Position numbers and translations under genes: made by a program. From assembly GCF_011806575.1 (NCBI RefSeq), contig NZ_JAATOO010000010.1, positions 62,001 through 126,000 on the forward strand: a DNA stretch of 64,000 bases, written 5' to 3'. A model generated the notes under the pieces. That model worked only from the letters and a program-made list of their open reading frames with translations. It did not search any database and was not told where the DNA came from. Within the stretch, counting starts at the first letter, position 1; every line of letters starts with the position of its first letter. Positions 1-64,000 of the stretch are shown here, piece by piece. Source of the stretch: Vibrio hepatarius (GTDB lineage Bacteria > Pseudomonadota > Gammaproteobacteria > Enterobacterales > Vibrionaceae).

Positions 1-1404
1 GTGAGCATGACTATTGTGGCGTGTAACGATTGCAACTGTGTTTACGTCATCACTTTCGATTAGGGTATCAGTATCGGTGGTTGCTTCTTTGAAACCAGCT
101 TGATTACCATGAATAACGCCATTTATGCCACCGGAAGTGGAAATGCTATACAGTTGTGCACCTGCGTTTTTGAACGCTGGAATTAGCACACGTGATGCAT
201 AATTACCAGCACCTACAAACCCAATAACAGGCTCTCCTGGCTTGTAATCTACTTCCGAATTAAGCGTGACTTTTGACGAGTGTCGAGTTTTCGAAGGCGA
301 GTCGTACTGCAATAGGATACCTAGTGCTGACTTGTCACTCGTAAGTAAGTCGTATGCTTCCGTTGCATTCTCAAACAAAACACGGTGCGTGATAAGCGGC
401 TTTACGTTAAGTAGCCCACTAGCCATCATATCTAAAATAGCTTCAAAGTTTCTTTGCTCAGTCCACCTAACAAAAGGCAATGGGTAATCATTTCCTTTAT
501 CTTCATAGTTAGGATCATAGCGACCTGGGCCATAAGAACACGACACTTGGAACGTCAGCTCCTTTTCATAAAAGTCAGCACGACTTAGTTCTAAGCCCGT
601 TACTCCGACTAAAATGATTCGACCACGTTTACGACTCATGCGAGCTGCTTGTGTAACAGGATCATTCGATTTGGTTGACGCAGTAATAATTACCCCATCA
701 ACTCCATTACCACGACTAAATGCCATACCAGCAGCGACAGGATCTTCACCTCGGCTAGGGTTACAAACTTCTGCCCCGAACTCTTTAGCCATATCTAACT
801 TAGCTTGGTCAAAGTCAATAGCAAGTACCCTACAGCCCTGCGCACGTAGCATTTGTACGGTTAACAAGCCAATAAGTCCAACGCCGGTGACGACAAATGA
901 TTCACCCATCGTAGGGTTAGCAAGGCGGATACCTTGCAAACCGATACTTGCTACCACTGTAAATGCAGCTTCTTCGTCAGAAACATTTTCCGGGATTTTT
1001 GCAACAAGATTTTTAGACACGCGTACCACATCGGCATGTGGTCCATTTGAAACTACTCGTTCTCCAACTTTAAACGAGTCTACTCCACTGCCTGCTTGAT
1101 CAACAACACCCACGTTACAGTACCCCAAAGGCAAGGGCTGAGCTAACTTGGATTTAACAGCATCAACAGTAGTCATAAGTCCGTCGGTTTGAACTTTTTC
1201 GAGCACCATTTTGACTTTATCAGGCTGAGAGCGAGCTTTATCTATTAAGTTTGCTTTACCAAAGTCCACAAGCATTCTCTCTGTGCCTGCAGAGATTAAG
1301 GTCGTGGTGGTATTAATGACAACATGGTTTTTAGTTGCTTTTGGAGCGGGCGCTTCAACAATTGACGAACCGCCTTTCGCCATATCCTGTAGAATTTGTT
1401 TCAT
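1..1404 (-). CDS. Bi-domain oxidoreductase (zinc-less MDR + Gfo/Idh), 3' end cut by window edge
   Basis: The frame opens at an ATG one base after the hisF-like stop and runs off the left edge after 468 codons. The first ~350 residues look like a medium-chain dehydrogenase, with a nucleotide-binding stretch VVTGVGLIGLLTVQ. A linker follows, then a second Rossmann start, IGFVGAGNYASRVLIP (about residue 395), typical of the Gfo/Idh/MocA family. The last visible residues, ATRHNSHAH or similar, match that family's conserved T-R-H-x-S-H-A segment. Such fused proteins are common in O-antigen and capsule loci and are annotated as bi-domain oxidoreductases; to my knowledge their substrate is unknown. 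By position it is the last visible gene of the polysaccharide operon and probably acts on a sugar nucleotide or a lipid-linked sugar. Family assignment is secure; the function is inference. Confidence 0.85.
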   Translation of the reverse strand, partial: MKQILQDMAKGGSSIVEAPAPKATKNHVVINTTTTLISAGTERMLVDFGKANLIDKARSQPDKVKMVLEKVQTDGLMTTVDAVKSKLAQPLPLGYCNVGVVDQAGSGVDSFKVGERVVSNGPHADVVRVSKNLVAKIPENVSDEEAAFTVVASIGLQGIRLANPTMGESFVVTGVGLIGLLTVQMLRAQGCRVLAIDFDQAKLDMAKEFGAEVCNPSRGEDPVAAGMAFSRGNGVDGVIITASTKSNDPVTQAARMSRKRGRIILVGVTGLELSRADFYEKELTFQVSCSYGPGRYDPNYEDKGNDYPLPFVRWTEQRNFEAILDMMASGLLNVKPLITHRVLFENATEAYDLLTSDKSALGILLQYDSPSKTRHSSKVTLNSEVDYKPGEPVIGFVGAGNYASRVLIPAFKNAGAQLYSISTSGGINGVIHGNQAGFKEATTDTDTLIESDDVNTVAIVTRHNSHAH

Positions 1405-1405
1405 C

Positions 1406-2191
1406 TTACTTTCCTAATTGCGAACGTGCGATTTTTCTTATCTTAGTGAGGACATCTTGTGTCAAATAATTAATAAGTACCGCTTTGTAAACACCTTTAA
1501 AGACAAAAAGACTCCCAGCAGAAGCGCCGATTACTTTAAACTTTTCAATCAACTTTAATATATCTTCTGAAGAACCCGCCCCGCCAAGTATCGTAAGTGG
1601 AACACTTGCAAGCTCTCGCACTTTTTCGGCCAACTTCATATCGTAGCCTTTCATCATTCCATCTTGATCAATTGAGTTGATAACTAGCTCACCAATTCCA
1701 ATTTCTTCTAGCTCAGATATGACTTGCTCAAGTTTGTTTTTAACTTTTTTCTTTCCGTTATGGGTATAAATCTCATAACTGCCAAATAACGTTTTCTTGA
1801 CGTCTAAAACGACAACCACACTTTGCTTGCCAATGATATCTGCCATTTTTCTAAGAACCGATGGGTTGCTTAACGCTTCACTTGAAACTGCGACTTTTTC
1901 AACACCCAACTTAATAATTTCTTGTGCTTGCTGGGGGGTTTTAATTCCTCCCCCGTAACACAATGGCATACGACTCTCGTTTGCTAGATGTTTGATCATT
2001 TGATAATCGGGAGATCGGTTTTCGACTGTTGCGTCAATATCTAACACAATCAGTTCATCCACCTCTTTTTCATTGAAGATTTTGACAGCATTAATTGGGT
2101 CCCCTACATACTTAGCATCTTTAAACTTTACAGTTTTTACTAGTCCTTTGTTATGAACGAGCAAACATGGGGATACTCTTGATCTCAACAT
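1406..2191 (-). CDS. wbuZ: HisF-like subunit of acetamidino sugar modification (AglZ/HisF2/WbuZ type)
   Basis: A 261-residue TIM-barrel protein of the HisF family. In true HisF the N-terminal motif is P-C-L-D-V, and that Asp is catalytic for the cyclase step. Here it reads SPCLLV, so the first catalytic Asp is replaced by Leu, while the second conserved Asp (VVVLDV) is kept. Loss of the cyclase residue, together with adjacent HisH-like and WbpG-like genes, identifies the polysaccharide paralogue rather than histidine biosynthesis. With the HisH partner it is thought to deliver glutamine-derived ammonia to the WbpG-type amidotransferase, which turns an N-acetyl into an acetamidino group. It overlaps the hisH-like gene by 7 bases, indicating translational coupling. 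The symbol follows the wbuX-wbuY-wbuZ naming; hisF2 is also used. Confidence 0.9.
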   Translation of the reverse strand: MLRSRVSPCLLVHNKGLVKTVKFKDAKYVGDPINAVKIFNEKEVDELIVLDIDATVENRSPDYQMIKHLANESRMPLCYGGGIKTPQQAQEIIKLGVEKVAVSSEALSNPSVLRKMADIIGKQSVVVVLDVKKTLFGSYEIYTHNGKKKVKNKLEQVISELEEIGIGELVINSIDQDGMMKGYDMKLAEKVRELASVPLTILGGAGSSEDILKLIEKFKVIGASAGSLFVFKGVYKAVLINYLTQDVLTKIRKIARSQLGK

Positions 2192-2808
2192 AATGAAAAC
2201 TCAGCAAAATTCTTAAATAAGTTAATACCATTCGAGTGACTTTTCTCAGGGTGGAATTGAAATCCAAATATGTTGTCTTTTCTCACAGCGCAGCAGAATT
2301 CATCACCATAGCGGGCGTTAATAAGTACATCTTTTGGATCGTGTGCGTCAAAGTAATATGAATGGATAAAATAGAACCCTTTCTCACAATCTATGTTATT
2401 TAACAGCGGATGTGATTCTGTCGGCTCTATCTCATTCCACCCCATATGCGGAAGTTTTGGCTTAAAGTCTATTTTTGACTCATCGAACTTCTTAACTGAA
2501 GCATCAAACCAACCAAGCCCAGCTAATTCACCTTCATCACTGCTTTTCGCCATCACTTGTAAACCAACACAAATCCCCAGCACCGGTTTTTTTTTGACCA
2601 GTGCAAAGTGATCTAGCGCTGCTCTCATCCCAGACTTTTCAAGTTGCGTCATCGCTTCATCAAAAGCACCAACACCTGGCAAGATAATCTTGTCCGCTTT
2701 TTTTAGTTCTTCTGGAGTAGTAGCAAAAAAAGTCTCAATCTTTAACTTAGTAAATATATTTTGAATGGCTTGAATGTTACCAGAGCCATAATCTACTATT
2801 GCGATCAT
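2185..2808 (-). CDS. wbuY: HisH-like glutamine amidotransferase of acetamidino modification
   Basis: A class I glutamine amidotransferase of 207 residues. The nucleophile motif GICVGLQVM carries the catalytic Cys, and the His-Glu pair is in FHPEKS near the C-terminus. The opening IVDYGSGN is the family signature. It hydrolyses glutamine to glutamate and ammonia, and in this setting the ammonia would pass through the HisF-like partner to WbpG. It overlaps the upstream wbpG-like gene by ATGA (4 bases) and the downstream hisF-like gene by 7 bases, so all three are translated as a unit. A role in histidine biosynthesis is unlikely: no other his genes are nearby and the partner HisF lacks its first catalytic Asp. 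Confidence 0.9.
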   Translation of the reverse strand: MIAIVDYGSGNIQAIQNIFTKLKIETFFATTPEELKKADKIILPGVGAFDEAMTQLEKSGMRAALDHFALVKKKPVLGICVGLQVMAKSSDEGELAGLGWFDASVKKFDESKIDFKPKLPHMGWNEIEPTESHPLLNNIDCEKGFYFIHSYYFDAHDPKDVLINARYGDEFCCAVRKDNIFGFQFHPEKSHSNGINLFKNFAEFSLC

Positions 2809-3938
2809 CTTTTGCCGCCTTTCTCAAGACCAAGCTTTCTCATCACCTTCGCACCTAAATCATAAATAGATTGCTGGTTTTTATAATCTTTGTAAGTTTT
2901 GTTAGGAGCTTCCAAATAACCTCTTAGTTCATCTGCTGTGATACCAAGCTTGTTAGCAATGTAGCTGAAATCATCATCGATCGTCTCTGGATCATATGGT
3001 GGCTTCTTGAGTCTCTCTAGTGCATCTTCGCGGGTCATTTGGCCTGTAACGATCAAACTAGAGTACTGTACTTTTCGAGTGTCATAACCAAACTTTTCGT
3101 ACAACCAATAAGCCTCATAGAAACGTGTAAAGCGGGACTCGAAGTGTTTTTGCGCGTAGCGCTGATAGCCGTAATTATCAACTAAAAACTGCGTCGCTTC
3201 CTCTTTATCATAAGGCATAAAGTCGAGTGGTCTATATAGCTTAATCCCTTTGATATACGGCAAGTACACTTTGTGCCATAAGATGTTTGTCAATGGGAAG
3301 TTTTTCAGTTTTTTCGTGCCAAATTTATTCTGAATATCTTTAATTTGACGAGAATCAGACTGGAAATACATCCATTCCAATGGGTTTCGAATACACTCGG
3401 TTGAGTAGTTACCACCGGTCAGAATGTGCTTAATATTATGCTTTGAAGCAAACTTGTACATGGTTGCGAAAAAAGCATGATCTTGTGGTGTATCAGTATG
3501 AGAAACACCGGCTTTAAAGAAAGAAAGCTGTAAGTCTTTCATTTCTTCCCAATCAATAACTTCTGTATAAAGATCTAAGCCAAGTCGGTCTACTATCTGC
3601 TCAATGTTATGAACAGCCTGTTGGGAGTTCCAGCCAGCATCAACATGGAAAACTAATGGTCTTAAGCCGAGTTTTTCTTTTGCTAAATAAACCAAATATG
3701 AGCTATCTATACCACCACTCATACCGATAATACAATCAAACTCTTTGCCTTTGCCTTCCTTCTTAATATCTGCAGCTATCTTAGTTATCTCTGCCCATCC
3801 CTTTTCGTCAGGATGCCAATTTGGCTTAATATCATTGTAAAAAGTCGTGCAGTGATCACATACACCATTTTCATCAAATGTAATCTTGCTATCTGTCGTG
3901 TCCATGACACAGTTAGTGCAAATTCTATAATTTTTCAT
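2805..3938 (-). CDS. wbuX: N-acetyl sugar amidotransferase (WbpG/PseA/WbuX type)
   Basis: A 377-residue PP-loop ATP pyrophosphatase. The N-terminus begins NYRICTNCVMDT and continues to CDHC, giving two C-x2-C pairs of a zinc site. The ATP-binding PP-loop is IGMSGGIDSSYLVY. Family members (WbpG in P. aeruginosa O-antigen, PseA in Campylobacter) convert an N-acetyl group on a nonulosonate or related sugar into an acetamidino group using ammonia. The frame is open 33 codons further upstream from a TTG, but the ATG at 3938 is chosen because family members start here and GGAAC lies 4 bases before it. It is the first gene of the wbuX-wbuY-wbuZ trio. About 230 bases separate it from the next upstream gene. 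Confidence 0.92.
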   Translation of the reverse strand: MKNYRICTNCVMDTTDSKITFDENGVCDHCTTFYNDIKPNWHPDEKGWAEITKIAADIKKEGKGKEFDCIIGMSGGIDSSYLVYLAKEKLGLRPLVFHVDAGWNSQQAVHNIEQIVDRLGLDLYTEVIDWEEMKDLQLSFFKAGVSHTDTPQDHAFFATMYKFASKHNIKHILTGGNYSTECIRNPLEWMYFQSDSRQIKDIQNKFGTKKLKNFPLTNILWHKVYLPYIKGIKLYRPLDFMPYDKEEATQFLVDNYGYQRYAQKHFESRFTRFYEAYWLYEKFGYDTRKVQYSSLIVTGQMTREDALERLKKPPYDPETIDDDFSYIANKLGITADELRGYLEAPNKTYKDYKNQQSIYDLGAKVMRKLGLEKGGKR

Positions 3939-4166
3939 AATAGTTCCAAAAACAAAGCCTAAAATGAAGGGACTAGCTACCATAAAATAGGGTCTAATAT
4001 CACTTCGTTGCCCAACACTCATCAGGCTTGCAGTCAATCAAACCAAACACTCTAGTCTAAAACAGAGCTGAATTAGAAGATGTGGTTTCTGACTTAAATT
4101 TCAAAATTAGTTTCATTTTCATATCGTAATAGGAGAAAATGTAGAGATAGCCACATCAAGAGTATG
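3939..4166. other. Intergenic gap inside the polysaccharide operon
   Basis: A 228-base A+T-rich stretch between the acyltransferase and wbuX. On the minus strand there is only a 21-codon ORF with a weak ribosome site and an in-frame upstream extension of wbuX. No terminator hairpin and no convincing promoter was seen. It may be decayed sequence or hold a secondary promoter for the acetamidino genes. Confidence 0.4.
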
Positions 4167-5210
4167 CTATTTAACTCGTTTTTCATCGACTTTTCTTACT
4201 AGTGCTAAGACCCTTGATTCAATTGCATACCAAGAAAATACCGCCAACAGGCTAGAGGCTAGAGCTACACATATGACTCCCCCTAATGGCGAAGCACTAC
4301 TCAAAATTCCAGCGTACAAAAAAAGGTTAATTACTGGCATATGGTATAGATAAACTCCATACGATATATCATTTCTGTTAATCCAATTCAATTCAAATGG
4401 AAGTTTCAAGTAAGCCAATTTATAGACTAATATTGACAACAATATAAAAGACAATGGATTAATATTATTTTGAGCGTTGTCAAGATAACTACCACCAACA
4501 TAATTCATACTTACTACAAACAATGCCATAACGAAATAGAAATTACTTCTTTCGATAAACATTCTTAGTTTAATGTTCGCCGCTACTAAAGCACCAAACA
4601 TAAACATATAAACCCATGGTAAAAAGGTGACATAAAACAACTTAAATAGAACATCATCCCAATTATACCAATACACCCGATAGATTGCGGCTATAACGCT
4701 CAACACAATCAAAATGTAAAACAGCTTGTTAAAGCGCGTATAAATGAGAAACAGAATCGGTGTTAGTATATAAAATTGGAGTTCCAAAGTGATCGTCCAC
4801 AAACTTCCATTTACAACACCTACACCAAAACCTCTGAGAAACTCAGGATTATAAAACTGGACGAAAGTAGATTGACCAACAAGCCATGATAATAATTCTA
4901 CATTAGTATAGTCAACCGAATGCAAATAATCAGATGCATAAAGAATAGCAAGTGAAATTATATTTGCCAACCATAGCGCTGGAAATATTCTAGCGATACG
5001 ATTAGTAAAAAACTTCACAATTTTTTCATTTCTTTCATATGATTGATAGATCAAATATCCACTTATAAAAAAGAAAACTGGCACACCAGGAACAACTTTA
5101 ATTGCGTTCAGAACACCAAAATCAAACTCAAATGAGTTGTACGAATGAACAATTAACACTTGGAAGGCCGCGACCAACCTAATTAGATTAAAGTTGTTTT
5201 TGTGAAGCAT
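4167..5210 (-). CDS. Acyltransferase family 3 membrane protein (O-acetyltransferase-like)
   Basis: A 347-residue polytopic membrane protein. It opens with the acyltransferase-3 signature: NFNLIRLVAAFQVLIVHSY (R and H of the family's active region), then GVPVFFFISGYLI. About ten hydrophobic segments follow, with a basic C-terminal tail. Family members transfer acyl groups, usually acetyl, from the cytoplasmic side onto sugars during polysaccharide assembly. Its place between the polymerase-like gene and the acetamidino genes suggests O-acetylation of the repeat unit or of the nonulosonate-like sugar. It overlaps the upstream gene by 23 bases. There is no SGNH domain, unlike the second family member at 28323. 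The acceptor cannot be read from sequence. Confidence 0.88.
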   Translation of the reverse strand: MLHKNNFNLIRLVAAFQVLIVHSYNSFEFDFGVLNAIKVVPGVPVFFFISGYLIYQSYERNEKIVKFFTNRIARIFPALWLANIISLAILYASDYLHSVDYTNVELLSWLVGQSTFVQFYNPEFLRGFGVGVVNGSLWTITLELQFYILTPILFLIYTRFNKLFYILIVLSVIAAIYRVYWYNWDDVLFKLFYVTFLPWVYMFMFGALVAANIKLRMFIERSNFYFVMALFVVSMNYVGGSYLDNAQNNINPLSFILLSILVYKLAYLKLPFELNWINRNDISYGVYLYHMPVINLFLYAGILSSASPLGGVICVALASSLLAVFSWYAIESRVLALVRKVDEKRVK

Positions 5211-6348
5211 GATTTTGATATCCTTCCAATACTAAAAATACCACAATGAATATGTATACATCGAAAACGGTTGGATAAAACACCGTTTCTGTTAAGCTTC
5301 TGATATAAAATAAAGAAAATAGAAGCACAACCAAAATTTTCCTGTCAAATCGAACCCGAACAAAGAAAACTATAACTAAAGGAACAATGGTAAATACAAG
5401 ATAAAATATGCCAAATATGTAATGTGCACGAATAAGAGTATTATGTGGATTTCCTCTAAAGTACTGTTCAATTACTGTACCTTTGTAATCTCCTCCAGAG
5501 ATAAAGTAAGCTAGATCCATCTTCATCAGGTAGTCTTCGATAATAGATACACGTGCCGTATCATATAGCCCAGCCCCTATTTTAGTATGATTGAGAATAG
5601 CAAAAACACTATCCGCTAAGCCTGTACTTATAAACATAAGACTAAAGCCAGAAAGAATTAGTAGTGTAAAAACAAACAGCTCCATTTCAACAGATAAGCT
5701 TCTTGCGTTAAATATTTTCAACCTATGATAAAAATCAAAGCCGAGGAAGAATAAAAGCCCACTTAAGTATGCAAGAGACACAATCATTGACGTTCTTCCC
5801 CAACCAACATAGCAAATACAGACACAGAATAAGGCCGGTACTATAGATGGTTTTTCCCCAAAAATTATCTGAACGATAGAGTAATGAATACTCAATATCA
5901 AAACAAAAAGTGTAATCCCATTTGAGCTAACTCCTTCAATCATTTCTTCTAAAGGAAATGCCACATTTAGATTCATGAATATATATATTAAGACACTGAA
6001 GTGAACAATCAATAAATTAGTTTTTAATATTGTTAAAAGCCGACATTTAAGACTAACCAGCAAGCTAGCTAAAATTAGCATAGCTAAAAAATTAAAACCA
6101 TGATATAAAGGAGACAAGCCTAGCCTAAAAACACTTAGAGGGAAGAGAGCAACAATCGAAATAACCGCTAAGAATATAAACTTCCTCTCCAACTTGGTAA
6201 ACATCAAACTCCTCGAAATCGAAGCTTGATATATATACATTAAGAACGAAAATAAAGAAACAACTAAAGCTAATAACTGATTTCCATAGATATATGCCAA
6301 ATTTAAAGTTAGCATTGTAATGAAAAGTAATACAGAAGGAGACTTCAT
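5188..6348 (-). CDS. wzy: Putative O-antigen polymerase (Wzy-like)
   Basis: A 386-residue protein made almost entirely of hydrophobic helices (roughly ten to eleven), with a longer polar loop before the last few helices. Near residue 307 the loop carries GNPHNTLIRAHYIFGIFY. An H-N-x3-x2-hydrophobic pattern of this kind is shared by the O-antigen ligase/polymerase superfamily. Wzy proteins are very divergent, so the call rests on topology, this motif, and its place beside wzx and glycosyltransferase genes. It would join flipped repeat units in the periplasm. It starts one base after the stop of the gene at 6350 and overlaps the next gene by 23 bases. It could instead be a ligase, but a better ligase candidate lies at 25241. 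Confidence 0.7.
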   Translation of the reverse strand: MKSPSVLLFITMLTLNLAYIYGNQLLALVVSLFSFLMYIYQASISRSLMFTKLERKFIFLAVISIVALFPLSVFRLGLSPLYHGFNFLAMLILASLLVSLKCRLLTILKTNLLIVHFSVLIYIFMNLNVAFPLEEMIEGVSSNGITLFVLILSIHYSIVQIIFGEKPSIVPALFCVCICYVGWGRTSMIVSLAYLSGLLFFLGFDFYHRLKIFNARSLSVEMELFVFTLLILSGFSLMFISTGLADSVFAILNHTKIGAGLYDTARVSIIEDYLMKMDLAYFISGGDYKGTVIEQYFRGNPHNTLIRAHYIFGIFYLVFTIVPLVIVFFVRVRFDRKILVVLLFSLFYIRSLTETVFYPTVFDVYIFIVVFLVLEGYQNHASQKQL

Positions 6349-6349
6349 A

Positions 6350-7588
6350 CTAATTAGTAGCCCTTTCTTTAATAAAATTTAGCAATTCTCGATACCTAAG
6401 AACACTATTAAAACTGTCTCTTCCTCTAGGAGGTGTTGTAATTAACCAGTTACTAATTAACTCATACTTACACTCTATCTTATAGACAAAGCCCTGGTTT
6501 TCTAACTCTGTATAATAATCAGACTTAGTTGAACGAAACTCAGGATTCATTACTAGTGACTTAACATTAAATTTAGCCGCTTCAATACAGACAGAGCTAG
6601 ACCAGGTTATATGATAGTCCACGTTCGATAGAATCAATGGTAGAGGAATAGAAGAGTAATACTCCCAATCAATATCGAACTCACTAAAACGCTCCCCCCA
6701 GTATTTACTAAACCTCACCCCTTCATCCGAAGCAAAGCCTTTCAGCTGATTTGGATGTAGACGCACTATCCAATTAAACTCGTCTTTGTGCTGTTTCATA
6801 AATCGCTCTAGTTCAGGATGGATAAACCCATTGGGTATAGTCACATCCCCCCAAGATAAAGACAGCACTATTGTACGTTTCTTTTTATCTACAACTATTG
6901 GGTGCTTATTTGTCAAGAAAGTTACAAGCTTATCACTTGCTTCCTTTTTAAGAAAACGGCTGATCCAAGGGTTACCAGTTTGAATAACGTCAATGCCCCT
7001 GCCTTGACACCATTTATCCATCACTTCAAAACTCCCTTCATCCCAAACCAAAAAAGCACTAGGCAACCAGCAATTAGGATCTGACGAACGAAACTTCTCA
7101 CCATACCATGGGTGGCTATCAGATATGACCCCGTGCTGGATATCTGCAACCCATATCCCTCGTTCGTGGCACAGTTTACATAGTTCTCTAGACGGGTTGA
7201 TTCCTACGACTACTTTTGGCATGACCTTGTCCAGAATATACTGCCATATCGAATATTCATAGTGAGAAAAAGGATAATCACTCGTAGTCATCCCTTTGAG
7301 CCTTTTCAGTATCATTGCACGAGCAAATGGCCCTTCCGGAGACAAAGCATTCCCATATGAGATATCGCCTTTAATTGTAGAAGCAATTCGAGTAATACTG
7401 ACGGTCGTTAAACCCAGCTTATTTAAATCATCTTCAAGAGTGTCAATTAAGGGTGAATACTTCTTTCCATTGAAGTCAATATATCTATCATTGTCACAAG
7501 CAAATGTCAGGACATCACTTTTAGGATAGCTGGGGTGACCAACCTTCAGACAGTCTAGTATTACTTTTCTAATTAGTTTTATGTCCAA
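6350..7588 (-). CDS. GT-B-like putative glycosyltransferase, possible nonulosonate transferase
   Basis: A 412-residue soluble protein with no signal peptide. Recognisable patches are ADIQHGVISDSHP, VWDEGSFEVMDKW followed by QTGNPWISR, WIVRLHPNQ, and TWSSSVCIEAAKF. The D-E-G, H-P and S-S patches occur in the same order as the D/E-D-G, H-P and S-S motifs of bacterial sialyltransferases (GT80/GT52/GT38). However, VWD...GNP also recalls CDP-glycerol-transferase-like GT-B proteins. The start is TTG at 7588: no ATG exists for over 70 codons, and AGGAG sits 6 bases upstream of the TTG. It overlaps wzx by 20 bases. Given the CMP-sugar-like pathway upstream, it is a candidate for the transferase that uses the CMP-activated sugar. 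I do not recognise a precise family. Confidence 0.6.
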   Translation of the reverse strand: MDIKLIRKVILDCLKVGHPSYPKSDVLTFACDNDRYIDFNGKKYSPLIDTLEDDLNKLGLTTVSITRIASTIKGDISYGNALSPEGPFARAMILKRLKGMTTSDYPFSHYEYSIWQYILDKVMPKVVVGINPSRELCKLCHERGIWVADIQHGVISDSHPWYGEKFRSSDPNCWLPSAFLVWDEGSFEVMDKWCQGRGIDVIQTGNPWISRFLKKEASDKLVTFLTNKHPIVVDKKKRTIVLSLSWGDVTIPNGFIHPELERFMKQHKDEFNWIVRLHPNQLKGFASDEGVRFSKYWGERFSEFDIDWEYYSSIPLPLILSNVDYHITWSSSVCIEAAKFNVKSLVMNPEFRSTKSDYYTELENQGFVYKIECKYELISNWLITTPPRGRDSFNSVLRYRELLNFIKERATN

Positions 7589-8849
7589 AATCCGCTCCTA
7601 ATAATTTTAATGACCAAGGCATTGGGTAAGAGACGCACGCAGCTATCCAGGTTAATATAAACTGTACAAAACGACTGATCGTGAACGCATAAGCTGCACC
7701 AACTAGTCCAAATGAATCAATTAGATAATACAAAAGGCAAAAATTAACGATACCTGATAAAACGGTTATATAAGGAAGAACTTTTGTTTTCTTAGAAAAA
7801 AATATATAGTTCGTAACTAACAAATACATCCCACCAAAAGCCTGACCAAAAACTAATACAATGAATATTTCCGCTACATTAGCATACTCTCTAGGTAGAA
7901 ACATTGGCATTGTAATTGGGGACAAAACAAAAGAGATTGTTGAAACAAGGATAAGCCCAAACATAGCTATATAGGTCATTTTTACTATTTTAACTTTGTC
8001 TACGCTTTCTTGTTTCAACTTTCCAAATAACCATGGAACATAAGCTTTGTTCGCAGCATCACAAACTACGCCAAGAACAGAAGATAGCTGCAAAGAAACT
8101 AAAAAAATCCCAACACTTGCTAAATCTAGCTTTTCCTTTACGATAATCATTGCTAGCCAAGTGATCAAAAACGTGCCCAATTCATGTGGTATCAAAGGAA
8201 CACCATAACGGAAAAGCCTCTTGCCAATATTTGCTTCTGCTCTGAATCGAACATCGTATCTTTTATGTAGTATGTAGATAGAGATAAAACCAGTTGCTGC
8301 AATTGAGATTACCCAACCGAAAATTCGGCCATCTCCTGTTTGATAGAGAAAATACACTAGAAAAATAGACAATATAAAGTTTATTAGTCCATTTCCAATT
8401 TGAAGAAATGCATACTTTTTAGCGTTCTCCCTACGTTGATACAAACCTAATAGCAACAGAAAAAAGTAGTTAAAGGAAGCAATAAACAGCGAAAAATACA
8501 ACCATGACTCATCTAACCCCAACCAATTTGACAAATAACCAGAAGAAATACAGATAAAAGCAAAAACGACTATTGTACTTGACAATAAAATAATCAAAGA
8601 AGAACCAATATACTCTCCAAGTTTATTATCATCAACATCATAACTATATCTAACTGTAGCACTATTTGACCCTAGCCCTACAATTGAATATAAGAACACT
8701 GTTATAGATTGAAATATTGCCACTTTCCCCATTTCTTCGGGAGAAATAATATAGGCCATAACTGGAGTCAGTAGGAAAACTAATCCAGAGTTTATTATCG
8801 TTGAAAACAAATAAAACGATGAGTTCTTTAAAAATCTATTTTTGACCAT
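7569..8849 (-). CDS. wzx: Oligosaccharide flippase (Wzx, MOP superfamily)
   Basis: A 426-residue protein with about twelve hydrophobic segments. The N-terminus has the MOP/polysaccharide-export pattern: FYLFSTIINSGLVFLLTPVM, then SPEEMGKVAIFQS. Family members move undecaprenyl-diphosphate-linked repeat units across the inner membrane. Its presence with a Wzy-like gene and a WaaL-like ligase outside the operon indicates Wzx/Wzy-dependent O-chain assembly rather than ABC export. It overlaps the downstream gene by 20 bases and lies 32 bases after the GT2 gene. Substrate specificity cannot be predicted; the cargo presumably carries ManNAcA and the acetamidino nonulosonate-like sugar made by neighbours. 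Confidence 0.85.
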   Translation of the reverse strand: MVKNRFLKNSSFYLFSTIINSGLVFLLTPVMAYIISPEEMGKVAIFQSITVFLYSIVGLGSNSATVRYSYDVDDNKLGEYIGSSLIILLSSTIVVFAFICISSGYLSNWLGLDESWLYFSLFIASFNYFFLLLLGLYQRRENAKKYAFLQIGNGLINFILSIFLVYFLYQTGDGRIFGWVISIAATGFISIYILHKRYDVRFRAEANIGKRLFRYGVPLIPHELGTFLITWLAMIIVKEKLDLASVGIFLVSLQLSSVLGVVCDAANKAYVPWLFGKLKQESVDKVKIVKMTYIAMFGLILVSTISFVLSPITMPMFLPREYANVAEIFIVLVFGQAFGGMYLLVTNYIFFSKKTKVLPYITVLSGIVNFCLLYYLIDSFGLVGAAYAFTISRFVQFILTWIAACVSYPMPWSLKLLGADFGHKTN

Positions 8850-8881
8850 ATGACAAACTAAACTTCCTTAAACAGTTTCTA

Positions 8882-9562
8882 TTATCCAAATATTGAATAA
8901 TTGATAGCTCTAGCTAGGCTGGTTAGTATTCGCCAATTTGCTTTTAGTCGGCCGCCAAATCTAGGTTCGTCCTCTCGCTCATTCAAAAGAATATTAACCT
9001 GGAAAACGTTCATCCTATTTTTCTTTGCAACAATGACCATTTGCGTACCAATAGAATCATATGTTTCCATTGTGCCTAGCTTATGATACAAGCGGGCGCT
9101 ATAGGCCTTTAGTCCACATAGAGGATCCTTCACATTATAAAATAGTGAAAAATACATTGAATATATACGCTCAGAGAATCTAGCAAAGTAAGGGCGAATT
9201 CCTACTATTAAGTCAATTTGAGGTTCACCTTTACTCGATAACATTGATATTACCTCATGCACCGATGTCACTGGGTGCTGACCATCTGCATCCATCGTTA
9301 CTACATATTTTGCACTCATCCTATTAAAAGCCGCTGTCATGCCGATGCTCAAAGCACCGGCATAACCGTGATTCTCAGGTAACTCTATAACTGTACAACC
9401 AGAAGAAGTAGCAATAGATACTGTATTGTCTGTTGAAGCATCGCTGACTACAATAATTCCAATTTTGTCCTGAAACTGCTCTCTAAGTTCTGTAACGACT
9501 CTACCAATGGTTTTTTCTTCGTTATAAGCAGGTATTACTACTACGACTTCAGCATGTTCCAT
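8882..9562 (-). CDS. GT2 glycosyltransferase (dolichyl-phosphate-mannose-synthase-like)
   Basis: A 226-residue GT-A enzyme. VVVIPAYNEEKTIG opens the nucleotide-binding fold, VSDASTDNT gives the usual D-x-S-x-D, and VTMDADGQHP is the metal-binding DxD-like motif. A later GLKAYSARL resembles the G-F-R/K region of polyprenyl-phosphate glycosyltransferases. There are no membrane segments beyond a weakly hydrophobic C-terminus. It either builds the repeat unit at the cytoplasmic face or makes a polyprenyl-phosphate sugar donor. It overlaps the NeuB-like gene by 22 bases, so it is coupled to the sugar-synthesis block. Donor and acceptor are unknown. Confidence 0.85.
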   Translation of the reverse strand: MEHAEVVVVIPAYNEEKTIGRVVTELREQFQDKIGIIVVSDASTDNTVSIATSSGCTVIELPENHGYAGALSIGMTAAFNRMSAKYVVTMDADGQHPVTSVHEVISMLSSKGEPQIDLIVGIRPYFARFSERIYSMYFSLFYNVKDPLCGLKAYSARLYHKLGTMETYDSIGTQMVIVAKKNRMNVFQVNILLNEREDEPRFGGRLKANWRILTSLARAINYSIFG

Positions 9563-10632
9563 TTTAAATACTCACCACCATTTACATTACAACTCAATTC
9601 CTTACCTACAATGCAATCTAGGTCGTAGGGCGCAATTGCATCTTCTGGACATGGGCGCAAGCAGATTAAATCTTCATACCCAATAATATCACCAGCTTTA
9701 AGATTAACATCATCACGCAGTCGAATAGAACGTCTCTGTACAACTACAGTTTCCTTTTCGTTTTCTTCTACTTTCTTGACCCCATTACCCAGTGCTAGCG
9801 TTAGTTCGTTAGAACGATCTACCATCTCTCTCCAAGTTGACGGAGTCATAGCAAATTTGTGATCTGGGCCTTCATTCTCATTACTATCTGTAAAGTGTTT
9901 TTCAATAACGTTGGCCCCTAAAGCGATCGCACCTAACACTGTCGCGTGACCAGGAGTATGGTCACTAAGACCGAGGACTGCTTCTGGGTACATAGCTCTT
10001 AATGTCTTAAGTACATTCAAATTAATGTATTTAAAGTTATCTAGAGAAGCAGTATAGTTAGTATTGCACTGCATGATGGCAATATCTTTGGTATGCTTAC
10101 TAGCTATACGCACAGCAGAATCGATCTCATCTATAGTTGAAGCTCCACAAGCTAACAAGATCGGCTTGTTTTTCGAAGCCATTCTATCGATAATTTCATG
10201 CCATGTAATATCACCAGACCCTACTTTATAGGCAGGAACAAAATGATCGACGAAATCTACCAATTCTAAAGAGTAAGGACTGGTGAAAAATTCAACATTT
10301 GCTTCTTTACATGTTTCAACAAGAGTTTCCGTCCAATCTAAGTTAATGGAAGCTCCCTTATAAACTTCAAAAACTGATTTTTTCCATTTCGATTGGTGAG
10401 ACTGTTTGTTGCCTAGCTGATCAAAACCAGTTTTACTTACGATAGTATCTGCTTTAAAGTGCTGAAACTTTACTGCATGGGAACCAGCTTCAGCAGCCAT
10501 GTGAATAAGATCTTGAGCCTTCTGTAAAGACCCGTCATGATTTGCTCCAATATCAGCAATAAAGTATGGATCCCCATTATTATTAAGTGTATGAGATCCA
10601 ATTTTAAATTGACTATTAAACTTTGTATTCAT
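9541..10632 (-). CDS. NeuB-family nonulosonate synthase-like protein with SAF domain
   Basis: A 363-residue protein. The catalytic TIM barrel (about residues 20-270) has FIADIGANHDG, the substrate-lysine region AVKFQHFKADT, KVGSGDI and VLGLSDHT. The metal and catalytic segment is IEKHFTDSNENEGPDHKF; well-studied NeuB/PseI enzymes read EKHFTLDR..PGPDH here, so this is a distinct subfamily. A C-terminal SAF/antifreeze-like domain (about 290-360) begins near VVQRRSIRL. NeuB enzymes condense phosphoenolpyruvate with a hexosamine to give a nine-carbon 2-keto acid. It overlaps the upstream reductase gene by 17 bases, with GGAAA inside that gene as ribosome site. The substrate is not deducible: Neu, Leg, Pse or a variant are all possible. 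Confidence 0.88.
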   Translation of the reverse strand: MNTKFNSQFKIGSHTLNNNGDPYFIADIGANHDGSLQKAQDLIHMAAEAGSHAVKFQHFKADTIVSKTGFDQLGNKQSHQSKWKKSVFEVYKGASINLDWTETLVETCKEANVEFFTSPYSLELVDFVDHFVPAYKVGSGDITWHEIIDRMASKNKPILLACGASTIDEIDSAVRIASKHTKDIAIMQCNTNYTASLDNFKYINLNVLKTLRAMYPEAVLGLSDHTPGHATVLGAIALGANVIEKHFTDSNENEGPDHKFAMTPSTWREMVDRSNELTLALGNGVKKVEENEKETVVVQRRSIRLRDDVNLKAGDIIGYEDLICLRPCPEDAIAPYDLDCIVGKELSCNVNGGEYLKWNMLKS

Positions 10633-11464
10633 TTGCTACTTTCCTAATTTCTTCTTCTAACTTCGGCATCGTGGTCGAAAATGTCTGTTCAAATTTCGTA
10701 ATACACATACGCATGTCATGTGGACGTGCAACAGATAATTCTGGCATGTTGACAAGCTCATATTCAAACTCAGCATTTACTTCAGTCAAAAACTTGCTGA
10801 TAAAGTCTCCCTTCGACATCCCGCATCTTGAACCTAAATTATAAACACCTGCCTTCGGATTATGTATCACTAACAAGATATTCTCAATTAAGCTATCTAT
10901 AGACAACGGTGAGAAAAATACATCCTTAAACAAACTAAGTTTCCTTCCAGACAAAGCCATTTCATACACTGAATCACATAAACCAACTGAACGCATGCTC
11001 TTTGATTTACCAAAAAAGTTGGTTCTCAATATAGTCGTCCTTGAGAGGTCACAATATTGCTCACCTTCTAGCTTAGTTTTCGCATAATTGTTTAAAACAA
11101 CCACTTCGTTTTCTTTAGAAAGGTTACTGTTATATATATGATCGGTAGATATATGGATTACGTGTGAATTTTTATAACTTGAACGAGCAATGTTATCTGG
11201 TATGCATGCATTAAGAGAGAATGCTAAACTTGGCTCTGTTTCACATAAAGCGACGTCTGTTAATGCAGCCAAGTTTATGATATATTGTGGATTTTCCTTA
11301 TTCAATACTTCATCAAGCTGCTCAGCAATATCTGCTTGAATTCTATAATTACTATTTAGACTGGTACGAGTCACAGTGACAACCTCATAGCCCTGTAGTA
11401 TTAAAAATTCACTTAGCGAACTGCCCAATAACCCACTAGAACCAATTATTAGTATTTTTTTCAT
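10616..11464 (-). CDS. RmlD-like NAD(P)-dependent sugar reductase (SDR)
   Basis: A 282-residue extended SDR protein. The Rossmann motif IIGSSGLLGSSLSEF lies at the N-terminus. NLAALTDVALCE, the ISTDHIYN catalytic Ser region and the YAKTKLEGE catalytic Tyr-x3-Lys follow in RmlD order, and ILRTNFFGK matches that family's later motif. RmlD reduces dTDP-4-keto-6-deoxy sugars. No rmlABC genes are visible, so this copy probably reduces a keto group on the neighbouring pathway's intermediate. It shares a TAATG junction with the aminotransferase gene (one base overlap) and overlaps the NeuB-like gene by 17 bases. Fold and catalytic residues are clear; the substrate is inference. Confidence 0.85.
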   Translation of the reverse strand: MKKILIIGSSGLLGSSLSEFLILQGYEVVTVTRTSLNSNYRIQADIAEQLDEVLNKENPQYIINLAALTDVALCETEPSLAFSLNACIPDNIARSSYKNSHVIHISTDHIYNSNLSKENEVVVLNNYAKTKLEGEQYCDLSRTTILRTNFFGKSKSMRSVGLCDSVYEMALSGRKLSLFKDVFFSPLSIDSLIENILLVIHNPKAGVYNLGSRCGMSKGDFISKFLTEVNAEFEYELVNMPELSVARPHDMRMCITKFEQTFSTTMPKLEEEIRKVANEYKV

Positions 11465-12654
11465 TAGAATCTTTCTTCAAATTCCAAGATTGTTTTTCGT
11501 AGTATCTTTGCCTGCTTACGGGCTTCATCAGTATCCCAATAATTGGTCTTCATCGCGATAATTCGACTTTGTACATATTCAGCGTTTGGACACGTAACAT
11601 CGTTATAGTCTATAGCGATATAGTCATTTCTCCTGCCAAAAATTTTGTTTGTGAACAATGGCTCTTGGTAAGTTAACTTCCAAGCACCATAAAACGGCAG
11701 ACCACCGTTTCTAATAAATGCTTGATAGAAATCCTCCCAAGAAACCTTATCTGTATCAAGAATACAAGCAAATGCCCAATAGGAACTAACACAATGCTCT
11801 GGAACCTTCTGTGGAATAATCCAACTACAACCTTCAAGCGCCTCTAAATAGTAAGAAGCTGAGATTTTCCTAATTTCAACTAGCTCTTCTATTCTCTCTA
11901 CTTGTGCTAAAGCAACTGCACAACACAGCTCAGGCATTCGATAATTCCAACCTAAAGCATCATGGCGAACATAATTCGGGTTTTGAATATCTGCTTTAGT
12001 GATCTTTGCTTTTTTTGAACCTAAAGCAGCATATCCAAGACCAGTGACTTTTCTCACCTTAATAGCTAGCTCTTCATTATTCGTGGTAGTCATCCCTCCT
12101 TCACCACTGCTAATATGCTTTGAGCTTTGGAAACTGTAGCTAGCTGCATCCCCAAAGTTTCCGAGAAGCTTCCCTTTATAATACGATAAGAACGATTGAG
12201 CGTTATCTTCGATAACAATCAAATTATGCTTCTTTGCGATACTGCAAATCGCATCCATTTCTGGAGACAAGCCATACAGAGACACAGTAATTATTGCTTT
12301 TGTCTTTGAAGTAATTTTGCTTTCTATATCATTCGCGGAGATGACCAGAGTGTCTCTTTCAACATCTGCAAATATAGGGGTAGCATTGGCATGAATCACG
12401 GCTAAGCTAGTACTTGCCATAGTAAGTGGAGGTACAATTACTTCATCACCCTCACCAATTCCGGCCGCTTCGAGTACCGAGTGCATTGTTGCAGTGCCGT
12501 TTACATGAGATATTGAAAAGTTTGTTTCAAAAGTTTCACAAAACTGATGCTCTAGTCTAGTCATAAACTCAGCACCTTTAGAGCTTCTAAAACTATTGCT
12601 TAGAACTTCTCGTACATAGCTAAGTTCTTTGTCTGATATACGTTTAACTTTCAT
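11464..12654 (-). CDS. DegT/DnrJ/EryC1/StrS PLP-dependent sugar aminotransferase
   Basis: A 396-residue aminotransferase. VNGTATMHSVLEAAGIG (cofactor phosphate loop), VIEDNAQSF (Asp for the pyridine nitrogen) and SFQSSKHISSGEGGM (Schiff-base Lys) are all present. Family members add an amino group to a keto-sugar nucleotide. Beside a 4,6-dehydratase, the expected product is a 4-amino-4,6-dideoxy sugar, as in Pse and Leg synthesis. The frame is open 8 codons upstream to a TTG, but the ATG at 12654 is preferred: it follows the previous stop by 4 bases and fits the family N-terminus. It diverges from the well-known PseC/LegC sequence patterns I can recall, so the exact substrate is uncertain. Confidence 0.87.
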   Translation of the reverse strand: MKVKRISDKELSYVREVLSNSFRSSKGAEFMTRLEHQFCETFETNFSISHVNGTATMHSVLEAAGIGEGDEVIVPPLTMASTSLAVIHANATPIFADVERDTLVISANDIESKITSKTKAIITVSLYGLSPEMDAICSIAKKHNLIVIEDNAQSFLSYYKGKLLGNFGDAASYSFQSSKHISSGEGGMTTTNNEELAIKVRKVTGLGYAALGSKKAKITKADIQNPNYVRHDALGWNYRMPELCCAVALAQVERIEELVEIRKISASYYLEALEGCSWIIPQKVPEHCVSSYWAFACILDTDKVSWEDFYQAFIRNGGLPFYGAWKLTYQEPLFTNKIFGRRNDYIAIDYNDVTCPNAEYVQSRIIAMKTNYWDTDEARKQAKILRKTILEFEERF

Positions 12655-12658
12655 AATA

Positions 12659-13519
12659 TTACCACTGTGTTGGGTCAACTAACTTAGGGTTATCTACAGC
12701 TAAATCCCCCCATTGACTTGTGTCTACTTCTTTACTAAATGCCAAGAGTATCTCTCGCATCTGTTCAACTGAAGTTGCGCCGACAACTATCTTGTCTATT
12801 TCTTTGATATTGTCGACGAATTTAATAGCAGCTTCGACCTTAGATAGACTCAAGAGGTCGATTGCTTCGACAAATTTCTTATGGTATGGTTTGATGCTTG
12901 GCAAGCTGGACACATCATTGGACAGCAATAGTCCTTGTAAAAAAACAGAACGAGCATGAATTTCAATATCGAACTCTTTCAGTTTACCGAGAAAACCATC
13001 TGTCTTCATACGTTGGTCAAAAAGACTAAAAGGTAGTTGTACAAAATCAATAGCTTTTAATACGTCGATAAAATCTATCTGCGATCTTTTGTATATCGAA
13101 ATTCCAACATTCTTCGCTAAACCTTTTTCTTTCACATAAGAAAGTAACTCCAGGTAATTTTCACGATTTCTATACATAAACGCATTTGGATCGTGTATAA
13201 GCAAACCATGTAAAGTATTGCCTCCCAAACGCTTTATAGATGCTTCAACATTTGTTATCAACCGACCCACATCTGCAATTTCACCTTCGAATTGAGTTTT
13301 GGTAATAACTTGAATGTCTCCATCCATCACCTTTGAGTTTCTCCCAAGTCGCTTTTCACTCAATCCGTAAGCGGGAGCAGTATCCAGCAAAAGAGTACCT
13401 TGCTCAAAGCAAAGATCTATAATAGCTTCCATTTGGTCATCACTTACGACACCTTGTTCGTTTGTAATACCATAATCTAATCCAAACTGAGCCGTACCTA
13501 AGACAATTTTGCTACTCAT
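12659..13519 (-). CDS. Aldo/keto reductase family oxidoreductase
   Basis: A 286-residue TIM-barrel reductase. All four catalytic residues are visible: Asp and Tyr in LLDTAPAYG, Lys in VITKTQ and His in LLIHDP. LGTAQFGLDYGITN at the start marks the subgroup often found in polysaccharide and flagellin-glycosylation loci. It would use NADPH to reduce or, in reverse, oxidise a sugar carbonyl. It overlaps the SpsF-like gene by 8 bases. No classical Neu, Leg or Pse route that I know needs an aldo/keto reductase, so its presence points to a modified product or intermediate. Confidence 0.87.
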   Translation of the reverse strand: MSSKIVLGTAQFGLDYGITNEQGVVSDDQMEAIIDLCFEQGTLLLDTAPAYGLSEKRLGRNSKVMDGDIQVITKTQFEGEIADVGRLITNVEASIKRLGGNTLHGLLIHDPNAFMYRNRENYLELLSYVKEKGLAKNVGISIYKRSQIDFIDVLKAIDFVQLPFSLFDQRMKTDGFLGKLKEFDIEIHARSVFLQGLLLSNDVSSLPSIKPYHKKFVEAIDLLSLSKVEAAIKFVDNIKEIDKIVVGATSVEQMREILLAFSKEVDTSQWGDLAVDNPKLVDPTQW

Positions 13520-14300
13520 CTTTTTGTTCTCTACAAAGTGAATCCTTCGCCAAAGATTTTATTAATCCTTCATTTCTAACAAATGATGAGTTAATAACTC
13601 TAAATTCATCATTAGAATCAAGCAAATGTACAACTTCATTCATATGGAATTTTTCGTTTTTAGGATAAAGCGCTTCATAAACACTTTTTGTAAACTCAAA
13701 GTCCGCTGGTTCATCGACTGTCCAACGTTCTTTTTCAAGAGATGATTTCTCTAAAGCTATGTTTTGAACCACAAACTCAGATGGCCTATTCTTAATAAAC
13801 AACGTTACATGCTCTCTCTCTGAAGGTAGTGAAGCATGCTCCCACATCTGACGTAGGGCTGTGGCGGTAAAAACTTCAACATCTAACCCATCGGGAAAAG
13901 TGTACTCCAAAGTATTCGACGTATAGTCATTCTGGTATATCAAGTGATTTAACAAAACAAGGTCTATAATCTGGCTATCGATAAAAGGACAATCTGCAGT
14001 CAATCGAATAACATTAACAACTTCACGATGTTCTTGGATCGACAGAACGGCATTGTAATATCTATCTAATACGTCATCTAAACTTCCTCGAAAAACATTG
14101 ACTCCATTTTGAATGCAATGCTGTTCAAGGATATCATCAGATTCATGAACGCTAGTCGCTACCAAAATATCATCAACATACTTCGATTGTTTTATTCTAC
14201 GGATCTGATGCATTAATAGTGTCTCACCACATATATCTTTTAGTACCTTACCAGGTAAGCGAGACGAGCTCATTCTCGCCTGTAATACAACTAAATTCAT
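13512..14300 (-). CDS. SpsF-like cytidylyltransferase (putative CMP-sugar synthase)
   Basis: A 262-residue nucleotidyltransferase of the SpsF/NeuA-like group. NLVVLQARMSSSRLPGKVL is the signature loop binding the nucleotide triphosphate, and later LTADCPFID supplies the Asp that binds metal. In pathways with a NeuB-type synthase, this protein takes the CMP-transfer role. The frame is open 14 codons further up, inside the dehydratase gene, but ATG 14300 fits the family start and lies 7 bases after the dehydratase stop. It overlaps the aldo/keto reductase gene by 8 bases. Activity as a CMP-transferase is inferred from context; SpsF proteins are little characterised. Confidence 0.85.
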   Translation of the reverse strand: MNLVVLQARMSSSRLPGKVLKDICGETLLMHQIRRIKQSKYVDDILVATSVHESDDILEQHCIQNGVNVFRGSLDDVLDRYYNAVLSIQEHREVVNVIRLTADCPFIDSQIIDLVLLNHLIYQNDYTSNTLEYTFPDGLDVEVFTATALRQMWEHASLPSEREHVTLFIKNRPSEFVVQNIALEKSSLEKERWTVDEPADFEFTKSVYEALYPKNEKFHMNEVVHLLDSNDEFRVINSSFVRNEGLIKSLAKDSLCREQKDE

Positions 14301-14307
14301 AGAGGAC

Positions 14308-15321
14308 CTACTGCTCTTCAGTTGCACCAATAATTGTGGCAATTTTGCTTCTTAGTGAGTTAACGCTTTCCCATTCTTCATTAGTGCCTGAGTTGTACTT
14401 AAATCCAAAGGGAACCTTTGTCGCGTTGTGATGAGACAAGTATTCCTGTTCAGTATAAGTAAATGAAACCGAAGGCAAAATTGCATAATATCGACCTAAA
14501 TCTATTGTATTTAGAGAATCTGTATCGGTGATCATCTCCTCGTGAAGTTTTTCACCCGGTCGAATACCCACAATTTTGGTTTTACACTCAGGTGCAATTG
14601 CTTCTGCGACATCCAAAATCTTATATGAAGGAATTTTCGGGATAAAGATCTCACCGCCAAGATGATTCTCTAATGCGTACATAACCATGTTTACACCATC
14701 TTGAAGCGATATATTAAATCTCGTCATTTCAGGGTGGGTTATTGGCAAAATCCCGTCAGATTTCTTAGTCATAAAAAACGGTATTACTGAACCTCGGGAG
14801 CCCATAACGTTTCCGTAACGCACAACACTAAAACGAATATCTTTAGAACCCTTGATATTATTTGCTGCTGTAAACAATTTATCTGACGCGAGTTTTGTCG
14901 CACCGTACAGGTTAATAGGGGCACATGCTTTATCTGTGGAGAGTGCAACAACATTGCTCACTCCGCATTGCAGTGCTGCTTGGATAACATTTTCTGCACC
15001 GGTTACATTAGTACGTATACATTCAGTTGGATTATACTCTGCTGTATCCACCTGTTTTATTGCAGCGGCATGAATAATTACGTCAACGCCCTCACAAGCC
15101 TGGATAAGGCGCGCTTGATCTCTTACATCACCAATAAAGAATCTTAGTTGTGGATACTCAACTTCTGGATACGTTTGCTTTAACTCAAACTGCTTCAACT
15201 CATCTCGAGAAAAAATAATGATCTTCTTAACATCTCGATAGCGAGCGAGTATTGTTTTAACAAATTGTTTACCGAAAGAACCTGTGCCACCTGTAATGAG
15301 TACCGTTTTATCGTTTAACAT
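14308..15321 (-). CDS. PseB-like UDP-sugar 4,6-dehydratase (polysaccharide biosynthesis protein)
   Basis: A 337-residue extended SDR. VLITGGTGSFGKQFV binds NAD(P), IFSRDELKQFE is characteristic of the PseB/FlaA1 branch, and the catalytic region reads STDKACAPINLYGATK, with Met/Asp-Lys replacing the usual Tyr-dependent layout seen in PseB. The reaction is removal of water from UDP-GlcNAc to give a 4-keto-6-deoxy sugar, with C5 inversion in PseB itself. The ATG at 15321 is chosen over an upstream GTG because AGGTGG lies 5 bases before it. It is the first enzyme of the block that continues with SpsF, reductase, aminotransferase and synthase genes. Whether it inverts C5 (Pse-type) or not (Leg/Bac-type) cannot be decided here. 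Confidence 0.85.
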   Translation of the reverse strand: MLNDKTVLITGGTGSFGKQFVKTILARYRDVKKIIIFSRDELKQFELKQTYPEVEYPQLRFFIGDVRDQARLIQACEGVDVIIHAAAIKQVDTAEYNPTECIRTNVTGAENVIQAALQCGVSNVVALSTDKACAPINLYGATKLASDKLFTAANNIKGSKDIRFSVVRYGNVMGSRGSVIPFFMTKKSDGILPITHPEMTRFNISLQDGVNMVMYALENHLGGEIFIPKIPSYKILDVAEAIAPECKTKIVGIRPGEKLHEEMITDTDSLNTIDLGRYYAILPSVSFTYTEQEYLSHHNATKVPFGFKYNSGTNEEWESVNSLRSKIATIIGATEEQ

Positions 15322-15346
15322 TATTTCCACCTGAATTTATTACTAA

Positions 15347-15490
15347 CTAGTATTCGCCTACTATACTACAATCGCTATCCTTCCTAAAATCAGAATAACA
15401 ACCACCAATAAACATCTGATTAAAAATCACACAAACCAATGCATGAAACGCAGAGCCTCCTAAAGCACCGTTTTGATAAGCTAGAGTCAT
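15347..15490 (-). CDS. Small hypothetical protein, 47 residues
   Basis: An ORF too short for usual cut-offs, in the otherwise unexplained gap between the DUF6044-like gene and the dehydratase gene. The ATG at 15490 has AGAGG 5 bases upstream. The frame ends in TAG 25 bases before the dehydratase start, so it fits the operon's packing. The product begins MTLAYQNGALGGSAFHALV, has one hydrophobic stretch (about residues 15-30), three Cys (20, 31, 42) and an acidic C-terminus. I recognise no family. It may be a true small protein, a translated leader for the sugar genes, or a remnant of a longer gene. Confidence 0.45.
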   Translation of the reverse strand: MTLAYQNGALGGSAFHALVCVIFNQMFIGGCYSDFRKDSDCSIVGEY

Positions 15491-15517
15491 CAAACCTCTA
15501 TTAATGTTGTTAAGTCA

Positions 15518-17323
15518 CTACTTAACATGATAAAGATAATAAGTTTTCATCGTATCTCTTCCTTGGAAGGAGTCTAAAAGTTGATTACCTTTTCCTTGAT
15601 TTATTAATACTTCCTTCGAAGAGATAATATATTCCCCTCCCATTGATTTGAACTGTTCTAAGTTTAAATCAATCTCGTCATTAGCTTCCATCAGGCGACA
15701 GCGACTACCCCAGTCATCAAAATATGACCTCCAAGTTTCAGACTTTGCTAACTCTGGAGCGATAATTTTTCGAAAATCATGCTTGTGCTTAAGAGGATAA
15801 GATGACCAATACCCATCTAATGTATAGAAACCATTGTATATAGCGATTGCAGGGTTAAAGCCAATAGTCATCACACGATATGTTTTGGTGGGTTTACCTA
15901 TTACATCTTTAATCCCGTCAAACACTTCCTCGCTATAGTAATCATCCATACCGGATGCCTCCTGATTACCGTTCATCGACAAAAATGAATGATTAATCTG
16001 CAAAATCGATACCAATAGAATTGGTATTAGAGACCATTTCGTTCTATCCATTAGCTCCTTACACACTAAGGAGAAGAGGCTAAACCACAAGATAGGGAAG
16101 AGAAAATAGAATCGATCAAACTGAACTTGAGCAAAAATAGGAATTTTTTCCTTTACAAACTCCAAAGCAGCATGGTTATAAAACCCTGACAAAAAAGAAA
16201 TACCAACTATAGAAAGGATCAGTGATGTTAGAAGATATTTTCTTGAAAATAGAAAAATTATAGCTATATAGACAATTCCATACGTAAACAAAGTCTTAGT
16301 AGAAAAAGGTAGCAATTCAAATCTAAAATAATAACTTAAGAAAAAGTATATAGTCGTAAAAATACACAGTGCGCGACTCTGTCTATTAGAAAGTATCAAA
16401 GCCAGACTTGAAAAAAGCAAAAATGGCATTATATACTGATAATGAAGCGAGTGTGCATGGTACTGTCCATAGCTCAGTATATAGATAGCTCGGTCGAATG
16501 CTTGTTGAGTACTTAAAGTACTTAGAGAAAACTCTTGCCGATGAGAAATAAAACTTGGATCAATAAATTCCACTACCAATCTATACTCAGCAAATAGATA
16601 TAAAATAGACATTAATGATATTGAAAATAACAAGTGGTAGTTTATTTTTTTCTTATCAAAGATATCATAAGCGAAGATAACAAGACATAAAAATAGAAAA
16701 AACATACCCGAAAGTATCAAAGAGCTATAGAAAGGAAAAATTAAAAATATCGCCAACTCTTTTAATTTAAATATTCCATTTTTGACATTCAAATAAGCGT
16801 ATAATAGCAAAGGTTGTCCAGCTACACTTAAACCTCCATTCGACCAAAATGGCAATAATGAAAAGGCAAGCGCAATAAACAACCCAATCAACTTAAAATG
16901 TATATCTTTATCATTTTCTTTGAAAATGTGTCTACTAACTAATAGATACATACCAAAGATAGCTACTATTCTTAATACAGCTTCATTAACAATATAAGCT
17001 ATTTTCGAATCAAACGTGTAGTACATGAGAGAAACTACATTAAGTTCACTTGGTAATATTGATCGAGGTATTCCCCCAAGTATATTTGACACAATAACAC
17101 TGCTATCTGCAAACATATAATCCATGGCAGACATAACCTTAAATATTGCTATATTCGCATCTAAGTTATCATGAATATTGACAACCAAATCACCTTCAGT
17201 ATTAAAATAAGAAGACAGATAGTAAGCTATTATTGTAAAACAGAAAGATACAAATATGACACTTATAAGCCTAACTAGCTTATTTTCATGTTCTTTAGCA
17301 ACATAATTCATAATGGGTTTCAT
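15518..17323 (-). CDS. Large polytopic membrane protein, DUF6044/YkoS-like
   Basis: A 601-residue protein with one helix near residue 25, a periplasmic-looking segment, then about ten to twelve more helices and a C-terminal soluble domain of ~150 residues. The soluble domain contains VMTIGFNPAIAIYNGF, TLDGYWSSYPL and YFDDWGSRCRL, patterns I associate with DUF6044 (B. subtilis YkoS). The overall layout recalls GT-C glycosyltransferases and YfhO-like proteins, which use lipid-linked sugars at the outer face of the inner membrane. Here it would modify or extend the polysaccharide in the periplasm. It is flanked by short A+T-rich gaps. Membrane nature is certain; family is likely; activity is inference. 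Confidence 0.7.
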   Translation of the reverse strand: MKPIMNYVAKEHENKLVRLISVIFVSFCFTIIAYYLSSYFNTEGDLVVNIHDNLDANIAIFKVMSAMDYMFADSSVIVSNILGGIPRSILPSELNVVSLMYYTFDSKIAYIVNEAVLRIVAIFGMYLLVSRHIFKENDKDIHFKLIGLFIALAFSLLPFWSNGGLSVAGQPLLLYAYLNVKNGIFKLKELAIFLIFPFYSSLILSGMFFLFLCLVIFAYDIFDKKKINYHLLFSISLMSILYLFAEYRLVVEFIDPSFISHRQEFSLSTLSTQQAFDRAIYILSYGQYHAHSLHYQYIMPFLLFSSLALILSNRQSRALCIFTTIYFFLSYYFRFELLPFSTKTLFTYGIVYIAIIFLFSRKYLLTSLILSIVGISFLSGFYNHAALEFVKEKIPIFAQVQFDRFYFLFPILWFSLFSLVCKELMDRTKWSLIPILLVSILQINHSFLSMNGNQEASGMDDYYSEEVFDGIKDVIGKPTKTYRVMTIGFNPAIAIYNGFYTLDGYWSSYPLKHKHDFRKIIAPELAKSETWRSYFDDWGSRCRLMEANDEIDLNLEQFKSMGGEYIISSKEVLINQGKGNQLLDSFQGRDTMKTYYLYHVK

Positions 17324-17455
17324 TTAATTTTTCACTTAGAAAAAAAACAACACTTCTGAAGTTGCAATAAAATTCTCTAGAATTCATCTCATGGAATATA
17401 TTGAACTTCTTCGGAGCCAATAACCAATAAACCAACACCTTCCCCAATTATAGTT

Positions 17456-18736
17456 TTATTTAACCCAACATCCCTTGGTATCAACTACTTTGATACTATC
17501 CGGAATATTAATTACCTGCTTAAACTCTTTATGATCCACTAGCAAAACAGCTATATCAGTTTGAATCATTGAGTGACTGAAGTCGATTAGCTTAGCATTT
17601 TTTATTGAAACCATTGATAGATTTGAAATATTTGGTTCGACAAAATTAACAACCGAAGGGTGGATATCAGCAATCTCTTGTGCAATAGATAACGCTGGAC
17701 TTTCACGCAAGTCATCAATATCCGGTTTGAATGCTAAGCCAAAGCATGTAATCCTCACATCAGAAGCGGTTCTTTCTGGATTATCTTGTAAAAACTCAGC
17801 GATAGCTAGCTTTACTTTATTAATTACCCATTCAGGTTTTTCATCATTTACTCGACGAGCCATATGAATCATTCGAGCTTCTTCCGGAGTTTTTGACACA
17901 ATAAACCAAGGGTCTACTGCAATACAATGCCCACCAACACCAGGACCTGGTTGAAGGATGTTCACACGTGGGTGTCGGTTTGCTAGTGCAATCAACTCCC
18001 AAACATTGATACCTAACTTATCACAGATAACAGAAAGCTCATTTGCAAATGCTATTTGAACATCACGTGAACTATTTTCAGTCAGCTTCGCCATTTCAGC
18101 AGTGCGCGCATTGGTAGTTACACAATCACCTTGAACAAATGTTTGGTATAGCTCTACTGAACGCTGTGAACATTTAGGCGTAAGACCACCAATGACACGG
18201 TCGTTTTCAACCAATTCTCGAACAACATGTCCCGGCAATACACGTTCCGGGCAATGCGCAATATTGATATCGGCGTTTTCCCCATGAGTTTGTGGAAAGG
18301 TAAGATCCGAGCGTGCTTGAGCTAGCCAATCAGCCATTTGCTCGGTAGCTCCAACTGGAGACGTTGACTCTAAAATCACTAGATCACCTTTCTTTAAAAC
18401 AGGAGCAATCGCTTTACTCGCGGCTTCAATGTAAGAAAGGTCTGGCGCAGGTACTTCACCATCTTTACAAGGTAGGAAGGGAGTTGGTACAGCGATAAGA
18501 AACGCATCTGCAGCTTCCGGCTTAGTTACTGCTTTTAGATAGCCTTCTTTTACTGCTGCATTTACGATCATATCCAGTTCAGGCTCTACGATATGAATTT
18601 TTCCTTGATTGATCGTGTCAACAGCATGCTGGTTAATGTCTACACCTATTACTTTTTTCTTGCGTGATGCAAACATTGCTGCCGTTGGCAGACCGATGTA
18701 GCCTAAACCTACAACTGATACTGTTTCAAAAGACAT
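17456..18736 (-). CDS. wecC: UDP-N-acetyl-D-mannosamine dehydrogenase
   Basis: A 426-residue UDP-sugar dehydrogenase. The N-terminal NAD site is VSVVGLGYIGLPTAAMFA. The central region shows ESTSPVGATEQM, and the catalytic Cys lies in PGPGVGGHCIAVDPWF. The C-terminal domain has FGLAFKPDIDDLRESPAL. It oxidises UDP-ManNAc to UDP-ManNAcA with two NAD+. It works directly after WecB, encoded 23 bases upstream, to supply ManNAcA for the repeat unit. Length and motifs match enterobacterial WecC. Confidence 0.95.
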   Translation of the reverse strand: MSFETVSVVGLGYIGLPTAAMFASRKKKVIGVDINQHAVDTINQGKIHIVEPELDMIVNAAVKEGYLKAVTKPEAADAFLIAVPTPFLPCKDGEVPAPDLSYIEAASKAIAPVLKKGDLVILESTSPVGATEQMADWLAQARSDLTFPQTHGENADINIAHCPERVLPGHVVRELVENDRVIGGLTPKCSQRSVELYQTFVQGDCVTTNARTAEMAKLTENSSRDVQIAFANELSVICDKLGINVWELIALANRHPRVNILQPGPGVGGHCIAVDPWFIVSKTPEEARMIHMARRVNDEKPEWVINKVKLAIAEFLQDNPERTASDVRITCFGLAFKPDIDDLRESPALSIAQEIADIHPSVVNFVEPNISNLSMVSIKNAKLIDFSHSMIQTDIAVLLVDHKEFKQVINIPDSIKVVDTKGCWVK

Positions 18737-18759
18737 ATATACTTCTCATTAAATAAAAA

Positions 18760-19884
18760 TTACTTAGCTAGAACATCTAGAATTCGTTGGCAAGCTTTTC
18801 CATCACCATATGGGTTATGTGCAAAGCTCATTTCTTTGTATGCTTGCTCGTCTTGCAGTAAAGTCGTTAAACCTGTAACAATTCGGTCCACATCGGTACC
18901 AACCAACTTAACCGTACCAGCTTTCACGGCTTCAGGACGCTCTGTTGTATCTCGCATCACTAATACTGGTTTACCTAAAGAAGGGGCTTCTTCTTGAATA
19001 CCACCAGAGTCAGTAAGAATTATATGAGCGCGATTCATTAAGTAGATAAATGGCAGGTACTGCTGTGGCTCGATCAAATGGACGTTATCTATACCAGCCA
19101 AAATACGATTTACTGGTTCACGGACGTTAGGGTTTAGGTGCATCGGGTAAACAATTTGGGTCTCAGGATGCTTTTGAGCTGTAAAAGCTAGAGCTTCACA
19201 GATTCGTTCAAAGCCCCCACCAAAACTTTCCCTTCTGTGGCCAGTAACCAGAATTAGTTTTTTATCTTCGTGTAGGAAAGGAAATTTTTCAGATAGAGTC
19301 AGTTGGAGCGTTTTGTCACTGTCAATTTTATCTTTAATAATTAAAAGAGCATCGATAACGGTATTGCCAGTTACTGAAATATTATCTTTGTCGATATTCT
19401 CTTTTAATAAGTTGTTTTGAGAGGCTTCTGTTGGAGCAAAATGGTACTGGGTTAATACTCCAGTCAACTTTCTATTTGCTTCTTCTGGCCACGGAGAGTA
19501 AATGTTTCCTGTACGTAAGCCCGCTTCTACATGACCAACTGGAATTTGCTCATAGTAAGCCGCAAGGCTAGCTGCGAAAGTTGTCGCAGTGTCACCATGA
19601 ACTAAAACTACGTCAGGTTTAAATTCTTGTAGTACGGGTTTTATCTCCAATAAGATCCTTGCAGTCACATCATTTAGTGACTGTCCCACTCTCATTAGAT
19701 TTAGGTCATAATCTGGTTTTATTTCAAACAGTTCAAGTACTTGGTCTAGCATCTCGCGATGTTGAGCAGTCACACAACATTTCGTCTCAAATCGCTTATC
19801 AACAGATAACGCGTGTACTAGTGGGGCCATTTTTATGGCCTCTGGTCTAGTTCCAAAGACTGTGAGAACTTTTTTCTTTGACAT
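18760..19884 (-). CDS. wecB: UDP-N-acetylglucosamine 2-epimerase (non-hydrolysing)
   Basis: A 374-residue epimerase. [17 protein letters not shown] opens the protein, [17 protein letters not shown] and [18 protein letters not shown] carry the substrate-binding and catalytic acidic residues, and [17 protein letters not shown] is the UDP site near the C-terminus. It converts UDP-GlcNAc to UDP-ManNAc. The ATG at 19884 is chosen (TAGG about 7 bases upstream) rather than ATG 19902 or the extended frame, because the family starts there. It is the first gene of the long minus-strand polysaccharide operon and feeds WecC. Confidence 0.95.
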
Positions 19885-20098
19885 ATATAACCTACTAAGC
19901 ATTGAGCAACCCAAAACAACTACATCCTTTTCTAGAAAGCTAAGTCATAGCTCTCTTTTCCAGTCTAAAAGACTGCGAATACTAACTTAAATTGGCATAT
20001 ATTTCGACTACTCCCTTCATACTTCACCACTTTCTATGACAGCACATGCAACCATGGTATAGTAGCACCAATTGTTACTCTTAGTTCTGGGGATAAAT
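19885..20098. promoter_or_regulatory. Divergent intergenic region wecB / hldD, boundary of the O-antigen locus
   Basis: 214 bases between the polysaccharide operon (minus) and hldD (plus). On the plus strand ATGACA (20036-20041) and TATAGT (20058-20063), 16 bases apart, form a good promoter for hldD, followed by GGGGAT just before its ATG. The minus-strand operon must also start here; a short CAGTC/GACTG hairpin occurs in its leader. No convincing JUMPstart/ops element was found (the nearest is GGGAGTAGTC, a poor match). Confidence 0.55.
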
Positions 20099-21040
20099 AT
20101 GATAGTAGTAACTGGCGGCGCCGGCATGATTGGCAGCAACATCATCAAGGCTCTAAACGAACAAGGTATCAATGAAATTTTAGTCGTCGACAACCTAAAA
20201 AATGGTAAGAAATTTCAGAATTTAGTTGATCTCGATATCGCCGATTACATGGATCGTGATGATTTCCTAGTACAAATCATGTCAGGTGAAAACTTAGGCC
20301 CGATTGACGCCATTTTTCATGAAGGTGCTTGTTCTGCTACCACAGAGTGGGATGGCAAGTACATGATGCTCAATAACTATGAGTATTCAAAAGAATTACT
20401 TCACTACTGTTTAGACCGAGAAATTCCATTCCTTTACGCCTCTTCGGCAGCCACTTACGGTGAAACAGATACTTTCATTGAAGAAACACAATACGAAGGC
20501 GCATTGAACGTTTATGGTTACTCAAAACAGCAGTTTGACAACTATGTGCGCAGAGTCTGGGAAGACGCTGAAAAACACGGTGAAACCTTATCTCAGGTAA
20601 CGGGATTTAGATACTTTAATGTTTACGGCCCTCGTGAACAGCACAAAGGTTCAATGGCTTCAGTCGCATTCCACCTAAACAACCAAATGAACGCGGGTGA
20701 GAATCCAAAACTTTTTGAAGGCAGTGAGCACTTCAAACGTGATTTCGTTTATGTGGGTGATGTCGCTGCAGTCAACTTATGGTTTCTACAAAATGGTGTC
20801 TCAGGTATTTTTAACCTTGGTACAGGCAATGCAGAGTCATTCAATGAAGTCGCTAACGCTGTGATTAACTATCATGGTAAAGGCTCTGTTGAAACGATTC
20901 CGTTCCCAGCACACCTCAAAGGGGCATACCAAGAGTTCACCCAAGCAGACCTAACTAAGTTACGTGCGGCAGGGTGTGACCATAAGTTTAAATCTGTTGC
21001 CGAAGGCGTGGCAGAATACATGAAGATAATTAATCGATAA
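20099..21040 (+). CDS. hldD: ADP-L-glycero-D-manno-heptose 6-epimerase
   Basis: A 313-residue SDR epimerase. The N-terminus [17 protein letters not shown] is the family signature. [17 protein letters not shown] and the catalytic YGYSKQQFD follow, with [10 protein letters not shown] later. It converts ADP-D-glycero- to ADP-L-glycero-D-manno-heptose for the inner core. The start at 20099 is supported by GGGGAT 5 bases upstream; the frame is open 9 codons further but lacks support. In vibrios this gene (gmhD) marks one edge of the O-antigen/capsule locus, exactly the arrangement seen here. It heads the lpxM-waaF-waaA operon. Confidence 0.97.
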
Positions 21041-21063
21041 GGTGTTCCACACCGTTGCGCTTT

Positions 21064-22029
21064 ATGACAGATAAACGAAACGATTTTGACCCCAAAGCTT
21101 ATAACCCTACTTTCGAGTGGGGTTTTCTTGCACCAAAATATTGGGGAACCTGGATTGGAGTTTTACTCTCTGTTCCCCTATCACTGCTACCGTTAGGGTT
21201 TCACCAGTGGTTGTCTCATCAGGTAGCACGCAAACTCGCAAAAAAGAAGCGCGGTGCGACTCATAATATCAGAGTAAACCTATCTCTATGCTTTCCTGAA
21301 CTCAACGAACAACAGCGCGAGGAGTTGGTATATAAAACTCTCTATACTGCTGGTGTGTTTATGCTTCGATTCGGGTTGCTCTCATTGCGCTCATCTCAAT
21401 GGTTGCAACAACAATGCCACTTCCAAAATGAGCATTATTTAAAGCAATCTACAGACAACGGCGAAAATGTCATTCTTCTCGTTCCTCATTCATGGGCGAT
21501 AGACATCCCAGCGGTACTTCTGGCATCTCAAGGGCTACCAGTGTCTGCAATGGCGAAAAAGCAGAAAAACCCAGTGACAGACTGGCTTATGCATCGTCAA
21601 CGCGTTCAGTATGGTGGACGTGTGTATGAGCGCTCTGGTGGCATCAAGCCATTTATAAAATCCATTAAAGAAGGCTACTTAGGCTATTATTTGCCAGACC
21701 AAGACCATGGAGCAGAGCTAAGTGAGTTTGTTGACTTTTTTGCTACAACCAAAGCAACGCTGCCAGGGCTAACTAAGTTAGCCAAACTATCAAAGGCAAA
21801 GGTCATTCCAACTTTTGCATCAATTGACCCTAACAATGGTCACTACACCATTGAGTTCATGCCACCACTCGAGTTACAAGAGACTGAGATTGCGGATGCT
21901 AGAGCAATGAATGAAGCCATTGAGCATTTCGTTGGGAAACAACCTCACCAGTATATGTGGATATTACGCTTGCTTCGAACTCAAGAGGATGGGAGCAACC
22001 CATATAGAAAGCTTCGCAATAACGCATAA
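21064..22029 (+). CDS. lpxM: Lipid A secondary acyltransferase (LpxM/MsbB-like)
   Basis: A 321-residue Lpx acyltransferase. The active-site pattern H-x4-D lies in LVPHSWAIDIPAV, the form typical of LpxM; the second copy at 45849 has H-x4-E as in LpxL. An N-terminal membrane anchor (WIGVLLSVPLSLLPLGF) follows a polar lead. It would add the second secondary acyl chain to lipid A at the inner face of the inner membrane. The start is ATG 21064, although only a weak ribosome site precedes it; the open frame back to a TTG at 21055 has even less support. It lies 23 bases after hldD, so it is likely co-transcribed. In V. cholerae one such enzyme adds a hydroxylated chain (LpxN), so chain identity is open. 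Confidence 0.88.
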   Translation: MTDKRNDFDPKAYNPTFEWGFLAPKYWGTWIGVLLSVPLSLLPLGFHQWLSHQVARKLAKKKRGATHNIRVNLSLCFPELNEQQREELVYKTLYTAGVFMLRFGLLSLRSSQWLQQQCHFQNEHYLKQSTDNGENVILLVPHSWAIDIPAVLLASQGLPVSAMAKKQKNPVTDWLMHRQRVQYGGRVYERSGGIKPFIKSIKEGYLGYYLPDQDHGAELSEFVDFFATTKATLPGLTKLAKLSKAKVIPTFASIDPNNGHYTIEFMPPLELQETEIADARAMNEAIEHFVGKQPHQYMWILRLLRTQEDGSNPYRKLRNNA

Positions 22030-22049
22030 AATGAATTAAGAGAAGCAAT

Positions 22050-23078
22050 GTGAAAAAAATATTGATAGTCGGCCCATCTTGGGTCGGTGATATGGTGATG
22101 TCACAGTCACTCTATACAACTCTAAAGCAACAAGACTCTGAGGCGATCATTGATGTCATTGCTCCCGCTTGGTGCAAGCCTATTCTAGAGCGGATGCCGG
22201 AAGTTAACCAAGCAATAGAAATGCCTTTTGGGCATGGCGAGTTTAACTTTCTTGGACGCAGGCAGTTTGGTAAAGAACTCCGCAAAGGAGAATACACTCA
22301 TGCGTTTGTGTTACCAAATTCCGCTAAATCAGCTCTTATCCCGTTTTTTGCCCAAGTTCCGGTCAGAACTGGCTGGAAAGGCGAAATGAGATACGGCTTG
22401 CTTAATGACTTACGACCAAACAAGAATGACTTTCAATATATGGTCGAACGTTACGTAGCGCTAGCACACTCTAAGAGTGAAATGCAGAACTCAGCATCCC
22501 TTGGCGGACTACCTACGTTACCAAAGCCTCGTCTAGCTATTGATGAAAATACTCAACACTCAACACTCGCTAAGTTTGGACTAAATCGGACAGTACCAGT
22601 TTTAGGACTTTGTCCTGGTGCAGAATTCGGGCCAGCTAAACAGTGGCCTGCTGATCACTATGCTACAGTTGCGTCTGAGATGATTGAGCGGGGGCATCAA
22701 GTTTGGCTGTTTGGATCAGCTAAAGATGAAGAAACGACGAATGCGATTCGTAATCTATTATCAGATTCACAAAAAGCATCTTGCCATAACCTAGCGGGTA
22801 AAACGTCTCTAATCGAGGCGGTAGACTTACTATCGGCATGTAATAGCGTAGTGAGCAATGACTCAGGTTTAATGCACGTTGCGGCTGCAGTTGGCTGCCA
22901 TGTTATTGGTGTCTATGGTTCAACATCACCGGAATACACACCACCTTTGGCTGAAAAAGTAGACATTGTGAATACAGACATTGAATGCCGTCCGTGCTTT
23001 AAACGAGAATGCCCACTCGGACATTTGAAATGTCTAAAAGACTTATCGCCTAATAAAGTCGTTGATAAATTGAAGTAG
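22050..23078 (+). CDS. waaF: ADP-heptose:LPS heptosyltransferase II
   Basis: A 342-residue GT9 enzyme. KILIVGPSWVGDMVMSQSL opens the N-terminal domain, and LCPGAEFGPAKQWP and VSNDSGLMHVAAAVG form the ADP-heptose site in the C-terminal domain. It adds the second heptose to the inner core. The start is GTG at 22050: the ATG two bases earlier is out of frame and AGAGAAG precedes it. Order after lpxM and 6 bases before waaA matches the lipid A-core operon logic. Length fits the family. Confidence 0.95.
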   Translation: MKKILIVGPSWVGDMVMSQSLYTTLKQQDSEAIIDVIAPAWCKPILERMPEVNQAIEMPFGHGEFNFLGRRQFGKELRKGEYTHAFVLPNSAKSALIPFFAQVPVRTGWKGEMRYGLLNDLRPNKNDFQYMVERYVALAHSKSEMQNSASLGGLPTLPKPRLAIDENTQHSTLAKFGLNRTVPVLGLCPGAEFGPAKQWPADHYATVASEMIERGHQVWLFGSAKDEETTNAIRNLLSDSQKASCHNLAGKTSLIEAVDLLSACNSVVSNDSGLMHVAAAVGCHVIGVYGSTSPEYTPPLAEKVDIVNTDIECRPCFKRECPLGHLKCLKDLSPNKVVDKLK

Positions 23079-23083
23079 CTGTC

Positions 23084-24343
23084 GTGATTATTAGAGTCGT
23101 CTACACATTTATACTGATACTATTATCGCCATTTTTCCTCTATGGTTTGTATAAGCCAAGAGCGAATAAACCTTCTTTTGGTTCTCGTTGGAAAGAGCAT
23201 TTTGGTGTTACTCCGAAACTGAGCAATAGTAAACCACCTATTTGGATACACGCCGTCTCTGTGGGTGAAAGTATCGCTGCGACACCACTGATTAAATCGA
23301 TCAAGCAGCAGTTTCCAGAGCTCCCCATTGTAGTGACAACGACCACATCGACAGGAGCCGAACAAATTGCGAAGCTGGGTGAACTTGTCGAGCACAGATA
23401 TATGCCGCTAGATTTTAGCTTCGCAATCAAACAATTTATCGCAACCATCAGACCAACTCAGTTACTCATTATTGAAACTGAGCTTTGGCCCAATACACTT
23501 CACTGCGCAAACAAAGCTGGTGTACCAATAACAATCATTAATGCTCGTCTATCAGAAAAGTCTCGTAGAAATTACACGAAAATTCTCCCACTATTTCGTC
23601 ATATCGCTAGTAACATTACTCAGGTTTTGTGCCAAAGTGAAAAAGACGCTGAAAGGTTTGCACAGTTAGGAGTACCCGAAGATAAATTATTCGTTACTGG
23701 CTCGATTAAATTTGATATCAGCATATCTGACATAGATAAAGACAATGCTAAGGAACTTCGTGAGAAATTGGGGTCCCACAGACCTATATGGATAGCGGCA
23801 AGCACGCATAAAGGAGAAGATGAAATTGTCTTATCTGCCCATAAAACGTTGCTTGAATCGCAACCAAACGCACTGTTAATACTAGTACCAAGACACCCTG
23901 AGAGATTCGATCAAGTATATGCACTGTGTCAGAACGAAGGATTTCTAACCAAAAGACGTACAGATAACCCTTCTTGCTCTGAGTTGTGTGATTCGCAAGT
24001 CTATTTAGCGGACACCATGGGTGAGATGCTAACACTGATTGGTGCAGCAGATGTATGCTTTATGGGAGGAAGTTTATTAGGTGATAAGGTCGGAGGTCAC
24101 AATGTTCTCGAACCTTTAGCATTAAACGTCCCTACTATTACAGGAAACAGTTATTATAACTTTCAAGAAATTGTCGATGATCTGCATGAACAAAAAGCGA
24201 TAACGGTTCTACACTCACCTTCAGATCTATGTAACGTGGTGGCAACACTACTAAATGCAAAGAAGATCGATGTACCTTTACTAGATCGCTCTCCGGGTCC
24301 AATCGCTAAAACACTTAACCAGGTTTTCAATAACTATGATTAA
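23084..24343 (+). CDS. waaA: 3-deoxy-D-manno-octulosonic acid transferase (Kdo transferase)
   Basis: A 419-residue GT30 enzyme with an N-terminal membrane anchor (IIRVVYTFILILLSPFF). It has the family signatures IWIHAVSVGES (catalytic Glu), ETELWPNTL, and FMGGSLLGDKVGGHNVLEPL in the donor-binding C-terminal domain. It transfers Kdo from CMP-Kdo to lipid IVA. The start is GTG at 23084, 6 bases after waaF. The presence of kdkA at 32170 suggests a mono-Kdo lipid A bearing a Kdo phosphate, as known for Vibrio and Haemophilus. Its end overlaps the next gene by 8 bases. Confidence 0.96.
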   Translation: MIIRVVYTFILILLSPFFLYGLYKPRANKPSFGSRWKEHFGVTPKLSNSKPPIWIHAVSVGESIAATPLIKSIKQQFPELPIVVTTTTSTGAEQIAKLGELVEHRYMPLDFSFAIKQFIATIRPTQLLIIETELWPNTLHCANKAGVPITIINARLSEKSRRNYTKILPLFRHIASNITQVLCQSEKDAERFAQLGVPEDKLFVTGSIKFDISISDIDKDNAKELREKLGSHRPIWIAASTHKGEDEIVLSAHKTLLESQPNALLILVPRHPERFDQVYALCQNEGFLTKRRTDNPSCSELCDSQVYLADTMGEMLTLIGAADVCFMGGSLLGDKVGGHNVLEPLALNVPTITGNSYYNFQEIVDDLHEQKAITVLHSPSDLCNVVATLLNAKKIDVPLLDRSPGPIAKTLNQVFNNYD

Positions 24344-25238
24344 AAGCATCAGAAAAGCACTTAGAAAAAAAAATGAAAGCTTTCGTCAAATGCGTAAAGT
24401 GGAACAAACTATTGCGACCACAACCCGATCGCAATATTTACAAAATCTAGCACTTCATAGTACTTTGCCTTTAATTAACAATGATGTAGCGCGTGAACAT
24501 GAGCTGATTGCCAGTCTAACAACCTATTCAAAACGCATCCATGATGTCCACCTAGTTATCGAGTCATTATCTGAACAGACCGTTAAAGCAAATAGAATCA
24601 TTCTTTGGTTAGATGAGGATGAGTTTTCTCAATCAACTATTCCAGAAATACTTAAACTTCAGCAAGACCGAGGATTGGAAGTTCGATTCTGTCCTAACTA
24701 CCGTTCTTACAAAAAGCTTGTCCCGACGTTAAAACTCGCGCCCAACGCAGACGTCATCACCGTTGATGATGACTTACTATACCCGCATGACATGATCGAG
24801 ATGCTCGTCAAAGAGAAGTTAGATTATCCTCAATGCATTATTGGTACTAGGGCTCATGAAGTGTTAGTTAAAGATAACTCCTTACTACCGTACAAGAGTT
24901 GGCCTAAAGAATGCTCTTATCTGAATAATGGAAGTAAGACATTTCTAACAACTGGCGCTGGCACACTGTTTCCAGCTGGTGTTTTCCCTAAAGAGACATT
25001 AGAGCCGAAAGAGTTTTTAAACCTTTGCCCTACTGCTGATGACATATGGTTTAATCTTGTCGCACTAAAATATGGAATAGACAGACGTAAGCTTTCTGAT
25101 GATCGAAAGTTTGTGTCTCGATTTTTACATTTAGAGTCTAATCAAGATATTGGGCTCAACAAGAAAAACGTTAATAACAATCAAAACGACATCCAAGCAA
25201 AGAAAGTTATTGATCACTTTAATATTGAGTTTTCCTAA
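24336..25238 (+). CDS. GT-A-type glycosyltransferase of LPS core
   Basis: A 300-residue soluble protein with a GT-A look. LIASLTTYSKRIHDVHLVIE begins the nucleotide-binding domain, ADVITVDDDLLYP is the metal-binding acidic motif, and TTGAGTLFPAGVFP plus TADDIWFNLVALK resemble the acceptor and catalytic regions of some GT2/GT32-type core transferases. It overlaps waaA by 8 bases and precedes the ligase gene by 2 bases, so it belongs to the core operon. Donor and acceptor sugars are unknown. Confidence 0.75.
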   Translation: MIKSIRKALRKKNESFRQMRKVEQTIATTTRSQYLQNLALHSTLPLINNDVAREHELIASLTTYSKRIHDVHLVIESLSEQTVKANRIILWLDEDEFSQSTIPEILKLQQDRGLEVRFCPNYRSYKKLVPTLKLAPNADVITVDDDLLYPHDMIEMLVKEKLDYPQCIIGTRAHEVLVKDNSLLPYKSWPKECSYLNNGSKTFLTTGAGTLFPAGVFPKETLEPKEFLNLCPTADDIWFNLVALKYGIDRRKLSDDRKFVSRFLHLESNQDIGLNKKNVNNNQNDIQAKKVIDHFNIEFS

Positions 25239-25240
25239 CA

Positions 25241-26503
25241 ATGCCAAGCAATTTAAAACAACAAACAAAATGTCTATTTACTTCAAAAAAATACAGTCTA
25301 GCAATATTTGTTGCATGCATACTTTATACAGTAACAGCATTGCCTCGATTAGAGATCAGTGACTTATTCAAAAACATAATTATATTTGGTTCGTTACCTG
25401 CCCTGTATTATAATTTTTCAAATTATAATAAGAGTATTTTTTGGTTAGCTTTAATATCAATACTAATACAAGTAATCAGTTGGGCTCATGCATTAGTTTA
25501 TGTACCTGAATTTGCGAAAAGCTCCCCCGATTTAAAACCACTTTCATCATTGTTTCTTTTCGTTCTCATAGCTATTTGGATTGATGGAAGCAACCTGAGA
25601 AGAATAGCCCTCTTCTCGAGCTTTATCTTAAGCTTCGTTAGCACCGCTTTCTATGATATTTATACAAACGACAGTCTTTCCCTCGCACTTTCAGGGCAAA
25701 GAATTGACTATGGTATGCATAATGCTCAGTTTACCTCAATGCTATCTGTTGTTGTATGTATATTAACCGCATACATACTCGCGAAACTGCCAGATGAAAG
25801 AAAGCGAGTAAAACTTTCACTATATGCTTTAGGCGGCTCTGCTATTGCTTTCGCCTTGTTTTCATTATATGCCAGTCAAAGCCGACAGGTATGGCTCGCA
25901 GTAACAGTTCTTTTGAGTCTAGCACCTATCGTTTTAGTTGGAACAAAACACATCAGAAAGCTAGTAATCACATATTCATTACTAGCGGTAACTCTGATCG
26001 GTATATTCCAATTAGACTCAGTGAAACAGCGAGTCTTCTATGAGTCTAGTGCTATTTCTACGCTCACCCAAGGTAATTGGGACAACATCCCTATGACAAG
26101 TATAGGTATACGCGTAAACTCATGGTTAGAAGCTAGCAAATGGATTGCAGAAAGGCCGATTTTAGGTTCGGACTTCAACGCAATTCCTTATGTAACGAGA
26201 ACCGCTGAAAAGTTTCAAACAGCAAAGCTTCAAGGCTTTGGTCATTTACACAATTATTACCTTGAAGTATGGGTAGCCTTTGGCATAGTGGGGCTAATAT
26301 TCTTAGTCGTATTTTATCGGGAAATATTAATCAACGTTATAAATAACCAAGGAAAAGAAGAACGCTACTTATTATATAGTTTTCTCGTTTTCTGGTTCAT
26401 TATCAGTATGTTTGAATCGTATAACCATAAGTTTCTTGGGCTATATGTACATACCATCATTCTTGCTGGTTTGTATTCACTAAAGGTCAGGAAGAATAAC
26501 TAA
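25241..26503 (+). CDS. waaL: O-antigen ligase-like membrane protein
   Basis: A 420-residue protein with about twelve hydrophobic segments and a large periplasmic loop. Near the loop end it has GFGHLHNYYLEVWVAFGIVGL, cited here only in part: the H-x-H-N pattern is the key His region of WaaL/Wzy_C proteins. An Arg-bearing stretch ASQSRQVWLA also fits. It would join undecaprenyl-linked O-chains to lipid A-core in the periplasm. The core-operon location favours ligase over polymerase. Its TAA directly abuts the stop codon of the opposing yrbL-like gene with no intervening base. Confidence 0.8.
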   Translation: MPSNLKQQTKCLFTSKKYSLAIFVACILYTVTALPRLEISDLFKNIIIFGSLPALYYNFSNYNKSIFWLALISILIQVISWAHALVYVPEFAKSSPDLKPLSSLFLFVLIAIWIDGSNLRRIALFSSFILSFVSTAFYDIYTNDSLSLALSGQRIDYGMHNAQFTSMLSVVVCILTAYILAKLPDERKRVKLSLYALGGSAIAFALFSLYASQSRQVWLAVTVLLSLAPIVLVGTKHIRKLVITYSLLAVTLIGIFQLDSVKQRVFYESSAISTLTQGNWDNIPMTSIGIRVNSWLEASKWIAERPILGSDFNAIPYVTRTAEKFQTAKLQGFGHLHNYYLEVWVAFGIVGLIFLVVFYREILINVINNQGKEERYLLYSFLVFWFIISMFESYNHKFLGLYVHTIILAGLYSLKVRKNN

Positions 26504-27088
26504 TTACTTAAACGTTACTCGTTCTATACAGGGAGTAAGGAATTTGTTTATAAACTTACTCCACTTCCTTTCGATTTTTCTATTTCCAACGAATTTCACG
26601 TAATTTGCCAACGGGATAGCATCAGCGGTTCCAAAACCGTCTATAAGAATAATTTTTATCCCATTATGTAGTCTCGTAACCAATAAATTACTCATCAGAA
26701 GATCACATGGAATAATATTATTCTCTAGTAAATTACCTTTGAGCTCTTTCAGTGCTAACTTTATTTGTGCAATATCCTCTGAAGTATGATTTTCTTCTAC
26801 GTAGTGTCTAATATTAAGTGCTTTTGAACCGTCAAAATTTGAAACAAGCTCGACTTCCATCCCAATACTGTCCTGTGTTTCAATAACATTATAAAACTCA
26901 GGAATATGAGAAAAACTCACGCCCTTAGCCTTGAGATAATTTAGGTACTTGATTTCTCGTTTGGTTTGTTTAGATTGGCTCTTTTTACTTATTTTAATAC
27001 AACGACTCGGATTATCTGGATGCTTATAGCACACCCTTTCCGTACCTTGGCCAATGATTTCCCATTGGCTAAAATCACTTACTTGCAT
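26504..27088 (-). CDS. YrbL-like LPS/heptose kinase family protein
   Basis: A 194-residue kinase-fold protein. IIGQGTERVCYKHPDNP is the opening of YrbL (PhoP-regulated in E. coli). IPCDLLMSNLLVTRL replaces the usual catalytic D-x4-N loop, and IILIDGFG corresponds to the D-F-G metal motif. Relatives phosphorylate sugars in LPS. The gene runs against the core operon, overlapping the upstream GT4 gene by 14 bases, so the two form their own unit. Activity is unproven; the family assignment is fairly firm. Confidence 0.8.
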   Translation of the reverse strand: MQVSDFSQWEIIGQGTERVCYKHPDNPSRCIKISKKSQSKQTKREIKYLNYLKAKGVSFSHIPEFYNVIETQDSIGMEVELVSNFDGSKALNIRHYVEENHTSEDIAQIKLALKELKGNLLENNIIPCDLLMSNLLVTRLHNGIKIILIDGFGTADAIPLANYVKFVGNRKIERKWSKFINKFLTPCIERVTFK

Positions 27089-28202
27089 TCACGCCACTTT
27101 TTAACTTATAAACCGAAAGAATTTTCTGGTAGTTTTTTTCCATTACAGCGCTGACATCTAGGTCTAACGCAAGATCACGGCATTGTTTTCTTAACTCGGC
27201 ATCATTCACTTTTGTAGCCCAATACGTCATGGCCGAAGCCAGATCGCTAGGTTTAACATCTGAGCCAACAACTGTTGAGACATGTTCTTTAAGTACTTCC
27301 TTCGCCCCGCAATTTTCTGTCGTAATCACAGGAATACCACATGATAGTGCTTCAATTGCGGTAAAGCCAAAAGGTTCATAGTGTGTCGGCAGTATGTAAC
27401 AATCTGCAATAGAAAAATAATGCTCGGGCTTGGTTTGAGTGCCTAAGAAATAACAGTTATCACTGATACCTAAAGAGCGAGCATATTCTTTATATTCTTC
27501 TTCATGATTTTCTCGCCCAACAATGAGAAGAGTCGCTGGAAAGTCCAGCATAGAAAATGCAGTCAGCGCTTCTGTGAGCCCTTTTCGTTTATAGCCTGAA
27601 CCCAAGAACAAAAAGACAGGCTTCTCCCTATCAATACCAATGCTCAGCACTAATTCAGCAACAACGTTTTTGTACTTTTCTCGCGAGAATCGATTAGTGT
27701 CGACAAAGTTGTGTATTACCGAAATTTTATCATCAGGCACACTGTAAGCTTCTTGTATTTCAGTAGCACTCTTATATGAGTTTGCGACAACATGTTGATA
27801 AGCACCTTGCGCCATTGCTTTGCGCTCAATCGCAATAGCAACTTTGTCTTTAAACGCTAGTTTGCCTTTTTTCATCGAATCGACAAAGTGGATATGTGTT
27901 CCCCCTCCGATTCTCAGCATGTCATGGGACCATGTTTTACCTAAGCCATAGACAAAATCGTATTGGTGCTTACTCAGATGCCTCTCCACATCCTTGGCAA
28001 ATTTCCAAATACGATGCGCTTTACCTAAACTAAAACCATCTAGCTTTACGAATTTAATATTCGGATGAGTAGGATCAACATGAGTTCGGCAAATGATGGT
28101 GACCTCTTCCCCTTTCTCTGCTAAGTAGCGAGACAACTGATTGAGAAACAACTCTGTCCCGCCAGTTTCTGCATGCCTCATGTGAACAAGTGCAATTTTC
28201 AT
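27075..28202 (-). CDS. GT4 glycosyltransferase (WaaG-like)
   Basis: A 375-residue GT-B enzyme. HMRHAETGGTELFLNQL opens the acceptor domain, VFLFLGSGYKRKGL starts the donor domain, and PTHYEPFGFTAIEALSCGIP is the E-x7-E donor-binding motif. It most resembles LPS core alpha-glucosyl or related transferases such as WaaG. It lies directly upstream of the yrbL-like kinase (14-base overlap), so kinase and transferase may modify the same core region. It is divergent from the acyltransferase gene. Specificity is not predictable. Confidence 0.85.
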   Translation of the reverse strand: MKIALVHMRHAETGGTELFLNQLSRYLAEKGEEVTIICRTHVDPTHPNIKFVKLDGFSLGKAHRIWKFAKDVERHLSKHQYDFVYGLGKTWSHDMLRIGGGTHIHFVDSMKKGKLAFKDKVAIAIERKAMAQGAYQHVVANSYKSATEIQEAYSVPDDKISVIHNFVDTNRFSREKYKNVVAELVLSIGIDREKPVFLFLGSGYKRKGLTEALTAFSMLDFPATLLIVGRENHEEEYKEYARSLGISDNCYFLGTQTKPEHYFSIADCYILPTHYEPFGFTAIEALSCGIPVITTENCGAKEVLKEHVSTVVGSDVKPSDLASAMTYWATKVNDAELRKQCRDLALDLDVSAVMEKNYQKILSVYKLKSGVNASK

Positions 28203-28322
28203 TTATACTGTACGCCTTACCAATAACTCATGAGCAATCGTCTACTCCTAGATAGGGTCCAATATACCTTAGAAATGTACCTGAAACAAAAAGCTCATCA
28301 ATGTAGTTACAAGTCCAAAGAC

Positions 28323-30230
28323 ATGCAGTTTAGAAAAGATATCAATGCACTAAGAGCACTGGCTGTACTCTTGGTAGTCGTTTACCATTTTAATTCTACT
28401 TGGGTCCCTGGAGGTTTTATTGGCGTCGATGTATTCTTCGTCATCTCAGGTTTTTTGATGACTAAGATAATTCTCGACAAAAATGAGATAACTCTTTCAT
28501 CTTTAATCACTTTTTACGTATCGCGATTAAATCGCATAGTTCCTGCACTCGCATTCATGTGTATTGCGTTATTAATCTTTGGTTGGTTCTATTTAGCTGG
28601 AGAAGAGTACGAAACTCTAGCAAAACATGCTAGATATAGTTTGACGTTCTTATCAAACCAAGTCTATTTAGATGAAGCCGGATACTTTGCCACGGCCTCT
28701 AGAGAAAAATGGCTGCTACATACATGGTCACTGTCTATCGAATGGCAGTTTTATTTACTTTACCCACTCTTTATTGGCATCGTATTAAAACTGTTCTCTA
28801 GATCTCGCCTTATATTCGCAATCAATACATTACTACTAATCAGTTTATGTTACTGCGGATACCTTTCGTTTGTTGGTGATACAAACGGCTATTTTATGTT
28901 GTCAGTTCGCGCTTGGGAGATGCTTATCGGCTCATGGGCAGTTCTCTATAAACCGAAGAAGTACTGCTCTGCATATGTAGGTTGGCTGCTAATTCTAAGC
29001 ACTACATTTGTCATAAATAAGGATTACGTATGGCCAAGTTTGATAACGTTGTTTCCTACTCTCGGCGCACTCATTATTTTATGGGCAAACCAGAACAACC
29101 GGGTAAGTGACTCTTATGTTATCCAAAAGATAGGCTTATATTCGTATTCGATCTACTTATGGCACTGGCCTGTGGTCGTGCTTTTCTACAAACTGAACTT
29201 ACACTCTTCGTCGTGGCTACTTGTTGGAATTGTCTTGAGCGTATTGTTAGGTGGGCTCAGTTACCATACCGTAGAACAAATTCGACTCACTAAAAACATA
29301 CACTCCGCTAAACACCTGTTGATTAAATGTAAGCCGTTGTGGGTAGTGCTAATTTTGGTCGGTACAACCAAGTTCATCGCAGAACAAGAAGGCTTTCCAG
29401 CAAGGAGTACTTTAAACCCTGAACTTGTAGCGCTGTATGAAAAATTAGACAAAAGCACTCAAATGAACCCGCTACGTTCTAAATGCCATATCAGTAGATA
29501 TACAGGGCAACAACCAAGTGATGCCTGTACTTTTTCTACTATGGAGCCCGAGTGGGCTGTTATTGGTGACAGTCACGCTTCAGAGTTGGCGTTTTCATTA
29601 GCGAACCAGTTAAACAAGATAGATAAAGATTTAACCCAGTTTACGATGTCCAATTGCCCACCATCATATAAGCAAGCAGAAAGCTTCAGCCACTGTGCTC
29701 GCTGGACAAACGATGTTGTAGATTTTGTGGCATCCTCGAATCAGATACAGAAAGTCGTCATTGCATACCGATACTCTGATCATTTGTTTGGTAGAAATGA
29801 AGATTCTTACCCAGAATTACCCAATGACTACTCAGATGAAAGAAGAGAGCAAGTACTACATTCACTAAAACTCACAGTTGATACTCTTCTCGATCAAGGA
29901 AAAGAAGTGTATTTACTCATGCCAGTTCCAGAAATGGGAATCAGTATAAAAGCTCTTGTTGACCAAGCGTATATACAAAACAAAGACCTAACGAATATCC
30001 CATCTGTCACGACTTCATACTACGAAGAGCGAAATCAGCTGTTTTATTCATTTATCTCTCAATCAAATTTTAAGCGGGGATTACAGCACATTGAGATAAG
30101 AGACTTCTTCTGTGATAAGAATCAGTGCTACGCCGTTAGAGATAAGGTGCCACTCTATTTTGATGATGACCATCCAGGTTTACTAATTACTAACGAAATA
30201 GCCGCAAGAATCCTTAATCACGCAAGTTAG
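28323..30230 (+). CDS. OafA/YrhL-type acyltransferase with C-terminal SGNH domain
   Basis: About 635 residues from the chosen start. The N-terminal membrane domain shows FRKDINALRALAVLLVVVYH and GVDVFFVISGFLM, followed by about ten helices. The C-terminal periplasmic SGNH domain has VIGDSHASEL (nucleophile Ser) and DDDHPG (catalytic Asp-His). Such two-domain enzymes carry acetyl across the membrane and place it on polysaccharide in the periplasm. The frame is open from ATG 28230, but the family start is at MQFRKDINAL (28323), and a start there leaves room for a promoter between the divergent genes. Neither ATG has a strong ribosome site. A terminator follows. Confidence 0.85.
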   Translation: MQFRKDINALRALAVLLVVVYHFNSTWVPGGFIGVDVFFVISGFLMTKIILDKNEITLSSLITFYVSRLNRIVPALAFMCIALLIFGWFYLAGEEYETLAKHARYSLTFLSNQVYLDEAGYFATASREKWLLHTWSLSIEWQFYLLYPLFIGIVLKLFSRSRLIFAINTLLLISLCYCGYLSFVGDTNGYFMLSVRAWEMLIGSWAVLYKPKKYCSAYVGWLLILSTTFVINKDYVWPSLITLFPTLGALIILWANQNNRVSDSYVIQKIGLYSYSIYLWHWPVVVLFYKLNLHSSSWLLVGIVLSVLLGGLSYHTVEQIRLTKNIHSAKHLLIKCKPLWVVLILVGTTKFIAEQEGFPARSTLNPELVALYEKLDKSTQMNPLRSKCHISRYTGQQPSDACTFSTMEPEWAVIGDSHASELAFSLANQLNKIDKDLTQFTMSNCPPSYKQAESFSHCARWTNDVVDFVASSNQIQKVVIAYRYSDHLFGRNEDSYPELPNDYSDERREQVLHSLKLTVDTLLDQGKEVYLLMPVPEMGISIKALVDQAYIQNKDLTNIPSVTTSYYEERNQLFYSFISQSNFKRGLQHIEIRDFFCDKNQCYAVRDKVPLYFDDDHPGLLITNEIAARILNHAS

Positions 30231-30265
30231 AAAAAGCCCCTCTAACCTTGTTAGAAGGGCTTTTT
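30231..30265. terminator. Bidirectional rho-independent terminator
   Basis: An inverted repeat GCCCCTCTAA / TTAGAAGGGC (one mismatch) has A5 before it and T5 after it, so it can stop both converging genes (the acyltransferase and the DUF3413/sulfatase gene). Confidence 0.9.
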
Positions 30266-30272
30266 ATTACAA

Positions 30273-32108
30273 TTACTTCCTAAATCGGCTGATCTTTTCT
30301 AGTGCTTCTTGGACGTATTGATAATTCATTGTTGCGTCATTCTTAGGACGATAAGTACTGTCGTAGATCTGCGACTGGCCAGCTCCGTTTACTTCGATAA
30401 TCGTATCGTCATACATAATGCCGTATGCGCTATAGCTTGAAGTCATCATCCAATCACGCTCTACCTGGTCACCAAACAAATCCACGCCCGTAGAGTAGTC
30501 TGGAATATCACTGGTAACACCTAAGTAGTTCTTCATTAGCGTCGGGACGACATCTTCGTGTGAAGTGGTGTAAGAAGCGTTTTGAGTAAGTGCATTCTTG
30601 TCGATTCCAGCGCCAAACATCACAAACGGAACTTGGGTCTGAGCACGAGTAAAGTTGCCGTTGTGACCCCAGAAGTTTTGCTTGTTGTCGTTCATTTCTT
30701 GGCTGTGGTCACCAGTGATGATCACAACCGTGTTCTCTAGGTCACCTGTTTCTTTCAACTTATCCAAAACACGTTTTACTTGAGTATCGACATAACGCAC
30801 CGACGTTTTATAGCGATTAAAGAACTTCTCTTGATCGCTATTGTTATCTAACTCCAAGTAGTCCACACGAGGAATCATCGGTTCATACTTGTGTGCAAAA
30901 TCGTCTGGGAAATCATAACCATGTGGTGCATCGTAGAATAAGAACGAGAACGCTGGCAGGTTTTTATCACGGTTGTCATACCATTCTGCCCAATCATCGG
31001 TGAGGCGCTTATCACGAGCCGATGGTGAGTTACCTTCGGATGTGACGCGAATATTCGGTACGTTCGCAAACACGGTTTGGTCAAACTCTGGACTGGTCAG
31101 TTTCGCAGCAGAGAATAAACCTAGCTGATAATCCAACTGCTGCAACCTATCAACAAACACTGGTGAACGATGGTTGGCTAAAAAACCGTGCCAATAAGTA
31201 CCGGGCATACCGTAAAACAGACCAAAGATGCCCGTACGCGTTGCATTACCCGTCGCGATATGGTCTTGGAAGATTACGCCCTCTTGCGCGTATTGCCACA
31301 TATAAGGCGTATTGTCAGCGTTAAATGTATCTGCACGCCATGAATCCACCGTTATTAGCATAATATTGGTAGGTTGCTTCACCTCTTTAAACTCTAGCGG
31401 GTTAAGCGGGTAATTTAGGTCGCTCTTCGGTTTAATGCTCATCGCCTTTTGCTGCGCGATGGCTTCTTTATCCAACCAGCCCTGCTTTTCCATAAACCCG
31501 TTGGCCGTTGCTGGGTAAAACAGCGGCAAGTATCGCTTCACCATAGTTACAGGTTGATAGGCGTGGGCAGCAGCCCAGATATGAATGACATTTGTAATCA
31601 GTAACGCAGCAAAAGTCAGTAACGCGAACTTACGGCCTAATTTCAAAGAGCGAATAGGAGCGCCAGCTTCCAACCAGCGAATCAACCACCACTGTCCAGC
31701 CAGTAAAGCAACCACTGCCCCAATTACCGTCAACCAAGTAACAAGAGGGAAGCTCACTACCTGACCCGACAACACCAACTCCATCACCACAGCATTGATA
31801 TGGAAACGGTATTGAGCGTAGACAATCGTATCAATAAATAGGACTGCCAAGCCGATAGAAGCAATGAGAGCCTGTGCGATATTCCTCGCACCTTTAGGCA
31901 GTAGCAACGCTGGGAAACTTAATCCACCTATCACAACGGCAAGAAGTGTCATCTGCCCGAGTGTTCCGGCTAGGATGAATGTTACGCCCAACAAGTCAGA
32001 CGGAAATTCCGGCAAAAAAGCAAAATACCGGCTAGCTATCGCGATCGCGATGAGCGCGTTGACCAGAATAAACCAGCCATGCGCATGTAGTTTTTGTTTA
32101 AAAGGCAT
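30273..32108 (-). CDS. DUF3413/sulfatase-fold inner membrane protein (YejM/PbgA/LapC-like)
   Basis: A 611-residue protein with five N-terminal helices (DUF3413) and a periplasmic sulfatase-type domain from about residue 240. MLITVDSWRADT has the metal Asp, GNATRTGIFGLFYG the Thr at the nucleophile position, and ITGDHSQEM the later Asp-His. E. coli YejM (PbgA/LapC) binds LPS and regulates LpxC turnover. This protein shares its architecture, but the family also includes lipid phosphotransferases. The ATG at 32108 is preferred (AGGA 8 bases upstream) over an in-frame GTG 10 codons earlier. It is placed among LPS genes. Whether it is regulator or enzyme is open. Confidence 0.82.
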   Translation of the reverse strand: MPFKQKLHAHGWFILVNALIAIAIASRYFAFLPEFPSDLLGVTFILAGTLGQMTLLAVVIGGLSFPALLLPKGARNIAQALIASIGLAVLFIDTIVYAQYRFHINAVVMELVLSGQVVSFPLVTWLTVIGAVVALLAGQWWLIRWLEAGAPIRSLKLGRKFALLTFAALLITNVIHIWAAAHAYQPVTMVKRYLPLFYPATANGFMEKQGWLDKEAIAQQKAMSIKPKSDLNYPLNPLEFKEVKQPTNIMLITVDSWRADTFNADNTPYMWQYAQEGVIFQDHIATGNATRTGIFGLFYGMPGTYWHGFLANHRSPVFVDRLQQLDYQLGLFSAAKLTSPEFDQTVFANVPNIRVTSEGNSPSARDKRLTDDWAEWYDNRDKNLPAFSFLFYDAPHGYDFPDDFAHKYEPMIPRVDYLELDNNSDQEKFFNRYKTSVRYVDTQVKRVLDKLKETGDLENTVVIITGDHSQEMNDNKQNFWGHNGNFTRAQTQVPFVMFGAGIDKNALTQNASYTTSHEDVVPTLMKNYLGVTSDIPDYSTGVDLFGDQVERDWMMTSSYSAYGIMYDDTIIEVNGAGQSQIYDSTYRPKNDATMNYQYVQEALEKISRFRK

Positions 32109-32169
32109 TTCAATTCCTAAGAGATAGCAAGACTTCACTGAAAGTAACAGTGCAATTATGGTTTAATTA

Positions 32170-32874
32170 TTATTGGTTATATCCAGCAAGCAGATGTTGG
32201 AATTCATCCTCTTGCCAGTGAATAGAGCGCTTCTTCAGTTCCTTACGAAACGAGCGTAGCAGCCTATCCAAATTATGTTGCTGCCAGTCTGAGCCAGCTT
32301 GTTGGTAACACTTATCAAAATCGATAATCCAAACACGTCCGCTTGTATCTAGTAGCAGGTTATGGATATTCAAATCGGTATGGTTCACTTGAGCTTGATG
32401 CATCTTTGCGATCTCACGACCGACCGCATAATACTGATCTTTCGTTAGTGGTTGTTCTTCCAGCAGGCTGACGAGGTCTTTCGCATCGGAAATCTTTTCG
32501 CTAAGTAAATCAGCTCGATAGGACAACCCACATCGCTCGACTCGCGCAGCGACCGGCCGCGGAACATTAACGCCCGCCTCAGCCAGAGCCTGCAAAAGCG
32601 TAAATTCGGCGTAACTGCGGGTCTTTTCCCAACCAGTGAACCAATATTGGTCTGAAACGATTTTACCGAATAGCCCACCACGTCGATAATGTCTCAACGC
32701 AGCTTGAATGGTTTGAGTCTGAATAAACCAAGTAGTTCCCCTACCTTGCGCGCTTCCTATCACGGCATCATTCTGTTGCCAGAAATCGATATCAAAAGCT
32801 TGCTCAGCAGGCTCGTTCAGTAGCTCCGCGTCGTACCAAATACGAAGATTGTCTTTAGTCAATTGCCTAACCAT
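32170..32874 (-). CDS. kdkA: 3-deoxy-D-manno-octulosonic acid kinase
   Basis: A 234-residue kinase-fold protein. RHYRRGGLFGKIVSDQYWF is typical of KdkA, and the catalytic loop VNHTDLNIHNLLLD and metal motif IIDFDKC are intact. It phosphorylates the single Kdo of Vibrio/Haemophilus-type lipid A at O-4. ATG 32874 is chosen since AGGAG lies 7 bases upstream; the frame extends 23 codons further without support. The gene is 32 bases downstream of dgkA on the same strand. Confidence 0.93.
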   Translation of the reverse strand: MVRQLTKDNLRIWYDAELLNEPAEQAFDIDFWQQNDAVIGSAQGRGTTWFIQTQTIQAALRHYRRGGLFGKIVSDQYWFTGWEKTRSYAEFTLLQALAEAGVNVPRPVAARVERCGLSYRADLLSEKISDAKDLVSLLEEQPLTKDQYYAVGREIAKMHQAQVNHTDLNIHNLLLDTSGRVWIIDFDKCYQQAGSDWQQHNLDRLLRSFRKELKKRSIHWQEDEFQHLLAGYNQ

Positions 32875-32906
32875 CTTCACTCCTGAATGTCTAAAGATAT
32901 GTTTGG

Positions 32907-33296
32907 CTACGCGACAAACTGATGGTAGAGGATATACAGCCACGTGAAGGCAGCGAAACTTAACGCAACAAACACAGCGGCAGAGCCGATGTCTTTCGCG
33001 CGCCCACTGAGATCGTGTCTTTCAGGACCAATCCTATCGACAACCGCTTCGATCGCTGAGTTGAGAAGCTCAACAATTAACACTAACACCACCACACCTA
33101 GCATCAGAATACTTTCGATAACAGGCAGTGGTAACCAAGCGACAGCAACAATTGCAACGAGTAACAGGGCCAACTCTTGACGAATGGCGGCTTCGTGTTG
33201 GAAGGCCGCTTTTAGCCCTTTCATAGAATATCCGGTTGCGTTAATAACGCGTGTCAATCCTGTTGCACCAGGCTTGCCACTATTTTGCTGAACCAT
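32907..33296 (-). CDS. dgkA: Diacylglycerol kinase (prokaryotic, DgkA)
   Basis: A 129-residue membrane protein with a short amphipathic N-terminal helix and three transmembrane helices. It has the signature EAAIRQELALLL and the conserved VELLNSAIEAVVDR (catalytic Glu/Asn region). It phosphorylates diacylglycerol released when head groups are taken from phospholipids, returning it to phosphatidate. The neighbouring sulfatase-fold phosphotransferase-like proteins (30273 and 36772) are possible diacylglycerol producers. AAAGGTAA lies just before the ATG. Confidence 0.95.
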   Translation of the reverse strand: MVQQNSGKPGATGLTRVINATGYSMKGLKAAFQHEAAIRQELALLLVAIVAVAWLPLPVIESILMLGVVVLVLIVELLNSAIEAVVDRIGPERHDLSGRAKDIGSAAVFVALSFAAFTWLYILYHQFVA

Positions 33297-33390
33297 AGGT
33301 TACCTTTCGACTGATAGTAATGGCGGCTATTTTACATTTCTTAGCGTTGTCTGCATAATTCTAACCACTTTTATCTCTTGAGCACCATCT

Positions 33391-34440
33391 ATGCCACTGT
33401 TCTCTTCTGCACCAGAGTCGGTCTGTTTTCTGCGTCTTTCTGCAATTGGCGATACTTGCCACGCTGTTGCAGCTGTACAAGCTCTGCAGATGCAATGGCC
33501 AAATACCAAAGTGACTTGGATTATCGGTAAGGTCGAAGCGCAACTGCTGGAAGGACTAGAAGGCGTCGAGCTGATTGTCTTCGACAAGAAAGAAGGCCTC
33601 AAAGGGATGCAAAAAATTTGGGCTCAGCTGAAAGGCCGTAAATTTGATGCGCTCGTCCACATGCAACTCGCACTTCGCGCCAGCTTGCTGACAATGGGCA
33701 TCAAAGCCACCTACAAAGTCGGTTTTAATTTCCAGCGTGCGAAAGAAGGCCAGTGGCTGTTCACCAATAAAAAGATTTCAGATACCAGTTCGCAGCATGT
33801 ACTCGACAGTTTTATGTCATTTATCGAATACTTGGGCGTGCCTAAAACGGCGCCACAATGGCGGTTACCCATTGCAAAGAGTGACATCGAGTTCGCTAAG
33901 CAACAGCTAAACAACCGCCCTACAGTTGTCATTAGTCCTGCGGCAAGTAAAGATGAGCGTAATTGGCTGACTGACAGATACGCCCAAATTGCTGACTGGC
34001 TTTCTGAGCAAGGTTATCAGGTCGTGCTGTGCGGCTCTCCCGCTGAAAGAGAGCGAAATCTCGGTGAAGCGATTATTCACTCAGCGCAGCACCCAATCCT
34101 AAACCTTATTGGGCAAACATCACTAAAACAGCTCGCAGCAATCTTAGCCGAAGCCAAAATCGTCATCGCTCCCGATTCTGGACCTGCTCATATTGCGACG
34201 ACTCAAGGCACTCCTGTGATTGGATTGTATGGCCATAGCAATCCAAAACGCACCGGTCCATACAACGATTTAAATTCTGTTGCGAGCGTGTATGAACAGT
34301 TTGTCGAAGAACAACAAGGTAAACCAGCAGAGCAACTTCCTTGGAGCACGCGTGTCAAAGGTGAGCATGTGATGAGCAGTATCACAACGGACATGGTAAT
34401 AAACAAACTTAAACCGTTACTAGAAGGTAATGCATCATGA
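33391..34440 (+). CDS. GT9 family heptosyltransferase-like protein
   Basis: A 349-residue GT-B enzyme. VCFLRLSAIGDTCHAVAAV is the GT9 N-terminal signature, and VISPAASKDERNW and IAPDSGPAHIATTQGTPV form the ADP-heptose site. It resembles heptosyltransferase I/OpsX-type proteins. Since WaaF is encoded at 22050, this is likely the first heptosyltransferase or a third one. It starts an operon with the GT2 and GT4 genes and coaD, overlapping the GT2 gene by ATGA, and is divergent from dgkA. Confidence 0.85.
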   Translation: MPLFSSAPESVCFLRLSAIGDTCHAVAAVQALQMQWPNTKVTWIIGKVEAQLLEGLEGVELIVFDKKEGLKGMQKIWAQLKGRKFDALVHMQLALRASLLTMGIKATYKVGFNFQRAKEGQWLFTNKKISDTSSQHVLDSFMSFIEYLGVPKTAPQWRLPIAKSDIEFAKQQLNNRPTVVISPAASKDERNWLTDRYAQIADWLSEQGYQVVLCGSPAERERNLGEAIIHSAQHPILNLIGQTSLKQLAAILAEAKIVIAPDSGPAHIATTQGTPVIGLYGHSNPKRTGPYNDLNSVASVYEQFVEEQQGKPAEQLPWSTRVKGEHVMSSITTDMVINKLKPLLEGNAS

Positions 34441-35218
34441 GTAAAGCCACGATCGGCGTTTTGATGATCGTCAAAAACGAGTCTAAACATTTAGCGGAGT
34501 GTCTAGAAACGGTAAAAGAGTGGGTGGATGAAATCGTCATTGTTGATTCAGGCAGTACCGATAACACCGAAGCCATTGCACGTCAGTACACCGATAAATT
34601 TTATACCCATACTGATTGGCGAGGCTTTGGTAAGCAGCGCCAAGTAGCGCAGTCATACATGACGTCCGATTGGGTTCTACCGCTTGATGCGGATGAACGC
34701 GTTACACCCGAGCTAAAATCATCGATTGAAAAAGTACTAGCAGATAACCCTAAGCAAACCTGTTACACGTTAGATAGATTGACTCATGCACTAGGCAAAT
34801 TTATCCGTCACTCTGGCTGGTACCCAGACACCATTACTCGACTCTATCGACGTGAAGAAACCCAGTACAACGATTCCTTAGTTCACGAAAGTGTGGAAAT
34901 TCCCAAAGGTATGAGCAAAGCTCACTTATCGGGCGACTTACTGCACTATACCTTTGATTCTTTGAGCCAGTATACTGGGAAAACTCAGCTTTACATGAAA
35001 TCTTGGGCTGATCAAAGAGAAGGTAAAAAGCGCAGTGGTTTAAGCGGAGCAATACTGCACGGCTTCTTCCGCTTTTTCAAAATGTACATCATCAAACGCG
35101 GTTTTCTCGATGGTCGACACGGGCTCTTGCTAGCGATTCTTAGCGCCAATACCACCTTCACTCGCTACGCTGATTTGTGGATTCGAGACTACGTGAAACA
35201 ACAGGATAATAAGAAGTA

Positions 35219-35219
<1 letters not shown>
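34437..35219 (+). CDS. waaE: GT2 glycosyltransferase (WaaE/KdtX-like core glucosyltransferase)
   Basis: A 260-residue GT-A enzyme. IGVLMIVKNESKHLAECL and IVIVDSGSTDNTE are GT2 signatures, VLPLDADERV is the metal motif, and HSGWYPDTITRLYRR plus HYTFDSLSQY are typical of the WaaE/KdtX group. WaaE adds a beta-1,4-linked glucose to the first heptose of the inner core in Klebsiella and Serratia, and kdtX sits next to coaD (kdtB) in several species, as it nearly does here. Start and stop overlap both neighbours (ATGA, TAATG). Confidence 0.85.
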
Positions 35220-36725
<1,506 letters not shown>

Positions 36726-36736
36726 AGTCTTAACGT

Positions 36737-36760
36737 GTAGGCGGAGCTAGCCCCGCCTAC
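36737..36760. terminator. Hairpin between converging coaD and LTA-synthase-like genes
   Basis: GTAGGCGG / CCGCCTAC form a perfect 8-bp stem around AGCTAGCC. It lacks a strong T-run (only CTTTTC follows), so termination efficiency is uncertain. Confidence 0.6.
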
Positions 36761-36771
36761 AACGCTTTTCA

Positions 36772-38754
36772 CTACATCTGGGCTGTGACTTGTGAGCGCA
36801 GATAGTAGTTCTGTAATTTTTTGTATTCCTTACTCCATTCAATATCAGGATTCTGACTCGCCTCGGCTTGTGTCATAAACCCTTCTCCCCATGGATACAG
36901 CATCTCAGGACTCTTGTTGTCGTACGCTCCCCACTGGTTAATACAGCGGCGGGAGTTGTAACCACGGTTGCTTACGCCTTCGCTTGAAAGCAGGTTCTCG
37001 CCACCTAAGCTGATATATTGTTGTTTAGACAAGCTAAAGTGGTACAGCGTTGGGAAGATATCTCGATGAGAACCGACCCTTTGGGGCTCATACTGGTAGC
37101 GAGTATGCTCGAGGATCGGTTTGGGCACGTAGAGATAGAAAGGCACGCCATAGCTCGCGGCAAACTCTTCGCGTCGCTTAGTAGAAATGGAACGTACGCG
37201 ATGGTCTCCCGAGGCAGCAATGATCGTCTTGCTCGCTAAGTCTGAGCTCTTCACACTCTTGATAAACTGCCCTAAAGCGTCATTGGCGTATTGATAAGCT
37301 TCCAGCAAGTTTTGTTCTTGCCCTGCAATACTGCTGACCAAGCTCTTAAGCCGTTCGCTCACCTGCACGGCTTTTGGCTCGTAATACTTAGGCGCGCGAT
37401 AAGGAGAGTGGTTGGTTACGGTCATGATATACACCATGGTCGGATTGGTGGCTTCATCGAGCAGCTTTTTCACGAACTTAAAGGTGTAACCGTCTGGCAC
37501 TCCCCACGTATCCGCATAGGCTTTAGCTTCAGGGAACGCTCGAATGATGCTGTTCTCATCATAAACCGTGTCAAAGCCTTGGATAGGTAAGTAATTGGCC
37601 AGATTACGCCACATACTGTTGCCACCATAAACAAAGACCACATCGTAGCCCGCTCGCTTGTAAGGCAGTACCGCTGAACTAGGCAGCGCCACTTTTTGTG
37701 CCGCGCTGTGACTAATGGTCGGAACATCACTGTGGAACAACATCATCACGATACTATCAATCGTCGCGGTGGTGCCAGCTAAGAAGCGCTTGAAGACAAA
37801 GTCCTCTTTAAAGGCGTCACGCAAGCTACCCAGCAAGTCATTCTTTTCTGGGTCATCTTCGATAAGGATGTTATTGCCCATCCCTTCCATTAACGCCATT
37901 ACTACGTGTGGTGGATTTTTCTCTAAATACGGGTTTTCTTGCGTTTGGTATTCCGGCGTCGGTTGCCCCAACACTTTCACCATTTGCTCAGTAAGCGCTT
38001 GTTCACTGATTGGTTCAAACGTCGCCTGTTTTTTGTAGTCACTGTTCGCCCAACTGAGAGCCATAAAGGCATTCGGCGTAATCACATTCAGCGGTTTATA
38101 CTGTGATACATTGGCGTGATAACGCTTCAACGGCAAGCTACCTACCGAACCGCGCGCGACAATAACGTAAGCAACAATCATCAATAGAATTGAGGCGGTT
38201 GTCATCGCCCAGTGCCTAGACGGCCAACGCCAACGCTGGCCTCTTTTAAGCAAAGCTCGGGTAGCAAACCACGCAATCCCTGCCACCGCAACAGAGACTA
38301 AGAACGAGCGGACAATCGGGTAATCTTCCCATGCGTTATCCAATACGGCTTTGGTATCATCATCAAACAAGCCGAACACAAAGACGTCGATATAATTGCC
38401 ATAGGTATCGTAGTAGTAATAGTTGGCGATCGACAGCGCGCAGAGTAAGAAGAAAATTATCGCGCTGTACCAAGGCACCAAACGCAGCCAAACGTGGAAG
38501 GCGCCTTGCTTCGCTGCCATCAACAGGCCCATCAATAGTAGAGGTGCAAATCCAATCAGGACTATCTTTGCATCAAACCTAGCCCCCACGACGAATGCTC
38601 GCACAACATCTTGGCTTATCCCCACCAACATCTCGGGTTCGGCGACCAAAGAGAAAAAGATCCCACGCGAAAGTGTGAGAAATACAATGCCTAAAAGATT
38701 AATGAGTAAGACAATTCTGATGAGTAAACGATAGTTGTACTGAAAAGAACTCAT
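36772..38754 (-). CDS. LTA synthase family sulfatase-fold phosphotransferase
   Basis: A 660-residue protein with about five N-terminal helices and a large periplasmic domain. VVMALMEGMGNN carries the metal-binding acidic residue of the LtaS group, AGTTATIDSIVMML the nucleophile Thr, and IIAASGDHRVRSI the later Asp-His. In Gram-negatives such proteins (OpgB-like, phosphoglycerol or phosphoethanolamine transferases) decorate periplasmic glucans or LPS. The ATG at 38754 is used (CAGG 7 bases upstream); the frame extends 40 codons without support. The 250-base leader contains a mutually exclusive pair of stems (38792-38908). Confidence 0.85.
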   Translation of the reverse strand: MSSFQYNYRLLIRIVLLINLLGIVFLTLSRGIFFSLVAEPEMLVGISQDVVRAFVVGARFDAKIVLIGFAPLLLMGLLMAAKQGAFHVWLRLVPWYSAIIFFLLCALSIANYYYYDTYGNYIDVFVFGLFDDDTKAVLDNAWEDYPIVRSFLVSVAVAGIAWFATRALLKRGQRWRWPSRHWAMTTASILLMIVAYVIVARGSVGSLPLKRYHANVSQYKPLNVITPNAFMALSWANSDYKKQATFEPISEQALTEQMVKVLGQPTPEYQTQENPYLEKNPPHVVMALMEGMGNNILIEDDPEKNDLLGSLRDAFKEDFVFKRFLAGTTATIDSIVMMLFHSDVPTISHSAAQKVALPSSAVLPYKRAGYDVVFVYGGNSMWRNLANYLPIQGFDTVYDENSIIRAFPEAKAYADTWGVPDGYTFKFVKKLLDEATNPTMVYIMTVTNHSPYRAPKYYEPKAVQVSERLKSLVSSIAGQEQNLLEAYQYANDALGQFIKSVKSSDLASKTIIAASGDHRVRSISTKRREEFAASYGVPFYLYVPKPILEHTRYQYEPQRVGSHRDIFPTLYHFSLSKQQYISLGGENLLSSEGVSNRGYNSRRCINQWGAYDNKSPEMLYPWGEGFMTQAEASQNPDIEWSKEYKKLQNYYLRSQVTAQM

Positions 38755-38791
38755 AATGACCTGATAAAAATGGAATACGGTAACAAAATAA

Positions 38792-38908
38792 GCAAACAGA
38801 GGCAGGGCGCTAGAACGGGAAATATTGGTCGCAATCCAACGACAAACGCTGCCTCTTTGCACAATAAGCCGCATACGTTATAACAGGTGTACTGATTCGC
38901 AAAGAGGC
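38792..38908 (-). repeat. Three-element inverted/direct repeat in leader of LTA-synthase-like gene
   Basis: On the minus strand, GCCTCTTTGC (38908-38899) is followed by its exact complement GCAAAGAGGC (38860-38851), then by CTGCCTCTGTTTGC (38805-38792). The middle element can pair with either neighbour: 10 perfect base pairs with the first, or 12 pairs with a 2-base bulge with the third. The surrounding 38755-39004 interval holds no convincing gene. Confidence 0.55.
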
Positions 38909-39004
38909 GAGCATCTAATTTATGAGATAGGCTTGAGAATAGAGAGAAAGCTCAAGAACCTAATTGAATATGGGAGCATATCGCATAAAGCAGCACTAAA
39001 TGCG

Positions 39005-39814
39005 CTACGTATGCTGACAGTGAGGGCAGAAGAACGTATTTCGCTGGCCGATTTTCAATTCCTCGATCTCATTTCCACAACTTAAACACGCATCTCCAGC
39101 ACGACCGTAAACTTGAAGTTCTTGGGCAAAATAGCCCGGCTTACCGTCAGCCTGAGAAAAGTCTTTCAAGGTTGTTCCACCTTGCTTGATCGCTGTAGCT
39201 AACACCTGCTTTATCTCTTGCACCAGCTTTTGCCATTGTTCTTGCGTGAGTTGGCCTGCTGCTTTAGATGGATGAAGCTTAGCACTAAAGAGTGATTCAC
39301 TAGCGTAGATATTCCCAACCCCCACAACGACCTTGTTATCCATGATGAACTGCTTCACCGCAACACGTTTGTTCGCCGCTTTCTCTAGCATATAGTCAGC
39401 GTTAAACGCATCCGTTAACGGCTCAGGCCCCATGTGATTGAGTGCAGTATGCTCGCCATTTTCCGTCCATAGCCAAGCGCCAAAGCGACGCGGATCGTTG
39501 TAGCGCAGCACTTTGCCATTTTCGAGTTTCAGGTCCACATGATCGTGTTTGCTCGGGGCAATTTCAGCGTCCAGCACACGTAATGAGCCTGACATGCCAA
39601 GATGCACAATCGCACTGCCGAGATCGGTTTCTATCATCAGATATTTTGCACGGCGGGAAACCGAACGGATCACCTGACCTTCCATTTGCTTTAGCTCAGC
39701 GGGAATATCCCAGCGTAATTTGGGGGTACGAAACGTCAACTTTGCGACTTTCTCTCCCACCAAGTGCGGTGATATCCCCATGCGGCTGACTTCGACTTCT
39801 GGTAACTCCGGCAT
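39005..39814 (-). CDS. mutM: Formamidopyrimidine-DNA glycosylase
   Basis: A 269-residue Fpg enzyme. The catalytic N-terminus [13 protein letters not shown] (Pro and Glu active residues), [10 protein letters not shown], the H2TH region around [13 protein letters not shown], and a C-terminal zinc finger C-x2-C...C-x2-C (CLSCGNEI ... FFCPHC) are all there. It removes 8-oxoguanine from DNA and nicks the site. About 250 bases of leader for the next gene follow. Standard length. Confidence 0.97.
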
Positions 39815-39911
39815 TGCTCTGACCTATTCTCTGTTTCGTGTTCTGCAAATAACGAATGAATGGACGCATATTGTAGTGCGCACATCCACTCGCTTCCAAC
39901 TCACTCGCCTA

Positions 39912-40400
39912 CTACTGACTCAAAGGCAGTAGAAAATTTGGATCGACCGAAACCGCAATCCATTGTTCTTGCCAGTTTTTCAATAACCAAAATTGGGGAA
40001 GTTGGTAATAAGTGATCCGTTGGGGCTCTTCAAGCTCGGTATACCAAACTTCTATCGTCTGCGGAGCATTCAGTTTGTCTTTTAAGCTGTCAAAGGTCGC
40101 TTGATCGACTTCGGTACCCACTAATGCGTTCCAGCGTGAAACTAATTCTTGGGCGGGAATCTCAATGGCCTGAGTGGACTTCCACTGTCCATCCACTTTT
40201 TCCAGCGACCAGTCGGAAAAATGAATCGCTTCAACTTGCGCGTTAGGGTTAAACAACAGCGGTTCGGTGCTTTGCTCTACTGGCGGATCAATTAAGTAGG
40301 TCTTAATGATGGTTGGCAGGTTGAGTATTGCAATAAAAGCAATGATGCCGAGAATGAGGATATTATTCCAGCGACGGCGCCGTGCCACAGAGACTCGCAT
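39912..40400 (-). CDS. Conserved hypothetical single-pass membrane protein
   Basis: A 162-residue protein. A basic lead VARRRRWNN and one helix (ILILGIIAFIAILNLPTII) predict an N-in anchor, and the rest is a soluble periplasmic domain rich in Trp and Gln. The start is ATG 40400, since the longer frame would need a TTG. It lies between the rpmBG operon and mutM; similar small proteins occur at this place in other vibrios, as I recall. No function is proposed. Confidence 0.75.
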   Translation of the reverse strand: MRVSVARRRRWNNILILGIIAFIAILNLPTIIKTYLIDPPVEQSTEPLLFNPNAQVEAIHFSDWSLEKVDGQWKSTQAIEIPAQELVSRWNALVGTEVDQATFDSLKDKLNAPQTIEVWYTELEEPQRITYYQLPQFWLLKNWQEQWIAVSVDPNFLLPLSQ

Positions 40401-40495
40401 AGCCAATGATTCCTAATCGATAAAAGTCGTCACTGAAACGTAGCAGAAATTGCACCAATCGGCTATCAGAGAAGAATCTCTGGATAACGGGCAAT

Positions 40496-40530
40496 AAAAA
40501 ACCCAACTATATTGCTATAGCTGGGTTTTC
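40496..40530 (-). terminator. Terminator of rpmB-rpmG
   Basis: AAAACCCAACTAT / ATAGCTGGGTTTT forms a 13-bp stem with one G-T pair, with T-rich flanks on both sides, 40 bases after the rpmG stop. Confidence 0.85.
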
Positions 40531-40569
40531 AATTTCACTCTTCCCGAAGGAAGCTTAAAGAAGGATCAG

Positions 40570-40740
40570 TTACTTGATCTTAGCTTCTTTGTACATAACG
40601 TGCTGGCGAACTACTGGATCAAACTTTTTGATCTCAAATTTGCCTGGCATGTTACGCTTGTTCTTGTCAGTTGTGTAGAAGTGGCCAGTACCTGCAGAAG
40701 ATACTAGACGGATTTTCTCACGAACGCCTTTCTTTGCCAT
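40570..40740 (-). CDS. rpmG: 50S ribosomal protein L33
   Basis: A 56-residue ORF on the minus strand. It begins [19 protein letters not shown] and continues with [19 protein letters not shown] before ending KEAKIK. This is bacterial L33 of the zinc-independent, Cys-free type. It starts 14 bases after the rpmB stop, in the usual rpmB-rpmG order, and a terminator follows. Confidence 0.97.
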
Positions 40741-40754
40741 TGCCTATATTCCTC

Positions 40755-40991
40755 TTAAACGTTTTCGCCACGTGCACGAATATCAACAAGAACAGCATCG
40801 ATGCCTTTCTTATCAATAATGCGCATACCTTTTGCAGTTAGGCGTAGTTTAACAAAACGTTTTTCGCTCTCTACCCAGAAACGATGAGTTTGTAGGTTCG
40901 GCAGAAAACGACGCTTAGTAGCATTTCGTGCGTGTGAACGGTTGTTACCCGTTACTGGACGCTTACCAGTTACTTGGCATACTCGTGACAT
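40755..40991 (-). CDS. rpmB: 50S ribosomal protein L28
   Basis: A 78-residue protein. [16 protein letters not shown] is the L28 N-terminus, followed by [14 protein letters not shown] 40991 has GGAGAAG 7-12 bases upstream; five in-frame codons before it are not used. It is transcribed with rpmG from the promoter at 41119-41147. Confidence 0.97.
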
Positions 40992-41041
40992 GAATGTCTT
41001 CTCCAAAATCGTTTCAGCTCGATATCAACCTTGGTGGCCGA

Positions 41042-41147
41042 ACCTCTCTATTTCTAAACAAGAAGTTAGAGGTCTAGCGCCGTTATGGAAACCCATACAA
41101 GGCTATCAAAGGTCGCGCATTATACTAACTTGACTAGCATTGCTCAA
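41042..41147 (-). promoter_or_regulatory. Promoter and leader hairpin of rpmB-rpmG
   Basis: On the minus strand TTGAGC (41147-41142) and TATAAT (41124-41119) are 17 bases apart, a near-consensus sigma-70 promoter. The ~120-base leader can form a hairpin between ACCTCT (41042) and AGAGGT (41073). Confidence 0.75.
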
Positions 41148-41268
41148 GACCCGAACAGATCCTTTTTCAAGGTTTTCGTGATCTTTTTTTAAGCAGAGCT
41201 GAATTTTAGTTCAAAAAATGTCGGGCGATTGTAGCAGAAAACCAGCAACTCACAACAAATAATGTGAT

Positions 41269-41943
41269 TTAAATCCATCCCCTTTCCGCGAAAGAAATAA
41301 CCTCGCCGTCCCCAACCACAAAATGGTCGAGCACTCGTATGTCCACTAATGCGAGCGCATCGCTTATTCTACGGGTGATCCGGCGGTCTGACTGGCTCGG
41401 CTCTGCGACACCAGATGGATGGTTATGGGCAAGGATAAGCGCTGCTGAATTATGCTCTAAAGCGCGCTTCACTACTTCTCTCGGATAGACTGAAGCGGCA
41501 TCAATCGTGCCTTGGAACAATGGTTCACCACAAATTACCCGATGCTGATTATCAAGAAACAACACAAAAAACTCTTCGCGCTGCTTATCACGCAACAATC
41601 CAGATAAATACAGTTTAGTCTGCTGCGGACTCGTCAGAGCCTCACCTCGTTTTAACGTTTCAGCAAGATAACGCTGTGTCATTTCTAGCACCGCACGCAA
41701 CTGAACGTACTTCGCTTGCCCAAGCCCCTTATAAGAACAGAATTTCGCCTCTGGCGCTGAGAACAACGCACGCAAAGAGCCAAACTCCTGCAGCAAATGA
41801 CTCGCGAGCTCAAGCACATTCATGCCCTGAGTACCGGTACGTAGAAAAATAGCCAGTAATTCTGCGTCAGTGAGCGATTGAGGGCCATGACTTAGTAACT
41901 TTTCTCTAGGCATGGATTCTGCGGGAAAGCGCTTCAGGCTCAT
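41269..41943 (-). CDS. radC: RadC family JAB/MPN-domain protein
   Basis: A 224-residue protein. The N-terminal helix-hairpin-helix region ([18 protein letters not shown]) is followed by a JAMM metalloprotease-like motif, [18 protein letters not shown] (H-x-H-P-x7-D). RadC's early link to DNA repair has not held up, and its role is unclear. The gene lies between the chemoreceptor gene's terminator and rpmB, its usual place near coaBC. Confidence 0.93.
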
Positions 41944-41987
41944 CTAGAACGTCCAAATGGGGTGGATGGAAGCTTATTCAAGCCAAA

Positions 41988-42021
41988 TAAAAACGAAGGC
42001 CGCAACTGGCCTTCGTTTTTT
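41988..42021 (-). terminator. Terminator downstream of the chemoreceptor gene
   Basis: ACGAAGGCC / GGCCTTCGT (9 bp, loop GCAACT) flanked by A-run and T6. It ends the minus-strand chemoreceptor transcript before radC. Confidence 0.92.
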
Positions 42022-42060
42022 ATCGGTTGAGATCAAGCTTAGCTGTAACTCATAAGTTAC

Positions 42061-43728
42061 TTAGAGCTTAAAGTTACCAACCAGCTTACCCATATCTTGC
42101 CCTGAAGCTGACAAGCTAGCGGTAATGGTTTGCGTGCTGTTGAAGTTGTCACTCAATTCATTGACGATTTGCTGTATCGCGACCAAATTCTGGTTGATGT
42201 CTTCCGCTACCGCGCTTTGTTGCTCAGCCGCTGAAGCGGTTTGAATCCCCATATCATGGATTGAGCTCACCGCGTGTTGAATCCCCGATAGCGAGTGTTT
42301 GACATGTTCCGACTCATTGACGGTCTTTTCACCGCGCGCCTGACTGGCGTTCATCGTGGTTACCGCACGAGCAACCCCTGACTGAAGCTGTTTGAGCATA
42401 TCGCTGATCTCAAGCGTGCTATTTTGTGTACGGCTCGCCAGCGTGCGTACCTCATCGGCAACCACCGCAAAACCGCGTCCTTGCTCACCCGCACGCGCCG
42501 CTTCAATCGCCGCATTGAGTGCCAATAAGTTAGTTTGTTCCGCGATATCGCCAATCACATCCAATACTTTGGTGATCTGATCCGTGTGATCGCTCAATTC
42601 TTGAATCGCTTCAGAAGTCAGGTTCACTTCCGCGACCAACTGTGCGATACCTTCGATCGCTTGGCCCACTTCCAACTGCGCTTCATCAATCTGACGGTTA
42701 GCCGACTCAATCGCTTGTGCGGTCGAATTGGTGTTATTTGCCACTTCACGAGCTGTCGCGCTCATTTCGGTTACAGCGGTCACGACTTTATCGGTTTCCA
42801 GACAGTGATCTTGCATCTTCTCGTTGGCAGATGAGCTTTGATCATCGAGATCGTGGGCAGCACTCTGCACCACTTCAGCCGATTGACGGATCTCCGCAAT
42901 CAACGGATGGAGTTTGTCCATAAACTGGTTAAAGGCGCGAGCAACGTCGCCAACCTCATCTTTGGTTTCTACTTTTAGACGCGCGGTTAAATCACCACCA
43001 CCCGCGGCAACATCTTCCAATGAAGCGACAATATGCTGCAAAGGCAGCGTCGCACGCGAAACCAACACGCTCACCACAACACCAGTAAGAATCAGGCCGA
43101 CCAACGACAGGCCAGTAGCAAACAGGGTTTGTTCTTGCAACTTAGCTAAGCGCTCTGTCTGATATTGCGCGACTTGGATATCGACATCGTCGATGTAGAT
43201 ACCCGTACCTAAGACCCAATCCCATTTCGATAGATACTCGGCGTAGCCCAGTTTAGGCGCCTGCGCGTCGATGGTTGGTTTATGCCAAGAGAAATTTAAG
43301 AACCCATCACCACTTTTTGACGCGTCGATAAGGCCTGCGATCACCGCCACGCCATTTTCATCTTTCAAACCGTAAAGGTTTTTCCCTTCTAACTGCGGTT
43401 TGATCGCGTGCAGGGTGTTGACCCCTTGCGAGTCATACGCAAAGAAATAACCGTCATCTTCAAAGCGCATCGCTTTGAGAATCGTTTTAGCTTGCTCTTT
43501 GTTTTCTCCGTTTACATCTGCGTCATAAAGAGGTTTCACCGCTGTAACCCCCATCATCAAAAACGCTTTTAGTTCACTTTTCTTAGTTTCGAGTAATTCA
43601 CTACGATAATTGTGTAACTCACTCTCTAGCGCTCTAAGGCCACTCCAGTAATAAACACTGGTCACCATTGCCGTGATTGCAACTAAAGGCAATAAAGTAA
43701 GTAGTAAAAGTTTGGTACGGCTTTTCAT
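42061..43728 (-). CDS. Methyl-accepting chemotaxis protein with Cache-type sensor
   Basis: A 555-residue chemoreceptor. Helix 1 is [22 protein letters not shown] single-Cache domain (about 35-190) includes [17 protein letters not shown] and [17 protein letters not shown]. Helix 2 is near 200-222, a HAMP domain follows, and the signalling tip is [19 protein letters not shown]. It senses a small periplasmic ligand, commonly an organic acid for this Cache type, and signals to CheA/CheW. No C-terminal pentapeptide tether is seen. The upstream region has a large inverted repeat (43780-43815). Confidence 0.93.
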
Positions 43729-43779
43729 CCTGTCACCTAATTATTATGAATAGACTGCGCATATATAATGCAGCTGTAC

Positions 43780-43815
43780 GATAAAATCGTCTGTGAGTCA
43801 GACTAGGATTTTATC
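43780..43815. repeat. Long interrupted inverted repeat upstream of the chemoreceptor gene
   Basis: GATAAAATC-GTCTG-tgagt-CAGAC-tag-GATTTTATC: two perfectly paired arms of 9 and 5 bases with one 3-base bulge. It is 52 bases upstream of the chemoreceptor ATG and 114 before coaBC. It could be an operator or an RNA hairpin; no T-run follows. Confidence 0.6.
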
Positions 43816-43928
43816 AATTGACTCATTACTTGATTGTATAAAAACTTGGCGATTCACAGAGCCGACACGACACAAAACCACTCCCCTTTGCAGTTGTGAT
43901 AATATTGGCGCAGTTTTGACAAATTAGT

Positions 43929-45146
43929 ATGGACAGCGACATGCAAACACTCGCAGGAAAAAAAATCCTCCTCGGTATCAGCGGCGGCATTGCCGCCTAT
44001 AAATGTGCCGAGCTGACTCGTCGACTCATCGAACGAGGCGCTGAAGTTCAGGTGGTCATGACCAAAGCAGCAAAAGAGTTCATCACCCCTCTGACAATGC
44101 AAGCGGTCTCCGGCAAGCCCGTTTCAGACAGCTTGTTGGATCCGGCAGCCGAGGCGTCAATGGGGCATATCGAACTGGCCAAATGGGCAGACCTCGTCTT
44201 GCTAGCGCCGGCGACCGCAGACTTAATCGCGCGCATGGCGGCGGGAATGGGTAATGACCTGTTAACCACGCTCGTTTTGGCCACTGACGCTCCTGTTGCG
44301 GTTTCGCCTGCGATGAACCAGCAGATGTATCGTAATGTCGCTACTCAGGAAAACATCGCGACTCTTGAGCGTCGTGGTATGACAGTTTGGGGTCCTGCGG
44401 CAGGCGAACAAGCGTGTGGCGATGTCGGTCCAGGTCGAATGTTAGAACCCATGCAGCTTGTCGAACACTGTGAGCAGTTCTTCGCAGATAAGCCGCTGAA
44501 AGGTAAATCCATTGCGATTACGGCTGGTCCCACGCGTGAAGCGCTCGATCCGGTGCGTTACATCTCAAATCATAGCTCAGGCAAAATGGGCTTTGCGCTA
44601 GCACAGGCAGCTCAGCAGCTTGGGGCCGACGTCACCTTAATTGCTGGTCCAGTCTCATTAGCGACACCGGTTGGGGTAAAACGTGTTGATGTCGCCAGCG
44701 CGCAGCAAATGCATGACGCTGCGATGCAACACGCGCCACAGCACGATGTGTTTATTGGCTGTGCTGCCGTTGCCGATTACCGCCCTCAAACGGTTGCCGA
44801 GCAAAAAATCAAGAAGACCGATGATAGCGACCAAATGACGATTACTATGGTCAAAAACCCAGACATCATCGCTTCTGTTGCTGCATTGCAAACCTCGAGA
44901 CCGTTTACGGTTGGCTTCGCCGCAGAGACGCAAGACGTTGAGCACTACGCCCGTAACAAGCTGGCGAAAAAGAATCTTGATTTGATTTGTGCTAACGATG
45001 TCTCGCTAGAAGGCCAAGGGTTTAATAGTAACGACAACGCAATAACCCTATACTGGAAAGATGGTAAGCAATCACTTACTCTTGCCTCAAAACAACAAAT
45101 TGCCACTCAAATCATGGCAACGATTGCAGAAAAATTAGAAGCTTAA
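43929..45146 (+). CDS. coaBC: Bifunctional phosphopantothenoylcysteine decarboxylase / phosphopantothenate-cysteine ligase
   Basis: A 405-residue fused enzyme. The CoaC flavoprotein half opens [19 protein letters not shown], has [19 protein letters not shown] (catalytic His) and AMNQQMY. The CoaB half starts near 190 with [20 protein letters not shown] and has [10 protein letters not shown] and IKKT. It makes phosphopantetheine for CoA. Two starts are possible, ATG 43929 or ATG 43941; neither has a clear ribosome site. In E. coli dut follows; here a terminator and slmA follow directly. Confidence 0.96.
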
Positions 45147-45187
45147 AACTTCAAAACACGCTTACACCGTATTTATTCAGGTTGTCT

Positions 45188-45227
45188 GGCTAGGCACGCC
45201 GATCGTTCGGCTTTCTAGCCTTTTATT
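45188..45227 (+). terminator. Terminator between coaBC and slmA
   Basis: Outer stem GGCTAG/CTAGCC encloses an inner stem GCCGA/TCGGC, followed by TTTTATT. It would end coaBC transcription 42 bases after its stop. Confidence 0.75.
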
Positions 45228-45252
45228 CAGAATGGTAAAAAGGAAAACGTTC

Positions 45253-45843
45253 ATGGCCGGAACAAGAAAAACCAACCGCCGAGATGAAATTTTGCAAGCA
45301 TTGGCAGAAATGCTGGAGTCCAACGAAGGGGCATCACGCATTACTACCGCAAAACTCGCTAAGCAGGTCGGTGTCTCTGAAGCCGCGTTATATCGCCATT
45401 TTCCAAGCAAAGCTCGCATGTTCGAAGGGTTGATCGAGTTCATTGAAGAGTCACTGATGTCTCGTATCAACCGTATCCTCGATGAAGAGAAAGATACGCT
45501 AACGCGCATTCGTTTGGTTCTGCAGCTCATTCTGGCGTTTGCCGAGCGCAACCCAGGCCTAAGTCGCATTCTTTCTGGTCATGCACTCATGTTTGAAAAT
45601 GAAAGGTTGCGAGAGCGAATCAATCAACTGTTTGAGCGTATTGAAACTTCTCTGCGACAGATTCTGCGTGAACGTAAACTGAGAGAAGGTAAGTCCTTCC
45701 CTGTTGATGAGAAAATTTTAGCTGCGCAGCTCCTCGGGCAAGTCGAAGGCAGTCTGAACCGTTTTGTACGTTCAGACTTCAAATATCAGCCAACGGCAAA
45801 CTTTGAAGAGTATTGGGCGCTGCTAAGTGCACAAATTAAGTAA
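45253..45843 (+). CDS. slmA: Nucleoid occlusion factor SlmA (TetR family)
   Basis: A 196-residue TetR-fold protein. The helix-turn-helix is [19 protein letters not shown]. The rest matches SlmA, including [14 protein letters not shown]. It binds specific DNA sites away from the terminus and blocks FtsZ ring assembly over the nucleoid. ATG 45253 follows AAAAAGGA; the longer frame to 45232 lacks support. The downstream lpxL gene starts 5 bases after its stop. Confidence 0.95.
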
Positions 45844-45848
45844 TAATC

Positions 45849-46799
45849 ATGAGTAAAGACAAACTTACACCGCCAGAGTTTTCACTATCCTTACTGCATC
45901 CAAAAAACTGGGGCGTCTGGTTGGGCTTTGGTTTGTTGGCATTGGTGGTCAATATTCTTCCTTATCGCATTTTGCTGTCACTAGGGCGCAAGCTCGGTCA
46001 GATCGGTATGCGCTACGGGGCAAAACGCGTTCACGTTGCGACGCGAAATATTGAGCTATCGTTCCCTGACAAGTCGAAGCAAGAGATCCAACAACTGGTT
46101 GAAGAGAACTTCAAAAACACCGGTATGGCACTGATTGAGACCGGTATTACCTGGTTTTGGCCAACGTGGCGCTTTAAGACACTGATCGTCGATAAAGATA
46201 CTCACGCCATGCGCGAAAAATCCAAGCAAGGGCAAGGGGTCTTATTGTGCTGCGTACACGCGCTCAACTTAGAGATCACCGCACGTGCTTTTGGCGTTCT
46301 TGGGATTGGCGGATACGGCGTTTTTCGCCCGCACAACAACCCGGCATATAACTTTATCCAGTACTGGGGACGCACACACAACGGCAACAAACTGATTGAC
46401 CGTAAAGACGTGAAGCAAATGATTCGCGTACTGCGCGACGGTGAGCGTTTGTTCTATTTACCCGACCACGATTACGGGCGTAACAAGTCGGTTTTTGTTC
46501 CGTTCTTTGCGATTGAGGATGCGTGTACCACCACCGGTACAAGTATTCTCGCGTACACCTCTAAGTGTGCGATCATCCCGGGCTCTGGCTTTAGAAACAG
46601 CGACGGTAAGTACGAAATCATGGCGGATAAATGCATCGAGGCAGACTATCCGCAGAAAGATGAAGTGGCCGCCGCGGCTTATATGAACAAATACGTCGAA
46701 GAACTGATTCTTCGCGCTCCAGAACAATGGATGTGGCTGCATAAACGCTACAAAACCATGCAAGATGAAAATATCGAAAAAGGCATTCGCTATAAGTAA
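45849..46799 (+). CDS. lpxL: Lipid A secondary acyltransferase (LpxL/HtrB-like)
   Basis: A 316-residue enzyme. An N-terminal helix (WLGFGLLALVVNILPYRIL) anchors it to the inner membrane. The active-site H-x4-E is in CCVHALNLEITAR, and YLPDHDYGRNKSVFVPFF is a conserved segment. It transfers the first secondary acyl chain to Kdo-lipid IVA. In V. cholerae two such genes lie at this location, as I recall, while here one is present and the other Lpx gene is in the hldD operon (21064). Confidence 0.9.
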   Translation: MSKDKLTPPEFSLSLLHPKNWGVWLGFGLLALVVNILPYRILLSLGRKLGQIGMRYGAKRVHVATRNIELSFPDKSKQEIQQLVEENFKNTGMALIETGITWFWPTWRFKTLIVDKDTHAMREKSKQGQGVLLCCVHALNLEITARAFGVLGIGGYGVFRPHNNPAYNFIQYWGRTHNGNKLIDRKDVKQMIRVLRDGERLFYLPDHDYGRNKSVFVPFFAIEDACTTTGTSILAYTSKCAIIPGSGFRNSDGKYEIMADKCIEADYPQKDEVAAAAYMNKYVEELILRAPEQWMWLHKRYKTMQDENIEKGIRYK

Positions 46800-46818
46800 C
46801 CGCGCAACCGATACAAAC

Positions 46819-46850
46819 TAAAAAGGGTCTCCAATGGAGACCCTTTTTTA
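46819..46850. terminator. Bidirectional terminator lpxL / pyrE
   Basis: AAAAGGGTCTCC / GGAGACCCTTTT form a 12-bp perfect stem with a 3-base loop and T6. It stops lpxL from the left and pyrE from the right. Confidence 0.95.
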
Positions 46851-46868
46851 CGGTTTGATTTCGAACGA

Positions 46869-47510
46869 CTAGATGCCGTATTCAGCGCGGTACGCTTTTA
46901 CTGCTGCTAGGTGCTCAGTCGCATTACCTTTTTCTTCTAGGTAAGTAATCAAGTCGCCCAAGCTAACGATAGAAATCACCGCACAACCAAAGTCGCGCTC
47001 TACTTCCTGAATCGCAGACAGCTCACCTTTACCTTTCTCTTGACGGTCGATAGCCACCAGCACTCCCGCTAGATCTGCACCGTTTGCCTGAATAATTTCC
47101 ATCGACTCACGAATCGCGGTACCTGCGGTGATCACATCATCCACCAGCATAATGCGCCCTTCCAGAGGACTACCCACCAAGCTGCCGCCTTCACCGTGGT
47201 CTTTCGCTTCTTTACGGTTAAAGCAGTACGGTGTATCCACATCGTGGTGGTCAGCCAGCGCAACCGCCGTGGTCGTTGCGATAGGAATGCCTTTGTACGC
47301 AGGTCCAAATAGCACATCAAAATCGATAGCGGAATCTGCCAATGCCGCCGCGTAAAAACGACCTAAGCGCGCCAAATCACGACCAGTGTTGAAAAGACCA
47401 GCGTTAAAGAAATAAGGACTCTTACGACCTGACTTTAAAGTGAACTCGCCAAATTTCAGGACTTGTTTCTCTAGTGCAAACTCAATAAATTCACGCTGGT
47501 ATGCTTTCAT
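46869..47510 (-). CDS. pyrE: Orotate phosphoribosyltransferase
   Basis: A 213-residue PRTase. [16 protein letters not shown] and the PRPP loop [17 protein letters not shown] are present. It forms orotidine 5'-phosphate from orotate and PRPP in pyrimidine synthesis. It lies downstream of rph with a T-rich terminator-like hairpin between (47573-47600), the arrangement that gives UTP-controlled attenuation of pyrE in E. coli. Confidence 0.97.
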
Positions 47511-47572
47511 TGCTTTCTCTCTAAGTTACAGTTTTTACTCTCAACGCCTAGGTACCGAAAAATCGTACAGGC

Positions 47573-47600
47573 AAAAAAATAGCTTCCGTATCAGGGAAGC
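47573..47600 (-). promoter_or_regulatory. Intrinsic terminator / putative pyrE attenuator
   Basis: Minus strand: GCTTCC-CTGATAC-GGAAGC followed by TATTTTTTT, 11 bases after the rph stop and about 60 before pyrE. In E. coli a terminator at this spot is read through when UTP is low, because ribosomes finishing rph follow RNA polymerase closely. The same geometry is seen here. Confidence 0.75.
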
Positions 47601-47611
47601 CATCTTAATCA

Positions 47612-48328
47612 TTAATTTTCTAACGCCGCCTTCTGCGCTGCGACGATCTCGACAATGCCTTTCTTCGCCGACTCAAGCAGCGACAACAGCTCTTCATGGC
47701 TGAACGGTTCGCCTTCTGCGGTGCCCTGCACTTCAATCATGCGACCATCTTCGGTCATCACCACATTCATGTCCGTGTCAGCGGCAGAATCTTCAACGTA
47801 TTCTAGGTCACACAATACATCTTGACCTAGTAGACCAACAGACACTGCAGCAACGTGACCTTTCATTGGGTTTTTCTTTAGCTTGCCGTTGTCGATAAGG
47901 TGTTGGAATGCGTCCGCCATTGCGACACTCGCGCCTGAGATTGACGCCGTACGTGTACCACCATCGGCTTGGATGACATCACAGTCTACTGTCACCATGA
48001 TTTCGCCCATCACTTCCAAATCGACGACTGCACGCAGACTACGCGCAATTAGGCGTTGGATTTCCATTGTACGACCGCCTTGCTTGCCATTTGCGGCTTC
48101 ACGGCGCATGCGTGAATGCGTTGAACGTGGCAACATACCGTATTCTGCCGTTACCCAGCCTTTACCTTGGCCTTTCAACCAACGAGGCACATTTTCTTCA
48201 ACAGTCGCATTACATAGGACTTTGGTATTACCGAACTCGACTAACACAGAGCCTTCAGCATAAGCAGTATAGTTACGAGTGATTTTTATTGGGCGAACTT
48301 GATCCGCCTTGCGATCGTTTGGACGCAT
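47612..48328 (-). CDS. rph: Ribonuclease PH
   Basis: A 238-residue PDX-fold exoribonuclease. Motifs [38 protein letters not shown] and [16 protein letters not shown] are conserved. It trims tRNA 3' ends with phosphate as co-substrate. Translation of rph likely sets readthrough into pyrE. TAAGG lies about 8 bases before the ATG. Confidence 0.97.
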
Positions 48329-48494
48329 TGGCTCTACCTTAGTTAGCTATCTGGTGATAGGGGGAGACAAATTTGGTTGGGGCAAGATTATAGCGAAGTT
48401 TACAAAACAAAGCTATGTACATTAAGTGGTCATGCTCGGTTTGTGCTACTATGCCCTTGCGTTATTTTCAAAGATGATAAAACAGGAAAATTCG

Positions 48495-49361
48495 ATGATT
48501 TATAGTATGACTGCCTACGCCCGTAAAGAAGCGAAAGGCGATTGGGGCAGCGCCGTTTGGGAAATCCGTTCGGTTAACCAACGTTATTTAGAAACTTACT
48601 TCCGCTTACCTGAGCAATTTCGTGGCCTAGAGCCGATCCTTCGCGAACGTTTTCGTAAGAAATTGGCGCGCGGTAAAGTGGAATGCGCCCTGCGTTTTGA
48701 AGCCAACCCAGCCGCTAAGGGTGAGTTGACGATTAACGAAACCCTTGCCGAACAAGTTGTTAAAGCTGCAGAGCAAGTCATGCACATGACTGGTGAGCGT
48801 AGTCGCATTAACCCATTCCAAGTAATGCAATGGCCAGGTGTGATGGAAACGCCAGAGCAAGACATGGACGCAGTGAACAAAGACTTGCTTAGCGCATTTG
48901 ACGCTGCAATCGATGAGTTTATCGAAGCGCGTGGCCGTGAAGGCGAAAACATGAAAGCCCTGATCGACCAGCGCCTAAGCGCCATTTCAGACGAAGTGAC
49001 TAAAGTTCGCGCACGCATGCCAGAAATCCTAGAATGGCAACGCGAGCGTCTGTTCACTAAGTTTGAAGAAGCAAAAGTCGATCTGGACGCTTCTCGCGTT
49101 GAGCAAGAGCTGATTCTTTTGGCACAAAAATCTGACGTCGCCGAAGAGCTCGACCGCCTAGATTCTCATGTCAAAGAAACCAACAACATCCTTAAGAAAG
49201 GTGGCGCAGTTGGACGTCGTTTAGACTTCATGATGCAAGAGTTCAACCGAGAGTCTAATACGCTAGCGTCCAAATCAATCAGCACCGACATCACCGCTTC
49301 CGGTGTCGAGCTCAAAGTACTGATTGAACAGATGCGTGAACAGATCCAGAACATCGAGTAA
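48495..49361 (+). CDS. yicC: YicC/YloC family endoribonuclease
   Basis: A 288-residue protein. MIYSMTAYARKEAKGDWG is the conserved N-terminus, and the C-terminal part (SISTDITASGVELKVLIEQM, shown within limit) is the DUF1732 region. Relatives cleave RNA and in E. coli influence sRNA turnover. ATG 48495 has AGGA 8 bases upstream; the open frame back to 48426 overlaps the promoter region. It is divergent from rph and ends at a bidirectional terminator. Confidence 0.9.
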   Translation: MIYSMTAYARKEAKGDWGSAVWEIRSVNQRYLETYFRLPEQFRGLEPILRERFRKKLARGKVECALRFEANPAAKGELTINETLAEQVVKAAEQVMHMTGERSRINPFQVMQWPGVMETPEQDMDAVNKDLLSAFDAAIDEFIEARGREGENMKALIDQRLSAISDEVTKVRARMPEILEWQRERLFTKFEEAKVDLDASRVEQELILLAQKSDVAEELDRLDSHVKETNNILKKGGAVGRRLDFMMQEFNRESNTLASKSISTDITASGVELKVLIEQMREQIQNIE

Positions 49362-49368
49362 CCACTCA

Positions 49369-49394
49369 AAAGCCCTGCAGTCGCGGGGCTTTTT
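49369..49394. terminator. Bidirectional terminator yicC / AraC-type gene
   Basis: AAAAGCCCTGC / GCGGGGCTTTT stem with loop AGTC; T-run overlaps the stop of the opposing AraC-type gene. Confidence 0.9.
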
Positions 49395-50214
49395 ACTCTT
49401 TAGCCCCTTCCTCTTGTAGCCACTTACTTGGTGTTACGCCAAACTGGCGTTGAAAGGCACGCGAAAACGCTACGCTGCTGCCATAACCTACATCTAAACA
49501 GACGGATTTAATCGGATGTCCCGCCAGCAGTAATTGCTGGGCGAGCAACAAACGAGACTCAGTGAGATAACTCAACGGTGGCTGACCGATCACTTGATGA
49601 AACAGCGCGGCAAAACGGGCTCGCGACATCCCACAATGTTGTGCCAACGTCTCAATCGTCCACGCTTGGTCTGGCTGGGAGTGAATCGCTTCGACTGCTT
49701 TGGCTAACTTAGGCTCAGACAGCGCTGCCAACACACTGGCTTGGCAAGCTTTGGTATCGACCAAGTGACGGATCAGCAGTAAGAGGAGCAAATCAAGTAG
49801 CGTGGCAATCACAGTGGTTTGCGCATAACGCTCTGCAAACGCTTCTTCAAACAATAGTGTGATGACTGGGCGCAACGACGGCAAGTCACTCAAAGGCACC
49901 ACTATCGCGTTTGGCAGTGCACGGTACAGTGGCGAGTCTTTAAAACTCAAGCCCGCGCAAACTAGATCACACCCTTCCAAAGTCAACGATTGCAGTCGGT
50001 GCTTTTTCCCTTTGGGGAACACAACCAGTGTCGGCTCGCTGATCGTGTAGCGAAGCACGCCTTCTTCATAAAGCGCCAGTTCTCCACTGCGAACCAAATG
50101 CAGTTGCCCTTCTCCGGGATGCACTTCACTGCACGAACTGCCGCACAGATTACCGGAAAAAAACAAATCAGCTTTAGGCGCAGCATGGGAAAGTAATGCG
50201 GACAACGCATCCAT
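49393..50214 (-). CDS. AraC family regulator, RclR-like
   Basis: A 273-residue regulator: N-terminal cupin (about 1-140) and C-terminal AraC helix-turn-helix pair (TIETLAQHCGMSRARFAALF ... VCLDVGYGSSVAFSRAFQ in two parts). The start MDALSALLSHAAP resembles E. coli RclR. Four Cys in the cupin (24, 28, 82, 86) lie near positions where RclR has its redox-sensing cysteines. It is divergent from a CMD-like gene and a DUF417 (RclC-like) gene, mirroring the rclR/rclABC layout. It probably activates them on oxidative chlorine stress. A palindrome TGATA-N5-TATCA sits between. Confidence 0.8.
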   Translation of the reverse strand: MDALSALLSHAAPKADLFFSGNLCGSSCSEVHPGEGQLHLVRSGELALYEEGVLRYTISEPTLVVFPKGKKHRLQSLTLEGCDLVCAGLSFKDSPLYRALPNAIVVPLSDLPSLRPVITLLFEEAFAERYAQTTVIATLLDLLLLLLIRHLVDTKACQASVLAALSEPKLAKAVEAIHSQPDQAWTIETLAQHCGMSRARFAALFHQVIGQPPLSYLTESRLLLAQQLLLAGHPIKSVCLDVGYGSSVAFSRAFQRQFGVTPSKWLQEEGAKE

Positions 50215-50249
50215 ATTGAGACTCTTAGTTTATTTATCTGGACTGATAG

Positions 50250-50264
50250 TGATAAATCGTATCA
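50250..50264. promoter_or_regulatory. Candidate operator between AraC-type regulator and its target operon
   Basis: TGATAaatcgTATCA is a perfect 5-bp inverted repeat with a 5-base spacer, preceded by a further TGATA copy (CTGATAGTGATA). It lies in the 105-base divergent intergenic region. No experimental basis. Confidence 0.4.
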
Positions 50265-50319
50265 TTAGATATAGGAAGATAACAGCGTCCATTCACTCAA
50301 CTCTGTTAAGGATTAAATT

Positions 50320-50853
50320 ATGAGTCGTATTCTTCCTGTATCTCAACCTCAAGGTGAAGCAGCTGCAACGTTAACGGCTATTCATCAGAAGTTAGGCATG
50401 GTACCCAACCTTTATGCGACGATCGCGCACTCACCTACCGTATTAAACGCTTTCCTCGCGTTTAATGAGGCGCTAGGCAATGGTCGTTTAACCGCAAAAC
50501 AACGCGAATTGATTGCTCTAACGGTTGGTCAGGCAAACCAATGCCAATACTGCCTTTCTGCACACACTATGATCGCAGGTAGCGTTGGTATTGAACAAGA
50601 ACAAGTCTTAGCTGTACGCCAAGGAAAAGCCTACAACGCACTGGATCAAGCCATCATTACGCTAGCCAAGCAGCTTGTTGAACAACGTGGCGAGCTTAGA
50701 AACGAGCAATTAGATTCCGCCCATCAACATGGTGTCGACGATGAACTGGTGCTTGAAGTCCTTGCACAGGTGGTCGCCAACACATTCACCAACTACGCCA
50801 ACCATGTAGCGGAAACAGAAATCGATTTCCCAGTTGTTAGCTTAACGGTATAG
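50320..50853 (+). CDS. Carboxymuconolactone decarboxylase / AhpD-like protein
   Basis: A 177-residue all-helical protein. The active C-x2-C-x3-H motif is in QCQYCLSAHTMIAG. The family includes peroxidase-type AhpD proteins using a Cys pair. It is the first gene of the operon facing the RclR-like regulator, with AAGG before the ATG. It likely removes oxidants or reduces oxidised thiols. It occupies the place where E. coli has rclA/rclB. The next gene starts 20 bases later. Confidence 0.87.
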   Translation: MSRILPVSQPQGEAAATLTAIHQKLGMVPNLYATIAHSPTVLNAFLAFNEALGNGRLTAKQRELIALTVGQANQCQYCLSAHTMIAGSVGIEQEQVLAVRQGKAYNALDQAIITLAKQLVEQRGELRNEQLDSAHQHGVDDELVLEVLAQVVANTFTNYANHVAETEIDFPVVSLTV

Positions 50854-50872
50854 GCGTTAGAGAGAGAAAACA

Positions 50873-51295
50873 ATGAAGCATGAAAAAGGTTACTTGATTG
50901 CATTAAGTGGCGCGGTGTTAACCCTGCTTTGGATTGGGGTGTTTAAGTTTACTCCTACAGAAGCAGAAGCGATTCGTCCACTCGTAGAGAGCCATCCGTT
51001 GATGAACTGGCTATTTGCCATTCTATCGGTACAAGGCGTTTCTAACCTGATTGGTATTGTCGAAATCATTGTCGCAATCGGCATGGTGATTGGTGTTTGG
51101 AAACCGCTTATTGGTTACTGGAGTGGTTTGGCCGCTACTGTGATCTTTTTAACCACCCTGAGCTTCCTTCTGACGTTGTCCGGTGTCTGGAAGGTAGTGG
51201 ACGGTGTTCCTATTACGGAGTTTTTCATCTTCAAAGATTTAGTCTTCTTAGGTATCGCGTGGTTGAGTGTTGAACGCTGCCGTCAATATCTTTGA
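50873..51295 (+). CDS. DUF417 membrane protein (RclC/YkgB-like)
   Basis: A 140-residue protein with four hydrophobic helices. WIGVFKFTPTEAEAIRPLVESH (partly quoted) is characteristic of DUF417, with VVDGVPITEFFIFKDLVFL near the end. E. coli RclC belongs to this family and aids survival of reactive chlorine; its mechanism is unknown. Same strand as the CMD-like gene and ends at a terminator (51313). Confidence 0.87.
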   Translation: MKHEKGYLIALSGAVLTLLWIGVFKFTPTEAEAIRPLVESHPLMNWLFAILSVQGVSNLIGIVEIIVAIGMVIGVWKPLIGYWSGLAATVIFLTTLSFLLTLSGVWKVVDGVPITEFFIFKDLVFLGIAWLSVERCRQYL

Positions 51296-51312
51296 CCACA
51301 TACCTAATGTAG

Positions 51313-51339
51313 ATAGCGCTCGTATGGGCGCTATTTTTT
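51313..51339 (+). terminator. Terminator after DUF417 gene
   Basis: ATAGCGC / GCGCTAT stem with 8-base loop followed by T6. Confidence 0.88.
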
Positions 51340-51378
51340 CTCTGTTGTTCTCATCAGATAAAAAGGAATCACTCGAGT

Positions 51379-51639
51379 ATGCAAGATCCAATCACGCTGA
51401 AAGACATAATAACTACGGCTAAAACCCCTTCCATTCTAAAACGCTCTGTCAAAGTCGCGTTGGTTGTCGGCACCATATTGATGGCGATTAATCATGGTGA
51501 CGCCCTATTGATGGGAGAGGTTGAGCCCGCACGCATTGGTAAAATTCTGTTGACCTATCTTGTTCCTTTCTGTGTCTCCACCCAGGCGAGTGTGCTTGCA
51601 ACGCTCAATACCCAGAAAACCCAGCAACCTTCGTTATGA
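51379..51639 (+). CDS. nrtS: NrtS-type nitrate/nitrite transporter, small membrane protein
   Basis: An 86-residue protein with two hydrophobic helices ([19 protein letters not shown] and [19 protein letters not shown]). The N-terminal [17 protein letters not shown] and the INHGDALL turn fit the NrtS family described from cyanobacteria as a small nitrate transporter. It probably oligomerises. The stop overlaps the next gene's ATG (ATGA), so it is translationally coupled to a soluble chemoreceptor. Confidence 0.78.
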
Positions 51640-52571
51640 TCAGACTATTCAAATCACCAACCAAAGACTCTCTTGTTTCTATCACGCCAGCGCGGCTTGC
51701 GGAGTTAGAAGCGACTGAAGCCCGGTATCAACAACTGTTGACGGATAACCCACTAAACCACGCAGAGCAAATCGAGGCAAATGCGGGTAACGTCCAAAAA
51801 GCGTCGTCTAACCGGATGGATGCGATCACCCAAAGCTCACAGCGAATTGAAGAGTTTATTCAACAGTCGAACGACATTGAAAGTTTGTCCCATGATTCCT
51901 TTGCCGCGACGACAGAGACCGTCAGTACCGCTTCTCAATCGATTGATAAACTCTACGGCTTGTTAGAGCAAATTAACGATTCCAAAAAGCAGTTGTTCGA
52001 GTTTACCCAATTACTCACTTCGCTAGAGCAAAACAACCAAAATATTGGTCAGTTAGTCGAATCAATTAAAGGCATAGCAGCGCAAACCAATTTATTGGCA
52101 CTCAATGCGGCGATTGAAGCCGCGCGCGCGGGAGAGCATGGCCGCGGATTTGCAGTCGTCGCCGATGAAGTCAGGTTGTTAGCCAATACTGCAACCCACT
52201 CGGCTGAGAGCATTAATAATGAGATGAAGACCATCATGGCGACCTCATCATTGATTATAGAGAAGCAAAAAGAAGTCTCAGATGTGATCAATTACAGCTC
52301 AGAGATCGCCGACGAGACGGTTAACAGCACGGAAACACTGATTGCGATAGCAAATCAAAGTCAAAGCGCTGTCGGGAATGTGATCCAAAAAGTCCGCAAG
52401 CAGCTAGAAGAATCGCACACCATTCAAAGCCACATGCAGCGGTTGGTTGAAGACACTCGGACTGCGCTCTCGTTGTCGGGCGCCAACCATGAGTTAGCCA
52501 AACGCATCGCCCAAGCACTTCGTACCCTCAAAACGACGCCGAATAATGAGTCTATTGTTGAGGCAGAATAA
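51636..52571 (+). CDS. Soluble methyl-accepting chemotaxis-type protein without membrane or sensor domain
   Basis: A 311-residue, predominantly coiled-coil protein with no transmembrane helix. The signalling tip is [23 protein letters not shown]. The N-terminal ~60 residues are polar and show no PAS, Cache, GAF or globin pattern, so signal input must come from elsewhere. Its ATG overlaps the nrtS stop, suggesting functional linkage with nitrate or nitrite uptake. It ends at a terminator. Confidence 0.85.
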
Positions 52572-52585
52572 CGCCAAGCAACCAC

Positions 52586-52612
52586 AAAAAAGCCCTGCAA
52601 TCGCAGGGCTTG
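52586..52612. terminator. Bidirectional terminator chemoreceptor / psiE
   Basis: AAGCCCTGC / GCAGGGCTT perfect 9-bp stem with loop AATC, A6 before; serves the minus-strand psiE best. Confidence 0.88.
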
Positions 52613-52614
52613 GT

Positions 52615-53040
52615 TTATTCGTCTTTTTCTTGCGTCTTTCTGTCGACATACGGCCAGTAATGATGCCCGGCTCGAATCAATAACGTCGCCGCCGCAAGAA
52701 TAAACGCCGCAAGCGACAACCAAACCACAGGCACCGCATCCAACTCTTTCATCCCGAGCGTGATATAACGGGCTATCGCCATCATCGCGATATAAATCGG
52801 GTATCGCACCGGGATCTTACCGTTGACGACAAACTGCTGCACCATCGCCAACACTTCTAAATAGATGAACATCAGCAGAATATCGGTCAGCAATACCCGC
52901 TTTTGTACAAACATATGAATAAACTCTTCCACCATCGCAAACACGGTGGCGAGCGTAATCGCGACCAGCAGCATGGCTTCCAATATATGGTATATCTTGA
53001 GAAAAGGGCGGCTAAACGAAGGCGGTAACTGAGACGGCAT
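52615..53040 (-). CDS. psiE: Phosphate-starvation-inducible protein PsiE
   Basis: A 141-residue protein with four hydrophobic helices (ILEAMLLVAITLATVFAMV first). The family signature region QQFVVNGKIPVRYPIYIAM and ITLGMKELD are present. PsiE is induced by phosphate limitation in E. coli; its role is unknown. AAGGAA lies directly before the ATG. No Pho box was recognised. Confidence 0.9.
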   Translation of the reverse strand: MPSQLPPSFSRPFLKIYHILEAMLLVAITLATVFAMVEEFIHMFVQKRVLLTDILLMFIYLEVLAMVQQFVVNGKIPVRYPIYIAMMAIARYITLGMKELDAVPVVWLSLAAFILAAATLLIRAGHHYWPYVDRKTQEKDE

Positions 53041-53096
53041 TTCCTTATTCCACTGTCAGTGTCGATGTGGGCGCAATACTATCACGCTAAGGTGAA

Positions 53097-53126
53097 GAAA
53101 AAATGGCTCCGCGAATGCGAAGCCAT
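53097..53126 (-). terminator. Terminator of NCS2 permease gene
   Basis: Minus strand ATGGCTTCGC-ATT-CGCGGAGCCAT followed by T6; one G-T pair. Confidence 0.9.
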
Positions 53127-53174
53127 GTTATTAAGCAGAAATCTAGATATTGCTAACAATAACGCGTCGCTGTT

Positions 53175-54545
53175 TTAAAGCAGTATCAGGTAACTGAGGA
53201 ATAGTGCACACAGCACAAAAATCACCGGATGCACTTGTTTGCCTTTGCCCGCCACAACCATCGCAAACGCATAACTGATAAAGCCCATCGCCATGCCATT
53301 TGCCGGAGAAAAGCTCAGCACGGTAAACATAATGGTAAAGAAAGCCGCAATGCGTGACTCTTTCTGCTCCCATTGAATTTCACCCAATCGGCCGATCATG
53401 TAGATACCCACCACCACCATCGCGGGTGCGACCATCGCTGCCGAGAAGATCGAGAACAATGGGTAAAGGAATAGCGAAACGAGGAACAAGCCAGCCACTA
53501 CTACCGCAGCCAAACCCGTCTTCGCGCCTTGTGATGACGCGATACCAGATTCTGAAAATGCCGTAATCGAAGTGGTACCAAGTACAGAGCCAATCACCGT
53601 GCCACCTGCGTCAGCAACCAGCGCTGAGCGAGCATTGGGTACTTTGCCGTCTTTATCGATGATGCCAGCGTCGCGGCCAACGCCGACGATGGTGCTCAAA
53701 CCATCAAAGAAGTCGACAATAAGGAAAATAATTACAATAAACAGCAAATCAAACAGCTTATCGGCGGTTAAGCCGGAGAAGTTAAACACCGCGCCAAAAC
53801 TGCCCGACAAACTTGGCGGAGTCGAAATAATCTGCTCTGGAATTGGCGCATTATTTGTGCCGAGAAACGCATCCGCTAGCACCGTTAGCACAATAGCGGA
53901 AACAAAAGAAATGAACGTCGCCAGTTTGATATCGCGAACCATGCAACCCAAAGCGATGAAAATACTGATGTAAGCGATGATGACTTTAGGGTCAGAGATG
54001 TTGCCCATGCTCACCAGAATAATTGGGTTCGACACGATGATACCGGCGTTCTTCAGCCCCAAAAAGGCGATAAACAAACCGAGAGAAACCGTAATCGCAA
54101 GCTTGAGGTCTTCGGGGATGGACTCGATCATCGCCTTACGGATATTGGTCATCGACAAGATCAGATAAAGCACGCCCGAGAGGAAAATGCCGAACAGCGC
54201 CTCATGCCAAACCAAAGCAACCGAGCCACTCAGTAGCATGCCTTTAAAGAAGCCGTTCATACTCATACCCGGTGCGAGCATCACAGGGTAGTTACCCCAA
54301 ATACCCATAATCAGTGTGGCGGCAGCAGCAGCCAGCGCGGTTGCGGTAAACACCGCGCCTTTATCCATCCCCGGAATACCCCCTAAAATAGCTGGGTTAA
54401 CCGCAAGGATGTAGCTCATGGCCAAAAAGGTGATAAAACCCGCGTACAGCTCTGTGCCGATCGTGGTTTTACGCGCCGAAATTTTAAAAACAGACTCTAA
54501 GATGCCAGGATTATTCTGGGCTTTCAGGGTGGTGTCGAAACTCAC
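53175..54545 (-). CDS. NCS2/AzgA-type purine (hypoxanthine/guanine) permease
   Basis: A 456-residue transporter with about 13-14 hydrophobic segments. GTELYAGFITFLAMSYILAV at the start, NPAILGGIPGMDKGAVF, and GTTSITAFSESGIASSQGAKTG further on are typical of AzgA-like permeases (motifs quoted in part). It imports purine bases with protons. The start is GTG 54545 (VSFDTTLKAQ), with TAGGTTT upstream. The frame back to 54638 would cover the riboswitch and is rejected. The preceding riboswitch with a specificity C predicts control by guanine or hypoxanthine. Confidence 0.9.
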   Translation of the reverse strand: MSFDTTLKAQNNPGILESVFKISARKTTIGTELYAGFITFLAMSYILAVNPAILGGIPGMDKGAVFTATALAAAAATLIMGIWGNYPVMLAPGMSMNGFFKGMLLSGSVALVWHEALFGIFLSGVLYLILSMTNIRKAMIESIPEDLKLAITVSLGLFIAFLGLKNAGIIVSNPIILVSMGNISDPKVIIAYISIFIALGCMVRDIKLATFISFVSAIVLTVLADAFLGTNNAPIPEQIISTPPSLSGSFGAVFNFSGLTADKLFDLLFIVIIFLIVDFFDGLSTIVGVGRDAGIIDKDGKVPNARSALVADAGGTVIGSVLGTTSITAFSESGIASSQGAKTGLAAVVVAGLFLVSLFLYPLFSIFSAAMVAPAMVVVGIYMIGRLGEIQWEQKESRIAAFFTIMFTVLSFSPANGMAMGFISYAFAMVVAGKGKQVHPVIFVLCALFLSYLILL

Positions 54546-54624
54546 AGTGAAACCTATTAAAGTGGGGAAATTGCAACGTTGAGCAAATGCTGTGAGTGCG
54601 ACAATAGAGCTAAGCTTCACCAAA

Positions 54625-54689
54625 ACTGTAGTCACCAAGATAGGCTCGGCGGTAGAAACTTCTAGTCCAAATCACTAGAGATATACAGC
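54625..54689 (-). promoter_or_regulatory. Purine riboswitch, guanine/hypoxanthine type
   Basis: On the minus strand the segment folds as a purine aptamer. P1 is CTGTA (54688-54684) with TACAG (54630-54626). P2 is TCTAGT/ACTAGA with loop GATTTGG (canonical GATATGG). J2/3 is GTTTCTACC, identical to the family hallmark. P3 is GCCGA-type pairing to TTGGT with loop containing CCTAT, so loop-loop GG:CC contacts are possible. The residue next to P1 is C (54631), as in guanine-binding members; adenine switches have U. The expression platform before GTG 54545 has no T-run terminator, suggesting translational control. Confidence 0.88.
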
Positions 54690-54707
54690 ATTTAATCGTT
54701 TGCGCGG

Positions 54708-54735
54708 ATTGTAAGGAATTGGAATAAAAACTCAA
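54708..54735 (-). promoter_or_regulatory. Promoter of the riboswitch-permease transcript
   Basis: TTGAGT (54735-54730) and TACAAT (54713-54708) with a 16-base spacer. The transcript would start about a dozen bases before the aptamer. Confidence 0.7.
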
Positions 54736-55625
<890 letters not shown>

Positions 55626-55629
55626 GTCC

Positions 55630-55659
55630 TAGACACTGGGAATACTCACGCTGTATAAT
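55630..55659 (+). promoter_or_regulatory. Promoter of rpoZ
   Basis: TAGACA (55630-55635) and TATAAT (55654-55659), 18 bases apart; TTTGGAG precedes the rpoZ ATG. Confidence 0.7.
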
Positions 55660-55700
55660 TTCTCGTCATACAAAATTTTAGTTAACTATTTGGAGTCCTC

Positions 55701-55973
55701 ATGGCACGCGTAACTGTTCAAGACGCTGTTGAAAAAGTTGGCAACCGTTTCGACCTAGTTCTAATTGCGGCTCGCCGCGCTCGTCAAATGCAAACTGGCG
55801 GTAAAGATTCACTAGTGCCAGAAGAGAACGATAAGCAAACGGTTATCGCTCTACGCGAAATCGAAGAAGGTCTTATCACGAAAGAGATTCTTGATGCACG
55901 TGAGCGTCAAGAGCAACAAGAGCAAGAAGCAGCAGAATTAGCAGCAGTAAGCAGCATTGCTCACAGTCGTTAA
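55701..55973 (+). CDS. rpoZ: RNA polymerase omega subunit
   Basis: A 90-residue protein with the omega signature [19 protein letters not shown] and AARRARQM. It helps assemble RNA polymerase around beta' and contributes to ppGpp binding. TTTGGAGTCCTC sits before the ATG. spoT follows after 40 bases. Confidence 0.97.
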
Positions 55974-56013
55974 TCTGACTCTCTTCACAACAACTATCTT
56001 CCGGGCCTAAAGT

Positions 56014-58134
56014 TTGTATCTATTCGATAGCCTCAAAGACGTTGCCCAAGAATACCTAACAGAGCCTCAAATTGAGGCTCTGCGTCAATCTTATGTGGTA
56101 GCGAAAGATGCCCATGAAGGGCAGACCCGTTCAAGCGGGGAACCTTATATCATCCACCCAGTTGCGGTTTCTCGCATCTTGGCTGAAATGCGCCTTGATA
56201 TTGAGACGTTGCAAGCAGCGCTTCTTCACGATGTGATTGAAGATACCGAAGTGACCAAAGAAGAGTTAGAAACTCAATTTGGCACCACGGTAGCAGAGCT
56301 GGTAGATGGTGTGTCCAAGCTGGACAAACTTAAGTTCCGAGATCGCAAGGAAGCTCAGGCTGAGAACTTTCGCAAAATGGTCCTTGCCATGGTGCAAGAC
56401 ATTCGCGTAATCCTGATCAAACTGGCTGACCGCACACACAACATGCGCACATTGGGCGCGCTTCGCCCCGATAAGAAACGTCGCATTGCCCGTGAAACGT
56501 TAGAAATCTACTCTCCCCTTGCCCACCGTTTGGGTATCCACAACATTAAAACCGAGTTAGAAGAACTGGGTTTTGAAGCGTTGTATCCAAACCGTTATCG
56601 CGTATTGAAAGAAGTGGTTAAGGCCGCGCGCGGTAACCGCAAAGAGATGATTCAGCGCATCCATACCGAGATTGAAGGTCGTCTAGAAGAGGTCGGCCTG
56701 AAAGCTCGAGTCGTTGGGCGCGAAAAGAACCTGTTCTCCATCTACAACAAGATGAAAACCAAAGAACAGCGTTTCCATACCATTATGGATATCTACGCGT
56801 TTCGTGTTGTGGTGGAAGATGCCGACACCTGTTATCGCGTATTAGGTCAAGTACATAGTCTGTACAAGCCACGTCCAGGCCGAATGAAAGATTACATCGC
56901 AGTACCGAAAGCCAACGGCTATCAGTCTTTGCACACTTCTATGGTTGGCCCTCACGGTGTGCCTGTTGAAGTGCAAATTCGTACTGAAGACATGGACCAG
57001 ATGGCGGACAAAGGTGTCGCGGCGCACTGGTCTTACAAAGGCAACGGCGAACGCACGGGCACCACAGCGCAAGTCAAAGCACAGCGTTGGATGCAGAGTC
57101 TACTCGAGCTGCAACAAAGCGCGGGCAACTCATTCGAATTTATCGAAAACGTAAAATCAGACCTGTTCCCAGACGAGATTTACGTCTTCACACCGAAAGG
57201 TCGTATCGTTGAGCTCCCAGTGGGTGCAACTGCGGTCGATTTCGCGTACGCAGTGCATACCGATGTGGGGAACACCTGTGTTGGCGCTCGCGTCGACCGA
57301 AACCCATACCCACTGAGCAAAGCGCTGAAAAACGGTCAAACGATCGAAATCATCAGTGCGCCGGGCGCAAGACCAAATGCAGCATGGCTGAACTACGTCG
57401 TGACATCACGTGCGCGTACTAAGATTCGTCAGGTGCTGAAAACCATGCGCCGTGAAGAGTCAGTGACGCTAGGTCGACGTCTACTCAACCACGCGCTGGG
57501 TGAGCTCTCGATCACTGACATCAGTGAAGAGAACGTCAACCATGTTTTGGCTGAACTCAAAGTTGCGACTTTAGAAGACTTGTTAGCGGCAATCGGCCTA
57601 GGCGAACTGATGAGTATCGTCATTGCACGCCGCTTGCTCGGTGATGCTGACGAGCTAACAGAAGTGACAAGCGCAGACGGTAAGCCGAAGAAGAAACTGC
57701 CGATCCGCGGCGCAGAAGGTCTACTACTAACGTTTGCCAACTGTTGCCACCCGATTCCAGACGACCACATTATCGCCCACGTTTCTCCAGGTCGTGGATT
57801 GGTGGTACACCGCGAAACGTGTCCAAACGTACGTGGCTACCAGAAAGAACCAGATAAATACATGGCGGTCGAATGGTCAGAAGACTACGACCAAGAGTTC
57901 ATTGCGGAATTGCGTGTCGATGTACAAAATCGACAAGGCGCTCTAGCTGAACTGACCAATGTGATTTCTAAGACAGGCTCGAATATTCACGGCCTCTCGA
58001 CCGAAGAACGCGATGGCCGACTGTACACAGTGACTGTATTGTTGACCACCAAAGACCGTGTTCATCTGGCTGGAATTATGCGTAAGATTAAAGCGATGCC
58101 GCAGACGCTCAAAGTCCGCCGACGCAAAAACTAA
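56014..58134 (+). CDS. spoT: Bifunctional (p)ppGpp synthase/hydrolase SpoT
   Basis: A 706-residue protein. The HD hydrolase domain (HDVIEDTEVT, RTHNMRTLGA) is followed by the synthetase domain (RFHTIMDIYAFRVVV, KANGYQSLHTSM), TGS (EIYVFTPKGRIVELP), a zinc/helical part (FANCCHPIPDD) and ACT (VQNRQGALAELTNVIS). It controls the stringent-response alarmone level. The start is TTG at 56014 (MYLFDSL), matching the conserved N-terminus. A terminator follows immediately. Confidence 0.97.
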   Translation: MYLFDSLKDVAQEYLTEPQIEALRQSYVVAKDAHEGQTRSSGEPYIIHPVAVSRILAEMRLDIETLQAALLHDVIEDTEVTKEELETQFGTTVAELVDGVSKLDKLKFRDRKEAQAENFRKMVLAMVQDIRVILIKLADRTHNMRTLGALRPDKKRRIARETLEIYSPLAHRLGIHNIKTELEELGFEALYPNRYRVLKEVVKAARGNRKEMIQRIHTEIEGRLEEVGLKARVVGREKNLFSIYNKMKTKEQRFHTIMDIYAFRVVVEDADTCYRVLGQVHSLYKPRPGRMKDYIAVPKANGYQSLHTSMVGPHGVPVEVQIRTEDMDQMADKGVAAHWSYKGNGERTGTTAQVKAQRWMQSLLELQQSAGNSFEFIENVKSDLFPDEIYVFTPKGRIVELPVGATAVDFAYAVHTDVGNTCVGARVDRNPYPLSKALKNGQTIEIISAPGARPNAAWLNYVVTSRARTKIRQVLKTMRREESVTLGRRLLNHALGELSITDISEENVNHVLAELKVATLEDLLAAIGLGELMSIVIARRLLGDADELTEVTSADGKPKKKLPIRGAEGLLLTFANCCHPIPDDHIIAHVSPGRGLVVHRETCPNVRGYQKEPDKYMAVEWSEDYDQEFIAELRVDVQNRQGALAELTNVISKTGSNIHGLSTEERDGRLYTVTVLLTTKDRVHLAGIMRKIKAMPQTLKVRRRKN

Positions 58135-58152
58135 CGCTTAGAATTAACTTGA

Positions 58153-58200
58153 ATGCCCTTGAAATCACCCGATTCAAGGGCTTTTATTTTTGTATTATGA
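58153..58200 (+). other. 15-codon leader ORF overlapping the trmH start
   Basis: ATG 58153 opens a frame MPLKSPDSRAFIFVL ending in TGA whose first two bases belong to the trmH ATG. It spans a terminator hairpin. Only a weak ribosome site precedes it. Confidence 0.3.
58155..58191 (+). terminator. Terminator between spoT and trmH
   Basis: GCCCTTGAA / TTCAAGGGC perfect 9-bp stem, loop of 9, followed by TTTTATTTTT. It ends only 5 bases before the trmH ATG, so it may act as an attenuator. Confidence 0.9.
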
Positions 58201-58880
58201 ATCTAGAACGCTACCAACGAATCCAACAAGTCCTGAAAACTCGTCAAACCGACCTTACTCTGTGTCTGGAAGAAGTCCACAAGCCCAATAACGTCTCTGC
58301 GGTAATTCGTACCGCCGATGCTACGGGTCTGCATAAAGTCCACGCGGTTTGGCCAAACGAAATGCGCACTCTCAGCCACACGTCTGCTGGCGCACGCAAC
58401 TGGGTCGAAGTGGAAACTCACGACTCGATCGCCGAAGCCATTCAAGAGCTAAAGGGCCAAGGAATGCAGGTGCTGGTGACCAACTTGTCTGACACCGCGG
58501 TTGATTTTCGTGAGATCGATTACACCAAACCCACCGCAATCATTCTTGGCAGTGAAAAAATCGGCGCATCAGAGCAAGCGAAGCAGTTAGCAGACCAAGA
58601 CATCATCATCCCGATGATCGGCATGGTGCAGTCGCTGAATGTCTCGGTAGCAAGCGCGGTGATTCTGTACGAAGCGCAACGTCAACGCGACGCCGCGGGC
58701 ATGTACGATAAACCGCGCAGCTCACTACCAGAAGAGACTATCCATCGCACCTTGTTTGAGCGCGGTCATCCGGTGCTGGCAAAAGTCGCGAAACGTAAAG
58801 GCCTGCCTTATCCACCTCTCGACGACGAGGGGCAAATCGTTGCTGATGAAGCGTGGTGGAAAGAGATGCAGAAAAAGTAG
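58197..58880 (+). CDS. trmH: tRNA (guanosine(18)-2'-O)-methyltransferase
   Basis: A 227-residue SPOUT methyltransferase. LCLEEVHKPNNVSAVIRTADATG holds the catalytic Arg region (quoted shortly: NNVSAVIRTADATG), IILGSEKIGAS and IPMIGMVQSLNVSVASA form the knot. It methylates G18 in the D-loop of tRNA. ATG 58197 matches E. coli TrmH; the open frame to 58149 spans the terminator. No Shine-Dalgarno match is visible since the T-run precedes the ATG. Confidence 0.95.
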   Translation: MNLERYQRIQQVLKTRQTDLTLCLEEVHKPNNVSAVIRTADATGLHKVHAVWPNEMRTLSHTSAGARNWVEVETHDSIAEAIQELKGQGMQVLVTNLSDTAVDFREIDYTKPTAIILGSEKIGASEQAKQLADQDIIIPMIGMVQSLNVSVASAVILYEAQRQRDAAGMYDKPRSSLPEETIHRTLFERGHPVLAKVAKRKGLPYPPLDDEGQIVADEAWWKEMQKK

Positions 58881-58973
58881 CCCTGCGTCTGCACAGAGAC
58901 TATTTTTCCTGTACAAATACACAGCTGGGTGGTTAACTATCTCTAGTTCATTGAATGATTTACGAGTTTTGTT

Positions 58974-61052
58974 ATGTCCCAGCTTTTATCAGCGATACCG
59001 CTTACTTCTCTCTCTGGCGTCGGCGCCAAAGTCGCTGAGAAACTCGCAAAAGTTGGCCTCAACTCCGTTCAAGACCTGTTATTCCACCTTCCACTTCGTT
59101 ACGAAGACCGTACCCGCATTTACCCGATCGTAAAACTGCATGCTGGTTTATGGGCCGCGGTACAAGGCAAGGTGATGAGCGTTGATACCTTGTTTGGCAA
59201 ACGCAAAATGCTGGCGGTGAAAATCAGTGACGGTAACGGCACGATTACGCTGCGCTTTTTTAACTTCACCGCTGCAATGAAAAACAACTTTGCCGAAGGT
59301 AAAACGGTTCACGCTTACGGTGAAATCAAACGAGGCAGCTTTGGCCTCGAAATCGTCCACCCGGATTACAAGTTCTACGCGCCAAACCAAAAAGCAGACG
59401 TCGAAGAGACCCTAACGCCAGTCTACCCAACTACCGAAGGACTGCGCCAGGCCACCCTGCGCAACCTCACCGACCAAGCATTAACACTGCTCGATAAAGC
59501 GGCAGTGCAAGAGCTGCTACCATCGGGGCTCTACAACCATCAGATTACTCTCGCACAAGCGCTGCATACTATTCATCGTCCACCGCCAAACATCAATCTA
59601 GAACAGTTTGATGAAGGACAACATCCAGCGCAGGTGCGCCTGATCATGGAAGAGTTGTTGGCGCAGAACTTATCGATGTTATCGGTGCGTAGTAAAGGAC
59701 AAAAAGACGTGGCACTGCCGCTGCCAGAGAGCAATCAACTCAAACAACAACTGCTGGCACAGCTGCCGTTCTCTCCAACCAACGCACAAAACCGTGTGGT
59801 GCAAGAGATCGAACAAGACTTAGTCCAGCCGCACCCAATGATGCGTTTAGTGCAAGGGGATGTGGGTTCAGGTAAGACCCTTGTCGCAGCGATGGCGGCA
59901 CTGCGCGCATTAGAACACGGTTATCAGGTCGCATTGATGGCGCCCACCGAACTGCTCGCAGAGCAACACGCGGTCAATTTCGCCAATTGGTTTGAACCAA
60001 TGGGGATTAAAGTCGGTTGGTTAGCGGGCAAGCTGAAAGGCAAAGCCAAAGAAACCGAACTGGAACGTATTGCCAGTGGTGATGCGCAAATGGTCGTCGG
60101 TACCCATGCTCTGTTCCAAGAACACGTCAAGTTCAACCATCTCGCCTTAGTTATCATTGACGAGCAACACCGATTTGGCGTCCACCAGCGTTTGGAATTG
60201 CGTGAAAAAGGCGAGAAGCAAGGCGCGTTTCCGCACCAACTCATTATGACCGCCACGCCTATCCCACGAACACTAGCGATGACGGCCTACGCGGACTTAG
60301 AAACCTCGGTGATCGATGAGCTGCCCCCGGGCAGAACGCCGATTCAAACCGTCGCCATCCCAGATACCAAACGCGACGACATTATCGATCGCGTACGTCA
60401 CGCCTGTTTAACCGAAGGTAAGCAAGCCTATTGGGTGTGCACCCTGATTGATGAATCTGAAGTACTGGAAGCGCAAGCCGCCGCCGATACCGCCGAAGAG
60501 CTGCAACGCAAGCTGCCGGATGTCAAAATCGGCTTAGTACACGGTCGAATGAAGCCCGCTGAGAAGCAAGCGGTGATGCAGGATTTTAAAGACAACAAAT
60601 TGCATTTATTGGTCGCAACCACAGTGATCGAAGTCGGCGTTGATGTGCCGAACTCCAGTTTGATGATCATCGAAAACCCCGAACGCCTTGGTCTGGCTCA
60701 GCTCCACCAGCTGCGCGGTCGTGTCGGTCGAGGCAGCGTCGCCAGCCATTGCGTATTGCTCTACCACGCTCCTCTGTCGAAAACCGCGCAAAAGCGTTTA
60801 GCGGTCTTGCGCGAAAGTAATGACGGCTTTGTTATCGCCCAGCGTGATTTAGAAATCCGTGGCCCGGGTGAACTACTCGGCACCAAGCAAACCGGTATGG
60901 CTGACTTTAAGATCGCCGACTTAGTCAGAGATCAACGCTTAATTCCAGAAGTTCAGCGCATCGCACGTTACATTCACGACAATTACCCAGACAACGCGGT
61001 TGCGATTATCGACCGCTGGCTCGGCGACCGAGACGTCTACGCCAAAGCCTAA
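58974..61052 (+). CDS. recG: ATP-dependent DNA helicase RecG
   Basis: A 692-residue helicase. The wedge/OB domain is N-terminal, Walker A is LVQGDVGSGKTLVAAMAAL, the DExH box is IIDEQHRFGVHQRL, and motif VI is QLHQLRGRVGRG. The C-terminal TRG region ends near QRDLEIRGPGELLGTKQTG. RecG remodels stalled forks and Holliday junctions. It completes the usual spoT-trmH-recG run and ends at a strong terminator. Confidence 0.97.
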   Translation: MSQLLSAIPLTSLSGVGAKVAEKLAKVGLNSVQDLLFHLPLRYEDRTRIYPIVKLHAGLWAAVQGKVMSVDTLFGKRKMLAVKISDGNGTITLRFFNFTAAMKNNFAEGKTVHAYGEIKRGSFGLEIVHPDYKFYAPNQKADVEETLTPVYPTTEGLRQATLRNLTDQALTLLDKAAVQELLPSGLYNHQITLAQALHTIHRPPPNINLEQFDEGQHPAQVRLIMEELLAQNLSMLSVRSKGQKDVALPLPESNQLKQQLLAQLPFSPTNAQNRVVQEIEQDLVQPHPMMRLVQGDVGSGKTLVAAMAALRALEHGYQVALMAPTELLAEQHAVNFANWFEPMGIKVGWLAGKLKGKAKETELERIASGDAQMVVGTHALFQEHVKFNHLALVIIDEQHRFGVHQRLELREKGEKQGAFPHQLIMTATPIPRTLAMTAYADLETSVIDELPPGRTPIQTVAIPDTKRDDIIDRVRHACLTEGKQAYWVCTLIDESEVLEAQAAADTAEELQRKLPDVKIGLVHGRMKPAEKQAVMQDFKDNKLHLLVATTVIEVGVDVPNSSLMIIENPERLGLAQLHQLRGRVGRGSVASHCVLLYHAPLSKTAQKRLAVLRESNDGFVIAQRDLEIRGPGELLGTKQTGMADFKIADLVRDQRLIPEVQRIARYIHDNYPDNAVAIIDRWLGDRDVYAKA

Positions 61053-61057
61053 AACAG

Positions 61058-61093
61058 CAAAGGGTTGATACCACAACAGTATCAACCCTTTTT
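61058..61093. terminator. Bidirectional terminator recG / cysQ
   Basis: AAAGGGTTGATAC / GTATCAACCCTTT 13-bp perfect stem, loop CACAACA, T5. Confidence 0.95.
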
Positions 61094-61122
61094 GTCTTCA
61101 TCACGTAAGCTACTAATTCACA

Positions 61123-61950
61123 CTAGTCTTTTACTTTTAGAATCTCATCCCATGGCAGGCTTTCATCACCAAGGACGATAAAATTCGGGTTCTCTAATGT
61201 GTCGCGTTCGTTGTACGACAACGGCTCTAATTGGGTACTTAAAATGCGCCCGCCCGCTTCTTCGACAATACACTGTGTCGCAGCGGTATCCCACTCACCG
61301 GTTGGTCCTAAACGTAGATAACAATCGACCGCGCCTTCTGCAACCAAGCACGCTTTTAACGCCGCAGAACCGAGCGGAACCAAATCGTAGTTCCACGCGC
61401 TGCTCATGCGACTGGTAATGCGATTGATGTCTTGACGACGACTGATCGCAATCGCAATTGGTGAAGTACGGCCGTCGTGCTTATGGCTATGGATACGCAC
61501 GCTCTCGTGCATATCTGGGATCTTCCACGCCCCTTTCCCCACATACGCGTAATAGGTCACGCCTGAAACTGGGCCGTAAACCACGCCCATGATCGGTTTA
61601 TTATTTTCAATCAGCGCGATGATGGTAGCAAAGTCACCACTGCGGGCGATAAATTCTTGCGTACCATCCAGCGGGTCCACCAACCAGTAGCGATCCCATT
61701 GCGAGCGTTTTTCTAAGCTGATATCAGCGGCTTCTTCAGACAATACCGGAATGTCCGGTGTCAGTTCTGATAGCTGCTCCACAATGAATTTATGCGCGGC
61801 GATATCCGCACTGGTGACTGGGGTTTCGTCACTTTTGGTGAACTCTTGGTACTCTTTTTTCTCGTAAATATCGAGAATCAATTGCCCCGCAGACCGGGCA
61901 ATGTCAATCACTGCATTAAGATGATGGGAAAGGTCTTGTGTCATCGGCAT
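61123..61950 (-). CDS. cysQ: 3'(2'),5'-bisphosphate nucleotidase CysQ
   Basis: A 275-residue FIG-superfamily phosphatase. Metal-binding motifs are PVLSEEAAD, WLVDPLDGTQEFI and TGEWDTAATQCIVEEAGG. It removes the 3' phosphate from PAP, a product of sulfate assimilation, and affects sulfite formation. ATG 61950 has AGGA upstream. It is 27 bases after nudE in the same orientation. Confidence 0.95.
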   Translation of the reverse strand: MPMTQDLSHHLNAVIDIARSAGQLILDIYEKKEYQEFTKSDETPVTSADIAAHKFIVEQLSELTPDIPVLSEEAADISLEKRSQWDRYWLVDPLDGTQEFIARSGDFATIIALIENNKPIMGVVYGPVSGVTYYAYVGKGAWKIPDMHESVRIHSHKHDGRTSPIAIAISRRQDINRITSRMSSAWNYDLVPLGSAALKACLVAEGAVDCYLRLGPTGEWDTAATQCIVEEAGGRILSTQLEPLSYNERDTLENPNFIVLGDESLPWDEILKVKD

Positions 61951-61977
61951 AATAAATCCTATACGCCCCTATTCTTT

Positions 61978-62526
61978 TTATGCTTCTAATGTGCGTAGGG
62001 CGAGTAACAGCGCGGTGATACTCCGTGCTTCACAAAAATCGAGATGGTTAAGTAACTCCGCTGCTTGCGCTAACGGCCAGCGGATCACTTCCAATGGTTC
62101 AGGTTCATCGCCTTCTAACTTTTCTGAGTATAGATCCTCTGCGATAAACAGGGTCATTTTGCTGGAGAAATAAGACGGCGCTAGCACCACTTCTTTCAAC
62201 GGTGTGAGTTTACGCGAGCCAAAACCGATCTCTTCTTTGAGTTCGCGATCCGCCGCTTGTCTTGGTTCCTCACCCGGGTCGATTAGCCCTTTCGGGAAAC
62301 CCAGCTCGTAACGTTCCGTACCAGCAGAATACTCACGAACCAGTAGGATATCGCCTTGCTCGGTAATCGGTACCATCATCACCGCATTGCGACCGCTCGG
62401 CTTCATGCGTTCGTAGGTACGTTCTTCACCATTACTAAAGCGTAAGTCGAGAGCTTCAATTGCAAACAATCGAGAACGAGCCACAGTTTCTTTTGCCAAT
62501 ATTTCAGGCGGCGTTCTTTTCGCCAC
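61978..62526 (-). CDS. nudE: ADP compounds hydrolase NudE (Nudix)
   Basis: A 182-residue Nudix protein. The Nudix box is GLIDPGEEPRQAADRELKEE plus IGF (G-x5-E-x7-REL-x-EE-x-G), cited in two parts. NudE hydrolyses ADP-ribose, Ap3A and NADH. The start is GTG 62526, with AAGGAG 8 bases upstream. It pairs with cysQ as in many gammaproteobacteria. Confidence 0.95.
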   Translation of the reverse strand: MAKRTPPEILAKETVARSRLFAIEALDLRFSNGEERTYERMKPSGRNAVMMVPITEQGDILLVREYSAGTERYELGFPKGLIDPGEEPRQAADRELKEEIGFGSRKLTPLKEVVLAPSYFSSKMTLFIAEDLYSEKLEGDEPEPLEVIRWPLAQAAELLNHLDFCEARSITALLLALRTLEA

Positions 62527-62590
62527 GCGCTTACTCCTTAGTCAAAGCTTAATCTTCTTAATATATGAGAAAAACCAAGGGTTGGAAATC

Positions 62591-62621
62591 AAAAAAGGGC
62601 TGACATTTCAGCCAACCCTTT
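62591..62621 (-). terminator. Terminator of nfuA
   Basis: Minus strand: GGCTGA-AATG-TCAGCC with extra flanking AAAGGG and a following C-T6; a 2-base bulge is needed to extend the stem. Confidence 0.75.
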
Positions 62622-62658
62622 ATGATTCTCAAACGCTACTCACTCTACACCCGGTGAG

Positions 62659-63246
62659 TTAGTAGTATGAGTGTTCGCCACGGTCGTGCTCTGTTGCGTC
62701 GCGTACCGCAGTGAGCTCACCGTCAAACTCTTGAAGCAGTTGCTTCTCGATGCCTTCTTTCAGCGTCACATCAACCATTGAACAACCGTTACAGCCGCCG
62801 CCGAATGCAACAATCGCAATGCCTTCTTCGGTAATCTCAACCAGGTTTACGTGGCCACCGTGGCCCGCAAGCTGAGGGTTTACTTGAGTTTGAATCACGT
62901 ATTCAACGCGCTCGATCAGCGGCGCATCATCAGCGACTTTACGCATTTTTGCGTTTGGTGCTTTTAACGTTAGCTGCGAACCCATTTTGTCCGTCACAAA
63001 GTCGATCTCTGCGTCTTCAAGGAAAGGTAGGCTAAGCTCATCAACGTAAGCAGAGAAACCTTCAAACGCAAACTCAGTGTCAGTACCTTCTACCGCTTCA
63101 GGTGGGCAGTAAGACACACCACACTCAGCGTTTTGAGTTCCTGGGTTCACTACGAATACACGAATGTTAGTCCCTTCTGGCTGTTGGCTCAAAAGGTTAG
63201 CAAAATGCTTCTGAGCATTTTCTGTAATAGTAATAGGATTTGACAC
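62659..63246 (-). CDS. nfuA: Fe-S biogenesis protein NfuA
   Basis: A 195-residue protein. The N-terminal degenerate A-type domain has [16 protein letters not shown]. The C-terminal Nfu domain has [17 protein letters not shown] with the cluster-binding C-x2-C, ending HDRGEHSYY. It carries and delivers Fe-S clusters under stress. The start is GTG 63246. Its place next to comF matches gammaproteobacterial order. Confidence 0.96.
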
Positions 63247-63338
63247 GACGAATACCTGAGTAAATTTGTAGGCTATTTAGTCACCATTCTACTCCTGATT
63301 TTGGCAAGATCTAGCCCTTGCGGATGAAAACTCACTTT

Positions 63339-64000
63339 CTAGTCTTTTTCTGAAGGTTCAGGAGTCCGGCAGATGCAGTAAATATCAACGCTTTTCACCC
63401 CCGCATCAAGCAGTAATTTGCATAAATGCCGCACGGTACTGCCTGTCGTAAGCACATCATCAACAATCGCGACGTGGCTAACGTTAACGGGTTGAATTAG
63501 TTTAAAAGCGCCGCGCAAATTTTGCTCTCTTTGCCGTTTATTTTTTCCTTGTTGTGGTGATGTTGCGCGGGTGCGTTGAAAGAGCTTCTGGTACGGAAGG
63601 TCTAACCGTTTAGCGATATTGAGCGCAATCAACTCGCTTTGATTAAAACCGCGATACCAGTGACGCCGCCAATGCAGCGGCACCGAGGTGATCAACTCTG
63701 CAGGCTGAGAGATTCTTGGCGCAAGCAACTCTGCTAACTTGGCCGCCTGCCAAAACTGACGCTCGAATTTGAGCCGATGGACGTAACTCGACAACGGCGT
63801 CTGATAACCACCGACGCAATAGACGTGTTGCCACTTGGGCGGTTGCACCAAACAACGACCGCACACCTCAACATACGTGGGTGTCGGTAGCCCACAACGG
63901 CAACAGCGAGGGCTTTCAGCCACATAACGTTGGCAATGCTCACACAACCAACTCAGTTCGGCCTCCACCTCAATATCCAACTGGCACACTTCACAGTGAG
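63339..64000 (-). CDS. comF: ComF family protein, 5' end cut by window edge
   Basis: At least 220 residues, continuing off the right edge in the same frame. The visible start reads HCEVCQLDIEV, the first half of a zinc ribbon completed by LCEHCQRY and CCRCGLP. The PRTase domain contains VAIVDDVLTTGSTVRHL. An in-frame GTG at 63989 exists, but the Cys pair before it indicates a start outside the window. ComF is needed for DNA uptake in transformable bacteria; its chemistry is uncertain. Confidence 0.92.
   Translation of the reverse strand, partial: HCEVCQLDIEVEAELSWLCEHCQRYVAESPRCCRCGLPTPTYVEVCGRCLVQPPKWQHVYCVGGYQTPLSSYVHRLKFERQFWQAAKLAELLAPRISQPAELITSVPLHWRRHWYRGFNQSELIALNIAKRLDLPYQKLFQRTRATSPQQGKNKRQREQNLRGAFKLIQPVNVSHVAIVDDVLTTGSTVRHLCKLLLDAGVKSVDIYCICRTPEPSEKD

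Follow-up and report, generated by a model that had tools for sequence, protein, structure and literature searches.

An apparent biosynthetic operon for a rare sialic-acid-like sugar in Vibrio hepatarius, with a swappable cassette that probably adds an amino group

Genes of the operon

The whole 64,000-nucleotide stretch analysed here, referred to as the window, comes from contig NZ_JAATOO010000010.1 of Vibrio hepatarius. Six genes and a GT2 glycosyltransferase form one operon within an O-antigen locus, transcribed on the minus strand in the order PseB, SpsF, AKR, DegT, SDR, NeuB and GT2 (Table 1). The six-gene set of the first-pass annotation is real, as all six open reading frames (ORFs) are intact on the minus strand and matched family models. 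Chance or artefact was ruled out by the intact ORFs, by the score of PseB above its curated cut-off and by the same gene order in the related locus L008.

Table 1. Positions in the window and model scores of the operon genes and of an acetamidino trio.
Feature	Position	Strand	Model score
PseB, UDP-GlcNAc 4,6-dehydratase (inverting), core gene	14308..15321	-	TIGR03589 538 bits, cut-off 408
SpsF-type cytidylyltransferase (CMP-sugar synthetase), cassette gene	13512..14300	-	Pfam CTP_transf_3 114 bits
Aldo/keto reductase (AKR), cassette gene, predicted C8 ketone maker	12659..13519	-	Pfam Aldo_ket_red 87 bits
DegT-family PLP aminotransferase, cassette gene, putative aminating enzyme for the AKR-made ketone	11464..12678	-	Pfam DegT_DnrJ_EryC1 261 bits
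RmlD-type extended SDR, core gene, predicted 4-keto reductase	10616..11464	-	Pfam RmlD_sub_bind 112 bits
NeuB-family nonulosonate synthase, separate clade, core gene	9541..10632	-	Pfam NeuB 241 bits, SAF 23 bits (cut-off 21)
GT2 glycosyltransferase, last operon gene	8882..9562	-	Pfam Glycos_transf_2 89 bits
WbuX-type N-acetyl sugar amidotransferase	2805..4037	-	TIGR03573 330 bits, cut-off 203
HisH-like glutaminase subunit of amidotransferase	2185..2808	-	TIGR01855 230 bits, cut-off 105
HisF2/AglZ-type acetamidino modification protein	1406..2191	-	NF038364 363 bits, cut-off 310

The PseB ORF as listed extends to a GTG at 15330, with an ATG at 15321, and that of SpsF to a TTG at 14342, with an ATG at 14300; the listed start of DegT is a TTG at 12678 and the next ATG lies at 12654. 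From PseB to GT2, the genes as listed overlap by 35, 8, 20, 1, 17 and 22 nt. The 8-, 1-, 17- and 22-nt overlaps have ATG starts; those of 35 nt (PseB/SpsF) and 20 nt (AKR/DegT) hinge on TTG starts and vanish if the next ATG is used.

With a threshold of E≤1e-5, the genome gave no AKR match besides this one. Its residues D46, Y51, K74 and H109, which we take to be the catalytic tetrad, were invariant in five aligned sequences, as were D45, Y50, K74 and H116 (numbering of the first sequence) in a 12-sequence alignment. Y127 and K131 of the SDR were invariant in 10 aligned sequences. The GT2 has a DADG motif and a GT-A fold, with ArnC and GpgS as its nearest folds in a structure comparison.

The synthase clade, core genes and cassette

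Relatives were collected by a search with peptides of the window's NeuB and the best 80 of 114 were kept, so that the outer edge of the clade was not mapped. The 81 loci compared were 79 of those 80 (L030 gave no NeuB gene in the ORF set), the window and L006; L007 was left out as a distant member (31%). Many of the loci come from metagenome bins, and contig ends truncate some of them.

The synthase belongs to the NeuB superfamily, with Pfam NeuB and SAF domains both present and a matching fold: the predicted structure (pLDDT 91) gave TM values of 0.81–0.85 to PseI 8h2c and NeuB 1xuu. It fell below the cut-offs of the N-acetylneuraminate synthase equivalog TIGR03569 (266 bits, cut-off 399.65) and of the PseI equivalog TIGR03586 (235 bits, cut-off 340.25). 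In a tree that took in 48 of the 81 loci, all 48 clade members, window included, formed a single clade (SH-aLRT 100), and the window NeuB was placed outside the clade of five PseI references; the phylogeny that the first-pass annotation had proposed as a check bears out its description of this NeuB as divergent. The clade carries D27 in place of the usual Glu, with an Asp aligned to Neisseria Glu25 in 78/81 members. A NeuB segment had also been singled out as differing from the Neu/Leg/Pse form. The segment is real, with P256, H258 and F260 invariant in the 81 clade members and H258 found in 1/12 references (5 PseI and 7 NeuB with NeuC alongside), but F260 is common to 5/5 PseI references. Condensation of PEP with an N-acyl aldose would be the predicted activity; one annotated record of the clade is labelled 'N-acetylneuraminate synthase family protein'.

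The six genes lie together in one operon, but comparison across loci splits what had been read as a unit into a core (PseB, SDR, NeuB) and a cassette (SpsF, AKR, DegT). PseB was found within 10 genes of the clade NeuB in 60/81 loci (within five genes in 57), and the SDR in 67/81, directly ahead of NeuB in 64. Among six Vibrionaceae genomes with this NeuB, four have an operon of the form PseB-PseF-SDR-NeuB-GT2, and SpsF-AKR-DegT takes over the PseF slot in the window as well as in one relative; L009, the single minimal relative tested, has a PseF above cut-off. Of the 55 loci flanked by five or more genes on each side, 26 have PseB, SDR and a cytidylyltransferase but neither AKR nor aminotransferase. 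Because core-only operons stand alone in these Vibrionaceae and well-flanked loci, the SDR works without either cassette enzyme. Within four genes of NeuB, SpsF was present in 50/81 loci and a PseF-like protein (at least 38% identity) in 13/81, never both. SpsF, previously presented as divergent, is thus not unusual: of the two cytidylyltransferases that replace each other beside NeuB proteins of this family, it is the more frequent. The GT2 adjoins NeuB in 25/81 loci; a GNAT follows NeuB in 17/81, seven of these without an aminotransferase, which the scheme proposed below leaves unexplained. The core set has close relatives in several bacterial phyla. A phage collection gave no AKR match and three weak NeuB matches, and scans of viral contigs gave six AKR relatives (26–37% identity) and no NeuB relative.

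AKR and aminotransferase were linked across the 81 loci, counted regardless of strand (the AKR is on the opposite strand in L024, L077 and L082): 19 have both, one AKR alone (L022, a 7.5-kb contig), three an aminotransferase alone (L012, L014 and L021) and 58 neither (Fisher 2e-14). Of the phylogenetically independent pairs, 7–8 pointed in the same direction, none in the opposite one and 1–2 showed no difference (p about 0.016). The aminotransferase is a DegT in six loci and a class III enzyme in 16, never both in one locus. Fusions of SpsF with AKR, of SpsF with aminotransferase and of AKR with aminotransferase exist. Apart from the window there are 19 AKR loci: the AKR of L008 is 68% identical to the window's, and those of the remaining 18 are 23–35% identical to it. 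The HisH and HisF pair was present in 4/6 DegT-type loci versus 1/75 others. These comparisons show the conserved linkage of the genes, the swap at the PseF slot and the fusions, as well as the gene families and the clade.

Missing steps and known systems

A nucleotide-sugar hydrolase and an acetyltransferase had been noted as absent from the window, and curated models (PseG and NeuC for the hydrolase, PseH for the acetyltransferase) detected neither above cut-off anywhere in the genome. The best match in the genome reached 18.4 bits for PseG (cut-off 153.55) and 67.2 bits, on another contig, for PseH (cut-off 93.1); for PseC it was the operon's own DegT (197 bits, cut-off 423.5), followed by a match of 160 bits. 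No NeuC (hydrolysing UDP-GlcNAc 2-epimerase) was found at the cut-off of 235.9. The two WecB proteins were ruled out as the hydrolase by model scores: both Epimerase_2 proteins above cut-off in the genome are of the non-hydrolysing WecB type (wecB model 535 and 523 bits, NeuC model 95 and 89 bits). Among 49 genomes of relatives, whose completeness is not given, PseG was above cut-off in just two, and the control gave 2/14 known genomes; NeuC was above cut-off in 6/49, five of these near a different NeuB. Missing steps just beyond the window were looked for among the ORFs over ~30 kb leftward on the contig (five annotated, the others judged from the start of their sequence) and with the genome-wide model searches, which gave none above cut-off and by which the window's right half (30–64 kb) and the contig beyond were covered, rather than gene by gene. 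The window's operon is without an acyltransferase for a new amine. The GT2 would be a nonulosonate transferase, or conceivably the UDP-sugar hydrolase itself.

In Shewanella, KdnA and KdnB make 8-amino-Kdo by oxidation at C8 with the alcohol dehydrogenase KdnB, followed by the DegT-family aminotransferase KdnA. The same order of C8 oxidation and DegT-family amination is predicted for the window, on a nine-carbon sugar and with an AKR in place of KdnB. The DegT matched KdnA (5k8b, over 37–378) at 150 bits versus 78 bits for PseC, and scored higher still to perosamine synthases (166) and to a further sugar aminotransferase (175). The CMP-pseudaminic acid pathway (PseB, PseC, PseH, PseG, PseI and PseF) is shared in so far as the window has a PseB above cut-off and a NeuB-family synthase and L009 a PseF, but the window's genome is without PseC, PseH and PseG above cut-off and its synthase lies outside the PseI clade; the SDR presumably occupies the place where PseC would act. 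In the Bacillus subtilis Sps legionaminic pathway (SpsM, C, D, G, E and F), SpsF is likewise the cytidylyltransferase and precursors are UDP-linked, according to an excerpt of PMC7439481, but the genome studied here has no SpsG/PseG-like hydrolase above cut-off.

The view of the first-pass annotation that an aldo/keto reductase is required by no route it could name was wrong: as described in an excerpt of PMC12053666, EpaA is a cytidylyltransferase-AKR protein acting in C8 epimerisation of pseudaminic acid. The window has CTP_transf_3 and AKR of the same Pfam families, as two adjacent genes, a likeness of families and architecture rather than of directly compared sequences. Where EpaA has the classical SDR EpaB as its partner, the window's AKR has a DegT aminotransferase; the SDR in the operon is of the RmlD type, and the core is not a Pse pathway. 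Some other loci have an AKR and a classical SDR within a Pse gene set or close to one, which matches the EpaA/EpaB architecture.

Proposed route and alternatives

The gene set seems to direct the synthesis of a rare sialic-acid-like sugar through a still uncharacterised pathway, and the swappable three-gene cassette probably adds an extra amino group. An unusual CMP-nonulosonate, as proposed from the outset, remains the best reading of the product, and we put the probability that the core and cassette make it for the O-chain in the following way at roughly 45%. PseB would convert UDP-GlcNAc to a 4-keto-6-deoxy-L-altrose-type intermediate, which the RmlD-type SDR would reduce at C4, with no amination there, to UDP-6-deoxy-L-AltNAc; UDP would then be taken off by a hydrolase still to be recognised. 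From the free sugar and PEP, NeuB would form by condensation a 5-acetamido-3,5,9-trideoxy nonulosonate with a hydroxyl at C7 (fusaminic acid or its C4 epimer). The AKR would oxidise the C8 hydroxyl, giving a methyl ketone because C9 is deoxy, the DegT would aminate this ketone, SpsF would attach CMP, and the WbuX/HisH/HisF trio probably converts an N-acetyl to an acetimidoyl group. We infer every substrate, the C8 position, the step order and the stereochemistry. Speaking for this route are the Vibrionaceae operons without AKR and DegT, the pairing of AKR with aminotransferase, the fusions, the EpaA/EpaB-like combinations of AKR and SDR and the closer match of the DegT to KdnA than to PseC. 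Speaking against it are the failure of the searches to identify a UDP-sugar hydrolase, the four loci with just one of AKR and aminotransferase, the three with the AKR on the opposite strand, the low AKR identities, the missing acyltransferase for a new amine and the GNAT genes.

The O-chain of Fusobacterium nucleatum 25586 holds L-6dAltNAc and a 5-acetimidoyl-3,5,9-trideoxy-gluco-nonulosonate (excerpt of PMC13014188), and these sugars support the core route, being products that its logic predicts. The window's acetamidino trio fits the acetimidoyl substitution, which is predicted here together with the 6-deoxy-L-AltNAc precursor; the predicted C8 amine is a difference from fusaminic acid, and the comparison is with known structure, not genes. 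In support of the cassette step, Flexibacter maritimus is known to have an 8-amino nonulosonate (excerpt of PMC3210612). The suggested link to fusaminic and 8-amino sugars is one of chemistry alone, and not of the gene sets of F. nucleatum 25586 or T. maritimum.

An unlikely alternative is that the DegT is a PseC-like C4 aminotransferase leading to a 7-amino nonulosonate, and that the AKR and the RmlD-type SDR epimerise C8 like EpaA/EpaB, which couples an AKR with an SDR (excerpt of PMC12053666), to yield an 8-epi-pseudaminic relative. The DegT is the genome's best PseC match and gives 222 bits with a LegC-family model, both scores being far under cut-off. Against this reading, the six AKR-linked DegTs form one clade, separate from one PseC reference. 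A role of the SDR in such epimerisation is further opposed by its occurrence in 35 of the 38 AKR-less loci flanked by five or more genes on either side, where it has another job, and the SDRs that adjoin an AKR outside this operon type are classical, like EpaB (adh_short_C2 in L089; by best NCBIfam models in L090 and L091). A C4 amine would moreover be expected to need PseH, and none was above cut-off in the genome.

Improbable, too, is a reading with the core as proposed in which the AKR and the aminotransferase work elsewhere or at a different stage (at C7 of the nonulosonate or on the CMP-sugar), or modify a different sugar altogether. The SpsF fusions would suit a CMP-linked substrate, but the one characterised protein found with this architecture alters C8, the known 8-amino sugar requires a C8 step, and no observation points to C7. 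That PseB and the SDR make UDP-6-deoxy-L-AltNAc as an O-chain sugar itself, and that NeuB takes an aldose from elsewhere, is very unlikely. The PseB branch would then miss no hydrolase, in keeping with the curated model searches, and L-6dAltNAc itself is part of the F. nucleatum 25586 O-chain, in the excerpted source; the closeness of both genes to NeuB (the SDR in 64 and PseB in 57 of the 81 loci) speaks against it, as do the non-hydrolysing WecB proteins, which leave no ManNAc source seen in the genome.

Beyond the preferred reading of a core route with a C8 amine, a rather doubtful extension is a fusaminic-type branch of nonulosonate biosynthesis spread over many bacterial phyla. Its synthases would use 6-deoxy-L-AltNAc, with the 4-keto group reduced and not aminated, and it would include a plug-in C8 module, in which the AKR-made ketone is reduced (8-epimer) or aminated (8-amino) and UDP is removed by an unrecognised enzyme, possibly the neighbouring GT-fold protein. 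If so, C8 would be a modular point of diversification.

Searches of the open-access literature found no paper on fusaminic acid genes and no description of genes for fusaminic-type and 8-amino nonulosonates, which are known from structure. The main text of the T. maritimum genome paper (PMC5561996) has no mention of O-antigen, lipopolysaccharide, nonulo- or aminotransferase, and that of a Clostridium pseudaminic paper (PMC13317340) none of aldo, reductase or SpsF. If the proposed route is true, the operon would provide candidate genes for these sugars, define its NeuB-family clade as a synthase clade of its own and point to an unrecognised UDP-sugar hydrolase. O-chain structure would become predictable from gene order, by whether the slot holds PseF or SpsF-AKR-aminotransferase. 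Nonulosonates resemble host sialic acids, and predicting the right sugar matters for reading surface antigens.

The operon and its divergent NeuB

The window lies in a 4.7 Mb draft genome (completeness 100, contamination 1.17). The six genes proposed in the first-pass annotation proved real and form, with a GT2, one minus-strand operon in the order PseB, SpsF, aldo/keto reductase (AKR), DegT aminotransferase, RmlD-type SDR, NeuB and GT2. The surroundings resemble an O-antigen region and include wecC, wecB and a polysaccharide flippase-type protein. PseB scored above its curated cut-off and NeuB below those of both the NeuB and the PseI model. Whole-genome model searches detected no PseC, PseG, PseH or NeuC over cut-off, in line with the absence of a nucleotide-sugar hydrolase and an acetyltransferase noted earlier for the window.

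Relatives were scanned in one genome per species using peptides of the window NeuB as queries, and the best 80 of 114 were kept, with identities of 50-90% (closest, Vibrio tubiashii T33, 90%). A plasmid locus at 51.5% (L006) was added to the scan set. The divergence of NeuB suspected at first was borne out in a quick tree, where all 48 clade members used (of 81; window included) were separated by a branch of SH-aLRT 100 from both reference sets (five PseI and seven NeuB with a NeuC-type gene alongside); placement relative to PseI was weakly supported (76). None of these references is biochemically proven, proven NeuB, LegI and PseI being represented through curated models and solved structures only.

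The window protein has the PseI/NeuB fold (TM 0.81-0.85). Asp27 is clade-specific (78/81 members; Glu in 5/5 PseI and in 6/6 NeuB having a residue there) and aligns to Glu25 of the Neisseria enzyme, a catalytic residue. Ala164 and Thr194 are fixed in the clade where references have Met or Ile, and Pro, respectively; Asn192 is also among the fixed columns that differ from the references.

Coordinates of individual features in the window and in compared loci
Feature	Location	Length	Remarks
DUF6044 protein	window 15518-17323	601 aa	immediately upstream of PseB
ORF	window 6350-7588	412 aa	downstream of the flippase-type gene; no Pfam match, E up to 1
Transketolase as two genes (C-terminal, N-terminal parts)	L107:6314-7995		window's contig, about 9 kb left of window start
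Broken second NeuB-like gene	G018:C1:1157865-1158137		Clostridium magnum (L028), about 1.3 kb after intact NeuB; one internal stop
Fusion of cytidylyltransferase, AKR and BNR repeat region	L091:3298-6045	915 aa	Maritalea plasmid

A 606-aa protein of the same cluster as the DUF6044 protein occupies the equivalent position in L008, a relative with the window's operon order. The split transketolase adjoins an epimerase-GT2 fusion, a methyltransferase and two ORFs resembling RmlA and RmlB by eye, possibly a branched dTDP-sugar pathway. A second polysaccharide locus of the window's genome (L100, contig C73) has its own wecB and, by eye, a wecC-like gene. The Maritalea plasmid also carries a clade NeuB, with a gene annotated as alpha-2,3-sialyltransferase nearby.

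Core and cassette across 81 loci

Neighbouring genes were clustered and then scored by domain. Counting both strands, PseB lay no more than 10 genes from NeuB in 60/81 loci and the SDR in 67/81. Within 4 genes, SpsF was found in 50/81 and a PseF-like protein (at least 38% identical to the PseF of L009, a minimal relative) in 13/81, never both (0/81). The AKR was present in 20/81, a class III aminotransferase in 16/81 and DegT (50% or more to that of the window) in 6/81, the two aminotransferase types never sharing a locus (0/81).

AKR and aminotransferase occurred together in 19 loci, AKR alone in 1, aminotransferase alone in 3 and neither in 58 (Fisher, 2e-14). Among the 55 loci with at least 5 genes on each side, all 17 AKR loci had an aminotransferase, 3 had the aminotransferase alone, and 26 had PseB, SDR and cytidylyltransferase with AKR and aminotransferase both absent. 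Phylogenetically independent pairs (FastTree) varied the same way in 7-8 cases, the opposite way in 0 and showed no difference in 1-2 (p about 0.016).

A clade NeuB (E 1e-90 or better) was found in 6 of 296 Vibrionaceae genomes searched. Four of these operons read PseB-PseF-SDR-NeuB-GT2 and two PseB-SpsF-AKR-DegT-SDR-NeuB-GT2; the cassette of SpsF, AKR and aminotransferase therefore occupies exactly the position of PseF. A HisH and HisF amidotransferase pair accompanied 4/6 DegT loci versus 1/75 others (p 4e-5), two of the four being near relatives.

Cassette functions were fused in every pairwise combination: SpsF-aminotransferase (L012, L014, L019, L047, L077, and L088, a Pse cluster), AKR-aminotransferase (L041, L067) and cytidylyltransferase-AKR (L090, L091). 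Where the AKR lay among Pse genes or close to them, its partner was a class III aminotransferase at L088 and a classical SDR at L089 and L090 (pseI of L090 some 5 kb off, on the other strand). The latter arrangement matches EpaA/EpaB, which convert Pse5Ac7Ac to its 8-epimer, as demonstrated by NMR (PMC12053666). The first-pass interpretation, right in outline, was thus mistaken in holding that no known route needs an AKR. Aeromonas flagellar islands likewise carry, among their pse genes, both a class III aminotransferase and a reductase, and two subgroups have no PseG (PMC7874193).

Proposed route and its misfits

Because the SDR occurs without an aminotransferase, and given the lack of PseC and PseH over cut-off in the genome, the PseB ketone would most likely undergo reduction rather than amination. 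This would give 6-deoxy-L-AltNAc, which a hydrolase would have to release before NeuB could convert it to a nonulosonate that bears a hydroxyl at C7. The C4 centre is created by the synthase and distinguishes the gluco from the manno series, so one precursor would suit both. Fusaminic acid of F. nucleatum 25586 is a known sugar of the predicted C7-OH type; its configuration is tentatively L-glycero-L-gluco and it occurs together with L-6dAltNAc in the O-chain (PMC13014188).

The AKR would act at C8, where its single experimental precedent lies. With C9 deoxy, oxidation at C8 would yield a methyl ketone, and methyl ketones are usual substrates of class III aminotransferases. PDB relatives of the class III enzyme included an aminopentol aminotransferase (156 bits), with GSAM higher at 168. 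Window-type DegTs formed one clade (6/6, SH-aLRT 100); against solved structures DegT scored 175 bits with a sugar aminotransferase, 166 with perosamine synthases, 150 with KdnA and 78 with PseC, scores that would allow action on an ulosonic acid without proving it. Flexibacter maritimus is known to have an 8-amino nonulosonate (PMC3210612).

PseG was over cut-off in 2/49 relatives' genomes, both Clostridium and within about 5 kb of the clade NeuB, and NeuC in 6/49, with a different NeuB close to it in 5 of the 6; this shortage does not fit a scheme that needs a hydrolase before NeuB. The NeuB-adjacent gene was a GT2 in 25 of the 81 loci and a GNAT in 17 (both, 0), and in 26 belonged to a family whose member at L031 is a GT4. 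The GNAT is PseH-like, the single one tested scoring below cut-off; its presence in 7 loci without any aminotransferase does not fit the scheme either. We place the operon as a variant of nonulosonate biosynthesis, whose product is open to test.
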